Below are positions 1-64,000 of a stretch of DNA of 64,000 bases, one piece after another. Where the stretch lies: assembly GCF_029338295.1 (NCBI RefSeq), contig NZ_CP119791.1, forward strand, positions 1,302,001-1,366,000, written 5' to 3'. The notes under the pieces are model-generated. The model was not told the DNA's origin. It saw only the letters and a list, made by a program, of their open reading frames with translations, and ran no database searches. Source of the DNA: Haladaptatus sp. QDMS2 (lineage in GTDB: Archaea; Halobacteriota; Halobacteria; Halobacteriales; Halococcaceae). Position numbers and translations under genes: made by a program. Within the stretch, counting starts at the first letter, position 1, and each line of letters starts with the position of its first letter.

Positions 1-824
1 CTCGGTTCGAGCACGGAGTGGGCGGCGTCGTACTGATTTGCGATTCGCCGCGCGACGCGTACCTCCCGCGAATTCTCCCGTCCGATGGTGTACGTCTGTT
101 CGATATCGGGCAGCTGCGAGAGGAAGACTCGCGAGTCTTTACCACCCGAGAGGAGGATGCCCTTCTTCCCGGGGAAGTGCGAACGGAGGTGGACCGCCCG
201 CCGGAGTCGGGTCGTGAGTTCGCTGACGTAGTCGAACTCCTGTGGTTCGTATGTAAACCGCGAGAGGGGACGAATGTCGGTCGCCGTCAAGCAGCTATCC
301 AGCGGGGCGCGTGAAATCTCCTCGAACAGGGTTCGCTCGCCGAGGACGGTTCCGAGGTGGAGGAATTCGAGTACGGACCGGCGGTCTGGCGTCGGGTCTG
401 AGACGAGGTGTTTCAGCATCGCGATGTCGGTGCTGAACACACGCTTGCCGTCCACCTCAGTGTAGTAACACTCCCAGGACCGAATCGAGTCCGTCGCCAC
501 GAACGAGTCGCCCTCGTACGCGATAAACGCGAGGTACGAGCCGTTGAGTTGCGAGAGTGCGTCGAGGCCAGAGTCGGCGTAGCGGTCGAGCAGCCACCGT
601 GCTGTGTTCGGCGTGCTCTCGCCGCGCGGATACGCCTCGCCGAAGATGATACAGGTGCCTTCGGTTCCCGTGTAGAGCGAACTGCACCCGCGGATGCCCA
701 GGCTGTGGGATCTGACCCCGACGGTCGCCGCCGATTCACTCACGACGGTGTCGAACTCGTCTACCGATCGGAATCGCTCGAAATCACCCTGACTGCCGAA
801 GACGCCGAACAGTTCCGTGTTCAT
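1..824 (-). CDS. Asparagine-synthase-like protein (partial, cut by window edge)
   Basis: This ORF starts at the ATG at 824 and is still open at the window edge, about 274 codons in. The N-terminal part resembles the glutaminase-like half of asparagine synthetases. The PP-loop of the synthetase half is present near the edge (LLSGGKDSRVF), so ATP-dependent amide or amidine ligation is the likely chemistry. The protein starts MNTELFGVFG, not MCG, so the nucleophilic Cys2 needed to hydrolyse glutamine is missing. It follows a paralogue by 38 bp on the same strand and is probably co-transcribed with it. Such Cys-less homologues in haloarchaea often sit with surface-glycan genes; that role here is inference. 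Confidence 0.8.
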   Translation of the reverse strand, partial: MNTELFGVFGSQGDFERFRSVDEFDTVVSESAATVGVRSHSLGIRGCSSLYTGTEGTCIIFGEAYPRGESTPNTARWLLDRYADSGLDALSQLNGSYLAFIAYEGDSFVATDSIRSWECYYTEVDGKRVFSTDIAMLKHLVSDPTPDRRSVLEFLHLGTVLGERTLFEEISRAPLDSCLTATDIRPLSRFTYEPQEFDYVSELTTRLRRAVHLRSHFPGKKGILLSGGKDSRVFLSQLPDIEQTYTIGRENSREVRVARRIANQYDAAHSVLEP

Positions 825-862
825 CGAGGCGCGCTGGGCCTGTTCTGTCTGCCCTTCGACAC

Positions 863-2779
863 TCACGGGGACCCCTCCGGCGTGGACGGTTCCCGGTCCG
901 CGTTCGGCCCGGTACCCAGGGTGAGGGAGTCGTCGGGAGACGACGAGCGGGCGACTGCTTCGGTGACGGGCATCTCGAGAAGCGTGAGGAGGGAGTAGAG
1001 AAGTGTCATGTGATCGTCGCCGTCGAGGTGGGCTTCGTAGGTCTCCTCGATTCCCGACGCGTCGAGGAAGGGCAGGGCGCGAATCAGGTCGGCCCGCCGG
1101 TCGAACGTATCCGGGGCGAACCACTTCGCGCCGAGCAGTTCGGTGCGGTTCGGCCACGGACTGTGGTCGATGTGCGGGGCCGGAGTCGGCCGGTCGTGGA
1201 TGTGCTTTCTGTAGAAGGCAGTGATCATGCCACCAATGTATTCGAACGGGTAGGCGTACGAGAGTGGAACCCCGGTTCTGGCGTGTGGAATCGCGGCGAG
1301 GTCGGGACTCACCGCGTCGAGAGCCGCGTTGACGACGTTGCGTCTTGCACAGTACTTCATCGGAATTTGCTGGTGGAGGTCGAAGATGCGATTGTCTAAC
1401 AGGGGTGTTCGGACGGGGCGCATGTGCATGAGACTGCGCGGGAAGATGGCTTCGGTATCTCCCCCGAACGGATAGTAATCGCTGTACATTGCGAGGTCTG
1501 TGAGCGATTCGTACCGTACCCCATGGCTTACGATACCGTCGCCGTCCCAGTAGATATTTGTTCGCAGTTCATCTCGCAATGAGTACTTTGGGGTAAAGTA
1601 CGGAAGACGGTCGGTGCTCTCTGCAAGTTTTGCGTCGAGATAGTCGTCGATGGTGTCGATGGATTCTCGCGCCGGAAGCGGAACCGTCCCGACCGGGCCG
1701 AGCGACAGTGAGCGCGTCTCGAACGATTCGCCGTCGAACAGCATATCCGCGAACAGGCCCGTAACAAGCACGTCCACCGAGGAGACGATTTCGGCTTCGA
1801 ACTCGCTGAAGTAGGCCTGGTCGAACCAGCCGCTGAAGTTCGCCCGCCGCGGCGTTCGCGCCAGCGTTCGTGCTTCGTGGTCGTCGTAGCGTTCGAGCAG
1901 GCGGAACTCGTCACCTGCGGTCTCCGCGACGCGCTTTGCCACCTCGGCTTCGTGGCTCATCCAGTCTGCGTTGTGAAAGCCAATCGCTGGCTGGTCGAGG
2001 GTGGCCTGAATCAATCGTGAGTCCGCGCCGCCGCTCAACAGCGTGCCGTAGGTAAGGTCGTCGCGCGTCCACTCCGCGAACAGGTCCTGTAACGTCTCTG
2101 CGAGGGTATCGACGAAGTAGGAAAACGGCTTGTCGACGGGGTCGTAATGGGGTCGCCAATAGCACCTCGATTCCAGGGACAGGTCCGCGAGGTCGATAGT
2201 CGTCACCGATGCCGGTTGTAATTCCGTAACGCCTTCGAGGGGCGTCTCGACGCCGAACACGCGCCTGAGCTGGAGGTACTGATACAGCTTCGGCAGGTCG
2301 AACGCCGCCTCGAAGTCGGGGTAGGCGGTGAGCGCCTGGATGTCCGAGGTGAAGACGAACGAATCCGCTGTCGGTCGTGTATAGTAAACGCTCCGACTGG
2401 CGAAGCGGTCGGTGATGAGCTTGAGTTCGTCCGCGCGCTCGTCGTGGATGACGATGAGGAACTCGCCGTTCAGCGCCGGGAGGATGTCGTGGCCGTGGTC
2501 AGCGAGGAGCCGTGCGACGTATGTTGGGCCGTCTACGCCCGACGGCTTTGGCGTGTATTCCGCGAGTCCACCGTGGCCATAGACGTCACCCCACAGCCAG
2601 AGCGTCCGATGGCCATCGACAGAAACCGGCTGTTCGCCGGCGAGTAACTCGTGGACCGAGAGCGAGAACTCGACGCTCGGTGCGTCGAAATCGTACGAGA
2701 CGCTCTCGGGCCGGTCTTCCCACGATTGCATCTCAGTCGGGAGCGACCCCGAACCGAGCACTCCACGTAGTCCCACCAT
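863..2779 (-). CDS. Asparagine-synthase family protein lacking the glutaminase cysteine
   Basis: The 638-residue protein has the two-domain layout of AsnB: an Ntn-type N-terminal half and an ATP-pyrophosphatase half with the PP-loop LLSGGADSRLI near residue 250. The start at ATG 2779 gives MVGLRGVLG; an in-frame GTG lies one codon upstream. The residue after Met is Val rather than Cys, so glutamine hydrolysis is not expected and ammonia or an amine may be the nitrogen donor. The length fits full-size family members. A downstream paralogue follows after 38 bp. The substrate cannot be read from sequence; asparagine formation, glycan amidation or beta-lactam-synthetase-like chemistry are all possible. 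Confidence 0.85.
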   Translation of the reverse strand: MVGLRGVLGSGSLPTEMQSWEDRPESVSYDFDAPSVEFSLSVHELLAGEQPVSVDGHRTLWLWGDVYGHGGLAEYTPKPSGVDGPTYVARLLADHGHDILPALNGEFLIVIHDERADELKLITDRFASRSVYYTRPTADSFVFTSDIQALTAYPDFEAAFDLPKLYQYLQLRRVFGVETPLEGVTELQPASVTTIDLADLSLESRCYWRPHYDPVDKPFSYFVDTLAETLQDLFAEWTRDDLTYGTLLSGGADSRLIQATLDQPAIGFHNADWMSHEAEVAKRVAETAGDEFRLLERYDDHEARTLARTPRRANFSGWFDQAYFSEFEAEIVSSVDVLVTGLFADMLFDGESFETRSLSLGPVGTVPLPARESIDTIDDYLDAKLAESTDRLPYFTPKYSLRDELRTNIYWDGDGIVSHGVRYESLTDLAMYSDYYPFGGDTEAIFPRSLMHMRPVRTPLLDNRIFDLHQQIPMKYCARRNVVNAALDAVSPDLAAIPHARTGVPLSYAYPFEYIGGMITAFYRKHIHDRPTPAPHIDHSPWPNRTELLGAKWFAPDTFDRRADLIRALPFLDASGIEETYEAHLDGDDHMTLLYSLLTLLEMPVTEAVARSSSPDDSLTLGTGPNADREPSTPEGSP

Positions 2780-2982
2780 CACGGAACTCCGTGGCCCATC
2801 TGTCGCGCTCCGACGCCCGATCGGTCGCGTTGCCCGTATATTTCCTCTGACACGGTCTTCGTTGACAGATAGTGGTTCGTATTAATGTGCCCTTCGGCCA
2901 ACGTGCGGCACGACAACACACGTCTCCTCGAATCCAGAACTGCGCGAGAGCGCCCTCGCTCACCCAAGTGAGCCGAGTCTTT

Positions 2983-3430
2983 GTGACATCCTCCCACGAC
3001 TAAGTGGGCTTCCCACGCCCACCAACGGGCGGTTCGTTGGTCTCTTCGGGTTTCCGGTCCGACGTGCCGGTGGGAGTGCCACGCCCTCGTTACTCCTATC
3101 CCGCGAAGGATTCGGAGGTACCTGCTTATTTTGTGTCGGGTCTGGTGTCCACGGGCGTACGTTTTGCTGAGGCAAACACCGAGTCAACTGCCAGTTTGTG
3201 GACTGCCGAGAGTCGATGGGAGTCCATCGCTCCGACAGCCACAGAGACGACGTGTGGGCACTCATACGTGCGGGTTCAGTGGTTGCGAACCGTGCGGCGT
3301 GGACAAGACGCTTCGCGTCTTGTTCGCATCGCGCAGGACCACAGGTCCTGCGGACTCGTCGGAATCCAGCGGATACCGAGACACCAGAACGCATCGCGTT
3401 CTGGGGACGATTCATCCCACGACTGAAGTA
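2983..3430 (-). mobile_element. Non-autonomous IS200/IS605-type (PATE-like) element
   Basis: No convincing coding frame is present. Read on the minus strand, the left end carries a subterminal palindrome (TTCAGTCGTGGGATGAA) directly after TTAC at 3434-3431, the usual IS200/IS605 target. The right end reads GTGGGAGGATGTCAC. That right end is shared with the complete tnpB element ending at 53700 and with the element at 28546-28916. A central block of about 45 bp containing TTTGCCTCAGCAAAAC is also nearly identical to the 28.5 kb copy. Haloarchaeal elements of this kind have been described as PATEs, moved by a transposase in trans. Exact ends are my estimate. Confidence 0.65.
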
Positions 3431-3507
3431 GTAAGGTTTCTCGCCTAATCTCTATAACAGATGACGTGACCACCGAACGCTGGAGGGCAATCCCACGATT
3501 CGGCGAC

Positions 3508-4644
3508 TCAGAATCGCTTCGCCAGCGGCGGGTGTGCAGCCAGTACGTCGTCGATAGCGTCGCGTTCGTCCCGCGCCGCGGCGAGTTCACGGTCGATGCT
3601 CCCGTCGCGGAGGCGCGCTCGCTCCTCGGCCGTCAGGTCCGCCTGCGCGCTCGCACTCGTCCGTAGCTCCTCAAAGTCCGACCGGCGACAACACTCGCGC
3701 ACGTCCCGGGCGAGTGCGACTACGTCGTCCACAGCGAACCGGCCGACCACGGCGATGTACTCGCGGAGTCGAAAGCGGAGCGCATCGGCCGACTCGGGCG
3801 GCCACGAGACGCACAGCGGAGATGCGTCGAGCGTCGCGAGATACGTCCGGTTCGTCGCCACGTTCGCACGGAACGCCTGCGGGTCTGCCACGTAGTGGTC
3901 GAGTTTCGACGTCGAGTAGTCGGCGAGGTCGAGCAGGCGAGAGATAGACTCGTCTCCAGCAGGCGAATCGGCAAGGAATCGCCGAAGGTTGTCCGGCGGC
4001 GGCCGGAACCCGACGAGTGGATACGCTGTGGTGTCTGCGACGAGGTCGAGAACCTCCCGGGCCGATGTCGACCGCTTGAACGACTCGAACGCCTCGCGCA
4101 CGGCGTCGTTGTACGCGTCGATAGGTTCGTGGATGAGTTCCACCGGTGCGTCGAGGTCCGCCGCGCCGAGTTCCTGGATTCGGGTCAGTTCGTTGACCTC
4201 ATCTTCGCGCTCAGAGCGGTTGCGCTGGAGTGCGCTGCGCGCAGAGCGGTAGCGCTCTTTCGTCTCCGCCCACTCGTCACGCAGCTCGGCGAGTTCCCGG
4301 GCGGGTTCGAGGTGGCCGCGCGCCCGGTCGAAGTTGCGCGGCTTGAGCACGGACGTGACGCCCGTCGTGAGTTCCTCGTCTGCGGCTTCGAAGGCGTCTC
4401 GGTGTGGGAGGTCGTCGGGCAGCGACGCCAATTGCTCCGAGAGCTTCTCGCGAAATTCGATGTACCCCTGAAAGTCGTCTCGGTCGGTGGCGCGGTCCTC
4501 GTAGCGGTCGAGAATCGCGGTGAACTCGTCGTACGCCTCGCTCACGACATCGACGGTCGACCGTCCGTGCTCAGTGAGGTCGTCGTGCAGCGTTTGCAGT
4601 TCCGTATCCGCCTCGCGGAGCACCTGCTCGGGGTTCTGCGTCAC
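3508..4644 (-). CDS. Conserved haloarchaeal coiled-coil protein (DUF7118-like)
   Basis: The 378-residue acidic protein has no signal peptide or membrane segment. It is rich in long helical, charged stretches (residues about 1-180 and 320-378), as expected for coiled coils, with a middle segment containing VGFRPPPDNLRRFL. I recognise the overall pattern as a widespread haloarchaeal family of unknown function. The family number is from memory and not certain. It stands alone, upstream of the trmJ group on the same strand. The ATG at 4644 gives MTQNPEQVL. No function is assigned. Confidence 0.7.
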   Translation of the reverse strand: MTQNPEQVLREADTELQTLHDDLTEHGRSTVDVVSEAYDEFTAILDRYEDRATDRDDFQGYIEFREKLSEQLASLPDDLPHRDAFEAADEELTTGVTSVLKPRNFDRARGHLEPARELAELRDEWAETKERYRSARSALQRNRSEREDEVNELTRIQELGAADLDAPVELIHEPIDAYNDAVREAFESFKRSTSAREVLDLVADTTAYPLVGFRPPPDNLRRFLADSPAGDESISRLLDLADYSTSKLDHYVADPQAFRANVATNRTYLATLDASPLCVSWPPESADALRFRLREYIAVVGRFAVDDVVALARDVRECCRRSDFEELRTSASAQADLTAEERARLRDGSIDRELAAARDERDAIDDVLAAHPPLAKRF

Positions 4645-4733
4645 GGTTCCCTCCCGGAGTCTGGTCGTGGTGGTCGCTGACGTTTGCCCATCGCTTGTCG
4701 TCTCTCTTTCGGCGACGGAAAAAGGATTGTTGG

Positions 4734-4820
4734 TCAGCGTCGCCTGACGACGTATTTGACGCCTCCACAGAGCGCGTAGAGACCCAGATACATCGGGCTC
4801 AGAAGCAGGGCGTAGTACAC
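4734..4820 (-). CDS. Possible 28-residue membrane protein after trmJ
   Basis: Just downstream of the trmJ stop, in the same frame, a short reading frame encodes a hydrophobic segment (YYALLLSPMYLGLYALCGG) followed by a basic tail KYVVRRR and a TGA at 4734. Only GTG (4820) or TTG (4823) can start it. Codon use is haloarchaeal and a helix followed by a positive tail is a credible single-span protein. There is no clear ribosome binding site, so this is tentative. Confidence 0.25.
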   Translation of the reverse strand: MYYALLLSPMYLGLYALCGGVKYVVRRR

Positions 4821-4862
4821 CAATCCGGCCAGTGTAGCGGCGCTGGGGGCGGAACTGGCGAT

Positions 4863-5600
4863 TCAGTCGTCTGCGCGTTCGGGGTGCTCTGCGCGCTGGC
4901 GTGCCCGTCGAAGAATGCCGTGGAGGGTGGCGATTTCGCGACCGGTCGGATGGGCGCGGCCGAGCAGTCGCCGAAGCATACGCTGGGTCTTCGACCGCTT
5001 CTCGACGGGGTAGTTGATGAATTCGAGAAAGTCCGCGAAGTGGCCGTAAAAGCCCTCGATTTCGTCTTCCGGGGCGCGTTCGTGGACCGAGGCGGGCAAC
5101 TGAAACTCATCGACGCCGAGGTCTCGCAGTTCGTAGAGGACGATGGTCGCCGCCTGTCCGAGGTTGAGCACGGGATACGCCGCGTTCGCAGGAATCGAGA
5201 CCACTTCGTCGACGCGGGCGAGTTCCTCGTTCGTGAGACCGACGCCTTCGCGCCCGAAGATGAGGGCGGTGTCCGTATCGACCGATTTCAGCGATTCGCG
5301 CAGTTCGACCGGCGTCTTGAACGGCCAGCGCATGTGTTTCGTCTCGTCTTCGTTCGTGACCGCCGTCGTCCCCACGGTGTGGAAGTTCTCCACGAGGTAG
5401 TCGAAACTGACCTCGCGTGCGTTCGGGAGCACGTCATCACGAGCGTGGCCGGCAAAGCCGTAGGCCTCGCTATCGCGGCCGAGATACGGCGGGTCCACGA
5501 GGTAGAGGTCCGAGAGGCCGAAGTTCTTCATTCCTCGGGCGATGGTTCCGATGTTGCCCGGCGTCTTCGCGTCCACGACGGCGACGACGAGGTCGCTCAT
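4863..5600 (-). CDS. trmJ: tRNA (cytidine/uridine-2'-O-)-methyltransferase, TrmJ/SpoU family
   Basis: The 245-residue SPOUT methyltransferase is expected to methylate ribose 2'-O at tRNA position 32. The three SpoU motifs are visible: an N-terminal [13 protein letters not shown] (motif 1), [13 protein letters not shown] near residue 137 (motif 2), and [18 protein letters not shown] near residue 158 (motif 3, which forms the SAM-binding trefoil knot). The C-terminal helical extension matches the TrmJ branch rather than TrmH. Its start overlaps the stop of the upstream gene by four bases (ATGA), so the two are translationally coupled. The rRNA branch of the family is the alternative. Confidence 0.85.
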
Positions 5601-6130
5601 TTTCGCGGGTAATCCTGTCCGAAGTCGACGCTGTCGAAGTCGAGTTCGTCGATGCTCTCGACGCCGAGTTCCTCCTCTAACGACGGCAACTGCTGGTCGT
5701 CACGGGGCGATTTCGGCACGCTGTCCGGGTCGGTATCGACGTGCTCGTCAGGGCCGTAGCCCTCCGGTGCACGCCCGCCGTCTAAGAACCATTCGTGGAA
5801 GTAATCGTCCATGTCGAGATGTCCGGCGTGTTCGTTGCCGCCCTCTTCGCGCCACCAGTAGAGAAAGTCGGCCTCGTGGTGGTTGCACAGGAGCACTTCG
5901 CCGAGTGGTTCGCCGTAGACGACCTGCGTGATTCGACAGCGGCGAATGTCTTCGTCGCCGTGAATCAACCAGCAAGCGTCACAGGGCGAACCGACGATTT
6001 CGGTGAGGCGAAGCACCTGTCGTCGCGTCTCGACCGGCATGTCGGCGAGCGGTTTGAGGTTCCCCTCCTCGTCGAACACCTCGTCTTCCTCGAAGCGCCA
6101 CCCGCGGACGCCGATGCTGACCTTGGCCAT
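5597..6130 (-). CDS. Conserved haloarchaeal protein with Cys/His metal-site motifs, coupled to trmJ
   Basis: The ATG at 6130 ([13 protein letters not shown]) gives 177 residues; an upstream in-frame start at 6220 would cross the divergent promoter and is unlikely. Visible features are CDACWLIHG near residue 50 and [14 protein letters not shown] near residue 81. Together they offer three cysteines and several histidines that could bind zinc. The C-terminal 60 residues are acidic and low-complexity. It overlaps trmJ by four bases, which suggests a joint role in RNA modification or translation, but that is inference. I do not recognise a characterised homologue. Confidence 0.75.
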
Positions 6131-6218
6131 ATCCGGGGGTAGCAGATAGGTGAATAAAAAGAGCGTGTCTGCGGCCGATGGCGGGGTGCTTTTTGCCGTC
6201 GCTCCCCTTCGGTCTGCC

Positions 6219-7349
6219 ATGCAAACGGTCTACGCCGCCGGCCTCGGAATCGGGGACGACCACCCGCCGCGAATCATGGGCGTCCTGAACGTGAGCGAAG
6301 AGTCGCCGTACAAGCCAAGCGTCTTCGACGACCCCGCGGACGCGGCGAGCTACGTAGACCGAGAACTCATCGACCAGGGCGCGGACATCGTGGACGTGGG
6401 CCTCGAATCGGCGAACAAACGCTTCGACGTGCTCTCGGCCCAACAAGAACTCGACCGACTCGACACCGCAATCGAGGCAATTGCCTCGGTGTCGGGCGAC
6501 GCCGTCTTCTCCATCGAAACGCGGTATCACGAGGTAGCCGAGAAGGGCCTCCAGAACGGCTTCGACATGGTCAACGACATCTGCGGGTTCGCCGACCCGA
6601 AGATGCCCGAAATCTGTGCGGAGTACGACGTCGCGGTGGCGAAAATGGCCAGTCCGCCCGACCTGACCCGCCCCGGTGCAATCGAGGACGTAGACGACAT
6701 CTACGAGGCGCTGAAGATGAACGGCCTCACCGACAAGACCATCGTCGACCCCGCCTTCGGCGGGTGGTCGGAAGAAAAGACGCTCGAAGATGACCGGGAA
6801 ACCTTCCACCGACTCAGAGAGTTCCGCGGCCTCGGGCAGCCGATTCTCGTCTCCATCAACCGCAAGAACTTCCTTCGGGACATCGCCGGGCGCTCGACCG
6901 AAGACGCGCTCGCGGTCAGCCTCGCCGCCACGTCGATGGCCGTCGAGCGAGGGGCACACGTCATCCGAACGCACGACGTGGCAGAAACACGTGACGCGGC
7001 GCTCATCGGGCGGGAATTCAGCCGCCGCCGTGTCCGCGATGACGACCTCGGCGTCGAAGAACTCGACGTGACGACGACCCGCGAGGCGGCGCGACACCTG
7101 ACCCGCGTCGGCGGCGACCCGGGCCACGCCGCCGAGTCGGTCACGCGAGTGTTCGAGTTGACCGACCTGCAACCGGAGGAACGGGCCGCCCTGACCACCG
7201 CCGCGGCCGATGCGGGCGCGGTCGTGGCCGGGAGTAAGGGAGCGACGTTGCTCATCGGCACGCCCAGGTCGCTCGGACAGGTATCAGAAGCCATACCACC
7301 CGAATTTGGCCGACTCGAAGCCGTATGCGTCGAAATTTCTGACTTCTAG
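6219..7349 (+). CDS. folP: Dihydropteroate synthase family protein
   Basis: The 376-residue TIM-barrel protein of the DHPS family condenses a pterin pyrophosphate with an aromatic amine. The N-terminal [13 protein letters not shown] corresponds to the pterin-binding G-[VI]-[LI]-N-[VIT] motif, though the classical DSFxDGG is replaced. [11 protein letters not shown] matches the second conserved strand, and VNDICGF the ND motif. The extra C-terminal 110 residues are longer than bacterial FolP. The chosen ATG at 6219 follows a divergent promoter gap. The next gene is an MptE-like pterin pyrophosphokinase, so the pair supplies and uses the same intermediate. The exact product (folate or methanopterin-like) is uncertain. 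Confidence 0.75.
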
Positions 7350-7395
7350 GGGTAAGAGAAAACTTATGCCGGAGGATTTAGTATTAGCCAATGGT

Positions 7396-7444
7396 AGCCG
7401 GAAGGGCCCTACGGGTAGGGGTACACGTATGCGCCATTCCGGCT
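7396..7444 (+). promoter_or_regulatory. Nested hairpin leader between folP and mptE
   Basis: An 8-bp perfect inverted repeat, AGCCGGAA (7396-7403) with TTCCGGCT (7437-7444), encloses a second perfect hairpin, CCCTA-CGGG-TAGGG (7407-7420). The structure lies in the 122-bp gap between the two pterin genes and ends 27 bp before the mptE start. It could be a regulatory leader, a processing site or a small RNA. An in-frame ATG at 7391 would translate through it, but that extension does not look like protein. Confidence 0.45.
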
Positions 7445-7471
7445 CAATACAGATTTATCGAGTGGAGACAC

Positions 7472-8161
7472 ATGGACTATAGCACCTGGTCTCCCGTTTA
7501 TCACGCCATTCTCGGAGACTTCGGGTTCCCCGAAGCGGCCGACGAGACCGCGCGCGACGAGCTCGCTGCGCGCACCGACCCATTCGACCTCGACAGACTC
7601 GGCTTCCTCGCGGGGGCGACTGTCGCCATCGCTGGTGCGGCCCCGTCACTCGCTGGCGAACTCGACATTGCACGCGAAGCGGACGCCGTGGTCGCCGCCT
7701 CGACCGCCGCGGACGTTCTCCGCGAGGCGGGCATCGCGGTGGACCTGATGGTGACCGACATCGACAAGAATCCGGAGACGATTCGTACCCTCACCCGCGA
7801 GGGGACGCCAGTCGCGGTGCACGCTCACGGCGACAACATCCCTGCCATCCGCGCAGAAGTGCCGACGTTCGTCCGCGAACACGTCCTGCCGACGACGCAG
7901 GCTGCTCCCGTCGCACCCGTCGAGAATTTCGGCGGATTCACCGACGGCGACCGCGCCGCCTTTCTCGCAGACCACTTCGGGGCGGGAGCCCTCACGTTTC
8001 TCGGATGGGACTTCGACGACCCGGCCGTAGACCCAATGAAAGCGAAGAAACTCGACTGGGCCGAACGTCTGCTCTACTGGCTCGAACGACGGCGTGGCGA
8101 GCAGTTTACCATACTCGACGGGCGCAGGGAAGCTATCGACACGAGTGACATTCCGCGCTGA
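7472..8161 (+). CDS. mptE: 6-hydroxymethyl-7,8-dihydropterin pyrophosphokinase, MptE-type (DUF115)
   Basis: The 229-residue protein matches the archaeal MptE/DUF115 kinase that pyrophosphorylates 6-hydroxymethyl-dihydropterin. Key features are VAIAGAAPSL near residue 51, VMVTDIDKN near residue 90 (Asp-rich metal site), VHAHGDN near residue 116, and a C-terminal LTFLGWDFDDP followed by KKLDWAERLLYWLERR, all hallmarks of the family. The start at ATG 7472 removes a 27-codon upstream extension that runs through a hairpin. It lies directly after the DHPS-family gene on the same strand, which supports a pterin role. Confidence 0.85.
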   Translation: MDYSTWSPVYHAILGDFGFPEAADETARDELAARTDPFDLDRLGFLAGATVAIAGAAPSLAGELDIAREADAVVAASTAADVLREAGIAVDLMVTDIDKNPETIRTLTREGTPVAVHAHGDNIPAIRAEVPTFVREHVLPTTQAAPVAPVENFGGFTDGDRAAFLADHFGAGALTFLGWDFDDPAVDPMKAKKLDWAERLLYWLERRRGEQFTILDGRREAIDTSDIPR

Positions 8162-8201
8162 CGGGATACGTTTACGACACTGGAGCGTCGTGTGTGTGTC
8201 A

Positions 8202-9620
8202 ATGCCTCACGATTGTTCATTCCTCTCTGACGTGCTCGACGAGCCACAGGTCTCCTTCGGCGAGTCCGCCAGAAACAGCCATGCGGGTGACTGGGGAACG
8301 CCAGAGGAAAGTCGAGTCGTGCCCGACGCGGTCGTGTTTCCGGAAGCGACCGCCGACGTATCCGCAGTTCTCGAAGCCGCGAACGACCGCGGCGTGCCGG
8401 TGACGCCCTACGCCGCCGGGACGAGCCTCGAAGGCAACGCCACGCCCTCCCACGGCGGCATCAGCATGGACCTGACGCGGATGAACGCCGTCCTCGACGT
8501 CCGCCCCGACGACTTCCAAATCGACGTCGAACCCGGCATCATGGGCGGGGCGGTTGACGAGGAGGCAGCGAAGTACGGGCTGTTTTTCCCGCCGCTTCCC
8601 TCCTCCGGGGATATTTCGACCATCGGCGGGATGATTGCGAACGACGCGAGCGGGATGAAGACCGTGAAATACGGCGAGGTCGGAGACTGGGTTCTCGAAC
8701 TGGAAGCCGTTCTCGCGGACGGCACCGTCATCGAGACGGGTAGCAAGGCAGTCAAAACGTCGAGTGGCTACAATCTGAAAGACCTCATCGTCGGCAGCGA
8801 GGGAACGCTCGCGGTCGTCACGCGGGCGACGCTCGAACTCGCGGGCGTCCCCGACCAGATTCGCGGTGGCCGCGCGCAGTTCGAGTCGCTCGACGACGCT
8901 GCCGGAGCCGTCTTCGACGCGATTCGCTCGGGCGTGGACGTGGCCACCATCGAACTCATGGACGCAGAGAGCGCGATGATTGCAAACGCCTACACCGGGT
9001 CGAACCTGCCAGACGCGCCCATGGTGTTCCTCGAATTCCACGCGAACCACGGCATCGAGGAGGAAATCGAATTCTGTAAATCTATCTTCGAAGCCCACGA
9101 CGTATTACGTTTCGAGATGGCCGCAGACGAGGCAGCGATGGCCGACCTCTGGGAGGCGAGAAAGGACATGGCCTTCGCCCTCCAGTCGTGGGACCCGGAC
9201 CTGACGCCGCTCAGCCCCGGTGACGTGACCGTCCCCATCAGCAAATATCCCGAAATCATCGAGTTCGCAAAACGCCTCGCCGCCGAACACGACCTGCTCG
9301 TGCCCTGCTTCGGCCACGCTGGCGACGGCAACGTCCACTATACCGTACTCGTGGACGACTCGGACCCCGAGGCAGTCGAACTGGGCGAGAAGATTTACTC
9401 GAACATCGTCAGGCGAGCCATCGAACTTGGGGGAACGGCCACCGGCGAGCACGGCATCGGACTCGGCAAACGCGAGTACCTCGACTTCGAACACGGGCCG
9501 GAAACGGTCGAAGCGATGCGAGCGATAAAACGCGCACTCGACCCCAACGATACGTTGAATCCGGGAAAACTGTTTCCCGAGACGGCAGACGGAAAGCGGG
9601 TGCGACTCGAACCGAACTAG
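8202..9620 (+). CDS. FAD-linked 2-hydroxyacid dehydrogenase (D-lactate/glycolate type)
   Basis: The 472-residue flavoprotein belongs to the VAO/PCMH family. The N-terminal half holds the FAD-binding region with VVPDAVVFP, TPYAAGTSLEGNA near residue 67 and the GGMIANDASGMKTVKYG stretch near residue 143. The C-terminal FAD-oxidase cap carries CFGHAGDGNVH near residue 367 and GTATGEHGIGLGK near residue 408, which bind flavin and substrate carboxylate in D-lactate and glycolate dehydrogenases. It has no Fe-S domain, unlike the larger relative at 41.2 kb. Its stop overlaps the convergent ThDP-enzyme stop by three bases. The exact substrate is not determined. Confidence 0.88.
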   Translation: MPHDCSFLSDVLDEPQVSFGESARNSHAGDWGTPEESRVVPDAVVFPEATADVSAVLEAANDRGVPVTPYAAGTSLEGNATPSHGGISMDLTRMNAVLDVRPDDFQIDVEPGIMGGAVDEEAAKYGLFFPPLPSSGDISTIGGMIANDASGMKTVKYGEVGDWVLELEAVLADGTVIETGSKAVKTSSGYNLKDLIVGSEGTLAVVTRATLELAGVPDQIRGGRAQFESLDDAAGAVFDAIRSGVDVATIELMDAESAMIANAYTGSNLPDAPMVFLEFHANHGIEEEIEFCKSIFEAHDVLRFEMAADEAAMADLWEARKDMAFALQSWDPDLTPLSPGDVTVPISKYPEIIEFAKRLAAEHDLLVPCFGHAGDGNVHYTVLVDDSDPEAVELGEKIYSNIVRRAIELGGTATGEHGIGLGKREYLDFEHGPETVEAMRAIKRALDPNDTLNPGKLFPETADGKRVRLEPN

Positions 9621-11311
9621 TCGTGGACGAGCACGTCGAGTACGTCCGTACACGAGGAATCGAGGGCCTCGGCGAGCGCTGACTCGATTTCGTCGGGCGT
9701 CTCGACGAGGTGGCCGCGTGCACCGTGACTCTCCGCGTTTTTCGCGATATCCACCGCAGGTTCGAAGTCCATGCCGACGAACTCGTGGTCGTCGTAGTCG
9801 CCCCCGAGCATCTCGACGGTGTTGTCCTTCAGAATCCGGTAGTTGCGGTTGTCCGAGACGACGACGGTGAGGTCGAGGTCGTACCGGGCCGCAGAGTAGA
9901 TAGCATGTGGATAGTAGAGGTACGACCCGTCGCCGACGAACCCGAGGACGTCACGAGGTTGGTCGCGCATGGATTCTGCGAGTGCCGCACCGACCGCCGC
10001 TGGCAGGCCGTAGCCGAGACCGCCGCCCTTGTTCGAGATGTACTGCTCGGCTTCGAGCGGGAAGCGGGTGAGCAGGGCGTACTTCGAGGTGACGCCCTCG
10101 TCGACGATGTACGCGTCCGGGGCGACCTCGCGGATTGCATCCACGAGTTGCGCCTTCGAAGCGCGCGTCTCCCCCTCCTCCTTCGGGTCCTCCCCCATCT
10201 GTTCGATGGTCGATTCGAGCGACTGCTTCAGCGTCTGCACCTTCCGGCGGCGTTGTTCTGCCACGTCGGGGTCGAGCACCTCGCCGAGGCGATCCGTGAT
10301 CGCGTCCATGACGAGGCCGGGGTCACCCACGACGGCCGCATCCGCCGCCTGATTCTTGCCAACCTCCCAGGCGTCCTGGCTCACGTGGATACACGTCGTA
10401 TCCGCGGAGACGAGCGGTTCTGCGTGCCGGAGTATCGTGGTGTTGGTCGAACACCCGACGAAGACGAGCGTGTCCGTCTGCATGAGCATCCGCCCGAGGC
10501 CCTCTCGCGGCGGCAGGAACGACACCCACTGGTCGTGGTCGGTCGGGAAATTCACCTCACTGGAGAGCATCTCACCGTGAACTCGCGCCCCCGAGGCTTC
10601 GGCGAGCGAGACGGCGGCCTCGACCGCCTGTGACCCCGCCCGGGCGACGTGGTCGCCGAGGACGAACACCGGTTCGTCGGCTTCCACGAGCAGGTCTGCG
10701 GCCCGTTCGATTTGGGCTGGGTCGCCCCCGCCGGCGTTCTGGATGGGGCCGAGGCGTTCGATTTCCGCGTCCGTTTTGGCCTGCATCACGTCGGCAGGAA
10801 GCGCGAGGAACACTGGCCCAGTCGGCGGCGTAAGCGCGACCCGAACCGCCCGACGAAGCATCGTCGGCAGGGCCTCGACCGAGAGCACTTCGGCGGACCA
10901 CTTACAGAACTGGTCTGCCAGTTCGGTGAGGTCGCCCGAAAGAATCGGCTCTTCGTGGCGAAAGTCGCGCTCGTGATTCCCGGCGGTGACGAGCAGCGGT
11001 GCACCCGTCATCTTCGCGTCGTAGAGGTTGCCAAGGCCGTGGGCGAGGCCGGGCGTGACGTGGAGGTTCACGACGCCGAGCGGATTCACGGCATCGTCGT
11101 GGTGGCCGTGGTAGCGCCGCGTGCTCGCGTATCCAGCGGCCATCCCCACCGCCACGTCCTCGTGAAGGCCGAGGACATAGTCGAGGTCGCTGTCAGCGAG
11201 TGCCTCCATGATGGGAAGTTCGGTCGTTCCGGGGTTGCCAAAGAGGTGGGTGACGCCGTAGTGTGAGAGAGCGGAGACGAAGTAGTCGGCTCCGGTGGTC
11301 GTGTCACGCAT
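9617..11311 (-). CDS. Thiamine-diphosphate-dependent decarboxylase/synthase (benzoylformate decarboxylase-like)
   Basis: The 564-residue enzyme has the three-domain POX/AHAS layout. The N-terminal Pyr domain carries the catalytic Glu in GLHEDVAVGMAAGYA near residue 51. A central nucleotide-type domain follows, and the C-terminal PP domain has the ThDP motif beginning GDGSYLY and closing with SDNRNY. The length and the C-terminal sequence suit benzoylformate decarboxylase or acetolactate-synthase-like proteins; there is no biosynthetic ilv context. ATG 11311 is preferred over a GTG two codons upstream. The 2-oxoacid used is unknown. Confidence 0.8.
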   Translation of the reverse strand: MRDTTTGADYFVSALSHYGVTHLFGNPGTTELPIMEALADSDLDYVLGLHEDVAVGMAAGYASTRRYHGHHDDAVNPLGVVNLHVTPGLAHGLGNLYDAKMTGAPLLVTAGNHERDFRHEEPILSGDLTELADQFCKWSAEVLSVEALPTMLRRAVRVALTPPTGPVFLALPADVMQAKTDAEIERLGPIQNAGGGDPAQIERAADLLVEADEPVFVLGDHVARAGSQAVEAAVSLAEASGARVHGEMLSSEVNFPTDHDQWVSFLPPREGLGRMLMQTDTLVFVGCSTNTTILRHAEPLVSADTTCIHVSQDAWEVGKNQAADAAVVGDPGLVMDAITDRLGEVLDPDVAEQRRRKVQTLKQSLESTIEQMGEDPKEEGETRASKAQLVDAIREVAPDAYIVDEGVTSKYALLTRFPLEAEQYISNKGGGLGYGLPAAVGAALAESMRDQPRDVLGFVGDGSYLYYPHAIYSAARYDLDLTVVVSDNRNYRILKDNTVEMLGGDYDDHEFVGMDFEPAVDIAKNAESHGARGHLVETPDEIESALAEALDSSCTDVLDVLVHD

Positions 11312-11408
11312 TTGCACGCAGATTCAAAGGGCGGAACCTTAAGCCCTCGTTTGGTCCTGGCCCACCGACTCCCCTGAGTTCTTACGTTCGGAGCGCCAAC
11401 TATCGAGT

Positions 11409-11951
<543 letters not shown>

Positions 11952-12038
11952 GCGCGAAGGCGGTCAGTAGAACGTTTCTCGCGAGTGAGACGGAGACACG
12001 AGTACGAAAAATTGCGGATGACTTGGTTACCGACGGGC

Positions 12039-12455
12039 CTACATCGCACCGAGCTGCTGGAGCAGTCCGGACATGTCGCCGTAGTTCCACTCCTCTACGA
12101 CTTTCCCGTCCTTGAATCGGAGGATGGCGCTCCCCTGCATCTCGGCCTTGTTTCCCGTCGGAGCGATGCCCATCATCTCCCCGTCGTGGGTTCCTCGGAC
12201 GGTGTATCGCATGGTCACCACATCGTCTGCGGGAATTAGCTCTTGAATATCGACCGTGAAGTCTGGGAAGGCAGTGCGGTAGGCCTCCACTGCCCGTTCG
12301 TAATCTTCCCGGGTGTGGAGGTCACCGACACCTGGCAGTTGCCCGCCCACCTCGTCCGCCATCACCTCTTTCAACACGTCCATTTTGCCCTCGCTCCAGA
12401 CCTCTGTCGCGATTCGTGTGAGGATTCGTTCGTTCTCTGACGCAGGTACAGCCAT
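12039..12455 (-). CDS. SnoaL-like polyketide-cyclase fold protein (NTF2-like)
   Basis: The ATG at 12455 (MAVPASENERI) gives 138 residues. The pattern fits the SnoaL/ester-cyclase family of the NTF2 fold: an N-terminal helical pair, YRTAFPDFTVDIQELI near residue 61, TMRYTVRGTHDGEMMGIAPTG near residue 83, and a terminal strand FKDGKVVEEWNYGD. Members are small hydrolases, cyclases or binding proteins, and no substrate is evident. It lies upstream of the LLM oxidoreductase and SDR pair on the same strand but is separated by about 120 bp. Confidence 0.75.
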   Translation of the reverse strand: MAVPASENERILTRIATEVWSEGKMDVLKEVMADEVGGQLPGVGDLHTREDYERAVEAYRTAFPDFTVDIQELIPADDVVTMRYTVRGTHDGEMMGIAPTGNKAEMQGSAILRFKDGKVVEEWNYGDMSGLLQQLGAM

Positions 12456-12572
12456 GTTGTTTTCACCCCATGGAAAGAACGCCACTAACCGGCTCAATCG
12501 TGCTATACAGTGTCACGGCGACTTTACCCTCTGGAAACGCAGGTTGTGGATGTCGAGATGGATACGTGCAAT

Positions 12573-13583
12573 TCAGGCGTCCGGTGCGAGTGCTTCGAGC
12601 GTCTGCTCGATTTCCTCTGCTGAGGCCGCTCGCGGGAACGAGACGTTGATGGCGTCCACGCCGTCGATGCTCGCAAACCGGTCGAGCGTGTCGCGGGCCT
12701 GTTCGAGCGACCCTGAAGCCGATAGCTGGTCGAGCAGTTCGTCGGGAATCGCGTCCATCGCCGCGTCCTTGTTGCGGTTCGCCCACTCGGTCGAAACCGT
12801 CGTGGCTACGTCCTCCCAGCCCTGTCGAGCGACCGCGTCGCGGTAGAACGTGCCCATCCCGCCGATGTAGAAGGCGAGGTGCTGGCGGGCGAGTTCGCGG
12901 GCGTACTCGGCGTCGTCCAGCACACAGCAGCCGAGCGAGACGGACACGCGGAGGTCGTCTGGGTCCTTGCCAGCGAGTTCCGCGCCCTTCCGGAGGTCTT
13001 CGAGGCGGTCTTTGAGTCCCTCCTCGGTCATCATGAGCGCGTGCCAACCGTCGGCGAAGCGCCCGGCGAGTTCGACGGATTTCGGTCCCATGCCGGCGGC
13101 ATCGACGGGTGGCGGCGTCTCCGGCGGGTCACAGCGGAGGCGGAACCCGCCGAGGTTGAAGATGTCGCCGTCGTAATCGACCTGTTCGCCGGCGAGGACG
13201 AGTTTCACGATTTCGATGGTTTCGCGGGTGTAGCGAAGCGGCCGCTCGAACGACTGACCGTGCCAGCCCTCGATGACGATGGGGCCGCTCGGTCCGAGGC
13301 CGAGACGGAACCGGTCGTCTGAAACCTCCTGAAGCGTGGCCGCAGTCTGCCCGATGAGCGTCGGCGAGCGCGAGTAGATGGGCATGATGCTCGTCCCGAT
13401 GCCGATTTCCTCGGTCTCGTGGGCGATGGTGGCGAGCGTGGTAACGGCGTCGCGGCCCCACGTCTCGGGCAGCCACGCCCGGTCGTAGCCGAGTTCTTCT
13501 GCGCGCTGTGTGTAGGACACGAGCGACGACACGCTCGGCTGTGCGGCGACCGGCAAGAACACGTCGTAGGCAACGTCAGTCAT
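12573..13583 (-). CDS. LLM-class (probably F420-dependent) oxidoreductase
   Basis: The 336-residue protein has the luciferase-like TIM-barrel pattern: RAEELGYDRAWLPETW near residue 27, IGIGTSIMPIYSRSPTLIGQTAATL near residue 60, FRLGLGPSGP, and an ADGWH motif late in the barrel. In haloarchaea such enzymes usually use coenzyme F420, but FMN cannot be excluded. Its start overlaps the stop of the upstream SDR gene by four bases, so the two form an operon and may act on one hydroxy or oxo compound. Confidence 0.82.
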   Translation of the reverse strand: MTDVAYDVFLPVAAQPSVSSLVSYTQRAEELGYDRAWLPETWGRDAVTTLATIAHETEEIGIGTSIMPIYSRSPTLIGQTAATLQEVSDDRFRLGLGPSGPIVIEGWHGQSFERPLRYTRETIEIVKLVLAGEQVDYDGDIFNLGGFRLRCDPPETPPPVDAAGMGPKSVELAGRFADGWHALMMTEEGLKDRLEDLRKGAELAGKDPDDLRVSVSLGCCVLDDAEYARELARQHLAFYIGGMGTFYRDAVARQGWEDVATTVSTEWANRNKDAAMDAIPDELLDQLSASGSLEQARDTLDRFASIDGVDAINVSFPRAASAEEIEQTLEALAPDA

Positions 13584-14356
13584 ACGTCTGGGGTCTCCAT
13601 GATGTTCGGCACGCCCTGTGCTGTAATGGTTTCACCGACGATGTACGACGACGCCGGACTCGCGAGGAACTGGGCGATGTCCGCAATCTCCTCGCTCAGT
13701 CCGATTCGGCGTTTGACCGCGGTTCGGTCGATGTCCTCGCCGGTGACGCCCATCTGACTGGCGACACCCGGCGTGGCGACGAAGCCGGGCGCGATGCAGT
13801 TGACGCGCACGTCGTCGTCGGCCCACTCGTAGGCGAGCGTCGAGGTGAGGTTGACCACGGCGGCTTTCGCCGCGCCGTAGTGGCTCATGTACGGTGCGCC
13901 CATCTGTCCGGCCACGCTGGCGACGTTCACGATGACTCCGCCTCCGTTCTCGCGCATGACTTCGCCGGCGGCCTGCGAGCAGTGATACGTGCCGTGGAGG
14001 TTGATGTCCACGATGGTTTTCCAGCCGTTTTCGGAGATGTCGGCGAAGCCAGCCATGAACGAGGCTCCGGCGTTGTTGACGAGTACGTCCACGCCATCGA
14101 ACTCCTCTACGGTTGCTTCGATGAGCGCATCGACCGCGTCCCGGTCGGTCACGTCGCACTCGACTGCGAGCGCCGTGCCGTCGCCCCCCTCGTTGATTTC
14201 GTCTGCCACCGGCTGGACGTTGTCCAGTTCGCGCGAGCAGATGACCACGTTCGCCCCGTCGTCTGCGAAACGACCTGCGATTACCTTCCCAATCCCGCTC
14301 GACGCGCCGGTGACGAGGGCCGTCCGGTCTGCGACGCTGAACTGGCCCGTCGTCAT
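13580..14356 (-). CDS. Short-chain dehydrogenase/reductase
   Basis: The ATG at 14356 (MTTGQFSVADRTALVTG) gives a 258-residue classical SDR. It shows TGASSGIG for NAD(P) binding near residue 16, NNAG near residue 92, and the YGAAK catalytic Tyr-Lys pair near residue 158. An upstream extension of the frame crosses the promoter and is rejected. It is translationally coupled to the LLM oxidoreductase. A perfect palindrome overlaps the predicted start of transcription, so the pair may be controlled by a repressor. Confidence 0.85.
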   Translation of the reverse strand: MTTGQFSVADRTALVTGASSGIGKVIAGRFADDGANVVICSRELDNVQPVADEINEGGDGTALAVECDVTDRDAVDALIEATVEEFDGVDVLVNNAGASFMAGFADISENGWKTIVDINLHGTYHCSQAAGEVMRENGGGVIVNVASVAGQMGAPYMSHYGAAKAAVVNLTSTLAYEWADDDVRVNCIAPGFVATPGVASQMGVTGEDIDRTAVKRRIGLSEEIADIAQFLASPASSYIVGETITAQGVPNIMETPDV

Positions 14357-14389
14357 CGCGTTTCCTCCGTCGTGTCGTTGCTTCCCATT

Positions 14390-14403
14390 GTAAACCAGTT
14401 TAC
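14390..14403. promoter_or_regulatory. Palindromic operator-like site upstream of the SDR operon
   Basis: The sequence GTAAACCAGTTTAC has 6-bp perfect arms. On the minus strand a TATA-like CTTTATAC lies at 14421-14428, so the palindrome falls about where transcription of the SDR operon would start, a standard repressor position. The same TATA-like element reads GTATAAAG on the plus strand, towards the divergent hydrolase gene. Confidence 0.45.
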
Positions 14404-14492
14404 CGGTTATCACCCCGGTGGTATAAAGGTGGCCGCGGCAATTTCCGGTGAAAAGAGAACCCTTTTCGGGCAGACGGGCGACTCCGAACCCA

Positions 14493-15461
14493 ATGACTGC
14501 AGACCCACCCGCCGTCCACCGCATCGAATTCGAGGTCGATTGGACGCCGGGACACGTCGCCGCCTACCTCCTCGCAGGCGAACAAACCGTGCTGTTCGAC
14601 GCTGGAACGCCCGGCGAGGCCGCCCACGACGAACTAACCGCGGGCCTCGACGCCGCGGGATACGCACCCGCAAACGTAGACCACCTCGTCATCACCCACC
14701 CGCACATCGACCACATTGGCCAGACGCAGACGCTCGTGGAAGCGGGTGCAACCCTTCACGCGCCAGCGAGCGTCCGTCGGCGCTTCGCCCGCGACCCGGA
14801 CGACCTTGCGACGGTCGTCACCGCGAACGCCCGCGCTGCGGGAACGCCCGAAGCACAGGTGGATTCTGCGGTTGAGATGTCGGTGCGGTCGCTCACCCGC
14901 AATCGGAAATTGCTCGCACCCGACGCGGTCGACGACTGGGTCGAACCCGGCGATAGCGTGTCGATTGACGATCTCGAATTCGACGCCATTCACGCGCCCG
15001 GTCACCAGGCGGACCACCTCTGTTTCGAGACGACGCTCGGCGGAGAGCGGGCGATATTCTCCGGAGACATGGCCATCGAACCCTTCCGCCCAGTGGCGCT
15101 CCACGTCGGTCTCGACCGCGAGATTGGCGACACGATTCCCGCCTTCTACGAGGCGCTCGACCGACTCTCGACGCGGGAGGTGGACACCGTCTATCCGGGC
15201 CACGGCCCGGTTCACGACGACTTCGCGGGGGCGGTGGGGCAGTCTCGTCGCAGCCTCGACCGACTCGAAGAACGGGTCCTGGAGATGCTCGCAGACGGCG
15301 CGGAGACGGCGGTGGACGTCGCCGCCCGCCGCAGCGCCGAGGGTCGTGACCTCGCCTACCTCCTGCCCGAATCGCTCGGAATGCTCCAGTCGCTCGAACG
15401 CGACGGCGCGGTCGTCTCGTCGGTTTCCGGGGACGTCCGCCGGTACGAACCCGCGAACTGA
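14493..15461 (+). CDS. Metallo-beta-lactamase-fold hydrolase (LACTB2-like)
   Basis: The 322-residue protein has the metal-binding signature THPHIDHIG near residue 68, the HAPGHQADHL segment near residue 169, SGDM near residue 190 and YPGHGP near residue 234, the last followed by a C-terminal winged-helix-like domain as in LACTB2-type hydrolases. Possible substrates are thioesters, nucleic acids or lactones. The ATG at 14493 is chosen because the 15 upstream codons overlap the promoter zone. It is divergent from the SDR operon. Confidence 0.8.
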   Translation: MTADPPAVHRIEFEVDWTPGHVAAYLLAGEQTVLFDAGTPGEAAHDELTAGLDAAGYAPANVDHLVITHPHIDHIGQTQTLVEAGATLHAPASVRRRFARDPDDLATVVTANARAAGTPEAQVDSAVEMSVRSLTRNRKLLAPDAVDDWVEPGDSVSIDDLEFDAIHAPGHQADHLCFETTLGGERAIFSGDMAIEPFRPVALHVGLDREIGDTIPAFYEALDRLSTREVDTVYPGHGPVHDDFAGAVGQSRRSLDRLEERVLEMLADGAETAVDVAARRSAEGRDLAYLLPESLGMLQSLERDGAVVSSVSGDVRRYEPAN

Positions 15462-15511
15462 CCGCTGCCTCTAGCCACACGCTCTTGTGTTCGGTCGGTC
15501 TACGAGGTGTA

Positions 15512-16195
15512 ATGACCGAGTTCGACGCGGTTTTCTTCGACATCGGCGGCGTGCTTCTCGACCTCTCGTCGGTCCGCGAGGGCCACGACGAGTTCATCCG
15601 ATTGCTCGCCGACGCCCACGACATCACAGACCACGACGCGGCGAAAGCCGAGTGGCGCGGAGCGCTCTCTGCGTACTTCAGCCAGACCGAGGGAACCGAC
15701 TACCGTCCGGCGGCGGCGGGCTACCAGCACGCCGTCGACGAACTGCTCGGCCAGGCGGTTCCCGAATCGGCGTGGAAACCGCTGTTCGAGGAGGCAACTT
15801 ACGGCACGATTCGACCCCACGACGGCGCGAAAGAGACGCTCGCCGCCCTCGACGACGCGGGCGTCTACCTCGGCGTCGTGAGCGACGTAGACGACCACGA
15901 AGGCAAGCGTATCCTCGAAACGCTCGACCTCCACGCCCACTTCGACCACGTCACCACCTCCGAAGCCGTGGGCAAGAAAAAGCCAGACCAGGCCATGTTC
16001 CAGACCGCGCTCGACCACGCTGGCGTGTCCCCCGAAACTGGCCTGATGGTCGGCGACCGCTACAGCCACGACATGGTCGGCGGTCGAGAAGCGGGCCTCA
16101 CGACGGTCGCCTACGGCGCGAACGACGGCCCCGCGGTCGATTACGTCATCTCTGACTTGCGTGAAATTCTCCGCATCGTCGGCGTTCGAGAGTAA
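15512..16195 (+). CDS. HAD-superfamily hydrolase
   Basis: The 227-residue protein carries the HAD motifs. FFDIGGVLLD near residue 7 has the nucleophile Asp followed by Gly rather than the usual second Asp. Motif II (SDVDDH) is near residue 125, the Lys of motif III lies in GKKKPD near residue 155, and motif IV is GDRYSHDMVGGREAG near residue 180. The cap region suits the haloacid-dehalogenase or YihX-like branch. The altered DxG motif may favour dehalogenase or atypical phosphatase activity. ATG 15512 is preceded by a short gap after the metallo-hydrolase gene. Confidence 0.82.
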   Translation: MTEFDAVFFDIGGVLLDLSSVREGHDEFIRLLADAHDITDHDAAKAEWRGALSAYFSQTEGTDYRPAAAGYQHAVDELLGQAVPESAWKPLFEEATYGTIRPHDGAKETLAALDDAGVYLGVVSDVDDHEGKRILETLDLHAHFDHVTTSEAVGKKKPDQAMFQTALDHAGVSPETGLMVGDRYSHDMVGGREAGLTTVAYGANDGPAVDYVISDLREILRIVGVRE

Positions 16196-16262
16196 ACGCC
16201 GAAAAACTCCTGTCTGGTTTTCCTGCCAAAATCTTAACAGACACCCCCGAGAAGCGGCGGGT

Positions 16263-17039
16263 ATGGATTTCGGACTCGAAGACCGAACCGCTCTCGTGAC
16301 CGGGGGCGCAGGCCGAATCGGAAGCGAAGACTGCCGCGTGCTGGCCGCAGAGGGCGCAGAAGTCGTCGTCCTCGACCTCGAAGTTGACAACGCAGAATCC
16401 GTCGCAGACGAGATTCGCGAGCAGGGCGGGACCGCTCACGCAGTGCAATGTGACCTGACCGACCGCCCGGACGTGGAGGACACTGTCGCCGCATTACGCG
16501 AGGAGACCGGCGGCATCGACATCCTCGTGAACAATGCCGGCCTCGTGGACGCTCAGAGCCAGCTCAAAGACTACGACGATGAGAAGTGGGACCTCGACGT
16601 GGAGGTGAACCTGACTGGCTCGTACAATATCTCCCGGGAGGTGTTCCCCGCGATGTGCGAACGCGGCTGGGGCCGGGTCATCAACATGTCCTCGATGGCC
16701 GGATGGTACGGCGGATTCGGGCAGGCGTCCTACGCGGCGACGAAGGCGGCGCTCATCGGCTTTGGCAAGACGATGGCCCTCGAAGGCGCGAAACACGGCG
16801 TCACCTGCAACGTCATCACGCCGAACATTGTGATGGGCGCGCTCGCTGACCTCCCCCCAGAGCAATTAGAGCAGGTAAACCCGATGTTCGAGCGGATTCG
16901 GAAGGCGACGCCGATGGGAAAACTCGGTCGCGAAGAAGACGTGTCGAACCTCATCGCCTACCTGTCGAGCGAGCAGGCGAATTACATCACCGGGCAGGTC
17001 ATCGGCGTGACCGGCGGCGTGGACCTCTTTTCGTTCTGA
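16263..17039 (+). CDS. Short-chain dehydrogenase/reductase (3-oxoacyl-ACP reductase-like)
   Basis: The 258-residue SDR shows TGGAGRIG near residue 14, NNAG near residue 90, SSMAGW before the catalytic Tyr, and YAATK near residue 155. The first glycine motif departs slightly from the TGxxxGIG consensus. The C-terminal TGQVIGVTGGVDLF is typical of FabG-like reductases acting on hydroxyacyl or sugar alcohols. The ATG at 16263 lies just after the HAD gene on the same strand. The substrate is not evident. Confidence 0.85.
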   Translation: MDFGLEDRTALVTGGAGRIGSEDCRVLAAEGAEVVVLDLEVDNAESVADEIREQGGTAHAVQCDLTDRPDVEDTVAALREETGGIDILVNNAGLVDAQSQLKDYDDEKWDLDVEVNLTGSYNISREVFPAMCERGWGRVINMSSMAGWYGGFGQASYAATKAALIGFGKTMALEGAKHGVTCNVITPNIVMGALADLPPEQLEQVNPMFERIRKATPMGKLGREEDVSNLIAYLSSEQANYITGQVIGVTGGVDLFSF

Positions 17040-17107
17040 GAAGCCGTTGACTCTTCGGTTTAGGTTATGGCAAAAAATCCCGGAGGGCTCGGGATTGCAG
17101 GTGAAGG

Positions 17108-17815
17108 TTAGTTGCTCGTCGTCGTTTCCGTGCTCGTCCCCGTGGACGTACTCGTGGCGGTCTCAGTCGAGTTGCCGGAGGTGGTGGTTTCCTCGACGCC
17201 ACCGTCTAAGTTCGGCGTCGGCTCGCTGCCGTCGGTGGAGATCATGACCCAGAAGATGTCACCGTCTTTGACCTTGTACTGGGTCGGGTCGATGGTGACG
17301 TCGCGCTGCTGGAACGCGATGTTCGTGTTGAACTTACTGGAGTCGTAGGTCTCCCCGTCGATGGTGAGTTTCGAGTTGCTCCCGACCTTCTGATAACTGA
17401 TGTTGGGAACCTGGTTCAGACCCTGACCGAGCGTGACGGCTTCCTCTGAGAGGTGCCACTTGTTGTTGTTGTTTTTCTCGGTGTGGAAGTGGAACGGTTC
17501 CAGGTTCTCGTCGTCGACGAACTTTTCCGTCGAGAGGTTCATGCGCTCGCCGTCGATTTCGAGGTACATGGCACCGTGCCAGTGGTCGCCGTCCTCGGGA
17601 CCGGGCGACGCACCTTCTAAGTCGGTCTCGGTGGTCGTGGTTCCGTTCTCCGTCGTCGTCATACCACCATCGCTGGTCGTCGTCTCGCCTGCGGTGGTCG
17701 TCTCTCCGGTGGTGGTCGTGTCGTCGGAACCGTTGCTCGAACAGCCGGCGAGGCCGACTGCGATTGCGCTGCCTGTCACCTGAAGGAAGCGGCGGCGGGT
17801 TTTCTTCGTCATCAT
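17108..17815 (-). CDS. Tat-exported lipoprotein with Thr-rich linkers
   Basis: The 235-residue protein begins with a twin-arginine signal (TRRRFLQV) and a lipobox GLAGC near residues 21-25, so it should be exported folded and lipid-anchored outside the cell. A Thr/Glu-rich linker (residues about 30-65) leads into a soluble domain with HWHGAMYLEID and FHFHTEKN, His-rich stretches that could bind metal. A second Thr/Ser-rich tail follows, an unusual arrangement with low-complexity spacers at both ends, probably glycosylated. I do not recognise the central domain. Confidence 0.75.
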   Translation of the reverse strand: MMTKKTRRRFLQVTGSAIAVGLAGCSSNGSDDTTTTGETTTAGETTTSDGGMTTTENGTTTTETDLEGASPGPEDGDHWHGAMYLEIDGERMNLSTEKFVDDENLEPFHFHTEKNNNNKWHLSEEAVTLGQGLNQVPNISYQKVGSNSKLTIDGETYDSSKFNTNIAFQQRDVTIDPTQYKVKDGDIFWVMISTDGSEPTPNLDGGVEETTTSGNSTETATSTSTGTSTETTTSN

Positions 17816-17904
17816 TCTGGCAAACCGGTGCTAGCCCCTTTCCTATGCACCCCGTAAATCGGGACCTAAGCACTGATTAATCAGGAAAAATAACTGTCTG
17901 TAAC

Positions 17905-18888
17905 TCAGAGGCGGTCGGGCGACAATTCTGTAATGGTCTGTTCTGATAACTGTTCAGCCGTCTGATTTGGAATGGTGATGAGCGGCCGGTCGATGACCGG
18001 ATTTGCCATCACGTCGCGGAGTCGGTCGCGCGCCTGGTCGGGCGTTCCGGAGACGCCAAGCGCCATGACCATATCGTCGGTGACCGCCCTCGCCGCGGCT
18101 TTCCGGTCGCCAGAACGCCACGCCTCGGCGACCTCCTCTGCCTCCTCGGGGAACACCTGTGCGACGGCCCGCTGGTAGCCCTTCCCGCTCCCGACGTAGT
18201 AGGCGATGTGCCCACGAACCGCGTCGTGTGCCTCTTCCTCGTCTTCACTGACGGCAGAGGGAATGTACGGGGCGACCGTGATGTCGTCTGGGTCCCGGCC
18301 AGCCTCTTCTGCGTGTTCGGCCACGTACTCGAAGGCCTCTTCGAGTTGTGGGAACGGGATGTTGTGGGGAATCCAGCCGTCTGCGAGGCGGGCCACGACG
18401 CGGCGGTTCGCCGGGCCGAGCGCGGCATGGTAGACCTCCACGTCGGCGTCGAGCGGTGGGAAGTCCTTGGTTTGGAAAATTTCGCCGTCGTAGTTCACCC
18501 GTTCGTCGCCGCCGCCGAGGAACTGCTTTACGAGTTCGATGGTTTCGTGGGACCGTCGCACTGGCTGGTCGAAGGCCATCCCGTGGAGGTCTTCGACGGC
18601 TTTTGGCGTACTCGTGCCGACGCCGAGCGTAAAGCGGCCGTCAGAGACGCGGTCGAGGGTTGCCGCGGTCATGGCGAGGACGGCCGGCGAGCGCGAGAAG
18701 ACGTTGAGAATCGCGGTGCCGATTTCGACCTCCTCGGTATGTGCGGCGATGTCCGTGAGGTGAATCGTCGAATCTGACCCCCAGAGTTCGCCAAGCCAGA
18801 CCGACCCGTAGCCAAGGTCCTCTGCTCGCATCGCGAGGTCGGTCGTATCGACGGTTCCGATATGTGGAAGTAACAGGCCGAGGCGCAT
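17905..18888 (-). CDS. LLM-class (probably F420-dependent) oxidoreductase
   Basis: The 327-residue protein is a second LLM paralogue, not closely similar to the one at 12.6 kb. It starts MRLGLLLPHIGTVD and shows AEDLGYGSVWLGELW near residue 22, IGTAILNVFSRSPAVLAMTAATLD near residue 56, FTLGVGTSTP, and ADGWIPHN mid-barrel. It lies 44 bp from the CoA-transferase gene on the same strand, so it may process the same CoA ester or its precursor. F420 use is inferred from the lineage. Confidence 0.82.
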   Translation of the reverse strand: MRLGLLLPHIGTVDTTDLAMRAEDLGYGSVWLGELWGSDSTIHLTDIAAHTEEVEIGTAILNVFSRSPAVLAMTAATLDRVSDGRFTLGVGTSTPKAVEDLHGMAFDQPVRRSHETIELVKQFLGGGDERVNYDGEIFQTKDFPPLDADVEVYHAALGPANRRVVARLADGWIPHNIPFPQLEEAFEYVAEHAEEAGRDPDDITVAPYIPSAVSEDEEEAHDAVRGHIAYYVGSGKGYQRAVAQVFPEEAEEVAEAWRSGDRKAAARAVTDDMVMALGVSGTPDQARDRLRDVMANPVIDRPLITIPNQTAEQLSEQTITELSPDRL

Positions 18889-18932
18889 GGTTGCATTCCA
18901 CGCGCCGGGCAGATAACTCTTGGTGGCCGAGG

Positions 18933-20093
18933 TTAGTCGATGACGCCTTCCTCGTGGAGTTTGTCGATTTCGAACGCCGAAAACCCGATTTCACGGAGCA
19001 CGACGGCCGTGTGCTCGCCCTGCTCGGGGAGCGACTCGTCCGTGTCCACATCGCGGTCGGTGACCGCGGGAAACCCGATTCGCGGGCGACCTGACTCGGG
19101 ACGGCGAATCACGTCCCGCGACTGAAGTTGCGGATGGGAGAGCGCCTCAGAGACGGTGTAGACGCCACAAAATGCCGCTTCGACGCCCTCCAGCGTCGAT
19201 TCCCACTCGTCTCGGGTCTTCCCGGCGAACAGGTTTTCCAGTTCCTGCCTGAGTGCCTCGCGTTCCGCCTCGTCGTCGGTCATGTGAACCGAGATGAGGT
19301 CCGTACGACCGACCGCCTCGCAGAACGCCCGCCAAAACTTCGGTTCGAGTGCGGCGATGGTGACGTAGCCGTCTTTTGCGGCGTAGACGTCGTACCAGGG
19401 ATACGCCCCCGTGAGCGGCGTCTGCCCGGGTCGTGGCGTCTCGCCGTCGAACGCGGGGGCGGCGAGTGCGTGTGAGAATGAGAGGACGACGTCCGTCATC
19501 GCCACGTCCACGTAGCCGCCGCCGTTGCCGAGTTCTCGCGAGAGCAGGGCACTCACGATGGAGAACGCGGCGAAGAGGCCGCCCGCCATGTCGGCGGTCG
19601 GGTAGCCCGGAATCTGCGGCGGCGAATTCTCGTCCGCTCGCGTCATGTCGAGCAGTCCGGAGAGCGCGACGTAGTTCAGGTCGTGTCCCACGGTGTCTGC
19701 GAGCGGCCCTGACTGGCCAAAGCCACTCAACGAGCAGTAGACGAGGTCCGGATTGTGCTCGGTGAGTGTGTCGTAGTCGATGCCCAGGCGGTCGGTGACG
19801 CCGGGGCGAAAGCTCTCGAAGACGACGTCAGCATTCGCGACGAGTTCGTAGAACGCGTCCTGTCCTCGTTCTGCCTTCAGGTCGATGGCGACGCTGCGTT
19901 TGCCGCGATTCACGCCGTCGAAGACCGCGCCGACGCCCTCGTCGGTGAGCGGCGGCATCGACCGGGCGTAGTCACCAGTGTTCGTATCCTCGACTTTGAT
20001 GACGTCTGCGCCGAGATCAGAGAGCAGTTGGGTCGCGTACGGCCCGGGGAGCAACCGCGTCAAATCGAGCACGCGAATGCCAGCAAGGTCCAT
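18933..20093 (-). CDS. Class III (CaiB/BaiF-type) CoA-transferase
   Basis: The ATG at 20093 (MDLAGIRVLDLTRLLPGP) gives 386 residues. The family signature is clear: ADVIKVEDTNTGD near residue 29, FESFRPGVTDRLG near residue 92, YCSLSGFGQSGP near residue 120, and the TADMAGG region near residue 165 that holds the catalytic Asp. It transfers CoA between carboxylic acids, so it could activate the substrate for the divergent acyl-CoA dehydrogenase. A longer frame upstream overlaps that gene's promoter and is rejected. Confidence 0.9.
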   Translation of the reverse strand: MDLAGIRVLDLTRLLPGPYATQLLSDLGADVIKVEDTNTGDYARSMPPLTDEGVGAVFDGVNRGKRSVAIDLKAERGQDAFYELVANADVVFESFRPGVTDRLGIDYDTLTEHNPDLVYCSLSGFGQSGPLADTVGHDLNYVALSGLLDMTRADENSPPQIPGYPTADMAGGLFAAFSIVSALLSRELGNGGGYVDVAMTDVVLSFSHALAAPAFDGETPRPGQTPLTGAYPWYDVYAAKDGYVTIAALEPKFWRAFCEAVGRTDLISVHMTDDEAEREALRQELENLFAGKTRDEWESTLEGVEAAFCGVYTVSEALSHPQLQSRDVIRRPESGRPRIGFPAVTDRDVDTDESLPEQGEHTAVVLREIGFSAFEIDKLHEEGVID

Positions 20094-20181
20094 GCAACCC
20101 CCCACAGGGGCAGGCCACTTAATCTTCGATGTCCCCGCAAGCACCCCGAACGTTAACACCCACTCGCCTGTTGGTAGAGCC

Positions 20182-21399
20182 ATGCACAAAGAAAACAACC
20201 AAAGTGGGGTTTCCTTCGAGACGGACGAGGAAACTCGGCTCATCCGCCAGAGCCTCGATGAGTTCGTCGAACAGGAAGTCGAACCACTCGAAGCCGACCT
20301 CGGCGAGACGTACACGAATCCGCGAAAACGGCACGAAGCCGATGGACGACTCGTTCCCGAAGTCCACGAAGCCATCGAGACAGTCCGCAAGAAGAGCGCA
20401 GACGCCGGGTTCTACGCGATGAACATGCCCGAAGCCGTCGGCGGCGAGGGTGTCTCGACGGTGACGTGGTATCGGGCGAAAACGCACGTCGCGTCGATGG
20501 GGCTCGGCCTCGCCCGCCACGTCCTCGCGGGACCGGAAGGCCCGAAACCGCTGCTCTTGCAGGCAGACGACGCCCAGACCGAGGCGTACCTGAAACCGGT
20601 CGTCCGTGGAGAGAAATCGACGGCCTTCGCCCAGACCGAACCCGGCGCTGGCTCCGACTCGCCGAATATGCAGACAACGGCAAAACGAGACGGTGACGAG
20701 TGGGTGCTAAACGGCCAGAAACAGTGGATTACGAACGCCCCCTACGCCGACTTCGTGCAGGTGTTCGCCCGGACCACCTCGCAAGAAGAAGCCGGCAGAT
20801 ACGGCGGCATCACCTGTTTCATCGTCGAGGCCGACGAGTACGAACTCGGCTCGATGAACAACGCCGTCGGGCTGGAGGGAATGCAGGCAGAACTCCTGTT
20901 CGACGATATGCGCGTTCCCAACTCGCGCGTGCTCGGCCAACCGGACGCCGCCTTCTACAACGCGATGGACTTTCTCTCGCTCGGCCGCCTCGAACTCGGC
21001 GCAGAAGCGATTGGCCACGGCCAGCACCTCGTCGAGGAGTGCGTGAATTACGCAAACGAACGCGAGGCCTTCGGGCGGCCAATCGGCAAATTCCAGCAGA
21101 TATCGTCGAAACTCGCCCGCGCCAAAGCCCGTATCGACGCAGCGGACGCCACGGGCCTGCGCTGTGCGTGGACGATGGACCGCAGCGAACAGGCCATCGA
21201 GGAGTCTTCCGCGTTCAAGTGGCTCGCGACAGACGCCTACTTCTCACTCGCCGACGACGCGGTGCAGGTCCACGGTGGCAACGGCGTCGCAGAGGAGAAT
21301 CCCTTCATGGACCATCTGCACCTCGCGCGCATCCTCAGAATCGTCGAAGGAACCGACGAGATCCAGTTGAACACGATTGCCAAGCAGCTCGGGCTGTAA
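20182..21399 (+). CDS. Acyl-CoA dehydrogenase
   Basis: The 405-residue flavoprotein oxidises acyl-CoA to enoyl-CoA and passes electrons to ETF. It shows AFAQTEPGAGSD near residue 153, WITNAPYADF after it, a central FGRPIGKFQ helix, QVHGGNG near residue 362, and IVEGTDEIQ near the C-terminus with the catalytic Glu position. The ATG at 20182 is 88 bp from the divergent CoA-transferase start, and shared regulation is likely. Confidence 0.92.
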   Translation: MHKENNQSGVSFETDEETRLIRQSLDEFVEQEVEPLEADLGETYTNPRKRHEADGRLVPEVHEAIETVRKKSADAGFYAMNMPEAVGGEGVSTVTWYRAKTHVASMGLGLARHVLAGPEGPKPLLLQADDAQTEAYLKPVVRGEKSTAFAQTEPGAGSDSPNMQTTAKRDGDEWVLNGQKQWITNAPYADFVQVFARTTSQEEAGRYGGITCFIVEADEYELGSMNNAVGLEGMQAELLFDDMRVPNSRVLGQPDAAFYNAMDFLSLGRLELGAEAIGHGQHLVEECVNYANEREAFGRPIGKFQQISSKLARAKARIDAADATGLRCAWTMDRSEQAIEESSAFKWLATDAYFSLADDAVQVHGGNGVAEENPFMDHLHLARILRIVEGTDEIQLNTIAKQLGL

Positions 21400-21426
21400 G
21401 GTTGGGAAAAACAGCGGCAGCTCCGG

Positions 21427-21858
21427 TCAGAATACCTTGTCCATCTGGACATGGGGGATGCCCGCCTCCTCGAACTCGTCGCCGACCTGCAAGTAGCCCA
21501 GTCGGTCGTAGAAGGGTTTCGCGTGGGTCTGGGCGTTGAGGATGAGGTGGTCGTAGCCTCTCTCGTGCGCTTCAGATTCGACGCAGGCCATGAGTTCGAA
21601 GCCGAGCCCGTTCCCACGGTGGGAGTCGAGGACGGCGACGCGTTCTACCTTCGCTGTGTCTGCGTCGATAGGGCGGAGTCGCGCCGCGCCGACGGCCTCA
21701 TCGTCGACGTAGGCGACGAAGTGGATACAGTCGTCTTCGTACTCGTCTACTTCCAGTTCTTCCGGAACGCCCTGCTCGTCTACGAACACCGTAAATCGAA
21801 CGGAGAGGGCGTCTTCGTATTCCCCGTCGGTTTCGACGACGTGGATTGCCGAACGCAT
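21427..21858 (-). CDS. GNAT-family N-acetyltransferase (ElaA-like)
   Basis: The 143-residue protein carries the GNAT motif A as RVAVLDSHRGNGLGFELM near residue 72 (Q/RxxGxG/A). The flanking FVDEQGVPEELE near residue 25 and AQTHAKPFYDRLGY near residue 108 are typical of the ElaA-like branch. It should transfer an acetyl group from acetyl-CoA to an unknown amine. The ATG at 21858 is the natural start; the upstream frame is an antisense-type extension. Confidence 0.85.
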   Translation of the reverse strand: MRSAIHVVETDGEYEDALSVRFTVFVDEQGVPEELEVDEYEDDCIHFVAYVDDEAVGAARLRPIDADTAKVERVAVLDSHRGNGLGFELMACVESEAHERGYDHLILNAQTHAKPFYDRLGYLQVGDEFEEAGIPHVQMDKVF

Positions 21859-21923
21859 ATTGACACAATTATCGCGGCCCGAGCAGATAAATCGCCGGTC
21901 TGGGGTGATGACTGCCAGCTCAC

Positions 21924-22400
21924 TCAGCGGGCTGCGATTGCGGCTTCGATTTCCTCGCGTGGAACCGGTGAAATCCAATCGTCGCCGAGCCAGCGATACT
22001 CCACGACGCGCGCTGCGTCGAGGACGAACACGGCGCGGCGGGCGGTCTGCGTGCCAGCCATCCCGTCGCGTTCGGTGAGCAGGTCGAACGCCTCGATGGC
22101 GCGGGCGTCTACGTCCGAAAAGAGCGCAAAGGGGCTGTCGAGGTCCCTGAGGAAGGCGTTCTGGGCGTACGGTCCGTCGCGGGTGACGCCCGTCACCGAC
22201 ACGCCGTCGAAGTTGTCCCACCCGGCGTTCGCGTAGCGCGTCCACCAGTTGTGCGTGATGGCGCTTCCCGAGAAGCCAGAGAAGACGAGGACGCCGCCTC
22301 GAGGGCCAAGTCGGTCGGCGAGCGAGGTGGGCCTGAACGTCTCGCCGTCACAAAGGAGGCTGGTGAAATCTGGGGCGCGATCGCCGGGTGCTGGAGGCAT
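21924..22400 (-). CDS. Redoxin-domain protein without the peroxidatic cysteine
   Basis: The 158-residue protein has an AhpC/TSA-like fold: PGDRAPDF at the N-terminus, GVLVFSGFSGSAITHNWW near residue 35 where the peroxidatic Cys (TxxC) should lie, and RRAVFVLDAARVVEYRW near residue 122. The expected active Cys is absent and only one Cys remains, near residue 17, so peroxidase activity is doubtful. It is divergent from a glutaredoxin-like gene with about 77 bp between starts. Confidence 0.7.
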   Translation of the reverse strand: MPPAPGDRAPDFTSLLCDGETFRPTSLADRLGPRGGVLVFSGFSGSAITHNWWTRYANAGWDNFDGVSVTGVTRDGPYAQNAFLRDLDSPFALFSDVDARAIEAFDLLTERDGMAGTQTARRAVFVLDAARVVEYRWLGDDWISPVPREEIEAAIAAR

Positions 22401-22477
22401 ACCCGTGTGGACAGACGCGAGGGGCAAAAGTACCCGGGCGGCACACACTTTTCACCGTGGACGTACCTCATTCGGGT

Positions 22478-22717
22478 ATGAGCCGCACACTGTATCGACT
22501 CGAAGGCTGTCCGTGGTGTGAACTGGTCGCCGACAAACTCAAAGCGCTCGACGTCGACTACGAGAGCGTCTGGGTCGAAGCCCTCCACTCGAAGCGAAAC
22601 GAGGTGAAGCGCGTCTCCGGCCAGCGCGGCGTCCCCGTCTTCGTAGACGAGTCCCAGGGCGTCACGATGGCCGAATCCGAGCGCATCAACGAATATCTGG
22701 AAACCTCGTACGCCTAA
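22478..22717 (+). CDS. Glutaredoxin-like protein
   Basis: The 79-residue thioredoxin-fold protein has the redox motif CPWC at residues 11-14, the cis-Pro segment GVPVF near residue 51, and a terminal MAESERINEYLE helix, as in glutaredoxins and GST N-domains. The ATG at 22478 is chosen because the frame upstream overlaps the neighbouring promoter. It probably acts as a cytosolic thiol-disulfide carrier. It ends convergent with the cupin gene, overlapping its stop by four bases. Confidence 0.85.
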   Translation: MSRTLYRLEGCPWCELVADKLKALDVDYESVWVEALHSKRNEVKRVSGQRGVPVFVDESQGVTMAESERINEYLETSYA

Positions 22718-23112
22718 TCGAGCTGGTGGGGGTCTAACCCGGGGTCTTCGACCGGTGGCGACCCGATAGCGAGCACGAGCCCAGTTTCGTCGCCGACGTT
22801 CCGGTAGCCGTGGCCGATTTCGGGGCCGGCCGCGAAGAACGTCCCCGGACCGGCTTCACGAATCTCTTCCTCGCCTGACTTCCCGAGTTTGAGCGAGAAC
22901 TCTCCCTGAATGACGTAGTAGAACTCCTCCTGCTCTGAGTGGGCGTGGTAGCCGATCTGCTCGCCCGGGTCGAGATACCAGAGTTTCGCGTTCATCTGGT
23001 CTAAGCCGAGCGCCTCGTCTATCGCCCGAATGTCGAGGTCCGGGGGAAGTTCGTCTATCTCGGAGAGGTCGGTCACGGGTACGTCGTTCGTGTGGGCGAC
23101 TCCGTATTCCAT
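22714..23112 (-). CDS. Cupin-domain protein
   Basis: The 132-residue single-cupin protein has motif 1 as YHAHSEQEEFYYVIQGE near residue 54 (HxH and Glu ligands) and motif 2 as PEIGHGYRN near residue 96. The HxH, E and H set is complete, so a metal site is plausible. The function is unknown; members include small dioxygenases and isomerases. ATG 23112 (MEYGVAHTN) is preferred over a start ten codons upstream. Confidence 0.8.
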   Translation of the reverse strand: MEYGVAHTNDVPVTDLSEIDELPPDLDIRAIDEALGLDQMNAKLWYLDPGEQIGYHAHSEQEEFYYVIQGEFSLKLGKSGEEEIREAGPGTFFAAGPEIGHGYRNVGDETGLVLAIGSPPVEDPGLDPHQLD

Positions 23113-23146
23113 TCCGGTGAAACCCACGGGAGTCGATAGCAAAAGG

Positions 23147-23899
23147 CTAGGGCTTGCGGACAGCCCTGACGAGACGCGGTAGGACGTCGGTCACGTCGGC
23201 GGTGAAGGTGTAGTCGGCGTCGAATCCCGTTTCTTCGAGATTCACGCAGATGGTGGTCGCACCGTTTCGCGCCGCGGTCCGGGGCAGCGAGGCCGCCGGT
23301 TCCACCGACAGCGACGACCCGGCGACGATGAACACGTCGCTGTTTGAGGCGAGCGACTGGGCACGATGCAGTTCGGCTTGCGGCATCGACTGCCCGAACA
23401 GCACGACGGCTGGCTTGAGGACGCCCTCACACGAGTCACAGCGTGGTGGTGTGTTCCCTGCTTTTACCGTTTCCCACGCCGAATCTGCGCCATCGTGTTC
23501 GCCACAGTCCATGCAGACGACCTCCGCGCCGGTGCCGTGGAGTTCCACGACGTCGCCAGAGCCAGCCGCCCGGTGGAGGCCGTCGATATTCTGGGTGATG
23601 AGCGCCGAGAGATGGCCCGCGGATTCGAGGGCGGCGAACGCCTCGTGGGCCGCGTTCGGCGCGATGTCGCCGCCCGCGTAGATATCCTCGAACATCGCGA
23701 GTCGGTCGCGCCAGAAGCCTTCGGGGTCAGCGCGAAAGCGACTGTAGTGGAAGTTCTGGGGGTCGTGCTTCTCCCAGAGTCCGCCCTCGCTGCGGAAGTC
23801 GGGGATACCGGAGGCGGTGCTGACCCCGGCCCCGGTGAGCGCGACGACGCTGTCTGCCGCGCGAATCGCCCGCGCGGCCTCGGCAAGTGCCTCGTCCAT
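23147..23899 (-). CDS. NAD-dependent protein deacylase (sirtuin)
   Basis: The 250-residue Sir2 protein removes acyl groups from lysines at the cost of NAD. It has GAGVSTASGIPDFRS at residues 23-37, TQNIDGLH at 102-109, catalytic His121, a zinc site from Cys129, Cys132, Cys154 and Cys157, and GSSLSVEPAASLP near residue 205. The length is usual for class III/U prokaryotic sirtuins. It could regulate acyl-CoA metabolism given the neighbourhood, but that is inference. Confidence 0.95.
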   Translation of the reverse strand: MDEALAEAARAIRAADSVVALTGAGVSTASGIPDFRSEGGLWEKHDPQNFHYSRFRADPEGFWRDRLAMFEDIYAGGDIAPNAAHEAFAALESAGHLSALITQNIDGLHRAAGSGDVVELHGTGAEVVCMDCGEHDGADSAWETVKAGNTPPRCDSCEGVLKPAVVLFGQSMPQAELHRAQSLASNSDVFIVAGSSLSVEPAASLPRTAARNGATTICVNLEETGFDADYTFTADVTDVLPRLVRAVRKP

Positions 23900-24031
23900 G
23901 GCCCTCCTTCACCAGCCGACCAGATTGGTCTGCCGGTTCGCTCCGTCAACAGCCGCCGATACCCGCAGTTTTTCGTATGCGGCCGGTGTAGTCCTAATCA
24001 TGTTTGTGAACGTCTATCTGTGGAGGGCACG

Positions 24032-25102
24032 ATGACCGACCAGTCAGAGGACTACTTCTCGCGAATCGTCGACGAGGAGAAACTGGCCGACTACCTCGAA
24101 GCCGAACTGGGTGCAGTAGACGAGTACGACGTTCGCCACCACAAGGAAGGCCACTCGAACGAGACGCTGTTCGTGACGTGGGGCGACCTCGAACTCGTCA
24201 TTCGCCGGCCACCTCCGGGCGAGACGGCCGAATCGGCCCACGACGTGCTCCGCGAGTACAAGGTGATGGACGCGCTCCAGGATACCCCCGTCCGCGTCCC
24301 GCGGACTATCCTCGGGACGGACGACCACTCCATCCTCGGCTGTGACTTCTACGTGATGGAGAAGGAGGCAGGCGACGTACTGCGCGAGGACGAACCCGAG
24401 CGATTCGCCACCCCCGAGATGCGAACGCACCTCGGCGAGCAACTGGTCGATGCGCTCGCGGAGATTCACGAGACGGACTACGAGGCAGTCGGCCTCGGCG
24501 AGTTCGGCTACCCGGAAGGCTACACCGAGCGGCAAGTCAAACGGTGGAAAAAGCAGTTCGACTGGGCGAGCGAGGTGACCGAAGACGACCGAAAAGTCGA
24601 GGGCGTCGAGGCCGTTTACGAGTGGCTGGTCGAGAACACACCCGAGAGCCACGACCACACGCTCGTCCACGGCGACTACAAACTCGATAACGTCATGTTC
24701 GGTCCGGGCACGCCGCCCGAAATCGTCGGCGTCTTCGACTGGGAACTCTCGACGCTCGGCGACCCGCTCTGTGACCTCGGCTGGATGCTCTCCTACTGGC
24801 GCGACCCGGAAGACGAACCGCCCGCCGTCCCCGACCTGATGGCGCGATTCATGGAACGCGAGGGCTACCCGAGCAGACAGGACCTCGTCGACCGCTACGA
24901 ACAGCAGACGGGCCGCGAATTCGTCCACGAGCGATTCTACCGCACACTCGCCGTGTTCAAACTCATCGGCCTCGGCGAGATGTTCTACCGGCGCTACCTC
25001 GAAGGCAACAGCGACGACGACCTGTACCCGCAGATGGAGACGCAGGTGCAGGCGCTCACAGACCGCGCAAAGCGCATCATCGACGGCGAAGAACCGCTCT
25101 GA
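24032..25102 (+). CDS. APH-family phosphotransferase (ACAD11 N-domain-like)
   Basis: The 356-residue kinase-fold protein shows HSNETLFVTWGDLELVIRRPP near residue 41 (Lys replaced by Arg in the glycine strand), LVHGDYKLDNVMF near residue 211 (catalytic loop with HGD and N) and VFDWELSTLGDPLCDLGWML near residue 231 (DxE/D metal site). It resembles proteins that phosphorylate 4-hydroxyacyl-CoA ahead of dehydrogenation, as in the ACAD11 system. It sits beside 3-hydroxyacyl-CoA and acyl-CoA dehydrogenases. A 12-codon upstream frame overlaps its start. Confidence 0.82.
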   Translation: MTDQSEDYFSRIVDEEKLADYLEAELGAVDEYDVRHHKEGHSNETLFVTWGDLELVIRRPPPGETAESAHDVLREYKVMDALQDTPVRVPRTILGTDDHSILGCDFYVMEKEAGDVLREDEPERFATPEMRTHLGEQLVDALAEIHETDYEAVGLGEFGYPEGYTERQVKRWKKQFDWASEVTEDDRKVEGVEAVYEWLVENTPESHDHTLVHGDYKLDNVMFGPGTPPEIVGVFDWELSTLGDPLCDLGWMLSYWRDPEDEPPAVPDLMARFMEREGYPSRQDLVDRYEQQTGREFVHERFYRTLAVFKLIGLGEMFYRRYLEGNSDDDLYPQMETQVQALTDRAKRIIDGEEPL

Positions 25103-25185
25103 GCGCGGCGAGTACACCGGATTTCCGGTGGAATTCGACCACCACCGGCGGTGGAATTAAACCGTTGCCCCGCCCCCACCTAGGT

Positions 25186-26361
25186 ATGGCACTCGAGGGG
25201 ATTTCGCGGGTGGCAGTGCTCGGGGCGGGAAACATGGGCCACGGCATCGCCGAGGTGGTGGCCATGGGTGGCTACGACGTGACGCTCCGCGATATCGAGA
25301 AATCGTACGTGGAAAAGGGGTACGAACAGATTCAGTGGAGTCTCGAAAAACTCGAATCGAAGGGCCAACTCGCAGAATCCGCTGCGACCATTCTCGACCG
25401 CATCGAGACGACGGTGGACCTCGTGGAATCGGCCCGCGGCGCTGACCTCGTCATCGAGGCCGCGCCCGAGCGGATGTCGATAAAACAGGGCATCTTCGCC
25501 GACCTGTCGAAGGTAGCCTCGCCCGACGCGATTCTCGCGACTAACACGTCATCGCTCTCGATTACGCAAATCGCAAAAGTCGTCGAAAACCCCAGTCGGG
25601 TCGTCGGCCTGCACTTTTTCAATCCGCCAGTGAAGATGCCGCTCGTCGAAGTCATCTACGGCGAGGAGACGACCGAGGAGACGGCGACGACGGCCGCGAC
25701 GTTCGTCGAATCCATCGACAAGACGCCCATCTACGTCCGCAAGGACGTGAACGGGTTCGTCGTGAACTCCGTGCTCGGGCCGTTCCTCGAAGAGCCAGCG
25801 TGGATGGTTTCGGAGGGCGTGGCGACCGTACCGGAAATCGACGCGACGCTGGTGTACGAACGAGGCTACCCGATGGGGCCGTTCGAACTCTCGGACATGA
25901 CGGGCATCGACGTGTCCTACGACGTCAGAACCGAGGCCGGAAAGCCAATCGCCCCGGCCATGCAGGAGCGCGTCGATGCCGAAGAATACGGCCGGAAGTC
26001 AGGCAAGGGCTGGTACGACTACGAAAACGGCGGCGCGGACTACACGGAGGAGGACATCTCTGGCGACGTAGACACCCTGCGAATCGAAGCGCGGATGATA
26101 AACGAGGCGGCAAAACTCGTAGACGACGCCGTCTCCATCCCCCAGGAAATCGACACCGGGATGCAACTGGGCGCAGGGTTCCCCGACGGTCCCTGTACGA
26201 GAGGCGACGAAATCGGCCTGGACGTGGTGCTCGACACCTTGCGAGCCTACGCAGACCGAACCGATGCCGCCCGCTTCGAACCGAGTTCGTACCTCGTCGG
26301 GCTGGTCGAGGTTGGCAAGACCGGAAAGGCCGCGGGCGCAGGCTTCTACACCTATCGCTGA
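25186..26361 (+). CDS. 3-hydroxyacyl-CoA dehydrogenase
   Basis: The 391-residue protein oxidises L-3-hydroxyacyl-CoA with NAD. It has the Rossmann motif VAVLGAGNMGHGIAEV near residue 9, TNTSSLSITQIA near residue 119, and VGLHFFNPPVKMPLVEV near residue 139 containing the catalytic His. Two C-terminal helical domains follow, each with a glycine-tyrosine end (GKGWYDYENG and GAGFYTYR), so the dimerisation domain is duplicated. It lies downstream of the phosphotransferase gene. Confidence 0.92.
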   Translation: MALEGISRVAVLGAGNMGHGIAEVVAMGGYDVTLRDIEKSYVEKGYEQIQWSLEKLESKGQLAESAATILDRIETTVDLVESARGADLVIEAAPERMSIKQGIFADLSKVASPDAILATNTSSLSITQIAKVVENPSRVVGLHFFNPPVKMPLVEVIYGEETTEETATTAATFVESIDKTPIYVRKDVNGFVVNSVLGPFLEEPAWMVSEGVATVPEIDATLVYERGYPMGPFELSDMTGIDVSYDVRTEAGKPIAPAMQERVDAEEYGRKSGKGWYDYENGGADYTEEDISGDVDTLRIEARMINEAAKLVDDAVSIPQEIDTGMQLGAGFPDGPCTRGDEIGLDVVLDTLRAYADRTDAARFEPSSYLVGLVEVGKTGKAAGAGFYTYR

Positions 26362-26367
26362 CGACCG

Positions 26368-27507
26368 TCAGAGCAGACGGTCTGCGATGATGTTCTTTTG
26401 AATCTCAGAGGTTCCCTCGTAGATTTTCGTGATTCGCGCATCGCGGTAGAATCGCTCTGCGGGGTGGTCGGTGACGTAGCCTGCGCCGCCGTGGACCTGC
26501 AGACCCTCGTCTGCGACGCGGACTGACTGCTCGCTCGCGAACAGTTTCGCCATCGAGGCGAACTTCGCGGCGATGTCGTCGTCGCCGGATTCGACCGCCG
26601 TCGCTGCCCGATAGTTGAGCGACCGGGCGGCTTCGACGCTGGTCGCCATGTCCGCAATCTTGTGGCGTATCGCCTGAAACTGCGAAATGGGCTGGTCGAA
26701 CTGCTCGCGTTCGTTCGCGTAGGCGATGGCTTCGTCAACCGCCGCCTGCGCGACGCCGAGTGCCTGCGAGGCGACGCTCACCCGTCCGTGGGCGAAGAAG
26801 TTCATGAGCTGGTAGAATCCCTTGTCAACTTCGCCGACGACGTTTTCGGCGGGGATGCGCAGCTCGTCGAAGGTGAGTTCTGCGAGGTCGGAAGCGTGGA
26901 TACCGAGTTTGTTGTCGATTTTGTGTGCGGTGAACCCCGGCGTGTCTGTCGGGACGAGGAAGGCCGTAATTCCCCGGTGGCCCGCGTCGGGGTCGGTTTT
27001 CGCCATCACGATGGCCACGTCCGCGACGTTCCCGTTCGTAATCCACATCTTGTTGCCGTCGATGACCCACTCGTCATCGTCGCGGACGGCGCGCGTCTCC
27101 ATCCCGGCGACGTTCGACCCGTGGGCGGGTTCGCTGATTGCGCTCGCGGAGACCGCTTCGCCTCCCGCAATCTTCGGCAACCACCCTTCTTTCATCCACT
27201 CGTCGCCGTAACGGATGAGCATCGCCGTGCCGAACCCGGCACTGGAGATGGCGCTGCCGATACCGGCGTCCGCCCGCCAGAGTTCCTCGGTGATGACGGC
27301 CGTCGAGAGGAGGTCGAGGCCCGCTCCGCCGTACTCCTCGGGGATGTTCGGCGCGACGAAGTCGTACTTCGCGGCCTGCTTGCGGATGGTTTCGGGATAC
27401 TCGCGGGATTCGTCGAATTCGCGGGCGACGGGGCGAATCTCCTGTTCCCCGAACTCGCGGACGGCCTGTCGAATCGCTTCTTGTTCGGCCGTAAGTTGAA
27501 ACGACAT
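26368..27507 (-). CDS. Acyl-CoA dehydrogenase
   Basis: The 379-residue flavoprotein is typical of short- or medium-chain dehydrogenases. It shows ASAISEPAHGSNVAGM near residue 125, WITNGNVADV near residue 155, QVHGGAGYVTDHPAERFYRDARI near residue 333 and IYEGTSEIQKN near residue 363 with the base Glu. It is convergent with the hydroxyacyl-CoA dehydrogenase, separated by only 6 bp. It is probably part of beta-oxidation with ETF as acceptor. Confidence 0.93.
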   Translation of the reverse strand: MSFQLTAEQEAIRQAVREFGEQEIRPVAREFDESREYPETIRKQAAKYDFVAPNIPEEYGGAGLDLLSTAVITEELWRADAGIGSAISSAGFGTAMLIRYGDEWMKEGWLPKIAGGEAVSASAISEPAHGSNVAGMETRAVRDDDEWVIDGNKMWITNGNVADVAIVMAKTDPDAGHRGITAFLVPTDTPGFTAHKIDNKLGIHASDLAELTFDELRIPAENVVGEVDKGFYQLMNFFAHGRVSVASQALGVAQAAVDEAIAYANEREQFDQPISQFQAIRHKIADMATSVEAARSLNYRAATAVESGDDDIAAKFASMAKLFASEQSVRVADEGLQVHGGAGYVTDHPAERFYRDARITKIYEGTSEIQKNIIADRLL

Positions 27508-27562
27508 AGCCGACTCTTGGTAGCACGACCCAAATACCTTCGTGCGGCGGCGACGTGGGCGC

Positions 27563-28459
27563 TCAATCGAGGGCAGTAAGTGCCTCTACGTCCGGAATGT
27601 CGCGGGCCGCGTCTACGATTTGCTCCATGCGTTCTGTGTGCTTGCTCGCGGCGTAGGTCGTCAGGTCGGCCGCAGCAGGTCCCGGCATGCCGTCCGTAGC
27701 TTCGAGATCGTCGGTGGTCGTGGCGTTGACCAGCGGCAGAAGTTCTGAAACCGTCTCGTGGAGCAGCGTCGGGTCCACGCCGTCCTCGACCAGCGCCTTC
27801 AGCTTCGCCATGCCAAAGCCGACGTGGCGACCCTCGTCACCCCGGATTTTCGTCAGGCCAGCGGTGAGTCCCGGAAGCGTCGGCAGTTCGGGGTGGGTGT
27901 CCGGCCCGTAGGCCTGCTGGAGGCCGAAGTAGGCGGTCTGCGCGAGGATTCCCTCCACGACGAGGTGGTAGTGACAATAGGCTCTCGCCCGATTCGCCGG
28001 GCTGTCGTCGGTGAGCAGCGCCTCCATCGCCGCCTCCGTCCGGTCGAACAGTTCGACGTACGCGGGGACGTACCAGCGGTCGTCCTGTGGCGAGGTACTG
28101 GCTTCTCCCCGGGCCGCTTCCGCCTCGTTTACGACCTCTTGCCAGTAGCGGTCGAAAAAGTCGGTGTGTTTGGCCTCCTCGTAGAGTTGCGTCGTGATGA
28201 ACGCCTGGTCTTCCGGCGCTTCGAGGACGACGGCGAGGGGTGCGAGGTCTGTCGTGACCGCCTGTTCACCCGCGCCGAACTTCGCGATGGCACCGCGAAA
28301 CCGGTCGAACACGAGGTCGTTCATGGACTCGACGGCGGCGCGGTCGGCCGAGAGGTCGATGGCTCCAGGGTCCCAGTGGCGCGACACGGCGTTTTTGAAG
28401 TAGCGAAACGACCGGGTCTCACGGTCGAGGAAGTCGCCGCGTGTCGAGTCGAGATGCAT
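27563..28459 (-). CDS. R2-like ligand-binding oxidase (R2lox), ferritin-like fold
   Basis: The 298-residue protein matches the ribonucleotide-reductase small-subunit superfamily without radical-enzyme context. Metal-ligand helices are visible: LYEEAKHTDFFDRY near residue 93 (ExxH), HLVVEGILAQTAYFGL near residue 166 (Glu) and KIRGDEGRHVGFGM near residue 208 (ExxH). R2lox proteins hold a Mn/Fe site and bind a fatty-acid-like ligand, which suits the acyl-CoA neighbourhood. It is probably cytosolic, with substrate unknown. Confidence 0.82.
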   Translation of the reverse strand: MHLDSTRGDFLDRETRSFRYFKNAVSRHWDPGAIDLSADRAAVESMNDLVFDRFRGAIAKFGAGEQAVTTDLAPLAVVLEAPEDQAFITTQLYEEAKHTDFFDRYWQEVVNEAEAARGEASTSPQDDRWYVPAYVELFDRTEAAMEALLTDDSPANRARAYCHYHLVVEGILAQTAYFGLQQAYGPDTHPELPTLPGLTAGLTKIRGDEGRHVGFGMAKLKALVEDGVDPTLLHETVSELLPLVNATTTDDLEATDGMPGPAAADLTTYAASKHTERMEQIVDAARDIPDVEALTALD

Positions 28460-28545
28460 ACCCCCGTGGTCACCCCCCGCGACAAGAAAGATTGTGCAAC
28501 GCTACCAAACTTCAATGTAGTTTATGGAAGGCGGTTCAGGGCGCT

Positions 28546-28916
28546 ACAACCTCGCCCGTCAGGGCGGGGATACAGCGCCCGTTTTCGTTCACGTTCACCG
28601 TGTGGCAAAGGCCTGAGTGCCCTCGGTACGTTCGGATGCGTGTCGAGCCGAATGGTGAAGCCGTTCGGTCCTCGGCAGTCCACAAATTGGCAGTTGACTC
28701 GGTGTTTGCCTCAGCAAAACGTACGCCCGTGGACCGCAGCACCGACACAAAACAAGCAGGTACCTCTGAGTCGCCGTGTCCGTCTTGGACACCCGATAGG
28801 AGTATCGGGGGCGTGGCACTCCCATCGGCACGTCGGGTCGGTAACCCGAAGAGACCAACGAACCGTCCGTTGGTGGGCGTGGGAAGCCCCGTCGTTTACG
28901 GCAGGGAGGATGTCAC
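28546..28916 (+). mobile_element. Non-autonomous IS200/IS605-type (PATE-like) element
   Basis: There is no coding frame of its own. The left end carries a subterminal hairpin (CGCCCGTCAGGGCGGGG near 28553) and the right end carries CCCCGTCGTTTACGGC followed by GGGAGGATGTCAC. The right end nearly matches the tnpB element at 53.7 kb and the element at 3.0 kb. The centre shares a block with the 3.0 kb copy (TTGACTCGGTGTTTGCC). The last bases supply the stop codon of the convergent enoyl-CoA hydratase gene. The left boundary is approximate. Confidence 0.6.
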
Positions 28917-29707
28917 TCGCCCGTGAACTCTGGAGAGCGCTTCTCCATGAATGCCGTCGCACCCTCTACGTGGTCGTCCGTCGAGAAGCAGGCGACCTGT
29001 GCCGCCGCCTCGTTCGTAATCGCCTGGTCGAGCGACTGCTCCATGCCCTGTCGGAGGAGGCGCTTCGACGCACGGAGCGCGACGCTCGGGCCGGTGGCGA
29101 TTTCCTCGACGAATTCAGCGACCTCCTCGTCGAAGTCGCTCTCGTCGTAGACATGGTTGAACAGGCCGAGGTCCTCGGCGCGGTCTGCGTCCACGAGTTC
29201 GCCCGTCAAGACGAGTTCCTGGGCCGTGTTCTGCCCGACGATGCGCGGCAGGAGATAGGAGGTGCCCGAATCCACGGTGAGGCCGACCTGTCGGAAGCCG
29301 AAGCTAATCTTCGAGTCTTCGGTGGCGAGCAGGATGTCGCAGGCGATGGCGAGGTTCGCCCCGGCCCCGAACGCGACGCCGTCGATTTTCGCGATGGTCG
29401 GGAGGTGGAACTGCGCGACGTGCTTTACCGCCCGCGAGGTGCGCTGGACGATGAGTTGCTCGCGCTCTGCGAGCGAGTACTCCCCGTTCAGCCCCTTCAT
29501 CATCGCATTGATGTCACCGCCCGCGCAGAAGGCTCCGCCCGTGCCCTGAATCACGAGACAGCGGGCGTCGCTTTCCTCGATTTCGTCGAGTGCGTCGATG
29601 ATGCCACCCGCCACGTCGTGAGTGAGAGCGTTTCGCACGTCGGGTCGGTTCAGCGTGACCGTCGCCACGTCGTCTTCAATGTCAAGTAAGACTGCGTCGT
29701 CTGCCAT
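28913..29707 (-). CDS. Enoyl-CoA hydratase/isomerase family protein
   Basis: The 264-residue crotonase-fold protein has VTLNRPDVRNALT near residue 17, GGAFCAGGDINAMM near residue 57 (oxyanion-hole backbone), and IAKIDGVAFGAGANLAIACD near residue 104. The first catalytic Glu position falls in the GQ/SF region and cannot be assigned with certainty. The TGA stop at 28913-28915 is made by the terminal bases of the adjoining mobile element, so the native C-terminus may have been longer or different. Confidence 0.9.
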   Translation of the reverse strand: MADDAVLLDIEDDVATVTLNRPDVRNALTHDVAGGIIDALDEIEESDARCLVIQGTGGAFCAGGDINAMMKGLNGEYSLAEREQLIVQRTSRAVKHVAQFHLPTIAKIDGVAFGAGANLAIACDILLATEDSKISFGFRQVGLTVDSGTSYLLPRIVGQNTAQELVLTGELVDADRAEDLGLFNHVYDESDFDEEVAEFVEEIATGPSVALRASKRLLRQGMEQSLDQAITNEAAAQVACFSTDDHVEGATAFMEKRSPEFTGE

Positions 29708-29741
29708 ATCACCACCACCGAGAAGTGGGGCGTACTTGATT

Positions 29742-31286
29742 CTACCGCCGACCGACCGAGCGACGTTTTACCTTCCCCGAGTCGGTCCGGGGCAATTCGT
29801 CGACGAATTCGACTTCACGGGGGTGTTTGTACGGCGCGAGCGTGTCGAGGCAGTGCTGGACGAGTTCTGCTTCGGTCACGGAGACGCCGGGCGTGGAGAC
29901 GACGAACGCTTTCACCGTCTCGCCGCGGCGCTCGTCGGGAACGCCGACCACGGCTGCTTCGACGACTGCGGGATGATCGGTGAGACAGAATTCGACCTCC
30001 CGGGGATAGACGTTGTAGCCGGCGGTGACGATGAGTTCGTCCGCTCGCCCGACGAGGTAGCAAAAGCCGTTCTCGTCGTGGTAGCCCAGGTCGCCGGTGT
30101 GAAACCAGCGCCGCCCGTCGCGTTCCGTGATGGCCGCGGCCGTCGCCTCGGGCATCCCGTGGTAGCCAGCCATCACGGTGGGTCCCGCAACGACGACTTC
30201 GCCGACGTGCTCGGCGACGGAATCTGGGGCTACGGGGCCGGTTTCGACGGGCGGTCGTTCTTCGAACTCGTCGCCCACGACGCGCCACGCGACGCCTGAA
30301 AGTGCCCGCCCGACGCTCCCTCGGCGGTGCGCATCGGGACGATTAAAGTGCGTGACCGGCGCGGTTTCGGTGAGGCCGTAACCCTCGTACACCGGCACGT
30401 CGAGCAGGTCTTCGACGGAGGTGAGGAGCGACCCGGGCATCGCCGCACCCCCGGTTCCGACGAACCGGAGCGACGACGTTTCGAACTCGTCGGCGTCGGC
30501 CGCCCCCACGAAATCTGCGAACATCGTGGGGACGCCGTGGAACGTGGTGACGCCTTCCTCCTCGATGGTCCTGAGCGCCGCCCTCGGTTCCCAGTGTTCT
30601 TGCAGGTGGAGCGTCGCGCCCGAGATAAGCGTCGCGTGCACGACGGCGCTCAGGCCGTAGATGTGCGTGAGCGGGACCGCAGCGAGCATTCGGTCGTCGG
30701 TAGTGAGACCGCCCTCCGGAAGCGCCGCCGTCTGTTCTGCGTTCGATGAGACGTTCGCGTGGGTCAGTTCGACGCCCTTCGGGCGGCCGGTCGTCCCGCT
30801 CGTGTACGGCAGAAAGGCGAGGTCCCCCTCGTCCCGGCTGATTGGATTACGAGGCGTCGATTCGAGTAGCGACTTGACCGTCTCGAAATCCGGGTGCTCG
30901 CCCGCGCTGACGACGGTTTTGACCGCTGATTCGTCTCGGAGCGAGGCCGCCAGCGACGCGTCTTTCGCCCGCGTGACGACGAGGGTGGCCCCGCTGTCTG
31001 CGAGGTGATGGTGTAACTCGCGTTCACGGCACTGGGGGTTGATGGGAACGACGACTGCACCGGCTCGCAGTGCCCCGTAGAGACAGCAGACGTACGCAAT
31101 CGTGTTCGGGAGGTGGAGCGCGACGCGGTCCCCGGGTTCGACGCCGCAGGCGGCGAGTCCACCGCCGATGCGCCCTGTTCGGTCCCAGAACGCCTCGAAA
31201 CTGAGTCGCGTCGTCCCGTCGGTGACAGCAGGGACTTCCGGAAGGGTATTGACCGTCCGTTCGAGGGGTGTCAGGACGTTAGGCAT
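29742..31286 (-). CDS. Acyl-CoA synthetase (AMP-forming)
   Basis: The 514-residue adenylate-forming enzyme activates a carboxylic acid to its CoA ester. It has the P-loop-like YTSGTTGRPKGVELTH near residue 165, YEGYGLTETAPV near residue 307, the YHDENGFCYLVGR segment with the hinge near residue 405, and GYNVYPREVE near residue 425. The catalytic Lys lies in TDSGKVKRR at the C-terminus. It is probably the entry step for the beta-oxidation genes around it. Confidence 0.92.
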   Translation of the reverse strand: MPNVLTPLERTVNTLPEVPAVTDGTTRLSFEAFWDRTGRIGGGLAACGVEPGDRVALHLPNTIAYVCCLYGALRAGAVVVPINPQCRERELHHHLADSGATLVVTRAKDASLAASLRDESAVKTVVSAGEHPDFETVKSLLESTPRNPISRDEGDLAFLPYTSGTTGRPKGVELTHANVSSNAEQTAALPEGGLTTDDRMLAAVPLTHIYGLSAVVHATLISGATLHLQEHWEPRAALRTIEEEGVTTFHGVPTMFADFVGAADADEFETSSLRFVGTGGAAMPGSLLTSVEDLLDVPVYEGYGLTETAPVTHFNRPDAHRRGSVGRALSGVAWRVVGDEFEERPPVETGPVAPDSVAEHVGEVVVAGPTVMAGYHGMPEATAAAITERDGRRWFHTGDLGYHDENGFCYLVGRADELIVTAGYNVYPREVEFCLTDHPAVVEAAVVGVPDERRGETVKAFVVSTPGVSVTEAELVQHCLDTLAPYKHPREVEFVDELPRTDSGKVKRRSVGRR

Positions 31287-31359
31287 CGGGGTCTGGTGCT
31301 CTCTGCTGAGGGAATCGACAAAACGTTCGGGGTTGCTGAAAACCGTGCCGCAATCGGCC

Positions 31360-32136
31360 TCAGCGGGCCGTCCAGCCGCCGTCGACGGTCAGGCACTCGC
31401 CGGTCACGTAAGAGGCGGCCCGGCTCGCGAGGAACACGGCGGGGCCGGCCAGTTCTTCGGGCTGGGCAAAGCGGTCCAGGGGCGTCCGGTCGCGAATCGA
31501 CTGGGCGAGTTTCTCGTTGTCGGTCACGCCCTCGGTGAGGTCCGTCTCGACGTAGCCAGGCGCGATGGCGTTCACCCGCACGTCGGGGGCCCAGTCTAAG
31601 GCCATGCTCTTCGTGATGCCGAGCAAGCCGTGTTTCGAGGCGACGTAGGGATGCTGGCGCGGGAGGCCGACCAGACCGCCGACGCTCGCGACGTTGATGA
31701 CCGACCCGCCGTCGCTCTCGTGGAGGTATTCGGCGGCTGCCTGTGCACAGAGGAACGCCCCACGCAGGTTGACGTCGATGACGAAATCGAGCGCGTCCAC
31801 CTCGACGCGTTCGGGTTCGCCGAGTGCACCCCCCGGATTGACGCCCGCGTTGTTCACGACGCAATCGACGCCGCCAAACTCGTCCGCGGCGGTTTCCATG
31901 AGCGCACGCACGTCCGTCTCGTCGGTCACGTCCACCGTCGCGGCGAGGGCTTCACCGCCGCGGGATTCTATTTCCGCGGCGACCGCGGAAACGTCGTCTT
32001 CGGTGCGTGCCGCCGGCACGACGGCCGCGCCAGCGTCGGCGAGGCCGAGCGCGATTGCCCGCCCGATACCTCGACTGCCGCCCGTCACCACGGCCACGTG
32101 CCCGTCTAAATCGAACTGCTCCATCACGGAGTCCAT
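31360..32136 (-). CDS. Short-chain dehydrogenase (FabG-like)
   Basis: The 258-residue SDR has TGGSRGIGRAIA near residue 16, NNAGVNPGG near residue 92, a catalytic YVASKHG near residue 157, and the terminal GECLTVDGGW. It is FabG-like and could reduce or oxidise a 3-oxoacyl or hydroxyacyl thioester. Two in-frame ATGs (32136 and 32124) are possible. It sits 73 bp from the acyl-CoA ligase gene on the same strand. Confidence 0.87.
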   Translation of the reverse strand: MDSVMEQFDLDGHVAVVTGGSRGIGRAIALGLADAGAAVVPAARTEDDVSAVAAEIESRGGEALAATVDVTDETDVRALMETAADEFGGVDCVVNNAGVNPGGALGEPERVEVDALDFVIDVNLRGAFLCAQAAAEYLHESDGGSVINVASVGGLVGLPRQHPYVASKHGLLGITKSMALDWAPDVRVNAIAPGYVETDLTEGVTDNEKLAQSIRDRTPLDRFAQPEELAGPAVFLASRAASYVTGECLTVDGGWTAR

Positions 32137-32212
32137 GCGTGGTTCTGACTGCCGCCCGTCTTAACTTCCCCGAACGCGGTATACTTTGGCCGCCCGGCTC
32201 GAATGACTGCAC

Positions 32213-33604
32213 ATGCACCTGTGCTGGCACCGCCGTGACCTCCGAGTGGCCGACAATCGCGCGCTCGCCGCCGTCAACGGGTCGGTCCTCCCGGTGTTCG
32301 TCTTCGACCCGAACGTCCTCCAGTACGGGTCCCCAAACCGCGTCGCATTCATGCTCGACGCCCTCCGGGCACTCCGCGACGACTACCGCGACCTCGGCGG
32401 CGACCTGCTCATCGCACAGGGCGACCCGGCAGTAGTCATCCCCGAACTCGCCACAGAACACGACGCGGAGAAGGTGGTCTGGAACACGGATTACTCTGGG
32501 CTCGCCCGGGAGCGAGACGCCGCGGTGCGGCGGGCGCTCGCCGACGCCGACGCGCCCCGTGAAGCCTTCCACGACGCCATCTGCCACGAACCGGGGAGCA
32601 TCACGACGAACGAGGGCGACCCCTACTCCGTGTTCACCTACTTCGGGCGCAAGTGGCGCGACCGTGAGAAAGCCGCCCCCTACAACTCGCCCGAGTCGGG
32701 TAGCGTTGCTGACGTTGCTGGCGAGGAGCTGCCGACGCTCGCCGACCTCGGCTTCGACGACCCGGCGGCAGACGTCCCACCTGCCGGCACCGACGCGGCC
32801 CGCGACCGTCTCGCCGCGTTCTGCGAGGGGCCGATTTTCCGGTACGCAGACCGCCGTGACTACCCCGCAGACGAGAACACCTCCCGGCTCTCGGAACACC
32901 TGAAGTGGGGGACCATCGGCATCCGCGAGGTGTTCGTCGCGACCGAGGAGGCGAAAGCACAGGCCGACTCCGAGGCGGAGGCAGAGTCGGTCACCGAATT
33001 CCAGTCACAACTGGCGTGGCGGGAGTTCTACACGCACGTTCTCTGGTTCAATCCCAACGTCACGTGGGCGAATTACAAGACCTACGAGAACCCCATCGAG
33101 TGGCGAGACGGCTCCGACGAACTCGCCGCGTGGCAGGCCGGGGAGACCGGGTACCCCATCGTCGACGCCGGAATGCGCCAGCTTCGGACGGAGGGATTCA
33201 TGCACAACCGGGTGCGGATGATCGTCGCCTCGTTCCTCACGAAGGACTTGCTTATCGATTGGCGCAAGGGGTACAACTGGTTCCGCGAACACCTCGTAGA
33301 CCACGAGACAGGCAACGACACGGGCGGATGGCAGTGGGCCGCCTCGACCGGGACGGACGCCCAGCCGTATTTCCGCATCTTCAACCCAATGACGCAGGGC
33401 GAACGCTACGACGAAGACGCGACGTATATCAAGCGGTACGTCCCGGAACTCCGCGACGCAGACCCGGACGACATCCACGACTGGCACGAACTCTCGGGCG
33501 ACCGCCGCGAAGAGGCAGCCTCGGATTACCCCGCACCAATCTGCGACCACAGCGAACGACGCGAGGACGCCCTCGCGATGTTCGAGGCCGCTCGCGGGGA
33601 TTAA
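32213..33604 (+). CDS. phr: Deoxyribodipyrimidine photolyase
   Basis: The 463-residue flavoprotein repairs UV cyclobutane dimers using blue light. The N-terminal antenna-binding domain begins LCWHRRDLRVADNRAL. The C-terminal FAD domain contains LKWGTIGIREVF, FQSQLAWREFYTHVLW, TGYPIVDAGMRQLRTEG and HNRVRMIVASFLTKDLLIDW, the best conserved part of class I photolyases. GGWQWAASTGTDAQPYFRIFNP follows in two halves typical of the FAD pocket. It is a single gene. Confidence 0.95.
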   Translation: MHLCWHRRDLRVADNRALAAVNGSVLPVFVFDPNVLQYGSPNRVAFMLDALRALRDDYRDLGGDLLIAQGDPAVVIPELATEHDAEKVVWNTDYSGLARERDAAVRRALADADAPREAFHDAICHEPGSITTNEGDPYSVFTYFGRKWRDREKAAPYNSPESGSVADVAGEELPTLADLGFDDPAADVPPAGTDAARDRLAAFCEGPIFRYADRRDYPADENTSRLSEHLKWGTIGIREVFVATEEAKAQADSEAEAESVTEFQSQLAWREFYTHVLWFNPNVTWANYKTYENPIEWRDGSDELAAWQAGETGYPIVDAGMRQLRTEGFMHNRVRMIVASFLTKDLLIDWRKGYNWFREHLVDHETGNDTGGWQWAASTGTDAQPYFRIFNPMTQGERYDEDATYIKRYVPELRDADPDDIHDWHELSGDRREEAASDYPAPICDHSERREDALAMFEAARGD

Positions 33605-33711
33605 CCGACCGCCCCGTTTCAACGCCCGTTTTCGCTTACGTTTCAGCATTCGTGTCAGAAATACTAATCATGCGAACACCAAAATGAATTCGCGGAGTTG
33701 CGTACGTGGAG

Positions 33712-34653
33712 ATGTCACGAACTGCAACAGCGGCAAGTATTCTCGGCACCCGACTGCACCGCCTCGGAACCACCATCGCGGCTCCGGCGGCTCTCTCTGA
33801 GACCGGCCAGCGATTCTACGACCTCGTCATCCACGGAACCCTGTTTCTCGGACTCGTCGCGGCGACCAAAATCCTCGTCGTCGCGTTGCTGTTGTCGGTT
33901 CCGCTGAACCCCGCCGTCCTCATCGCGTTCCTCGTTTCGTTTACCATCTACACCCACAACAAACTCACTGACCTGAACGAAGACGCCATCAACAACCCGG
34001 ACCGCGTCGCGTTCATCGAACCGCGAAAGCGCCTGTTCCTGGCTCTCTCGGTCGGCGCGTACCTGCTCGCGCTCGTCGTGTCTGCGTTCGGCGGACTGAT
34101 GGCTTTCCTCCTGACGTTACTTCCCGGTGTGGCGGCGGTGCTCTACAGCGAACCGTGGTTGCCCCTCTTCGAAGCAGACCGCCTGAAAGAGGTGTTACTC
34201 GTGAACACGACGCTCGTCGCGATTTCGTGGGCTGCGCCCGTCGCGTTCCTGCCGCTCGCGTTCGCGGGCAAAACTCTGGTCATCGGCGGCACGGTCGTTT
34301 TCGTGTTCTTCTTCCTTCGTACCTTCATCGCGGGCGAAGTGCTGAACGTCCGAGACGTGGCAGGCGACCGCGAAGAAGGAATTCCGACGCTTCCGGTCGC
34401 CGTTGGCGTGAAGCGAACGCAGATAGTCCTCTACGCGCTCGACATCGGGTCGCTCGGGCTCGTCGTCATCGCCGGTGTGTTCGGCACCATTTCGACCCTC
34501 CACGGCCTCGCGCTCGCCCCGGCCATCGTCTACTCGATGTTCATCACCTCAATGCTTACTGCGGACGTGAACCTGCGACACCTGGGGACGATGCGCGACT
34601 TCGAGTACATCCTGATGGCCGTCGCCCTGCTCGCCACGGTGGTTCTGTTTTGA
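33712..34653 (+). CDS. UbiA-family prenyltransferase, multi-pass membrane protein
   Basis: The 313-residue protein has about eight hydrophobic segments. It has the first Asp-rich motif as NKLTDLNED near residue 83 (an NDxxD variant) and a second as NVRDVAGDREEGIPTLP near residue 212, the pair that binds prenyl diphosphate through Mg2+. This places it in the UbiA family, which builds quinones or archaeal lipids. ATG 33712 with a GGAG upstream is preferred over the GTG at 33706. The acceptor substrate is unknown. Confidence 0.82.
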   Translation: MSRTATAASILGTRLHRLGTTIAAPAALSETGQRFYDLVIHGTLFLGLVAATKILVVALLLSVPLNPAVLIAFLVSFTIYTHNKLTDLNEDAINNPDRVAFIEPRKRLFLALSVGAYLLALVVSAFGGLMAFLLTLLPGVAAVLYSEPWLPLFEADRLKEVLLVNTTLVAISWAAPVAFLPLAFAGKTLVIGGTVVFVFFFLRTFIAGEVLNVRDVAGDREEGIPTLPVAVGVKRTQIVLYALDIGSLGLVVIAGVFGTISTLHGLALAPAIVYSMFITSMLTADVNLRHLGTMRDFEYILMAVALLATVVLF

Positions 34654-34717
34654 ATCACGAGTGTTCAACACACCTAGAGTAATTACGTTCCGGTGGTAAG
34701 ACTCGAACCGACCCCCC

Positions 34718-36424
34718 GTGCCCCTCCCCTTCGACCTGCTCGTTTTGATGCTCGCCGCGGTGTTGACAGGCGGTGCGGCGACGGTGTTTGCCTGGCGGCA
34801 GCGACCCGAACCGGGGGCGACGGCACTCGCGGTTCTGATGGCCGCCGCAACGTGGTGGTCGGGGATGTACATCCTCGAACTCAACGCCGCGACGCTCATG
34901 GGCAAGTTATTCTGGGCGCGCATGCAGTGGGCCGGTTCGGTGACCGTGCCGGTCGCATGGGTCGTCTTTGCGCTCGAATACACTGGTAACGATGAGTACG
35001 TCAATCCCCGAAATATCGTGTTGCTCGGCGCGATTCCCGCGCTAACGGTGGTACTCGTCTGGACCAACGAAGCCCACCTCCTCGTTCGTCACTCCGTCGG
35101 CCTCAGACTGGTTGGCGACACGCTCGTCATGACCCAGACGTTCGGCCCCTGGTTCTGGGTCATCATCGGCTACTCCTACATCCTCGCGCTCGTGGGCGAC
35201 CTGCTGTTTTTCAACCTGCTCGAAAATTCACCGATTATCCACCGCAAGCAGGCCATCGCCATCTTACTCGCCGCGCTTGCCCCGTGGGTCGGGAACCTCA
35301 TCTACGTCGGCGACCTGCTCCCGTGGGTCGCCGTGGACCCGACGCCGGTCGCCTTCACTGTGTCGGGCATCGCGAGTCTCGGGGCGATTTCTCAGTACAA
35401 ACTCCTCGATGCGAGTCCGGCACCGGGTCGCCTCGCGCGCACCTTCGTCGTAGACGAGATGGCCGACGGCGTCGTCGTGGTCGATTCGACGGGCCGCATC
35501 GTTGACGTAAACCAGAGCGCCGCTGCCGTCATAGGCGCGGTTCCGCTCGACCTTCTCGGCACGCAGCTTGACGAAACCTTCCAAGGGTACGACCAACTCT
35601 CCACAAAACCGACGGAGGGGACAGAACTAGTCACCCTCGGCACAGGGGGTGACGAGCGCCACTACGAGGTGAGTCGGACCGACCTCCAGGACTACCACGA
35701 CCGGGTCATCGGTCGCGTGCTGGTGCTGCGCGACGTCACCGAGCGGTTTCGCTACCAGCAGCGACTCGACGTGCTCAATCGCGTACTTCGCCACAACCTG
35801 CGAAACGAGATGAACGTCGTCCTCGGATTCGCAGACCGCCTCGAAGCCGGCGGGGGCGACCCTGCGCTCACGAACCGGCTCAGACAGAAGGCCCTCCACC
35901 TCGTCGATATGGGGAACAAGGCCCGGGCGATACAGGAGATAATCGACAGCGACCACGCGGACCTCATGCAGATTTCGGTCGCACCAATCATCGAGGCTGC
36001 CGCCGCAGCCGTCAGCACCGCGCACCCGAACGTCGCGGTGCGGGTCAAGTCGCTCCCACCCGAGTCGACCACCTGCGGCTGGGTCATCGAACCAGCCATC
36101 GAGAACCTCCTCGAAAACGCCGCAGAGCACAACACGAACGACCGGCCGGAAGCGACGATCACCGGTTCGGTGTCCGGAGAATGGCTCACGATTTCGGTTA
36201 CGGACAATGGGCCGGGCATTCCAGAGACTGAACTCGAAGTGCTCGACATGGGCCACGAGACGGCGTTACTTCACAGCCAGGGGCTCGGCCTTTGGCTCGC
36301 AAACTGGGCGGTCAAGGCTCTCGACGGGGAACTCACCTTCGCTGAGAACCACCCCGAGGGAACGACGGTGACGATTCGCGTGCCACTCGATCGCGGCGCC
36401 GAGGACACAGAAGCGACGAAATGA
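34718..36424 (+). CDS. Sensor histidine kinase with 7TM input and PAS domain
   Basis: This is a 568-residue membrane sensor. Seven hydrophobic segments fill residues about 1-230 (histidine kinase 7TM type), followed by a PAS-like domain (VDEMADGVVVVDSTGRIVDVN near residue 245). The H-box is LRHNLRNEMN near residue 355 with the phospho-acceptor His. The N-box is ENLLENAAEHN, the G1 box DNGPGIP and the G2-like LGLWLAN. A GTG start at 34718 is chosen because no ATG gives the first helix. No response regulator is adjacent. Confidence 0.85.
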   Translation: MPLPFDLLVLMLAAVLTGGAATVFAWRQRPEPGATALAVLMAAATWWSGMYILELNAATLMGKLFWARMQWAGSVTVPVAWVVFALEYTGNDEYVNPRNIVLLGAIPALTVVLVWTNEAHLLVRHSVGLRLVGDTLVMTQTFGPWFWVIIGYSYILALVGDLLFFNLLENSPIIHRKQAIAILLAALAPWVGNLIYVGDLLPWVAVDPTPVAFTVSGIASLGAISQYKLLDASPAPGRLARTFVVDEMADGVVVVDSTGRIVDVNQSAAAVIGAVPLDLLGTQLDETFQGYDQLSTKPTEGTELVTLGTGGDERHYEVSRTDLQDYHDRVIGRVLVLRDVTERFRYQQRLDVLNRVLRHNLRNEMNVVLGFADRLEAGGGDPALTNRLRQKALHLVDMGNKARAIQEIIDSDHADLMQISVAPIIEAAAAAVSTAHPNVAVRVKSLPPESTTCGWVIEPAIENLLENAAEHNTNDRPEATITGSVSGEWLTISVTDNGPGIPETELEVLDMGHETALLHSQGLGLWLANWAVKALDGELTFAENHPEGTTVTIRVPLDRGAEDTEATK

Positions 36425-36452
36425 CTTTCTGCCGTGCTCGCACATCTCAGGT

Positions 36453-37070
36453 ATGCCAACCCGAATCGACATCCTCTGCTACGAGGGGTTCGACGAACTC
36501 GACGCAATCGGCCCCTACGAGGTGTTCAAATCGGCCGCCGAGCTTGGCGCGCCATTCGACGTGCGACTGGTGACGCTCGACGAGACGAAGACGATAACGG
36601 CGAGCCACGGCCTTCGCGTCGGTATCGACGGCGTGCTCGTGACCGACGACCCGGCCGACATCGTCCTCGTGCCCGGTGGGGGCTGGAGCAATCGCAGCGA
36701 GGCAGGCGCGTGGGCCGAAGCCGAGAAGGGCGCGGTTCCAACTGCGCTCGGGAAAGTTTACGACGCTGGCGCGACGGTGGCCTCCGTCTGCACGGGCGGG
36801 ATGTTGCTCGCCCGCGCTGGCCTCACGGACGGACGACCGGCCGTGACCCACGCCTCCGCGCTCGGAGACCTTCGGGAGACTGCGGCTGAGGTGGTGGACG
36901 CACGCGTCGTGGACGACGGCGACCTGCTCACCGCGGGCGGTGTTACCTCCGGCATCGACCTCGCGCTGCACCTCGTCGCACGTGAGGCGGGCGAGGATAT
37001 CGCGGCGCAGGTGGCGACCGAACTCGAATACGACCGGCGGTCGGACATCGTGGTCGGGAGAGACCACTAG
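36453..37070 (+). CDS. DJ-1/PfpI family protein
   Basis: The 205-residue protein has the class I glutamine-amidotransferase-like fold. The nucleophile elbow is ASVCTGGMLLARAGL near residue 108, with the reactive Cys flanked by Thr-Gly. It also shows YEGFDELDAIGPYEVF at the N-terminus and LVPGGGW near residue 71. This matches the GATase1/isonitrile-hydratase-like branch (THASAL near residue 130). Activity is not determined. It lies 28 bp after the histidine kinase gene. Confidence 0.85.
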   Translation: MPTRIDILCYEGFDELDAIGPYEVFKSAAELGAPFDVRLVTLDETKTITASHGLRVGIDGVLVTDDPADIVLVPGGGWSNRSEAGAWAEAEKGAVPTALGKVYDAGATVASVCTGGMLLARAGLTDGRPAVTHASALGDLRETAAEVVDARVVDDGDLLTAGGVTSGIDLALHLVAREAGEDIAAQVATELEYDRRSDIVVGRDH

Positions 37071-37158
37071 CGGGCGACGGATGCATGCAGGGTGCTAGCA
37101 ATCGCCTCCTTAAGGTTTAACAGGATTCCGCCGCATGCTTCAGACGGAGGTATATCTC

Positions 37159-37758
37159 ATGAGCTACGAACTTTCGCCGCTTCCGTACGACTACGACGCA
37201 CTCGAGCCGCACATCTCAGAGCAGGTCCTCACGTGGCACCACGACACGCACCACCAGGGCTATGTAAACGGATGGAACTCCGCAGAGGAGACGCTCGAAA
37301 GCAACCGCGAGTCCGGTGACTTCGGGTCCTCGGCTGGCGCAATCCGCAACGTGACCCACAACGGCTGTGGCCACATCCTGCACGACCTGTTCTGGCAGAA
37401 CATGTCCGCAGACGGTGGCGACAAACCATCGGGCGACCTCGCAGACCGTATCGAGCAGGACTTCGGTTCCTACGAAGCGTGGAAGGGTGAGTTCGAGGCT
37501 GCCGCATCCGCCGCAGGCGGCTGGGCACTCCTCGTTTACGACTCGTTCAGTAACCAGCTGCGCAACGTCGTCGTCGACAAGCACGACCAGGGCGCACTCT
37601 GGGGCAGCCACCCAATCCTCGCACTCGACGTCTGGGAGCACTCGTACTACTACGACTACGGTCCAGCCCGTGGCGACTTCGTTGAAGCCTTCTTCAACGT
37701 CGTCGACTGGGAAGAGCCATCGTCGCGCTACGCGCAGGCAGTCGAGCTGTTCGAGTAA
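37159..37758 (+). CDS. sod: Superoxide dismutase (Mn/Fe type)
   Basis: The 199-residue enzyme dismutates superoxide. Metal ligands are visible as the first His in LTWHHDTHHQGYVNGWN near residue 26, the second in NGCGHILHDLFW near residue 76, and the Asp-His pair in LDVWEHSYYYDYGPARGDFV near residue 160. The start at ATG 37159 is fixed by a GGAGGT eight bases upstream, a rare strong ribosome binding site in this window. Haloarchaeal members usually use manganese. Confidence 0.96.
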   Translation: MSYELSPLPYDYDALEPHISEQVLTWHHDTHHQGYVNGWNSAEETLESNRESGDFGSSAGAIRNVTHNGCGHILHDLFWQNMSADGGDKPSGDLADRIEQDFGSYEAWKGEFEAAASAAGGWALLVYDSFSNQLRNVVVDKHDQGALWGSHPILALDVWEHSYYYDYGPARGDFVEAFFNVVDWEEPSSRYAQAVELFE

Positions 37759-37860
37759 GTCCCAAATCTTCCACTTTTTATCGCGCTCGCCCGGTAAGCG
37801 ACGGCTCTCGTCTGAAGGGGAGTGCGACCGGCACGCGACCAGCGAACGTACCGAGAACCG

Positions 37861-38664
37861 TCACCAATTCATCCCCGGGTTGTCGGCGGCCTGGCGAATC
37901 CACGATGAAACCTGTTCCTCGTCCAGCGTGTCCGATTCTTTCAAATCCAGGGCTTGCCGTGTCGGTCCCGTTCCGCTCGGCGGCACCGGGTCGAGATACT
38001 CCTCGGTCACGAATGTGAGTTTCACGTGCTTCGAGAGCGCGCTGAACGCCGCGAACCAGCCCTCGTCCGTGACGCCGTAGAAGGGTTGATGATATCGCAC
38101 GGCGCGACGCACCTCCGGGACTTCCTGTTCGATGAGGCGGTCGAATCGCTCCGCAATCTCGCCCTTCCATCCCGGCAGGGCTGCGATGAACGCTTTCACC
38201 GACGCGGCTCCATCGGCGGTATCCTTCCGCCGCGCCGTCTGGTAGCGTTTTTCTCGGTCCTTCCACTCCTGTTGGGTCGGTACTTCGTCCGGGAGTTCGA
38301 TTTCTCCGACGTCGTCTCCGATGGATCCCTCCCCCGCACGGCCCGCAATCGCGGTCACGACCACGACTGGGTCGGATTCGTCGTGGTCGGAAAACAGGTC
38401 AAAGGCAAGTCGCATCGTCGCGCCGCGCCAGTGGCGGGCGAAGGCGACCCACCCGCTTGACTCGTCCTCTCGGGTGTCCGGTTCGACCGCGAAGAGACCG
38501 AGCAAAGCGGGAATAGCGTCCGCGCCCCACTGGAGGCCCCGGTCTAAGTCAGTGTACTGAACCCCGTCATCGTGGGTCGAAGTGTAGTGAGGTGCCCTGA
38601 TTGCACGGTTCGCCATTACGAGGGCGGAAATTAACTCGGGAGTTGGTGGGCTGGACTCGCGCAT
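37861..38664 (-). CDS. DUF1801-domain protein with an extra N-terminal domain
   Basis: The 267-residue protein appears to have two parts. The C-terminal 120 residues contain WKGEIAERFDRLIEQEVPEVRRAVRYHQPFYG and WFAAFSALSKHVKLTF, the pattern of the DUF1801/YdhG fold. The N-terminal 130 residues (VQYTDLDRGLQWGADAIPALLG) are an unrecognised domain. DUF1801 proteins are small and of unknown function; this one is about twice their usual size. ATG 38664 is preferred over an upstream GTG. Confidence 0.7.
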   Translation of the reverse strand: MRESSPPTPELISALVMANRAIRAPHYTSTHDDGVQYTDLDRGLQWGADAIPALLGLFAVEPDTREDESSGWVAFARHWRGATMRLAFDLFSDHDESDPVVVVTAIAGRAGEGSIGDDVGEIELPDEVPTQQEWKDREKRYQTARRKDTADGAASVKAFIAALPGWKGEIAERFDRLIEQEVPEVRRAVRYHQPFYGVTDEGWFAAFSALSKHVKLTFVTEEYLDPVPPSGTGPTRQALDLKESDTLDEEQVSSWIRQAADNPGMNW

Positions 38665-38987
38665 ACTCACTCGCAGAAACGTAGTGTGAGTGTATCAACA
38701 TTTCTACGGTTCAGATTGGGTGAAGCATCCAGAGAGTCCGACTCTGTGCTAATTTCGTCGAAATCGCGGTCACGGTCGAAGGGACGGAGCCATACTCCGC
38801 GACGGGCAGACTGGTTTCAGGTAGAGTGCTCCCGACACACCACCACACTCATTAGCCCAATCTGAGAACAGGTGGCCTGACCCTCGATTGGGCATGACTG
38901 GATAGGGGAGCGTATGAATAGGAAGGGACGTTCGCTGAGTCAGCGAATCACCACGTGAATTAGTATCCCGCTATGAGTGAGTGAACC
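38665..38987. other. Intergenic stretch with one long palindrome
   Basis: About 320 bp with no credible reading frame. It holds the palindrome at 38931-38947 and, on the plus strand, a TTAGTAT TATA-like element at 38960-38966 about 27 bp before the GTG start of the next gene, which suggests a leaderless transcript. The rest shows no repeat, tRNA or IS end that I can recognise. Confidence 0.6.
38931..38947. repeat. Palindrome, copy 1 (TTCGCTGAGTCAGCGAA)
   Basis: Perfect 8-bp arms around a single central G. An almost identical copy is at 41123-41139 and the 11-bp core recurs inverted at 56008-56018. It lies 40 bp upstream of the regulator start and partly upstream of the TATA-like element, so it could be an operator; an IS-end remnant is the alternative. 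Confidence 0.55.
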
Positions 38988-39344
38988 GTGGGCGACGACG
39001 TCGAGGCGACCGAACTGTTCCAGCTACTGAACGATAGCTATGCACGCATGATTCTCACCGAGACGACCACCGAACCGATGTCAGCAGCAGCCCTCAGTGA
39101 AGCCTGTGATGCCTCCCTTTCCACGATTTACCGGCGGGCGAACGCCCTCATCGAACAGGGGTTGCTCGTCGAACACACGAAACCCGACCCCGATGGGCAC
39201 CACTATACCATGTACGAGGCCACCGTCAGTCACGTCGACATCGATTTTACCGAGCAGGGAATCGACGTTTCCGTATCGACGCACGAAGATGCAGTCGACC
39301 AATTTGCCCGCACCTGGGCCGGCATCCGAGGTGACGACGAATGA
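38988..39344 (+). CDS. Winged-helix transcriptional regulator
   Basis: The 118-residue protein carries an ArsR/MarR-like helix-turn-helix in SAAALSEACDASLSTIYRRANALIEQGLLVEHTK (residues about 27-60), followed by a beta-wing HHYTMYEATVSHVDIDF. The GTG at 38988 fits a leaderless start behind a TATA-like element. It overlaps the next membrane-protein gene by four bases, a pairing common in haloarchaea where the regulator may sense through its partner. Confidence 0.82.
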   Translation: MGDDVEATELFQLLNDSYARMILTETTTEPMSAAALSEACDASLSTIYRRANALIEQGLLVEHTKPDPDGHHYTMYEATVSHVDIDFTEQGIDVSVSTHEDAVDQFARTWAGIRGDDE

Positions 39345-39604
39345 GTCTCGCCCTCCTCGCCGGGAAGCTCCTCACCGTCGCCCTCGGGTTCATCATCGCC
39401 GCGAAGGGCTTTCAGGGCTACCGACGCCACCAGAGTGAGCCGATGTTCTATCTATCGTCTGGCTTCCTGTTCATCAGCGTCGGCGGCGTGATGGACTGTT
39501 CGTTCTTCACCCTCCTCGACATCGAGACGCTCATGTCGGGCGTCATCCAGACCAGTCTGGTCGCCATCGGGATGGTGCTCGTCCTCTACTCGATGTACCG
39601 GTGA
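39341..39604 (+). CDS. Small membrane protein coupled to the regulator (DUF7521-like)
   Basis: The 87-residue protein has three hydrophobic segments (residues about 3-20, 35-55 and 65-86) joined by a short basic loop FQGYRRHQSEP. It overlaps the regulator stop by ATGA and so should be made with it. I recall a haloarchaeal family found after HTH genes with this shape; the family number is tentative. It may be a membrane sensor for the regulator. Confidence 0.65.
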   Translation: MSLALLAGKLLTVALGFIIAAKGFQGYRRHQSEPMFYLSSGFLFISVGGVMDCSFFTLLDIETLMSGVIQTSLVAIGMVLVLYSMYR

Positions 39605-39663
39605 CCTGCGGGGACTCAGCGTTCTCCCGAAAGCGAGTTTCGATTAGAAGGGGTCCCCGTCGG

Positions 39664-40197
39664 TCACAACGTGCATTCTCGGGGGTCGCCTGCCCGGCCG
39701 AGGAAGAACAGCAAGAGTGCAAGCCCGCCGACACGGAGCAGGTCGCCGTGGAAGGGCATCGCGGCCATCGCCCCGGCAAATCCGAGAAAGCCGAGCATGC
39801 CCGCACCACAGCTCGCACAGCCCGACGCCAGCAATCCGGGGACGATACCCACCAGGTCGGAGACACTCGAAACCCCAACCATCCGGACCTGTGCGATGGT
39901 GTTGACGAGTGCGACGCCGGTGAGAATCGAGTAGGCGACGATGACGCCCAGGCCAAACCAGCCGTTCGACCGATAGGTCGTCTGCGTCAGCGAGATGACG
40001 ACGTAATCGAACCAGTGGAGGCCCGCGCTCAACATCTGGATGGTGAACTCCGGCATCACGCTCATTATCAGGAGGAGATACGTGAGGACTCCGATAACGG
40101 CCATCGAAACGGTCCGCTGCCACGAGGTGAACGGATAGGTGAGGGCGCTTTCGAGATTGCTGCTGAACTGAGCGGTTCTGGACTGTACGTTCATCAT
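39664..40197 (-). CDS. Polytopic membrane protein with a Cys-x-x-Cys loop
   Basis: The 177-residue protein has four to five predicted membrane segments. The motif SGCASCGAGMLGF near residue 123 places two cysteines three residues apart at the start of a hydrophobic helix, as in thiol-redox or metal-handling membrane proteins. Its start overlaps the stop of the DsbA-like lipoprotein gene, so it is probably that protein's redox or anchoring partner. I do not recognise the family. Confidence 0.65.
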   Translation of the reverse strand: MMNVQSRTAQFSSNLESALTYPFTSWQRTVSMAVIGVLTYLLLIMSVMPEFTIQMLSAGLHWFDYVVISLTQTTYRSNGWFGLGVIVAYSILTGVALVNTIAQVRMVGVSSVSDLVGIVPGLLASGCASCGAGMLGFLGFAGAMAAMPFHGDLLRVGGLALLLFFLGRAGDPRECTL

Positions 40198-40964
40198 TCG
40201 GCTAGCTTTTCGATTTCGCTCTTGAATCGCTCGTACGGCTGTGCGCCGGTGAGTCGTTTTGCGTTTTCAGTCTCGTGGTTGTAGAGGGCAAAGCCGGGCG
40301 TCAAGCCGATTCCCTGTTCGTCAGCCTGTTCCAGGTCCTGTTCGACCCAGCCTTTCATCTTCGACCGACGGTTCTCGAGACACGAGTGTACGGCTTCTGC
40401 GTCCACACCGCCGACTGATTCGGTAATCGCGTGGAGATTCTCTCTGACGGCCCACCCCGAATTTGGTTCTTTCTGGGCGTCGAACACCGCCGAGTGCCAT
40501 CGGTAATACACGTCTGGCCGGTCAGCTTTGACCTGGTCCCACACGCACTTCGACATCGCGGCCGCAATCGTCGATTCGTCGCCGATGTTTGGGAGTTCGA
40601 GGAGCACGATTCGCAGGTTTCCGTTCGACACGTCGTTCTCGATGAGCTTCGGTGCCGTGTTCTGCTCGAATCGATTGCAGAAGGGACACTGGAAGTCGCT
40701 CCAGTAGTACATATCGACGTGCGCGTCCGGCGACCCGATGAGGGGATTCCCCGTGAGGTCCACGCCAAACGTCGTCGTATCCGTACTCGCATAGAGCGAG
40801 AGCGCTGTTCCCGTCGGATTGCTGTCTGCCGTAGGCGGTTGCGAGGTCGATTCCAGTTCACGTTGCTCCAGCGAATTGACGATGGACGTACACCCGGAGA
40901 GACTCGCGAGAATCGCTGCAGAGCTCCCGAGAACCGCCCGACGAGAGCGTTTTTGCGACGTCAT
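40194..40964 (-). CDS. DsbA-like thioredoxin-fold lipoprotein
   Basis: The 256-residue protein begins SRRAVLGSS, a twin-arginine-type signal, with the lipobox LSGC near residues 22-25. A thioredoxin fold of the DsbA type follows: YYWSDFQCPFCNRFEQ near residue 86 with the CPFC active site, an inserted helical domain, and a cis-Pro segment GLTPGFALYN near residue 220. It should be exported and act on extracytoplasmic thiols. It is coupled to the membrane protein downstream. Confidence 0.87.
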   Translation of the reverse strand: MTSQKRSRRAVLGSSAAILASLSGCTSIVNSLEQRELESTSQPPTADSNPTGTALSLYASTDTTTFGVDLTGNPLIGSPDAHVDMYYWSDFQCPFCNRFEQNTAPKLIENDVSNGNLRIVLLELPNIGDESTIAAAMSKCVWDQVKADRPDVYYRWHSAVFDAQKEPNSGWAVRENLHAITESVGGVDAEAVHSCLENRRSKMKGWVEQDLEQADEQGIGLTPGFALYNHETENAKRLTGAQPYERFKSEIEKLAE

Positions 40965-41122
40965 TTTGAACGAAAGCGGGTGGCGTTCGTTCGGTGTGCC
41001 GATGGATGCTCGAAGTCAGCAGTTTCAGGGACCAGCAAACGTTCACACCGTCCGTCAGTAGTTGATGGGAAGGATTGCACGATTCGAACACGAGTGTGGA
41101 GAGACATAGTGAGAAAGGCACG

Positions 41123-41139
41123 TTCGCTGAGTCAGCAAA
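41123..41139. repeat. Palindrome, copy 2 (one mismatch)
   Basis: TTCGCTGAGTCAGCAAA differs from copy 1 by one base. The flanking bases AGG-ACG before it are also shared with copy 1. It is 99 bp upstream of the large FAD/Fe-S dehydrogenase gene and 159 bp upstream of the divergent DsbA-like gene. Confidence 0.5.
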
Positions 41140-41237
41140 ACTGCGGTGTCGTTTAACTGGAAGGGGGAACTCGACTGTTCGCAAATGTGTGCGCAACGAC
41201 AGCATTTATCTCACTCAACCAAGTACCGAAAGGCAAT

Positions 41238-44189
41238 ATGGCCACGAAAGATGCTGAAGGTTCGGTGTCGTCGCCTGCCGAACATAACGCGCTGGCCGCG
41301 GCGCTCTCAGACGCAGTCCGGGGGGACGTTCGATTCGACGAGTACTCGCAGGTGCTCTACGCCACGGACGGGAGTATCTACAAAGCCCGGCCCGCTGGCG
41401 TCGTGTTCCCAGAAGACGTCGAAGACGTCCAGGCGGCAGTACGCACGGCGACCGAACACGACACGCCGATTCTTCCGCGCGGAACCGGGTCGTCGCTCGC
41501 GGGGCAAGCCGTGGGCCCGGGGTGTGTCGTCCTCGACCTGACCCGACACATGGACGAAATTCTGGACGTGGACCCCGAAGCGCAACTGACCACCGTGCAA
41601 CCGGGCGTCGTCCAGGACCACCTTGACAATCACCTCTCGCAGTGGGGGCTCAAGTTCGCCCCCGACCCCGCCTCCTCGAACCGGGCGACGGTCGGCGGGT
41701 CCATCGGGAACAACTCGACGGGGGCGCACTCGGTGCGCTACGGCATCACCGACGCCTACACGGAGGAACTGAAAGTCGTCCTCGCAGACGGGTCGCTTAT
41801 CCACACCCGCGACGTGGTGCTCGACAGTCCGGAGTGGGACGACATCGTTGCACAGGACACGCTCGAAGCCCGCATCTACGAGACGGTACGCGCGCTCGTC
41901 GAGGAGAACGAGGTGGAAATCGAAGCGCGCTACCCGACGCTCAAGCGGTCGGTGAGCGGTTACAACCTCCACAAGGTCATCCGCGAGCAAGACGGCGAAC
42001 GGGTCATCAACCTCTCGAAACTCCTGGTCGGTTCGGAGGGCACCCTCGGCGTCGTCGTGGAAGCGACGCTCTCGCTCGTGACGAAACCCGAGGAGACGGC
42101 GCTCGTCCTCTACTGCTTCGACGAGTTGACCGACGCGATGGCCGCGGTGCCAGTCGCGCTCGAATACGACGCCGGCGCGGTCGAACTCATGGACTCGGAG
42201 GTGTTTCGCCTCGCCCGTGAGTCAGAGGAGTACGCCCAGTACGCAGACCCCATCCCAAAACGCGCGAAGGCGGCGCTCATGCTCGAATTCGATTCTGAGT
42301 GCCACGACGATTTCGAGGCGGCCATCGCCGCGACCAACGAGCGATTCCTCGAAAACGGCACGGCGTTCGACGCTATCGAGGCGTACACTCCAGAGGCGCA
42401 GGGCGACCTCTGGAAGCTTCGGAAGGCGGCGATTCCGCTCCTGATGAGCTTACAGGGCGACGCCAAACCCTACCCGTTCATCGAGGACGCGACAGTGCCT
42501 CCCGAAGAACTCAAAGAGTACGTCAAAGAGTTCGAGCAGGTGCTCGAAGATCACGGCACGTCTGCGGCCTACTTCGCCCACGCCGGGAGTGGGACGCTCC
42601 ACATCCGGCCGATTCTCTCGCTCAAAGAGGAGGAGGGCATCGAGAAGATGCACTCCATCGCCGAAGACGTGACTGACCTCGTGCTCGAACGAAACGGCTC
42701 CTTCTCGGGCGAACACGGCGACGGTCTCGCGCGGACGGAGTTCAACCCGAAGATGTACGGCCCGCAGTTGTGGGCAGCATTCCAGGACCTGAAGACGGCG
42801 TTCGACCCCGAGTGGCTCATGAACCCGGGGAAGGTCGTCTTCGGCGACGAGGTGACGGACATGCGCGAGAACCTGCGCTATGGGGCGCAGTACAGTTCCA
42901 TCGAGCCACAGACGGCCCAGGACTTTTCGGACGAGGGTGGGTTTTCGCACCTGGTCGAACTGTGTAACGGCTGTGGCACCTGCCGCCAGACGGACACGGG
43001 GACGATGTGCCCGACGTGGCGCGCCTCGAAAGAGGAGATTCAGACCACTCGCGGTCGAGCGAACCTGTTGCGGGCGGCCATCAGCGGCGACCTGCCCGAA
43101 GAGGAACTGTACTCAGAACAGTTCCACGAGGAAGTCCTGGACCTCTGTGTCGGGTGTAAAGGCTGTATGACCGACTGCCCGACGGGCGTGGACATGGCGA
43201 AGCTCAAAGCCGAGGTGAAACACCAGACCCACCAGAAGAAGGGTACCTCACCCCGCGAGCGACTCTTCGCCGACATCGAGCAGTTCTCCAAGCTGGGGAG
43301 TGCGCTCGCGCCCATCTCGAACTGGGCGACGGAACTGCCCGGCGCGCGGACGGTCATGGAGAAGACCCTCGGCATCGCGAAAGACCGCGACCTGCCGCAC
43401 TTCGAGCGCGAGTCGTTCCGCGACTGGTACGCAAAGCGCGGGCCAAAGGTTCCGACCAAGGACGCCACCCACCGTGTGCTCCTGTTCCCGGACACGTACA
43501 TGAACTACGCCTCGCCAGAAATCGGAAAGGCCGCCGTGCGCGTCCTCGAAGCCGGCGGCTGTCACGTGAAACTGCCCAAAGAAACGACTGCGACGGGTCG
43601 AGCAGCCTACTCGAAGGGGTTCCTCGACAAGGCAAAAGAACAGGCGCAGACGAACGTCCGGGCGCTCGCCCCGCAGGTCACCGACGGCTGGTCGGTCGTA
43701 TTCGCAGAGCCCTCTGACGCCGTCATGTTCCAGGACGAGTACCGCGACTTGCTTCCCGGCGACGAAGCCTGCGAAGCAGTCTCGCGGGCGACCTACGGCG
43801 TCTGTGAGTTCATAGACCGCCTCCAGGTGGACGAGGAGATGTCGTTCGACGACCCGCGCGAATCCATCGCGTATCACGGCCACTGCAACCAGAAGGCGGT
43901 CAAGCGCGACCACCACGCCGTGGGCGTGCTGCGTCGGGCGGGCTACGACGTGGACCCACTCGATTCGGGGTGCTGTGGGATGGCCGGGAGCTTCGGCTAC
44001 GAAGCAGAACACTACGACCTCTCGAAGGCAATCGGCCGGTTGCTGTTCGAGAAGGTAGACGAGAGTCCGGCCTCGCAGGTGGTCGCCCCCGGTGCGTCCT
44101 GTCGCACCCAGCTTGGGGAGCGAGAGGGCGAAGGCGAAGACCGGCCTCCACACCCAATCGAGAAGGTGGCCGAGGCGCTCGCCCGGTAG
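41238..44189 (+). CDS. FAD/4Fe-4S D-2-hydroxyacid dehydrogenase (YdiJ/DLD type)
   Basis: The 983-residue fusion has an N-terminal FAD-binding domain (LPRGTGSSLAGQAVG near residue 78, TVGGSIGNNSTGAHSVRYG near residue 152), an FAD-oxidase C-domain (HAGSGTLHIRP, SGEHGDGLAR near residue 490), two ferredoxin clusters (CNGCGTCRQ...CP near residue 577 and CVGCKGCMTDCP near residue 637), and a CCG domain with HGHCNQ and GCCGMAGSFGY near residue 914. It resembles D-lactate or D-2-hydroxyglutarate dehydrogenases delivering electrons to the chain. Confidence 0.9.
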   Translation: MATKDAEGSVSSPAEHNALAAALSDAVRGDVRFDEYSQVLYATDGSIYKARPAGVVFPEDVEDVQAAVRTATEHDTPILPRGTGSSLAGQAVGPGCVVLDLTRHMDEILDVDPEAQLTTVQPGVVQDHLDNHLSQWGLKFAPDPASSNRATVGGSIGNNSTGAHSVRYGITDAYTEELKVVLADGSLIHTRDVVLDSPEWDDIVAQDTLEARIYETVRALVEENEVEIEARYPTLKRSVSGYNLHKVIREQDGERVINLSKLLVGSEGTLGVVVEATLSLVTKPEETALVLYCFDELTDAMAAVPVALEYDAGAVELMDSEVFRLARESEEYAQYADPIPKRAKAALMLEFDSECHDDFEAAIAATNERFLENGTAFDAIEAYTPEAQGDLWKLRKAAIPLLMSLQGDAKPYPFIEDATVPPEELKEYVKEFEQVLEDHGTSAAYFAHAGSGTLHIRPILSLKEEEGIEKMHSIAEDVTDLVLERNGSFSGEHGDGLARTEFNPKMYGPQLWAAFQDLKTAFDPEWLMNPGKVVFGDEVTDMRENLRYGAQYSSIEPQTAQDFSDEGGFSHLVELCNGCGTCRQTDTGTMCPTWRASKEEIQTTRGRANLLRAAISGDLPEEELYSEQFHEEVLDLCVGCKGCMTDCPTGVDMAKLKAEVKHQTHQKKGTSPRERLFADIEQFSKLGSALAPISNWATELPGARTVMEKTLGIAKDRDLPHFERESFRDWYAKRGPKVPTKDATHRVLLFPDTYMNYASPEIGKAAVRVLEAGGCHVKLPKETTATGRAAYSKGFLDKAKEQAQTNVRALAPQVTDGWSVVFAEPSDAVMFQDEYRDLLPGDEACEAVSRATYGVCEFIDRLQVDEEMSFDDPRESIAYHGHCNQKAVKRDHHAVGVLRRAGYDVDPLDSGCCGMAGSFGYEAEHYDLSKAIGRLLFEKVDESPASQVVAPGASCRTQLGEREGEGEDRPPHPIEKVAEALAR

Positions 44190-44226
44190 CGGGACGTTTT
44201 ATTTGCTCGAACGCCAAGCGCCGGCC

Positions 44227-44490
44227 ATGCCACGCGACAAAGACGCGTTCGAGAACATTCGACCGCTCGATTTCCGCTCGCCAGCCGAAGTGCTCGACGA
44301 CGACAAGATGTACACCGTCTTCGAGATCGCGCGGATGCTCCAGGGCTTAGAACCGGACCACGACCTCGACTACGACACGGAGGACGTCCTCCTCTCGTGG
44401 GCGATTCCGTGGGTCATGGTGAACGCAGACGAACTGTCGTTCGCCGACCCACAATCCGACGAGGACCCCGGGTTCTACGGCCTGCGATGA
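44227..44490 (+). CDS. Small conserved haloarchaeal protein (DUF5827-like)
   Basis: The 87-residue acidic protein (MPRDKDAFENIRPLDFRSP) has no catalytic motif that I recognise. It contains VFEIARMLQGLEPDHDLDYDTEDVLL and ends in DPGFYGLR. It overlaps the start of the next ATPase gene by four bases, so the two are translated together. The family number is from memory and tentative. Confidence 0.7.
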   Translation: MPRDKDAFENIRPLDFRSPAEVLDDDKMYTVFEIARMLQGLEPDHDLDYDTEDVLLSWAIPWVMVNADELSFADPQSDEDPGFYGLR

Positions 44491-45284
44491 ACCTGCTCGT
44501 CGCCGGCAGCGACCAGGTGGACGCGGGAAAGACCACCTTCTCGGTCGGCCTGCTTCGCTACATCGACGGCACCGGCTTCAAGCCACGCGCCGGCAACGAC
44601 CACTGGTTCGACCACGACGACTACCTCGTGGCCGTCTCCGAAGGACGGTTGTACGGCAAGGACGCCAGCCGACTGGCCGAGGCGAGCGCCGCGGACGTAA
44701 CGCCCGAGGACATCAACCCAGTCCATCGGCTGTGGCGACCGGCTCCGGGCGGGGGCGCAGGGCTGCTCGGCCGACAGGACCGCGAGTTCGTCTGCGACCG
44801 GGCCGGCGACGCGATGGTCGTGAACGCGATGGCCGAAGTTCCCGGCGAAGTGGCCGACCTGCTCGCAGACGCCATCGAAATCTCGACCGTCGAAGAACTG
44901 AACGAGGCGATGAGTCGCCATCACCTGCCCGCGCTCGAAGCCTGCGCGAAGCGCGTCGCAGAGACTGAGCGCGTCGTCGTCGAATCCTACGCTGACATCG
45001 CCAGACCGCTTCGGGGCTACGAGGCGGACGCGGTGGCCATCGTCGAACCCGGCAGAGCGCGCATTTACGACGGGGCGCGCTACGCGAAGGCCTGTGAAGT
45101 CGCGGGGAACAGCCCCCGTGAAGGACAGTTAGAAGAAGTCGTAAGCGGCGTCGTCGAACTCATCGAACCGCGGGCGAGCGTATCCTTGCCGGCGCTCGAC
45201 TCGGAAACACGAACCGACCCGGACGCCGTGTGCGAGGCGTACGAAGTCGCCTACGAGGCGCTCGTTGCGGTGGCGCTCGACTGA
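44487..45284 (+). CDS. P-loop NTPase, SIMIBI-type (ATPase of unknown target)
   Basis: The 265-residue protein has a deviant Walker A motif at the very start, LLVAGSDQVDAGKTTFS, typical of dethiobiotin-synthetase and MinD-related proteins. Asp-rich stretches follow, including GNDHWFDHDDY near residue 38. It is translationally coupled to the small DUF5827-like gene. The substrate is unknown; a biosynthetic ligase or a partner ATPase are both possible. Confidence 0.72.
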   Translation: MNLLVAGSDQVDAGKTTFSVGLLRYIDGTGFKPRAGNDHWFDHDDYLVAVSEGRLYGKDASRLAEASAADVTPEDINPVHRLWRPAPGGGAGLLGRQDREFVCDRAGDAMVVNAMAEVPGEVADLLADAIEISTVEELNEAMSRHHLPALEACAKRVAETERVVVESYADIARPLRGYEADAVAIVEPGRARIYDGARYAKACEVAGNSPREGQLEEVVSGVVELIEPRASVSLPALDSETRTDPDAVCEAYEVAYEALVAVALD

Positions 45285-45863
45285 CTACTGCATTCGCGCC
45301 ATGCGGGCGCTCAGTTCGATATCGTCGTAAGGGTTGCTCGTGATGCTCGGGCCGTGGCCGACGTGCATGACCGAGAGTGATGAGTCGAGCGTCGCGATGA
45401 GTCGCTCGATGGATTTGATGAGCAGTTCGCGGTCGCCCTCCGGGAGGTCCGTCCGGCCGAAGCTCCCGTTCTGGAACACGAGGTCGCCCGCGAACAGGAC
45501 GCTCGCCGTGGGGGAGTGAAAGCAGAGGTGGTCGTTTTTGTGGCCCGGCGTGTGGAGTGCGGTGTAGTCGTCGTCGCCGAGTTGCACCGTCTCGCCGTCT
45601 TCGATTGCGTGGTCGACGAACGGAGAGTCGGGGTCGTAGCCCCACACGTCCACGTCGAAGGCGTTTTTGACGGCGGAGACGTTGCCGACGTGGTCGGGGT
45701 GGGTGTGCGTGAGGACGATAGCGTCTAAGTGCTCGGTGCGCTCTTCGAGTTTGCTCACGACGTCGAAACCGCTGCCGGGGTCTACGAGGACGGTGCGTTC
45801 ACCGCTCACGAGAAAGACGTTGCTGGTGAATGCCTGCACGCCCTGGGCGAGGTTCGATATCAT
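45285..45863 (-). CDS. Metallo-beta-lactamase-fold hydrolase (glyoxalase II-like)
   Basis: The 192-residue protein has LTHTHPDHVGN near residue 51, HTPGHKNDHLCFH near residue 104, FAGDLVF near residue 125 and VGHGP near residue 168, the standard metal ligands of the family. The short length lacks the C-terminal domain of true glyoxalase II. Thioester hydrolysis is likely but the substrate is unknown. It is convergent with the P-loop gene, whose stop lies directly against its own. Confidence 0.82.
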   Translation of the reverse strand: MISNLAQGVQAFTSNVFLVSGERTVLVDPGSGFDVVSKLEERTEHLDAIVLTHTHPDHVGNVSAVKNAFDVDVWGYDPDSPFVDHAIEDGETVQLGDDDYTALHTPGHKNDHLCFHSPTASVLFAGDLVFQNGSFGRTDLPEGDRELLIKSIERLIATLDSSLSVMHVGHGPSITSNPYDDIELSARMARMQ

Positions 45864-45902
45864 ATCCGACCCATCGAAGGGGCGGGGTTTGATTGTGTCG
45901 CT

Positions 45903-46250
45903 CTATTGAGGCGGCCGGCCCGCTCCGGCGATGACGAGGCGGGCGCGTTCCTCGCCGGTGTTTTCGACCTGTCGCGTGTCCCCGGGATCGACGCGAAGGG
46001 CTTCGTTCTCGCCGAGGAAGACGCGCTCGTTGTCGACCGTGACCGTCACCTCGCCGTCGACGACGCAGTAAACCTCCTCCTGGCCGTCGCCCGCGTGGTC
46101 GTGGACCTTGTTCTTCCCGCCGGGTTCGAGTTCCATCACCGAGAGGCCAATCGCCTCGGTTTCGAGCGAGTTGCGGAACATCCACATCCCACCGAACTCT
46201 TCGGGAATGAGCGAATCCACGTCGTCTGCGGTCGATTTCTTGTAGCCCAT
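45903..46250 (-). CDS. Cupin-domain protein
   Basis: The 115-residue single cupin has motif 1 as NKVHDHAGDGQEEVYCVVDGE near residue 47 (HxH and Glu) and motif 2 as LRVDPGDTRQVENTG near residue 86, where the expected His is missing. The incomplete ligand set may mean a three-ligand site or no metal. The function is unknown. It is on the same strand as the metallo-hydrolase, 39 bp away. Confidence 0.75.
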   Translation of the reverse strand: MGYKKSTADDVDSLIPEEFGGMWMFRNSLETEAIGLSVMELEPGGKNKVHDHAGDGQEEVYCVVDGEVTVTVDNERVFLGENEALRVDPGDTRQVENTGEERARLVIAGAGRPPQ

Positions 46251-46333
46251 GGGCGGGCGTACACATGGCGCTAACTTGAACGACGTGGCCGAAATCCCGC
46301 AGAATTATCTGTCCTCCCTGCGCGCCTTTGGGT

Positions 46334-47077
46334 ATGAAAGTTCGTCTGCTCGAAGCCACCGACAATCCGGAGGAACTCATCTGCACTGCGGCGCGAAACG
46401 ACTACATGGCTGACTTCGTCGGCGACACCTCCTTCGAGGACATCATGAAGAACGTGAAAGGCGACTCGCTGGAGGCGAAAAAGCGCACCCTCATCGGCCA
46501 CCTGCTCAACCACGGCCACTTCGGCCCGTTCGAACACGTCCAGGCCACGTTCGCCGTCGAGGGTATCAGTCGGTCGTGTATGGCTCAGATTACGCGCCAC
46601 CGCCACGTTTCGTTCGACGTCCAGTCAATGCGCTACGTCGCCTTCGACGACGTCGACGTAGAAGACGTCGCCGCCGGTGAGATGGTCGTCTGGCCCCCCT
46701 CTGCGACGGACAAAAACTGGGTTGGTCGCAACCAGAAGACCGGCGAGGTCACAGACGAGATGATGGAAAAACGCGAGGAACTGTTCCGTGAGTCCGTCAC
46801 GAACTCCGTCCAGACCTACCAGGACCTCCTCGACCTCGGGATGCCCCCCGAAGACGCCCGCTTCGTCCTCCCAATCGGGACGGAGGTCAACATGGTCATG
46901 TCGATGAACGCCCGGATGCTCATGCACGTCGCCGACATGCGCGCAGCTGCAGACAGCCAGTGGGAGATTCGCGACCTGACCAATCAGGTCCTCGACCTCG
47001 CCGCCGAGTGGTGTCCGCTCACCTTCGAGCATTATAACGAGAAGATGAAGGGTCGGAAGAACCGCCTCGCGCCGTAG
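46334..47077 (+). CDS. thyX: FAD-dependent thymidylate synthase ThyX
   Basis: The 247-residue enzyme methylates dUMP using methylene-folate and reduced FAD. The ThyX motif appears as RHRHVSFDVQSMRY near residue 87; the usual Asn is Asp here. HFGPFEHVQATF near residue 62 and the C-terminal MNARMLMHVADMRAAADSQWEIR segment agree with the family. ATG 46334 is preferred over the in-frame TTG at 46328. It stands alone. Confidence 0.92.
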   Translation: MKVRLLEATDNPEELICTAARNDYMADFVGDTSFEDIMKNVKGDSLEAKKRTLIGHLLNHGHFGPFEHVQATFAVEGISRSCMAQITRHRHVSFDVQSMRYVAFDDVDVEDVAAGEMVVWPPSATDKNWVGRNQKTGEVTDEMMEKREELFRESVTNSVQTYQDLLDLGMPPEDARFVLPIGTEVNMVMSMNARMLMHVADMRAAADSQWEIRDLTNQVLDLAAEWCPLTFEHYNEKMKGRKNRLAP

Positions 47078-47290
47078 TCAGCCGAAAAAGAGGTCGAGCA
47101 TGTTGCCCTTCGACTGGCCGCGGTACAGCTCCGTGTAGCCGCAGTTGGTACAGGTAATCGCCTGGAAACTGCGATTCTGAATGTCGAACATCTTCGAGAG
47201 CCCGGTGCCGGAGGTGGCGATTTTGTCGGTCGAGACTTCGTCGTGACCACACTTGATGCAGCCACGTTTGTCGTCCACTGGAGGCGTCAT
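47078..47290 (-). CDS. Zinc-ribbon nucleic-acid-binding-type protein
   Basis: The 70-residue protein (start ATG 47290) has one zinc ribbon with CIKCGHDE near residue 11 and CTNCGYTELYRG near residue 49, separated by a basic, Thr/Ser-rich loop. It resembles COG3478-type small ribbon proteins. The upstream part of the frame does not look coding. Its stop adjoins the thyX stop, convergent. Function unknown. Confidence 0.75.
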   Translation of the reverse strand: MTPPVDDKRGCIKCGHDEVSTDKIATSGTGLSKMFDIQNRSFQAITCTNCGYTELYRGQSKGNMLDLFFG

Positions 47291-47372
47291 ACACCGGACA
47301 CCTCTCGGGCGAGTGGTAAATACTTCTGGGTGCGGGGAAACGATTACGTCGCGCGATTTCGAACCGTGAACC

Positions 47373-47546
47373 ATGGCCACTGGAAGCATCTTCTTCGTAA
47401 TCATCCTGCTCGCCATCGCCGTACCGCTCGTCCTCTACTTTTTCATCCAGTCTGAGACCGCAGACCAGCCGGTGATGAAACGCGAGGACGCAGAGCGCAA
47501 AGCTCGGACGGAGTACGAGGACACGAACGACGCGAAGCGGCGATAG
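47373..47546 (+). CDS. Small single-span membrane protein
   Basis: A 57-residue frame from ATG 47373 to TAG 47546 begins MATGSIFFVIILLAIAVPL, one membrane helix, followed by a charged acidic/basic tail (EDAERKARTEYEDTNDAKRR). Codon bias is strongly haloarchaeal and the amphipathic tail is not what random sequence gives. It lies 23 bp before the next small gene. Function unknown. Confidence 0.6.
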   Translation: MATGSIFFVIILLAIAVPLVLYFFIQSETADQPVMKREDAERKARTEYEDTNDAKRR

Positions 47547-47569
47547 CTACGGAGCACCTCTCTTTCTGT

Positions 47570-47755
47570 ATGCAGAAGGCGACGTTCGAACTGTACCGAG
47601 ATGCCGAGGACGACTATCGCTGGCGGCTGGTTCACGCCAACGGGAATATCCTCGCAGACAGCGGCGAAGGGTACGCGAGCAAACAAAAGGCGCGACAGGG
47701 AATCGAGAGTGTGAAGAAAAACGCACAGAGCGCACCTGTCGAAGACCATTCCTGA
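47570..47755 (+). CDS. DUF1508/YegP-type small protein
   Basis: The 61-residue protein has the YegP repeat pattern FELYRDAEDDYRWRLVHANGNILADSGEGYASKQKARQGIESVKK in short segments: a beta hairpin ending NGNILA and a helix SKQKARQGI. It has a single repeat. Such proteins form compact dimers of unknown role and are common in haloarchaea. Confidence 0.85.
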   Translation: MQKATFELYRDAEDDYRWRLVHANGNILADSGEGYASKQKARQGIESVKKNAQSAPVEDHS

Positions 47756-47842
47756 CCGGGCGTCGCGTCCATCGATTTGCTGGTCTGCCGATACATGTAG
47801 AGTCACAGCACTTTTATAGCGACCAAGTAAGGTTTAGGTTAG

Positions 47843-48985
47843 ATGAAAGGGCTGTCTGCGGCGTGTCTCGCGTTCCTCCTCGTCTTCGCGGCGACAGCGC
47901 CAGCAGTTGCCGCTCCGCCCGACAACCCGGAGGGTTCTTCGGGCTCGATCGCCGCGGCTCAGGAGTTCGACCGGACGGAGTTCATCGTCGAAGTCTACGA
48001 AAACGGCTCGGCGCGATGGACGTTCTCTTATCGATGGACGCTGGAGACGGACGAAGACCGCCAGCAGTTCAACCAGTACGCAACCGAGTTCAACGAAAAC
48101 GAGACTGAGCTCTACAAACAGTTCCAGAATCAGTCACAGGCGCTCGCCACTTCCGGCGAGCAGGCGACCGGGCGGACGATGAGCGCGAGCGACTTCTCGA
48201 AACAGGCGTACGTGAGCGAACTCGGCAACGAAGGCATCGTCGAGATGCAGTTCACCTGGTCTAACTTCGCCCAGACGGGCGACGACCAGGTCGTCGTCGG
48301 CGACGTCTTCGAAGGCGGCCTCTATATCGGTCCGAATCAGTCGTTTGTCATCAAACACGACGGGCCACTCCAGTTCGCTGAGGCGGAACCGGAACCCGGC
48401 GCGGTGTCAGGCGGGTCTCTTGCCACCAGCGACTCGCTGACCTGGTTCGAAGACACCCAGTTCGCAGACCAGCAACCCCGTGTCGTCCTCGCGCCCCCGG
48501 GCAGCGACGTAGGCCAGACCACGACCGATGACAGCATCGTGCCCGAACAGAGCGGAAACTTCCCGCTCATCCCGGCCGCCGTCGTGTTCTTCCTGCTCGC
48601 CATCGCCGCCAGCGCGTTCGCCTACCGTTCGGGCGCGTTCCCAACCCGCGGGGGCGGTGGAAGCGGTGGCGCAGGCGCAGGTGCCATTAAGAAGTCGTCC
48701 GGCGGCGGTACGTCCTCACCCACCCCCGCCGCGGCCGCCGTCGCGGACGACGAACTGCTAACCGACGAGGACCGCGTCCTCAAGATGCTCCAGGACAACG
48801 GCGGGCGCATGCGCCAAGTCAACATCGTCGACGAGACCGGCTGGTCGAAGTCGAAAGTCAGCATGCTCCTCTCGGACATGGAAGACGACGGCCTCATCAG
48901 CAAACTCCGGATGGGCCGCGAGAACATCGTCAGTCTCTCCGGCCAGGAGCCAGAGGCGACCCGCTCTGCGCTCGACGATGAGTGA
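47843..48985 (+). CDS. Membrane-anchored winged-helix protein with exported domain
   Basis: The 380-residue protein has a signal peptide (residues 1-23), an extracellular beta-rich domain (about 45-230, with FIVEVYENGSARWTFSY), one membrane helix (IPAAVVFFLLAIAASAFAY near residue 233), a Gly/Ser-rich linker, and a cytoplasmic winged helix (DEDRVLKMLQDNGGRMRQ and SKSKVSMLLSDMEDDGLISKL). It could carry an outside signal to DNA at the membrane. The domain pair is known in haloarchaea (DUF7345/DUF7343-like). Confidence 0.82.
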   Translation: MKGLSAACLAFLLVFAATAPAVAAPPDNPEGSSGSIAAAQEFDRTEFIVEVYENGSARWTFSYRWTLETDEDRQQFNQYATEFNENETELYKQFQNQSQALATSGEQATGRTMSASDFSKQAYVSELGNEGIVEMQFTWSNFAQTGDDQVVVGDVFEGGLYIGPNQSFVIKHDGPLQFAEAEPEPGAVSGGSLATSDSLTWFEDTQFADQQPRVVLAPPGSDVGQTTTDDSIVPEQSGNFPLIPAAVVFFLLAIAASAFAYRSGAFPTRGGGGSGGAGAGAIKKSSGGGTSSPTPAAAAVADDELLTDEDRVLKMLQDNGGRMRQVNIVDETGWSKSKVSMLLSDMEDDGLISKLRMGRENIVSLSGQEPEATRSALDDE

Positions 48986-49019
48986 CACGAGGATTCACCT
49001 TCACGACGTGCGTACCGGC

Positions 49020-49290
49020 GCTCTCAGCCTTGTACGCTACCATGTCGATGAAGGTTCGTCACGCGGCGTGTGCCACGTTCTGACTGTTCCGTTGCTTTTC
49101 CACTAGTCCAGTAACGTTGAGGTCTTCGACGGCGATGAAGTCGTGATTCTTCACGTACCACGACGACAGTGTGTGCAGGAAATCTCGGTGGTGATTGATA
49201 AGTCGGGCGTGCGCCTTTGCAACCACGACTCTTCGTAGTTGTTCGACCCTTTATCCGAGGCACCTTGGGCTGTTCACTGGCGAGACGGTC
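49020..49290 (-). pseudogene. tnpB: Frameshifted tnpB remnant beside tRNA-Glu
   Basis: On the minus strand one frame reads VAKAHARLINHHRDFL, SSWYVKNHDF and IAVEDLNVTGL, matching the middle of haloarchaeal TnpB around the catalytic Glu. Just upstream a different frame gives SDKGSNNYEESW, the preceding conserved block, so there is a frameshift. No start, zinc finger or element ends remain. It sits between the winged-helix gene and the tRNA. Confidence 0.65.
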
Positions 49291-49566
49291 GCACGTCTCT
49301 GAGCAATCGGGGAACTTGACTGAGAGGTTGTTGGAATCGTGTGTGTTCGTCAACTACCCCGCCCTACTCGCTTCTTGAGGACAGTGACTTAGCCTGTTGA
49401 AATTCAACTCATCGAGCGGAGAGAGTCTATGTACAAAATCGCCCGAGTGAGTCGTGTTTACACAGTCAGAAAATTTCAAGGGTTTTTTATACAACCACGT
49501 CCTCCAAACGAGTAAGGACGCCCCGTCACTGGCGCAAAAGCGCGTGATGGAAGTCCCGTGTGATCG

Positions 49567-49641
49567 GCTCCGTTGGTGTAGTCCGGCCAATCATCTTGCC
49601 CTCTCACGGCAAGGACCAGGGTTCGAATCCCTGACGGAGCA
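49567..49641 (+). tRNA. tRNA-Glu (anticodon CTC)
   Basis: The 75-base gene has acceptor arms GCTCCGT and ACGGAGC with discriminator A, an anticodon arm TTGCC-CTCTCAC-GGCAA with anticodon CTC at 49603-49605, and a T arm GGTTCGAATCC closed by CAGGG/CCCTG pairing. No intron and no encoded CCA are present. An AT-rich TTTTTTATACAA near 49485-49497 could be its promoter. It marks the left edge of the accessory region. Confidence 0.93.
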
Positions 49642-49985
49642 TTTCTCTCGAACTCAATCGCCAAGCGAAGCCTGTCCTTCGGCGTGCAGGAATGGAGAGG
49701 TCGTTGACGCACGACGATGGGTGAGTTGGTAGGTCCAATTGTACAGTAGTTGAGACCAATCGAGGCCGTTCGGTGGACACTTTCACTCCGCACTTGGCGC
49801 AGGTATATCGGCGCAATGCTCGTAGGAATATTACGGAGAATCAGCGTGGAAACTATCCAGTTACGTGCCGAGAGGTTGGTGACCAGAACCAACAGCAAGC
49901 GCACAAGCAACAGCAATCCAACGGGCAGTCCGGGGACTCGTCGCGCCGTGAGTGACAGACTACGCGGTACCGAGAGGGGGTACGC
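49642..49985. other. Non-coding gap between tRNA-Glu and the ABC exporter
   Basis: About 345 bp without a credible gene. The one apparent minus-strand frame starts with a Cys-x-x-Cys segment but then runs through the antisense of the tRNA, so it is not accepted. No duplicated tRNA 3' end was found in the window. Confidence 0.5.
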
Positions 49986-51071
49986 ATGACCGAACACCAG
50001 ACGCAACACCAATCAACAGAAAGAGAGGGAGCTGCAACCGAACCGGAGTTCGCGCCGCCAACATCGACGGCTCACTACGGCGATTCGGAACTCGAAACCT
50101 CCAACCGGGAATCGACGTTCGCCATCGAAGTGACTGGCTTACAGAAGTCCTTCGGAGAGACGCGAGCAGTAGACAGTCTCGACCTTCGAATCCCCCGAGG
50201 CTCCGTCTACGGACTGTTGGGGCCGAACGGTGCGGGCAAGACGACCGTCATCCGAATCCTCACGACGTTGCTTCGTCCAGACGCCGGAACCGCAACCGTG
50301 CTCGGCCACGACGTGGTTCGTGAGGCCCCACGCGTTCGCGAGCGAGTGAGCTTGACCGGCCAGTTCGCCTCGGTCGACGAAGACCTCACCGGCCGTGAGA
50401 ATCTCGTCCTCGTCGCCCGTCTCCTCGGCTTCTCGTGGCGTGATGCGAAGGTGCGCGCCGACGAGCTGCTCTCTGCATTCGGTCTGAGCGACGCCGCCAC
50501 GCGGCAGGTTCGAACGTACTCGGGGGGGATGCGACGGCGACTCGACATCGCAGCGAGTCTCGTCGTCACGCCAGATGTGCTGTTCCTGGACGAACCGACG
50601 ACTGGGCTCGACCCACGCAGTCGGAATCAGGTCTGGGCAATCATCCGAGCCATCGCTGCCGAGGGGACTACGGTCCTCCTCACCACGCAGTACCTCGACG
50701 AGGCAGACCGACTCGCAGACCGCCTTGCCGTCATCGACAACGGCCGAGTTATCGCCGAGGGGACGAGCCGCGAGTTGAAGGCAGCCCTGGGTGCGAGCAC
50801 CCTCCACATCCGCCTTCGAGACCCAGCGCGGAGGACGGACGCAGAAACCGTTCTGAACGAACTGACCGGTGTGAGCGTCCACAACGGCGCTGACCGCGAT
50901 GCGCTCGTCGCGAGCGTCCCCTTCGACGAGGAGGCGACGTCGGTGCTACAGGCGCTCTCGAACGCGGGCGTGCAGGTCGCCGAATTCTCTCTCGGACAGG
51001 CGAGCCTCGATGAGGTGTTCCTCGCACTCACGGGACGGCCTGCTGAAGAGACCGCGGAGGGACTTGCATGA
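49986..51071 (+). CDS. ABC transporter ATP-binding protein (DrrA-like)
   Basis: The 361-residue ATPase has Walker [10 protein letters not shown] at residues 79-87, the signature [12 protein letters not shown] near residue 179, Walker [14 protein letters not shown] near residue 197 and the switch region after it. A C-terminal domain typical of daunorubicin-resistance DrrA proteins follows. An unusual Gln/Glu-rich leader of about 45 residues precedes the ABC domain. It overlaps the permease gene by four bases. It probably powers export of a drug or lipid. Confidence 0.9.
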
Positions 51072-51907
51072 GCACAGAGACGACGCCATCGGCCGCAATC
51101 GTCGAGGAGGAACTCGAGGGGGTCTTCTCCCGTATCGAGCGACCCCGCCGACCTGGCGCAGTCTCTGCCTCGCTCACGCTTGGCTGGCGTGCACTGTTGA
51201 AGATCAAGCACGTGCCGTTCCAACTCTTCGACGTCACGGCGTTCCCGCTCATGTCCACCATCCTGTTTACGTTCCTCTTCGGTGGTGCGCTCGCGGGGTC
51301 TCCACAGGAATACATCCAGTTCCTGCTGCCAGGCATCCTCGTTCAGGCCATCGTGTTCGTCACCGTCTACACGGGCGTTGGCCTCAACACGGACATCGAC
51401 AAGGGATTGTTCGACCGCTTCCAGTCGCTCCCTATCTGGCAGCCTGCGCCGCTCGTCGGGGCGCTCCTCGGTGATATCCTCCGGTACTCGATTGCCGCGT
51501 TCATGGTCGTCGGCCTCGGCGTGATTCTTGGATTCCGCCCCGAAGCCGGGTTCGCGGGCGTGTTGCTCGCGCTGGCGCTCGTGCTCGTCTTCGCGTTCAG
51601 TCTCTCGTGGATCTGGATCGTCGTCGGGTTACTCGTCGACACGCCGGAGTCGGTCATGACGACGAGTTTCCTGTTGCTGTTCCCGATTACGTTCGTGAGC
51701 AACATCTTCGTCGACCCCGCGACGATGCCAGCGTGGCTCCAGACCGTGGTCGGCGTGAATCCCGTCACGCACCTCGTCGACGCCGCTCGCAGTCTCATGC
51801 ACGGGACCGTCGTCTTCGCCGATGTCGCGTGGGTACTCGGCGTCTCTGCCGTCATCGTCGCTGTGTTCGGGCCGCTGGCCCTCCACTTGTACCGCACGGA
51901 GCGATGA
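51068..51907 (+). CDS. ABC-2 type permease (DrrB-like)
   Basis: The 279-residue protein has six predicted membrane segments and the ABC-2 signature region near [16 protein letters not shown] (residue about 231). An acidic cytoplasmic N-terminus of about 40 residues precedes the first helix. It is coupled to the DrrA-like ATPase and together they form a complete two-gene exporter. The substrate is unknown. Confidence 0.9.
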
Positions 51908-52235
51908 TTGAGAGACCGTCCTGACCGACATCACCTGCAAGACGGTCCGGTTGGTTGGCTGTCGAAACGCAGTCCACTCCGCGATGACGTCGCCAGTGGC
52001 AACATTCAATGAAGAAGAATTGGACGAATAAGGGAAAATAGAGAATTTTTGTCATTTCTAGTTCACCTGTAATTGATTTTGAATTGTGAATTCAAAGTCC
52101 ATCTTAATTCAAGCAGGGAATCCCGTCCTTTAGGACGGGAGGGAATGCGACCACTGATGGATTAACTACGTTCAGACGCTCAGACTGAATGCCAACCGCC
52201 ATCTTTAACTTACGCTACTCCTTACGTTTTAGTGG
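51908..52235. other. AT-rich gap holding the left end of the IS1341-type element
   Basis: The region from 52011 to 52110 is markedly AT-rich compared with its neighbours. From about 52112 the left end of the mobile element begins with the hairpin ATCCCGTCC-TTTA-GGACGGGAG. No gene is seen before the small element protein at 52236. Confidence 0.55.
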
Positions 52236-52397
52236 ATGAGAGCAGACTTCGATATGGAGCGAGGCGGGCCACTTCACGAAGCCGTGAAAGAGTACGCCCG
52301 CGACCACGGGATACGCCACTCACGAGCGTACCCCGAACTCCTCCGCAAAGCACTCGAATCCGAAGGCTACGATGTCAACGACTCAGACAGCGAATAA
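52236..52397 (+). CDS. Small element-encoded protein upstream of TnpB
   Basis: A 53-residue frame from ATG 52236 to TAA 52397 encodes MRADFDMERGGPLHEAVKEY followed by ARDHGIRHSRAYPELLRKAL. It is a compact helical, charged protein, possibly ribbon-helix-helix-like. It overlaps the first tnpB start by 26 bases. Small frames in this position recur in haloarchaeal IS1341-type elements. It may bind element ends or restrain TnpB; that is inference. Confidence 0.65.
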   Translation: MRADFDMERGGPLHEAVKEYARDHGIRHSRAYPELLRKALESEGYDVNDSDSE

Positions 52398-53646
52398 GAT
52401 GCTGGAAGCCACGCTCGCACCGCCCACGCGGTGTAAAGAGCAACGCCTCCAGCAAACGCTGTCTGAATACCGAGACGCACTCAACGACGCCTTCGAGCAA
52501 CACTGTACGACGATGAGCGCCACAAACGACGTGGTGACGCCGTACAACCTGCCGTACCAAGCAAAAGACGCCCTCAAATCCTACGTTCCGAAACTCCACA
52601 AGACGTACAACGCCAAGGAGTTAGACGACGAACACCCGCTCCGCTTCGTCAATCGAGCCGGGAAGTTCGACCGCGACTCCTCGCGTGAATACGAACTCTG
52701 CTGGAACGTTCCGCAACCCGGTCGCGGAACCAACTTCTGGATACCACTCCGACTGAACCCAGACCAGCAAGAATTGTGGGACGACATGCTCGATGACGAG
52801 TCGAGTACCAAAGTGGGCGAACTTCGCTTGCAGAAGCACCGCAAGACGTGGAGCCTCCACGTTACCGTCGAATACGAAATCAAGGACACCTCTGAACTAC
52901 CCACTAATCCAACTCGGGTTGGATTCGATATTGGTGAGTCGATGTTGGTCGCGGGCTGTGCCCTCCAACACGACACTCCCACGAAACCACTGTTACTCAA
53001 CGGGAAAGAAGCCAAGCGAATTCGTAAGGAGATGTTCACGACGCTCAAGCGACTCCAAGAGCGAGACGCCTCTGAGTGGCGTATCGGGGAACGTTTCTCG
53101 TACTACCAAAACCGACTCACGGACATTATCGAGAAAGCGTCTCGTGAGTCTGTGGAGTACGCTCGGCAGTTCGAGAACCCTATCATCGTGATGGAGGATT
53201 TAGCGTACATCCGTGAGTCGCTGGACTACGGGAAGTACATGAATCGACGCCTACACTCGTGGGCCTTCGCTCGCTTGCAGGGACGCATCGAGGACAAGGC
53301 GAAGGACGCCGGGATTCCGGTTCGGTACATTCACCCGCAGTACACCTCAAAGACGTGTCACTCGTGCAAACACATCGGGTATCGGCCTCGACAAGCCGAG
53401 TTCAAGTGCAAGAACTCAGAGTGTCACGTATCGACGTTTCAAGCGGATATTAACGCGAGTGCGAACATCGCACGTCGCGTAGACCCGTGGGGAGAGAGTC
53501 TACCAGTGAAACAGGTAGACGATGACTCGCCACAGGACGGGAGCGGTTGTGACACCGCCACGACTCAGTGTGAGCAGAGCGAGACACCCTCGCAGATGAC
53601 ACTCACAACGTTTCAAGAGTCGAAACCCACTGCCAGCGACGACTAA
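52372..53646 (+). CDS. tnpB: TnpB, RNA-guided nuclease of the IS1341-type element
   Basis: The 424-residue protein has a RuvC-like core with all three acidic positions apparently intact: FDIGESMLVAG near residue 184 (Asp), IVMEDLAYIRESL near residue 268 (Glu) and QADINASANIARR near residue 361 (Asp). The zinc finger CHSCKHIGY...CKNSEC is near residue 329. A Ser/Thr-rich C-terminal tail of about 55 residues follows. Known TnpB proteins use an RNA from the element's right end to cut DNA and favour element retention. ATG 52399 is an alternative start. Confidence 0.9.
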   Translation: MSTTQTANKMLEATLAPPTRCKEQRLQQTLSEYRDALNDAFEQHCTTMSATNDVVTPYNLPYQAKDALKSYVPKLHKTYNAKELDDEHPLRFVNRAGKFDRDSSREYELCWNVPQPGRGTNFWIPLRLNPDQQELWDDMLDDESSTKVGELRLQKHRKTWSLHVTVEYEIKDTSELPTNPTRVGFDIGESMLVAGCALQHDTPTKPLLLNGKEAKRIRKEMFTTLKRLQERDASEWRIGERFSYYQNRLTDIIEKASRESVEYARQFENPIIVMEDLAYIRESLDYGKYMNRRLHSWAFARLQGRIEDKAKDAGIPVRYIHPQYTSKTCHSCKHIGYRPRQAEFKCKNSECHVSTFQADINASANIARRVDPWGESLPVKQVDDDSPQDGSGCDTATTQCEQSETPSQMTLTTFQESKPTASDD

Positions 53647-53716
53647 CTGGCATTCCCACCGTGTGGGAAGCCCCGTCGTTTACGACGGGGAGGATGTCAC
53701 GGAAGAAGGATAGTCA
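53580..53716 (+). ncRNA. Predicted right-end RNA (omega/reRNA) of the tnpB element
   Basis: In IS200/IS605 elements the guide RNA is made from the end of tnpB and the right end. Here the perfect hairpin at 53671-53690 and the element tip at 53700 would form its scaffold, and bases from 53701 on (GGAAGAAGGATAGTC) would be the guide. The 5' end is unknown. This is by analogy only. Confidence 0.4.
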
Positions 53717-53753
53717 CAATGCATTTACTTGGGTGTCACGTTGTGTCAAAGGA

Positions 53754-54377
53754 ATGCGGTTGAGTCTCCCTGAACGCGCACACGAGCTACTCTCGAGTCA
53801 CGACGTTCCGCTGGAGATCGTGACGCTGAGTGAACCGCATGCCTTCCCGGAGAACGAACTCATCGTGACAGGCATCGCGAAACGCGACGGGGAAACCCTG
53901 TTCGTGAAGAACACGAAACCCGACCGAGAATGGGAACTTCCGAGTGGCACTGTCGAAGACGGGGAATCTCTGGAAGAAGCGATGCATCGAGAGTTCCTCG
54001 AAGAGACCGGCTGTCCAGTCGAAGAGTCAGAACCGGTAATGGTGTTGGTGTGGGCGTTCCCCGACAGTCTCCTCACGCAAGTCATCTACCACATCACGTG
54101 TGGGCCTCAAGAAGGAGAAACCGTGGACGAGATAGCGGAAACCCGCTGGATGGACGAAATTCCTGCCGACGTTTCGTTCGGGTCGATCAGCCGAGAAGCC
54201 TTCGAGGACTTGCTGGAGTTAGACAATGAGGATGCACTCTCACGGCTTCGCGACCTGCTAGATGGCCCAATTAAGTCACGGAAATCGTTGGCAGCTGGCG
54301 CCGCAACCGGGGGACTCGCTGTGCTGGCCTTAGCTCACCGGTACCTTCCACGGAAAGAATCCTCGACCGAAGAGTAA
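53754..54377 (+). CDS. Nudix hydrolase with C-terminal membrane segment
   Basis: The 207-residue protein holds a perfect Nudix box, GTVEDGESLEEA then MHREFLEETGC, near residues 65-87, so it should hydrolyse a nucleoside-diphosphate-linked compound with Mg2+. The last 45 residues include a hydrophobic helix (LAAGAATGGLAVLALAHRYLP), unusual for Nudix proteins and suggesting membrane attachment. ATG 53754 is chosen because the frame upstream runs into the IS element, which inserted 53 bp before it. Confidence 0.8.
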   Translation: MRLSLPERAHELLSSHDVPLEIVTLSEPHAFPENELIVTGIAKRDGETLFVKNTKPDREWELPSGTVEDGESLEEAMHREFLEETGCPVEESEPVMVLVWAFPDSLLTQVIYHITCGPQEGETVDEIAETRWMDEIPADVSFGSISREAFEDLLELDNEDALSRLRDLLDGPIKSRKSLAAGAATGGLAVLALAHRYLPRKESSTEE

Positions 54378-54654
54378 AATAACGGGGACACTCATCCAGG
54401 TACCACGCAGTTCGCATCCGACACCTAGAACAAACAACGATTGCTTGCCACGACACCCTGTGGTTCCGTGCGTGCGGTCTGACAGCAGTCAGGGAGGCAA
54501 CAGCGGTCGTGCTACATAATGGATACAAGCGGGTCAGGGGCGAGCCAGCACTCTTGACCCAATCGGATCGTTCGAGAATGAGTGTGGATTGACCACTTCG
54601 AACACTCCCTGTTTTCAGAGGAACGTATTTCTCGCTGTAGATGAAACACAGTGT
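54378..54654. other. Gap without recognised features
   Basis: About 277 bp between the Nudix gene and the small membrane protein. No frame, repeat or IS end that I can support is seen on either strand. Confidence 0.4.
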
Positions 54655-54900
54655 ATGGTTTCTTATCTGTCACTTGCGGTGGGGATATTTGCGCTGTGGG
54701 TTGGCTGGACATTCTATGCAACCCCCCAAACTGCCTTTCGGAGACGCCACTGGCCATTCCATCCAGAAGGCAATGGACTGACTGAAGAAGGTGAGTACTC
54801 CTACCGAGTTCTCGGGGTGTTCTTTCTCATCACCGGTGTGGGGTCTCGTGCTGTGGGGAGTACTCGTCTGAGTGACCGCACCGCTGGGTTGGGATATTAG
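54655..54900 (+). CDS. Small membrane protein with two hydrophobic segments
   Basis: The 81-residue frame from ATG 54655 begins MVSYLSLAVGIFALWVGW, a membrane helix, followed by TFYATPQTAFRRRHWPFHPEG and a second helix VLGVFFLITGVG. It resembles small haloarchaeal two-helix proteins, but the C-terminal tail overlaps the tnpB remnant, so the true end may have been altered. Function unknown. Confidence 0.45.
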   Translation: MVSYLSLAVGIFALWVGWTFYATPQTAFRRRHWPFHPEGNGLTEEGEYSYRVLGVFFLITGVGSRAVGSTRLSDRTAGLGY

Positions 54901-55450
54901 GGTTTGCAGTCTACCACTTGTTCGCTCGGTGAGAATCCGTGGGACAAGTCATGAAGGTAGACTCCGGGCTGTGCCAACCAGCCGGTACTCCTATCCCCAC
55001 CCACACTGGCCGGAGACTCGGAGTTACGTTGATTGATATTTAGACGGATATTCTCCGCTCCGTTCACGTCAGCGTTGAACGCTGCATCACACCCTTCACA
55101 GACGTACAGGCCACGCTCGACACGCTGGCGGTCGTCCTCTCTACCACAGACGCAACACGTCTTGCTCGTGTCGCGCTCCGACACTTCCACGACTTCGATG
55201 CCCTCGACTTTCGCCTTGTAGGTGAGTATCTTCGTGAAGCGGTCGAACGCCCACCCGTGCCGGTCGAGCATCTCATCCACTTGGCTGTGGTTGACGATTT
55301 TCGCCCGGTGGATTCGGTGGACTTCCAGCATTCTGAACGCCTGTATAAGCACGTATACTCACGTCTCTTGTAACGATTCGGTTTGGGAACGATGGAATAT
55401 CCGACCCTGCCATCGACGGTGGATTGTGGAGGAATTGTCGGATTCATCCT
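54897..55450 (-). pseudogene. tnpB: Truncated tnpB remnant (C-terminal part)
   Basis: The minus strand encodes FDRFTKILTYKAKVEGIEVVEVSERDTSKTCC in part, then CVCGREDDRQ, CEGCDAAFNADVNGAENIR, the zinc finger and final Asp region of TnpB. Upstream, reading breaks into another frame (MNPTIPPQ...), and the catalytic Asp and Glu blocks are missing. The remaining 151-residue frame ends at 54897. It is a decayed IS1341-type copy from a different subfamily than the complete element. Confidence 0.75.
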
Positions 55451-55541
55451 GACCCTAAAGGGTCAGGTATTCTCCTTGATTCTGTATAAGTGGTGGCTAC
55501 TTTTCTCTCTTCAGTCCGTATTATATAAACTGGATTCACCC

Positions 55542-55910
55542 ATGCCTGGCTATGTTACGAACATCGAACGTGAGACACAGAACAACGATGACTTTCGCCA
55601 TGTCCTGTTCACCGCTGACCACGTCTAGTTAGTCCTCATGACCCTCCGTCCGGGTGAGGACATCGGACTCGAAACCCACCCCAACATCGACCAGTTCATC
55701 CGCGTTGAGTCAGGGACGGCGACGGCCGTCCTTGACGGCGAGGAGTCGAGGCTCGGTGACGGTGACGTCATTGTAATCCCTGCTGGCACTGAACATAACG
55801 TCACGAATACGGCTGATAACGAACCGCTCCGGTTGTACACGTTATACAGTCCACCCGCCCACCCAGACGGTACCGTCCAAGCGACGAAACCACAGGATGA
55901 ACGGCACTGA
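55542..55910 (+). pseudogene. Cupin-domain gene broken by an in-frame TAG
   Basis: From ATG 55542 the frame reads MPGYVTNIERETQNNDDF and on to FTADHV, meets TAG at 55626-55628, then resumes in the same frame as LVLMTLRPGEDIGLETHPN. The rest shows cupin motifs: HPNIDQFIRVESG and a second His in PAGTEHNV. Related cupins carry Gln at the position of the stop, so a CAG to TAG change is likely. A shorter protein from ATG 55638 (90 residues) would keep most of the cupin core. Confidence 0.7.
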
Positions 55911-56007
55911 TACGGCGACTACACACGACCACCCAACGGAGATTTGAGTCGTGTTGTTCGCCGGCCACTTGCGCTTTGCCGAAAAGACTGAAAATTGACA
56001 CAAAGTT

Positions 56008-56018
56008 GCTGACTCAGC
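56008..56018. repeat. Palindrome core, inverted copy 3
   Basis: GCTGACTCAGC is the reverse complement of the 11-bp core of the sites at 38931 and 41123. The flanks are not shared. It lies in the IS-debris gap. Confidence 0.35.
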
Positions 56019-56110
56019 GCAGTCAGTTAGCCTGATCGAGACGTACTCCATCTCGTTCGCACATCAGAACGCTTTGCATAATACTTTGCATTCTGGGGAC
56101 GTCTACAGGC

Positions 56111-56124
56111 ACGGGAGGATGTCA
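56111..56124 (+). repeat. Solo right-end tip of an IS1341-type element
   Basis: ACGGGAGGATGTCA matches the last bases of the complete element's right end (GGGGAGGATGTCA at 53699) except at its first positions. The hairpin that normally precedes it is not intact. Confidence 0.4.
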
Positions 56125-56350
56125 GTGGGACTCAGAGACACTATCCTACAATGAATGAACCCTCCGACGCTCGCCGCTCTTCCTCGTCCAATCCGTCGGA
56201 CTCGAAGGGCGAATCTGCTGGTCACACGAAGGGAACCGAGAGTGTCGCAGCAGACACGACGTACGGGCGTTTCGTTCTCGATTACGATTCAGAACAGCTC
56301 TCAGCTCGCGAGGCAGAGTCAGGTCTGTGTTGCAAAATACCGAACTGGGC

Positions 56351-56358
56351 TATATATT
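56351..56358 (+). promoter_or_regulatory. TATA box for the small HTH gene
   Basis: TATATATT is centred about 26 bp before ATG 56380, exactly where a leaderless haloarchaeal transcript would begin at the start codon. This spacing is the reason for preferring ATG 56380. Confidence 0.55.
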
Positions 56359-56379
56359 GGTTCGCTCGTATGCAACAGT

Positions 56380-56577
56380 ATGCTCACAGAAGGCGAGGTT
56401 CGTGCCCGCACTGCCCTCCACGGTGAGCAGACGGTCTCTGAACTCGCAACAAGTCTTGATCTGAGTCAGCTACAAGCGGTGCTTCTTCAACTGGGATACG
56501 ATATCGTTCGGGAGCCGGACGAAGCGTACGAAGAACTCGGTGCCCAGCGCATCCGTGAGCGGAGTTCCCGCGAGTGA
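56380..56577 (+). CDS. Small helix-turn-helix protein
   Basis: The 65-residue frame contains MLTEGEVRARTALHGEQTVS then ELATSLDLSQLQAVLLQL, a pattern like a winged-helix recognition unit. A TATA box sits at leaderless distance. It is followed, with no more than 43 bases between, by the damaged nucleotidyltransferase-like gene, and could be its former regulator or N-terminal fragment. Confidence 0.5.
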   Translation: MLTEGEVRARTALHGEQTVSELATSLDLSQLQAVLLQLGYDIVREPDEAYEELGAQRIRERSSRE

Positions 56578-56619
56578 AACGAGTGGGAGCACGGAAGACG
56601 AGCGAAGCGCGTCTTCAGG

Positions 56620-57078
56620 CGCGAACGCTATCTCGACCCGGGGAATCTCGTAGTCGAGGTCGTGAGTCCAGAAGATATCTTCCTGTTCAAAGCGGTTGCC
56701 GGTCGGGTGGACGACATCGAGGATCTGTTCTCGTTGCTGCAGACCGGCCTCGAGTTCGACGTCGCCGAAGCAGAACTCGAGATGTAGGTCGAACTCTTGG
56801 GCCAAGAGCTGTTCGTGACGGACGTGAACGAAGCGTTGACCGATCTTACCGACCAACACAACGTGACGACGCCGTTGCACGGCCCCGTAGCGAAGATCAC
56901 CAGGCGCGTCTACGAGGAACTCGAAGTGCTGTACGCGCTTGACGACCCGAAATCTGGACCTGCACCAGGAACGTGACTGGCCTGCAGCGGACGTCCAGGA
57001 GATGGTGCAACGGCTGGAAGCAAAAGACGCCGTCGCGGTAATTGCTGGCCGTGTCAAACGTCGCTCAACGACGATCTG
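56620..57078 (+). pseudogene. Decayed DUF6036-like nucleotidyltransferase/winged-helix gene
   Basis: The frame reads RERYLDPGNLVVEVVSPEDI, FLFKAVAGRVDDIEDLFSLL and on to AEAELEM, then TAG at 56785-56787, then VELLGQELFVTDVNEALTDL in the same frame. Near 56955 the frame shifts and a winged-helix end (DWPAADVQEMVQRLEAKDAV) continues to TGA 57076-57078. Intact relatives read through both sites. The combination of a stop, a frameshift and no start marks a pseudogene. Confidence 0.7.
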
Positions 57079-57237
57079 ACCACGGAGGGGAGGAAGTGAG
57101 GCTGAGAACAGCCAATCAGGTGGACTGCTCTTTCAGTCGGGCCAAACGTGCTGGAACTTCTCCGCCCCGCTAGTTGTGGGGCCTCGGATGCCCTCGGCCA
57201 GCAACGATTATTTGTCTGGTTGGTGATTCTGTGAACG

Positions 57238-57771
57238 ATGCTGAAAGAATCACTCGAATCGGCGTTGAACGAGCAGATCAATGCGGAGCTACGTGCGGAG
57301 TATCTCTACCTCTCAATGGCCGCGTATTTCGAGGATGAGGGGCTCCCGGGATTCGCGAGCTGGATGCGCGCCCAGTCCGAGGAAGAGCATGCCCACGCGA
57401 TGCGCATCTATGACTATGTCCTCGACCGGGATGGACGAGTTCGCCTCGAAGGCATCGACGCCCCGCAATCGTCCTGGGAGAGTCCACAGGCCGCCTTCAA
57501 GGCAGCATACGACCACGAAGTGATGGTCACGGGGCTGATCGACGACCTCGTCGCGCTCGCCCGTGAGGAGAACGACAACGCAACCGAGAATATGCTCCAG
57601 TGGTTCGTCGCAGAACAGGTCGAAGAAGAGGCGACTGCACAGGCCATTATCGACAAGCTCAGGCACGTCGGCGATGACGGCCCTGGGCTCCTTATGATCG
57701 ACCAAGAACTCGGTGACCGTGGCGAGGTAACCGGGAGCGAGGAAAACGAAGCGGCGAAGCACCCAGAGTAA
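57238..57771 (+). CDS. Ferritin
   Basis: The 177-residue four-helix protein stores and oxidises iron. Ferroxidase ligands are visible: Glu in INAELRAEYLYLSMAAYFE near residue 17, ExxH in EEEHAHAM near residue 48, Glu in DLVALAREENDN and the VEEEATAQAII segment near residue 127. The C-terminal 20 residues are acidic and extend beyond the usual length. It stands in the accessory region with no obvious partner. Confidence 0.93.
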   Translation: MLKESLESALNEQINAELRAEYLYLSMAAYFEDEGLPGFASWMRAQSEEEHAHAMRIYDYVLDRDGRVRLEGIDAPQSSWESPQAAFKAAYDHEVMVTGLIDDLVALAREENDNATENMLQWFVAEQVEEEATAQAIIDKLRHVGDDGPGLLMIDQELGDRGEVTGSEENEAAKHPE

Positions 57772-57776
57772 CAGAC

Positions 57777-58178
57777 TCACCGAACCGATTGAAATCCGAT
57801 GCGGTAGGCATTTTCACCAGTGGCATTTCGTGTGACGCTGCATGACACCGTCTGCAAGTTGACGCCCTTCAGCGAACAGTCATCTATTCGGGCGATATCC
57901 TCGTGCATTTCAGTGACTTCCTCAGGATTGAACACCCACTGGTGAGTTTCCCAGAGTTCTCTGCATTTCTTCCAATGGGTTCGCGCGTTCCGGTTAAAGT
58001 CAATAGCAACTGAAAGGGTGAGGAATCGTGCTCGTGATACCGGATTTTCGATACCACTGACCGCCTCTTTCTCCGGCATCTCGTTGGTGCTGAAGGGACC
58101 AATCTTGGCTTCGTAATTTGAAATCAGATTTTCAACCAAGGAGACCACGTAATCCGGATTTGTTGAAGGCGAGTCCAT
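57777..58178 (-). CDS. Hypothetical protein, possible truncated repair-enzyme-like protein
   Basis: The 133-residue frame (ATG 58178) contains SRARFLTLSVAIDFNRNARTHWKKCRELWETH near residues 49-80, a helical pattern vaguely like DNA-glycosylase (HhH-GPD) N-domains, but the catalytic part is missing. The end AYRIGFQSVR is abrupt. An upstream GTG/ATG at 58250 is possible. I do not assign a function. Confidence 0.4.
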   Translation of the reverse strand: MDSPSTNPDYVVSLVENLISNYEAKIGPFSTNEMPEKEAVSGIENPVSRARFLTLSVAIDFNRNARTHWKKCRELWETHQWVFNPEEVTEMHEDIARIDDCSLKGVNLQTVSCSVTRNATGENAYRIGFQSVR

Positions 58179-58326
58179 GTTTACTTCATCACACAGGATT
58201 TGTAATGAATTATACCGCTCATCCAGTGTTCCCCTCAACCATGCGTACAAGTGCTACGGTCTGACTAACTATATGTGTCTCGGGGCTTCTGTACTTCTTT
58301 GTGTGTGTGTCGGGTAACATTATCCC

Positions 58327-58674
58327 ATGCGGCTTGATAAGTTGAATGCAGATGTGCGAGAGTTCTGCGAACGTCGAGATTGGGGGCAGTATCATACGCC
58401 AAAAGACCTTGCGATCGGTTTGACAACGGAATCAAGCGAGCTGTTGGAACTATTCCGATTCCAAGATACTGATGACCAATCAGACCTCCTCGGTGACGCC
58501 GAATCCCGCGAGGACATCGAGGATGAACTGGCCGACATTCTGTTCTTTTTGCTTCGATTTGCAGACCTCTATGACATCTCCCTCGAAGCAGCCCTGGAAC
58601 GAAAACTCGAGAAGAACAGCGACAGGTATCCAGCGAAGGAATATAAGGGAAGCAACCGAAAGGCGGACAATTAG
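58327..58674 (+). CDS. MazG-like nucleotide pyrophosphohydrolase
   Basis: The 115-residue all-alpha NTP pyrophosphatase has the metal-binding pair ESSELLE at residues 35-41 and EDELADI at residues 65-71. The single domain is usual for MazG-like proteins. It would hydrolyse dNTPs or ppGpp-like nucleotides. It ends 5 bp before the large nuclease-helicase gene and should be in one operon with it. Confidence 0.9.
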   Translation: MRLDKLNADVREFCERRDWGQYHTPKDLAIGLTTESSELLELFRFQDTDDQSDLLGDAESREDIEDELADILFFLLRFADLYDISLEAALERKLEKNSDRYPAKEYKGSNRKADN

Positions 58675-58679
58675 CCAGG

Positions 58680-60569
58680 ATGCTCGTCTACGAAAACACC
58701 AAATCCGGCTTCTTAGAAGATAGCCTGACGGATCAGTTGGTCCCGGAGATCAAACGGGGGTACGAATCTAAGGGGCTTGGAATGGGGAGTGAGAGCGAAG
58801 TCCGGTCCTGGGAGAACTCCTTTCAGTACATGCACAAGGTGTTGAGTGGGAGTTCGCTGCCCGACGACGCAGGCGTCGCAATCGAGTTCAAGATCCCGCT
58901 CACATCTCGGCGAATCGATTTTCTGATCTCCGGGTACGATGCAGCCGAGAATGCGAACGTGGCGATCGTCGAGTTAAAGCAGTGGGATGGACCCAGCACA
59001 GAGGCCGTTGAGGACAAGGACGGAATCGTCAGGACATTGCTCGGGGGTGGTATTCGGGAAACGACGCACCCAAGCTACCAGGCGTCGTCGTATGCACAAC
59101 TCCTGAAAGACTTCAACACACGCATTCAGGACAAGCCGATTCACCTCTATCCTGCAGCCTATCTTCACAATTTCGAACCAGCCCATCGAGAAACGCTAGA
59201 GCGCGACGTCTATCGGCGGTATACTGATGAAGCTCCACTGTTTGTTCGCGGCGATGCAAAGAAACTGCGGTCGTTCTTAGAGTCACAAATCGAAGTTGGA
59301 GACAACCTGGAGACGCTCTACGAATTGAACGATGGGAAGCTCCGCCCAGCAAAGTCGCTGCAGGATTCGCTCCTGGCGATGCTCGAAGACCGCGACGAGT
59401 TCACCCTGATCGACTCACAGAAAGTCGTCTTCGAGAAGGCCGTCGAGTTAGCCAAACGCTCCGCTCGTGACGGGCAAAAACGCGTGTTAATCGTCGATGG
59501 CGGACCTGGAACTGGCAAGACAGTCGTCGCGATCAACATTCTGTCCGAATTGATTCAACAGGATCTGGTCGCCCAGTACGTGTCGAAGAACCGTGCGCCC
59601 AGAGAGGTGTACAAGCAGAAGCTACGGGGCGATAAGCTGGTCAAGGAGATCGACCATCTGTTCACGGGCGCGGGAAGTTTCGTGGAGACGGCGTCGAACG
59701 CACTTCCTGCCTTGATCGCTGACGAAGCTCATCGCTTGAACGCAGAGTCCACGTTCTTCGGTCGGGGTGAGAATCAAATCATGGAGATCATCAACGCCGC
59801 GAAGTTCAGCGTGTTCTTCATCGACGAAAGTCAGCGCATTCATATCGACGATATCGGCTCGAAAGCCGAGATTCGAAGGCATGCCCGTGACCTGGGTGCC
59901 GAGATTGAGGAGGTCGAGTTGGATTCACAGTTTCGATGTAACGGCTCGGAAGGCTACATCGCGTGGCTCAATGATGTTCTGGAGATCAGGGCCACGGCGA
60001 ACGCAGACGGGTTCGATCTCGACTACGACCTACAGGTGTTCGATACGCCGCAGGCGCTTCACGACGCAATCGCACGCAAAAACGAGCACACCCGATTATC
60101 GCGAGTCGTCGCTGGGTATTGCTGGGAGTGGGACAAGGAGGGCCGGTCTGACCCCGACGCCTACGATATCAAGATTGGCGAGTACGAACGAAGCTGGAAT
60201 CTCGATACGAGTGAACCATGGGCCATTGCAGAAGGCTCGATCGACGAGGTCGGGTGTATCCACACCTGCCAGGGCCTCGAATTCGATTACGTCGGCGTAA
60301 TCATCGGAGCGGATTTGAAGTATCGTGAAGGTGAGATCGTCGTCGATCACGAAGCCCGCGCGAACACGGACCGTTCACTCTTCGGTATCAAGAAGATGTT
60401 TCGTGAGGAGCCGGAGAAGGCGGCAGCAAGAGCCGAAGAACTGATTAAGAACACGTATCGAACGCTGATGAGTCGTGGAATGAAGGGCTGTTACATCTAT
60501 TGCTGCGACGAACAGCTGCAGGAGTACCTCAAAACCCGTTTGGCGACTGGCAGTGCGGAACCGCGATAA
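58680..60569 (+). CDS. PD-(D/E)xK nuclease fused to DUF2075-type SF1 NTPase/helicase
   Basis: The 629-residue protein has an N-terminal RecB-type nuclease pattern: RRIDFL with Asp80, ELK at 98-100, and QASSY at 134-138 (Q-x3-Y). The DUF2075/Schlafen-like motor follows with Walker A GGPGTGKT at 274-281, Walker B IADEAHR at 346-352, FFIDESQR near 379, QFRCNGSEGYIAWL near 417, and HTCQGLEFDYVGVIIG near 528. It follows MazG by 5 bp. This domain combination and partner suggest phage or plasmid defence. Confidence 0.85.
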   Translation: MLVYENTKSGFLEDSLTDQLVPEIKRGYESKGLGMGSESEVRSWENSFQYMHKVLSGSSLPDDAGVAIEFKIPLTSRRIDFLISGYDAAENANVAIVELKQWDGPSTEAVEDKDGIVRTLLGGGIRETTHPSYQASSYAQLLKDFNTRIQDKPIHLYPAAYLHNFEPAHRETLERDVYRRYTDEAPLFVRGDAKKLRSFLESQIEVGDNLETLYELNDGKLRPAKSLQDSLLAMLEDRDEFTLIDSQKVVFEKAVELAKRSARDGQKRVLIVDGGPGTGKTVVAINILSELIQQDLVAQYVSKNRAPREVYKQKLRGDKLVKEIDHLFTGAGSFVETASNALPALIADEAHRLNAESTFFGRGENQIMEIINAAKFSVFFIDESQRIHIDDIGSKAEIRRHARDLGAEIEEVELDSQFRCNGSEGYIAWLNDVLEIRATANADGFDLDYDLQVFDTPQALHDAIARKNEHTRLSRVVAGYCWEWDKEGRSDPDAYDIKIGEYERSWNLDTSEPWAIAEGSIDEVGCIHTCQGLEFDYVGVIIGADLKYREGEIVVDHEARANTDRSLFGIKKMFREEPEKAAARAEELIKNTYRTLMSRGMKGCYIYCCDEQLQEYLKTRLATGSAEPR

Positions 60570-60903
60570 TGCAACAGTAGAGTCGGTCGATGGCGTCGTC
60601 ACGGGAGGCAGCGGGAAATGAGTGATAGTGGTCGCGAGCGTTGTGTGGGGTTTTCGTGTCGGTCCCATCGACACTTGATACGCTCACCTGACCACTGCTC
60701 GACGTAATGGATGAAGAAGTCGCCGCTCAGCTCACGTTCGATATCGAGTAGACGTGAGAGATATCGTCAGCATAGACGCTGTGACTCTGCTGAAAACCTC
60801 ATAATCTGACAGATGTCGCGTGTTGAATAGAGAGGGTGAGTTCAGCAGCCAGTTATCGTTCGTTTCAGCCCACAGAAATGCATCAGCCACGAGATTGGTG
60901 TGC
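60570..60903. other. Gap containing repeat copy A
   Basis: About 330 bp between two convergent genes. No reading frame is supported. The 3' part holds the partial copy A of the 95-bp repeat family (60790-60847). Confidence 0.5.
60790..60847 (+). repeat. Cassette-boundary repeat, copy A (partial, 3' part)
   Basis: Begins CTGAAAACCTCATAATCTG, contains GACAGATGTCGCGTGTTG and ends AGAGGGTGAGTTCAGCA. It matches the downstream half of copies B-D and has the same orientation. It lies upstream of the Cdc48-N-like gene. Confidence 0.65.
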
Positions 60904-61443
60904 TTATGTACCAGAATCCGAGCGGGACTCGATGATGGTTCGCTCGGTCACAACGACGATACCGTCCGGGGCCGTCTCGTAAACCCGCGGAAAGACGCCT
61001 TGTGTCGCTGTCCCCTTCCTTCGATAGGCGGCCATTCGGGTTCCTGCCACTACGAGTCTCCCCACGAGATTCCCGGGGGCGAGTATCGAGCGAACCTCCG
61101 ATGCGGTTCCGGGCGGGAACGACTCATGGACGAGTCTTCGCGCAGGTGACGGAGAGGTTGGCCGAACCATGACGCTCTGTCCAAGAACATCCTCTCTCCG
61201 TTCACCAATCAGCGTATGGACGTCGAAATAGACCACATCACGTTCAGCCTCCTCTAACCCCCGTTCGTCGGTCGTCGCCGGAGCCACATATGCTCCGACC
61301 GTCCATTCGTCCGTAGAGATTGCAACGACATCGCCCGACGACAGCTCCATCTCTCGCATCGTGTCGGGGTGGAGCCGACATTGTCCCAATGATGCGTCTC
61401 TTGGGTCGGGACCGGCAATACGGAGTCGTACTCCGTTGTCCAT
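60904..61443 (-). CDS. Stand-alone Cdc48/VAT N-domain-like protein
   Basis: The 179-residue frame from ATG 61443 begins MDNGVRLRIAGPDPRDASLG and shows LHPDTMREMELSSGDVVAI, the double-psi-barrel pattern of Cdc48/VAT N-domains, followed by a second part ending APDGIVVVTERTIIE like the N-C subdomain. It stops where an AAA ATPase domain would begin and no ATPase follows. It may be an adaptor, a decoy for Cdc48 partners, or a remnant. Confidence 0.6.
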   Translation of the reverse strand: MDNGVRLRIAGPDPRDASLGQCRLHPDTMREMELSSGDVVAISTDEWTVGAYVAPATTDERGLEEAERDVVYFDVHTLIGERREDVLGQSVMVRPTSPSPARRLVHESFPPGTASEVRSILAPGNLVGRLVVAGTRMAAYRRKGTATQGVFPRVYETAPDGIVVVTERTIIESRSDSGT

Positions 61444-61553
61444 ATTCAATCGGTAGTACTTGGAACCCTGTACCAATAGACCTTCTTCCTCCACCAGCTA
61501 TAGATGTACAATCGTTCCGTTGTATGTGACACGGAGGATAAGGGAAACCCAAT

Positions 61554-61645
61554 GACCGACTTGCGCCCTGAGTTCAGCACGTCTACAGAGACCTCTCCAG
61601 GCACTGTCAGTAGCGGCGTACACCACACAGAGGGTGTGTCAACCG
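61554..61645 (+). repeat. Cassette-boundary repeat, copy B
   Basis: Begins GACCGACTTGCGCCCTGAG, contains TACAGAGACCTCTCCAG and CTGTCAGTAGCGGCG, and ends AGAGGGTGTGTCAACC. About 70 of 95 positions match copy D by eye. It separates the Cdc48-N-like gene from the Fic-like gene. Confidence 0.65.
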
Positions 61646-61712
61646 GCTGATTATGACCACAGTGGCTACAATATATTTATACGTCACAGAACCATTCGTT
61701 CACCTAAGCACC

Positions 61713-61817
61713 ATGGACTTCAAGAAGACCGTTCGAAACCTCGAACGTCGGTACAACTTCGAGAACGGAGAGTACTGCCGAGCGGTTGGTCGGTCGAACG
61801 CTCACCTCCAGGACTGA
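61713..61817 (+). CDS. Possible 34-residue protein fragment
   Basis: ATG 61713 opens a 34-residue frame (MDFKKTVRNLERRYNFENGE, then basic and polar residues) ending at TGA 61817. A TATATTTAT box at 61672-61680 is correctly placed for transcription. It may be a truncated gene or a small protein; I do not recognise it. Confidence 0.3.
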   Translation: MDFKKTVRNLERRYNFENGEYCRAVGRSNAHLQD

Positions 61818-61855
61818 CTCGTCGTCCATTTTCAGCTTCAACACCACGTCAAGAG

Positions 61856-62749
61856 CTACGGTTCGTGTCCGGCAAGTAACGACGCAAAGTCTGCCTGAGA
61901 GAGTCCAACCCGCTCGCTCAATTCAGGAACGCCCGCTCGCTCAGCGATTTCCTCGGCAAATAGAACACAGAGTTGTTCGTGCTTTCGGGCGTAGTGGGTC
62001 CACGCGTCTCGATAGTGCATGCCGAGGTCCCATTCACCCAACGCGATCTCGATACCGCCTTTCCGGATTACAGTTTCAACACCGTACTCACTGAGCTTCT
62101 GGAACCGAACGTTGTTCCGTCGGACTGTCAGAATCCGCTTCGACTGTGTGATGTACGGATCGACCCACGCTCGCCACTCGTTGTCAGCAGTGTGGAGTCG
62201 AAGTCCGTTGTACTCGACTTCACGGCCGAACGTGCAGAAGTCGAGATAAATCTGGAGCATCGAGATGCTGGACCGATGGTTTGCGTTCGGAAGGACATGT
62301 CTCAGGATGAGGTTCGACATCAGTTCCCCGGCCACGTTGGTTGCTGTCCCGTTCCAGTTCACTTCATCGATCGCTTCCGGGACACGACTGAGTTCCAACT
62401 CTTTGTAGATCTCTAGTCCATCACCGGTTTCTTCGGCTTCCTCACGGACGCCTTCCCATGCCTCGAATAGACCGATTGCAATCGGACGCTCCCGATCTGG
62501 ATGCATATCGTCCAATGCAGCAACAATCTCGGTCTCGCTGGTTTCGAGGTCGTCAGCTGTCCCAGACTCGCCAGTCTGCGTGTACAGACAGTAGATTTCG
62601 GCCTCTCCAATCAGATACCCGAGTGCCTTCACCGTCCCTGAGTCGTATCCACCGTATCGCTCAGCGAACTGTGTCGCATCGTCGTCAACGTACTCTAACG
62701 AGTATCGCTTATCAAGCGGATAGTGATAGTGGACAACTCGGTGCTCCAT
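61856..62749 (-). CDS. Fic/Doc-like domain protein
   Basis: The 297-residue frame (ATG 62749) contains HVLPNANHRSSISML at residues 151-165, matching the Fic core HxFxDGNxR with substitutions. A helical N-terminal region and a long C-terminal region (RKHEQLCVLFAEEIAERAGV then PELSERVGLSQADFASLLAG) follow. Fic enzymes transfer AMP or phosphate to proteins, and many are toxins. The altered motif leaves activity in doubt. It lies between two repeat copies. Confidence 0.55.
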   Translation of the reverse strand: MEHRVVHYHYPLDKRYSLEYVDDDATQFAERYGGYDSGTVKALGYLIGEAEIYCLYTQTGESGTADDLETSETEIVAALDDMHPDRERPIAIGLFEAWEGVREEAEETGDGLEIYKELELSRVPEAIDEVNWNGTATNVAGELMSNLILRHVLPNANHRSSISMLQIYLDFCTFGREVEYNGLRLHTADNEWRAWVDPYITQSKRILTVRRNNVRFQKLSEYGVETVIRKGGIEIALGEWDLGMHYRDAWTHYARKHEQLCVLFAEEIAERAGVPELSERVGLSQADFASLLAGHEP

Positions 62750-62798
62750 ACTAGAGAGCCTCAACCGAGTGGGAAAATGGTTCCGTCGTGGGTTTTCC

Positions 62799-62891
62799 AA
62801 CCGAAACTGAGCGCTCAAATCAGCGAGCTTACAGAGACCTCACCGAATGCTGTCAGAAGTGGTGTGCAACACTCAGAGGGTGAGTTCAGCA
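62799..62891 (+). repeat. Cassette-boundary repeat, copy C
   Basis: Contains ACAGAGACCTCACCGAATGC, TGTCAGAAGTGGTGTGCAAC and ends AGAGGGTGAGTTCAGCA. It has the same orientation as copies A, B and D. The first 30 bases are more diverged. It separates the Fic-like gene from the next frame. Confidence 0.7.
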
Positions 62892-63008
62892 CCGATTGCC
62901 GGTTGGTTTCACGTTATCAGGGCTGATTCAGCCGGTGAGTTGTGTAGCGTATCGAATGTTCATTTTCCGCGCTGGAATGTTTATTCTGCTCCTGAAACAA
63001 CAGACTGT

Positions 63009-63563
63009 ATGACTGATCACGATGAGTTGGCACGGAAATTCAACAATGCAAGTAATCTCGACCAAGCAGCGACGCATTTCGCACTCGCTGCATTCGAGTT
63101 GATGGTCACGAAGAAGTTTGAAGACACGAAGACGTTGTCACTCGGCGCAGCAGAACTCTTGCGAGCGATAAGCTGTGATGTGAGAGTGAACAATACCGGT
63201 CGGGCAACCCACCTGTTTGACTTTGCGAAGGTACTCTGCGAGCGGGTGCGGGCAGACACTGACGACGAGATACTAGAGGGGCTATCGTACGAATGGGTCG
63301 GCGACGGCTATCTCATGCTGGGTGACCAGCGTGCGATTGAGTGTTACGAGGTGGCTGCCGAAAAACTCGCTGACGTGCCTCCCGGTCACGGATGGGGAGG
63401 TGAGTAGGAATTTGATTATGCGCTGTGGGCGTTTCAAGATTACATCGAGGCACGGGGCTACGAGCTGACCAAAGACCCGTATGAGAAAGAGCCTTCCATT
63501 GATTTCCAAAATCGGATTAAAGAAAAGATGGCAATCACAGACATGTTACTGAACGTACGCTAA
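63009..63563 (+). pseudogene. Unknown helical protein interrupted by an in-frame TAG
   Basis: From ATG 63009 the frame gives 132 residues (MTDHDELARKFNNASNLDQA ... GHGWGGE), meets TAG at 63405-63407, then continues in frame for 51 codons (EFDYALWAFQDYIEARGYEL onward) to TAA 63561-63563. The downstream part keeps good coding character, so it was probably one protein of about 184 residues. The N-terminal part resembles TPR-like helix pairs. Function unknown. It lies between repeat copies C and D. Confidence 0.6.
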
Positions 63564-63639
63564 TCAGACAACCGTACATCGGTCAACGGCAACTCTGCAT
63601 CGAACGTTCCAATCGACTCATTGGTAGCCACTGTCCCGT

Positions 63640-63731
63640 GACCGACTCGCGCTGTGAGTTCAACACGGTCGTAGAAACCTCACCAGCCCCTGTCAGAAGA
63701 GGCGTGCAAGACTTAGAGGGTGGGTTTAGCA
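63640..63731 (+). repeat. Cassette-boundary repeat, copy D
   Basis: Begins GACCGACTCGCGCTGTGAG, contains AAACCTCACCAGCCCCTGTC and GAGGCGTGCAAGACTT, and ends AGAGGGTGGGTTTAGCA. It has the same orientation as copies A-C. The HicB-like gene follows 92 bp on. Confidence 0.7.
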
Positions 63732-63822
63732 TTATTTCTCCGATTGGTTGTGTCGCCCGGTCATAGTACAATGCAAGCCGTCCGAACGCTTATCTGTAGA
63801 CGTCGACTCAATTCTAGTAGAG

Positions 63823-64000
63823 ATGGCCAGCACGACTCGTGACAACCGTAACGGTGGCGTTGAGTTCATTCGCGAGGATGATGGTCGAGTCACCGCGAAG
63901 GACATCGAGACGGGTGTGGCTTCCTTCGGCGACGATCGTGCGGAAGCATTGCGGATGCTTGCTGACGCACTCGATGCGTACCATGGAAAGGGCGAGCCCG
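63823..64000 (+). CDS. HicB-like antitoxin (partial, cut by window end)
   Basis: The frame from ATG 63823 encodes MASTTRDNRNGGVEFIREDD, then GRVTAKDIETGVASFGDDRA and EALRMLADALDAYHGKGEP before the window ends. It matches the small HicB-type fold (beta strands reading the ligand followed by a helix EALRMLADAL), usually paired with a HicA toxin downstream. The toxin gene would lie outside this window, so the pair is inferred. Confidence 0.72.
   Translation, partial: MASTTRDNRNGGVEFIREDDGRVTAKDIETGVASFGDDRAEALRMLADALDAYHGKGEP

Follow-up and report, generated by a model that had tools for sequence, protein, structure and literature searches.

A mobile MazG and nuclease-helicase gene pair in Haladaptatus sp. 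QDMS2 as a candidate defence cassette

What is the function of a small MazG-like pyrophosphatase that is encoded directly in front of a nuclease-helicase in a haloarchaeal genome? Such a pair lies in the window, the whole stretch of 64,000 nucleotides that was analysed. It had been read in an earlier note as an operon coupling nucleotide depletion to DNA cutting against phages. Both open reading frames were found where that note had placed them, a single-domain MazG and, 5 bp after its stop codon, the ATG of the nuclease-helicase at 58680. The features of the pair are as follows.

58327..58674, plus strand: MazG-like all-alpha (d)NTP pyrophosphatase of the DCTPP1/RS21-C6 type, 115 aa (PF12643/PF03819; PDB relatives; conservation over 75 MazG sequences)
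58680..60569, plus strand: nuclease-helicase, second gene of the pair, 629 aa (Pfam; matched along the full length in archaea and in many phyla of bacteria)
58680..59369, plus strand: predicted PD-(D/E)xK-type nuclease domain, N-terminal, residues 1-230 (E69, D80, E98, K100, Q134 and Y138 invariant; element order in the AlphaFold2 model; weak PDB matches)
59478..60509, plus strand: SF1 Schlafen-group-3 (DUF2075) motor, residues 267-610 (about 265-610) (PF09848; Walker A G274-K280, Walker B D348-E349; Foldseek)

The MazG protein matched the Pfam families PF12643 (4.9e-9) and PF03819 (4.7e-8), both above the cut-off. The metal-binding motif ExxE...ExxD was present as E35, E38, E67 and D70, and among 75 MazG sequences these catalytic residues were 96-100% conserved and K93 and N97 were 93-99% conserved. 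In a phmmer search of the PDB, an archaeal pyrophosphatase (4qgp) and mouse RS21-C6/dCTP pyrophosphatase 1 scored best, with 2e-19 and 8e-14, respectively, and the alignment with RS21-C6 ran without gaps over residues 11-110. The DCTPP1 pocket residues W47, E63, E66, W73, E95, D98 and Y102, as named in PMC4491611, correspond to W19, E35, E38, F45, E67, D70 and F74 of MazG, with a constant offset of 28. MazG shares the catalytic acids with DCTPP1/RS21-C6, keeps W47 and has aromatic residues at the positions of W73 and Y102, its pocket aromatics being W19, F45 and F74. It differs in that the base-contacting H38 is not kept (V10 in MazG), in that W73 is F45, and in being an archaeal protein linked to a nuclease-helicase. 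Because of the changes from H38 to V10 and from W73 to F45, the substrate preference of MazG may differ from that of DCTPP1. No PADLOC 2.0.0 model matched MazG at 0.01.

The second protein carries a Schlafen-like motor, as had been proposed. Residues 267-610 matched PF09848 (Schlafen group 3 helicase) over 354 of 354 profile positions with an E-value of 4.4e-109, and this was the only PF09848 protein above the cut-off in the whole genome. No Pfam family matched the N-terminal 230 residues. In an alignment of 71 diverse homologues with 34-80% identity to the window protein, E69, R78, D80, E98, L99, K100, H130, P131, Q134 and Y138 of the N-terminal domain were invariant, and so were G274 and G277-T278-G279-K280 of Walker A and D348-E349 of Walker B. 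The RecB-type pattern described earlier (D80, E98-L99-K100 and Q134-A-S-S-Y138) was correctly positioned, and D80, E98, L99, K100, Q134 and Y138 of this pattern belong to the invariant set.

AlphaFold2 modelled the full nuclease-helicase on the same alignment with a pLDDT of 89 and a pTM of 0.89, and the N-terminal domain alone with a pLDDT of 94. The domain model consisted of a helix (38-55), three strands (65-71, 78-86 and 92-100), a hairpin (116-129), a helix (131-145) and a strand (155-162), giving the order alpha-beta-beta-beta-(beta-beta)-alpha-beta. D80 was located on strand 2, E98 and K100 at the end of strand 3, and Q134 and Y138 in the next helix. PD-(D/E)xK nucleases that have a RecB-like QxxxY would show this placement of D80, the ExK motif and QxxxY, and the nuclease fold looked for in residues 1-200 was thus found in the models as a PD-(D/E)xK topology. 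The isolated domain gave no significant match to PDB structures, the best being Card1 (E=0.038), with none below 0.03. The weak top matches were mostly PD-(D/E)xK proteins (Card1, Exo5, EcoO109I, Can2, ACE1 and EndoMS), with acetyltransferases mixed in. From the invariant motif and the topology, and not from a significant structural match, we infer a PD-(D/E)xK-type nuclease domain. A Foldseek search with the full model retrieved SLFN11 (7.7e-11), Dda-like helicases, RecD2 and the Dna2 nuclease-helicase, and a phmmer search of the sequence against the PDB returned no match.

Of 292 genomes sampled from the haloarchaeal class, 14 encoded the nuclease-helicase, and neither of the two other sampled genomes of the genus was among them. 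MazG adjoined it in 12 of these 14 loci, before the helicase gene in 9 and after it in 3. A scan of GTDB genomes yielded 80 further loci, mostly bacterial, nearly all of which matched residues 1 to about 620. They came from Methanobrevibacter, Bacillota, Bacteroidota, Pseudomonadota, Spirochaetes, Verrucomicrobia, Planctomycetes, Elusimicrobia, Saccharibacteria and others. In 49 of the 71 complete loci (those with at least 600 bp on both sides of the helicase), MazG was encoded no more than 130 bp from the helicase and on its strand; over all 80 loci it was upstream in 38 and downstream in 15. As genomes hold a few MazG genes per several Mb, such adjacency is estimated to arise by chance in the order of 1 in 10,000 cases, and the pairing is far above chance. 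These results support the operon and the nuclease-helicase architecture claimed for the window.

The distances among MazG proteins and among helicases were correlated with r=0.28, a value reached in 0 of 2000 permutations; a correlation of this modest size would result if the two genes had come together on several occasions. About 30% of the complete GTDB loci had no adjoining MazG, so the helicase can act without MazG or with another partner. A PRA-PH-like protein, whose fold is related to that of MazG, was adjoining or nearby in a few such loci (L111, L098 and L116). PRA-PH-like small proteins were also seen within the same gene runs (L111:11964-12302, L043, L104, L098 and L116); at L111 the gene lies directly 3' of the helicase and MazG is missing. 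No MazG-helicase gene fusion was found among the homologues examined, and E. coli genomes gave no match to a Pseudomonas homologue at the DNA level. Viral contigs gave at least three remote matches to the nuclease-helicase among the matches listed.

The pair is not only widespread but also mobile. Among the 14 haloarchaeal loci, flanking genes were common essentially only to sister species. Plasmid-borne homologues were found in Halalkalicoccus, Methanosphaera, Halomonas, Hymenobacter, Marivirga and Priestia, and one Microcystis phage record contained a homologue together with MazG. Homologues were thus not concentrated in conserved housekeeping loci, the finding that would have spoken against the earlier note, but were sparse and occurred in shifting accessory or plasmid contexts. 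A housekeeping gene pair was ruled out, as the pair is sparse and has the same context only between sister species.

Several homologues were interrupted. One haloarchaeal copy (L024:9780-10020, genome G003) was broken in the nuclease domain, just before ELK, by a short insertion that has inverted repeats at its ends and looks like a small non-autonomous transposable element. Among bacterial and plasmid copies, stops or frameshifts were seen in L101, L078 and L090 and split reading frames in L036 and L037. Such stops, frameshifts and split frames would be expected where selection on a gene is switched on and off.

In the window itself, a drop in G+C from about 63% to 53-57% begins near 52 kb, and G+C remains low until about 64 kb; beyond the window it recovers partially, with a second dip at 68-72 kb. 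The tRNA-anchored border described in the earlier note was not confirmed. The nearest tRNA gene, for Glu at 49567-49641, is 8.7 kb from the pair, an ABC-transporter pair at core G+C lies between them, and no repeat of the 3' end of this tRNA gene (att) was found within the 144 kb examined. In an empty-site comparison with a genome of the same genus, the cysteine-synthase gene alone was common to both and the region was not. The toxin-like genes that had been placed beside the pair were borne out in part: no recognised toxin gene directly flanks it, and a SoFic-like Fic gene occurs about 8 kb downstream, beyond the window (full-length, 6.6e-96, L145:4663-5838). The same accessory region also encodes, shortly after the end of the window, a HerA/TrwB-like ATPase of 1189 aa (L145:783-4352).

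Two TnpB-like genes were located 3-6 kb upstream of the pair. A full-length TnpB-like protein (52372-53646, plus strand) opens the low-G+C stretch, and a TnpB C-terminal fragment with a Cas12f1-like TNB domain (54897-55352, minus strand) also stands at its start. A Nudix-domain protein of 238 aa (53661-54377, plus strand), 4 kb upstream of the pair, matched PADLOC PDC-S07 weakly (8e-12); it may be unrelated to the pair, because its closest NCBIfam model is an NAD(+) diphosphatase. A 196-aa protein (60904-61494, minus strand) weakly matched the N-terminal domain of CDC48 alone, without the AAA ATPase part.

Besides MazG, the commonest neighbours over 102 loci were a PLD-SF2-DUF3427 protein and a Nudix hydrolase. 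The former is SauUSI-like (PADLOC type IV mREase, mREase_IV; one member E=7.6e-212) and was near the pair in 14 of 102 loci; the latter is MutT/NudG-like (PADLOC PDC-S07) and was near it in 13. At L046, L063, L104 and L121, SauUSI-like or Nudix genes formed single gene runs with MazG and the helicase. A total of 15 DUF3427 genes were found in 49 of these genomes, and five of them (L046, L063, L067, L088 and L111) lay within 10 kb of the helicase, compared with about 0.1 expected by length. MutT and NudG-type models scored about equally on the neighbouring Nudix genes, both below the cut-off. HNH nucleases and SoFic were the other recurrent neighbours. No SauUSI-like gene was seen beside the window's own pair, and type I methylase genes (PF02384) showed no evident clustering with the helicase.

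The Pfam tally of immediate neighbours was rich in DEAD/ResIII helicases, HTH_3, DUF3427, HNH, Nudix and NERD, whereas regions half a contig away held housekeeping families, except for one CRISPR locus. A matched tally with PADLOC compared 20 island regions with 20 regions half a contig away, one of these controls being a CRISPR locus, and counted the best 25 of many redundant models; it separated the two sets less well than the Pfam tallies. A plasmid of Hymenobacter canadensis (L035:8001-11987) carried two tandem DUF2075 nuclease-helicases, 48% and 32% identical to that of the window, standing behind restriction-endonuclease, methyltransferase and DUF4747 genes.

In about 15 bacterial homologues, 140-200 extra residues were found at the C-terminus, and the two examined matched Peptidase_S24. 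The serine of GxSM and the lysine were kept in 15 of 15, and nearly all had an A-G or C-G pair at the cleavage position. The loci with such fusions include L066, L065, L060, L069, L072, L083, L080, L100 and L118, and the haloarchaeal nuclease-helicases are without this module. The presence of this LexA/UmuD-like S24 module suggests that such members are controlled by a damage trigger.

Defence is the most likely role of the pair, given its sparse and mobile distribution, the linkage of the two genes across domains of life and the neighbours of restriction type. The candidate defence role put forward in the earlier note is supported by the rarity of homologues, their shifting accessory or plasmid contexts, the pairing with MazG across phyla and the nearby restriction enzymes. 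Judged from this context, the nuclease-helicase and the dNTP pyrophosphatase probably act in defence. We propose that this two-gene mobile cassette restricts foreign DNA and that MazG keeps modified dCTP out of host DNA, an explanation that as a whole falls slightly short of an even chance. The nuclease-helicase would be an ATP-driven nuclease that loads on incoming or replicating foreign DNA and then cuts it. MazG would hydrolyse dCTP and, as proposed here, 5-modified dCTP arising from salvage or from degraded phage DNA, and would exclude the modified nucleotide from host DNA. The host would be spared in this way by a nuclease that prefers modified or otherwise marked DNA.

This task of MazG is the more tentative part of the explanation, and we regard it as possible but somewhat doubtful. 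We take Orf135 to be the Nudix enzyme NudG. Orf135 of E. coli was reported to be a specific 5-methyl-dCTP hydrolase (PMC10742078), and 5-methyl-dCTP was a better substrate of DCTPP1 than dCTP, which the authors credited to contacts with W47 and W73 (PMC4491611). We favour the removal of modified dCTP over dNTP depletion because DCTPP1-type MazG and Nudix proteins, families with members acting on 5-modified dCTP, both recur beside ATP-dependent nuclease-helicases. One such nuclease-helicase, SauUSI, depends on 5mC/5hmC (PMC3874153), which adds support.

The earlier reading of depletion coupled to cutting holds that, upon infection, MazG hydrolyses dNTPs, dCTP above all, and starves phage replication, and that the nuclease-helicase cuts the stalled phage DNA, possibly in an abortive response. 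We consider it unlikely. A pyrophosphatase with intact catalytic residues is indeed tied to a nuclease-helicase, but the studied relatives of single-domain DCTPP1-type MazG are house-cleaning enzymes (PMC10742078, PMC4491611), and in one study dCTP levels were unaltered by knockdown or overexpression of DCTPP1 (PMC4491611). The neighbours are of the restriction type and not of the killing type, and no regulator of MazG activity was seen. In favour of depletion, the S24 fusions point to a possible trigger by DNA damage in some members. MazG also appears, as one of several nucleotide-modifying enzymes, among the predicted, unvalidated defence domains of DefensePredictor, the accessible text of which names no partner (PMC13092281). 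The clearing of modified dNTPs fits the DCTPP1-type MazG, the modification-dependent restriction neighbours and the Nudix genes at least as well as depletion does.

It is still less likely that the two proteins form a DNA repair or genome-stability pair without a role in immunity, in which damaged or stalled DNA would be handled by the nuclease-helicase and the nucleotide pool would be kept clean by MazG. Repair does employ house-cleaning pyrophosphatases and Dna2-like nuclease-helicases, and the S24 modules connect some members to damage signalling. However, a repair function is at odds with a presence in so few haloarchaea and an absence from the other two sampled genomes of the genus, with contexts common to sister species alone, and with plasmid-borne copies and restriction-type neighbours. 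Least likely of all, and improbable, is that MazG serves as a regulatory or sensor subunit bound to the helicase, which it would gate by (d)NTP sensing with catalysis secondary: the tight linkage in either gene order and the PRA-PH-like protein in a few modules without adjoining MazG would suit it, but the conserved catalytic residues argue for activity, no natural fusion was found, and the weak tree correlation does not suggest a tightly co-evolving interface.

If modified dCTP is indeed what MazG removes, this would account for the presence of two unrelated folds of dNTP pyrophosphatase beside ATP-dependent nuclease-helicases. In a wider form, which we consider rather doubtful, a self/non-self mark would be kept by nucleotide-pool hygiene and not by a methyltransferase, with nuclease-helicases that attack modified bases working together with a pyrophosphatase of the MazG/DCTPP1 or MutT/NudG type. 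If true, this logic would unite the MazG-SLFN-g3, SauUSI-Nudix and PDC-S41-Nudix gene pairs. MazG, as a predicted defence domain, gains a defined recurrent partner and a testable job. The LexA/UmuD-like fusions would link some members to DNA-damage signalling, and a compact two-gene system in archaea and bacteria lends itself to testing in standard laboratory hosts.

The nuclease-helicase was compared with known proteins and systems. It shares the motor fold with human Schlafen 11 (group 3), and with Dna2 it shares a PD-(D/E)xK nuclease, here a predicted one, joined to an SF1 motor. TM-scores to both were about 0.3, so that they are remote, and no Schlafen core RNase domain was seen in the window protein. 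In PADLOC 2.0.0, no named system contained MazG and a PF09848 protein, and the helicase matched remote families alone. In our literature search, no paper was found with DUF2075 and MazG together, and the one with MazG and Schlafen was unrelated. Nhi (PDLC02372) and AbiO (PDLC02350) are also nuclease-helicase defence proteins, and motor residues of about 240-420 aligned with them at 7e-11 and 2e-12, respectively. The N-terminal domain did not match, the window system has MazG as a recurrent partner, and Nhi is described as a one-gene system, a nuclease-helicase that depends for its activity on variation in the phage SSB (PMC12904381). Membership of Nhi or AbiO was ruled out, as the match is confined to that stretch and does not cover the whole protein.

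The candidate defence protein PDC-S41 (PDLC05014) belongs to the same PF09848 family, has about 650-710 aa, and matched the window protein at 4.5e-17. It is sometimes beside Nudix (L045 and L075) and was near a window-type pair at 4 loci. Membership was likewise ruled out, with the match of 4.5e-17 broken into three stretches compared with 6e-242 for a member of its own; PDC-S41 is a sister family whose partner, where seen, is Nudix rather than MazG. The SauUSI-type protein (PLD-SF2-DUF3427) with a MutT-like Nudix enzyme offers the other parallel, in that an ATP-dependent nuclease-helicase again adjoins a nucleotide pyrophosphatase; these genes often share a gene run with a window-type pair. 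The proximity of MutT homologues to SauUSI homologues had been noticed earlier (PMC7641849). The SauUSI-type system has a PLD nuclease and an SF2 motor in place of PD-(D/E)xK and SF1, and a Nudix in place of a MazG fold, and the 5mC dependence of SauUSI is known, whereas for the window nuclease-helicase a preference for modified DNA is a proposal. The pair is most likely a variant, so far unnamed, of the nuclease-helicase kind of defence.
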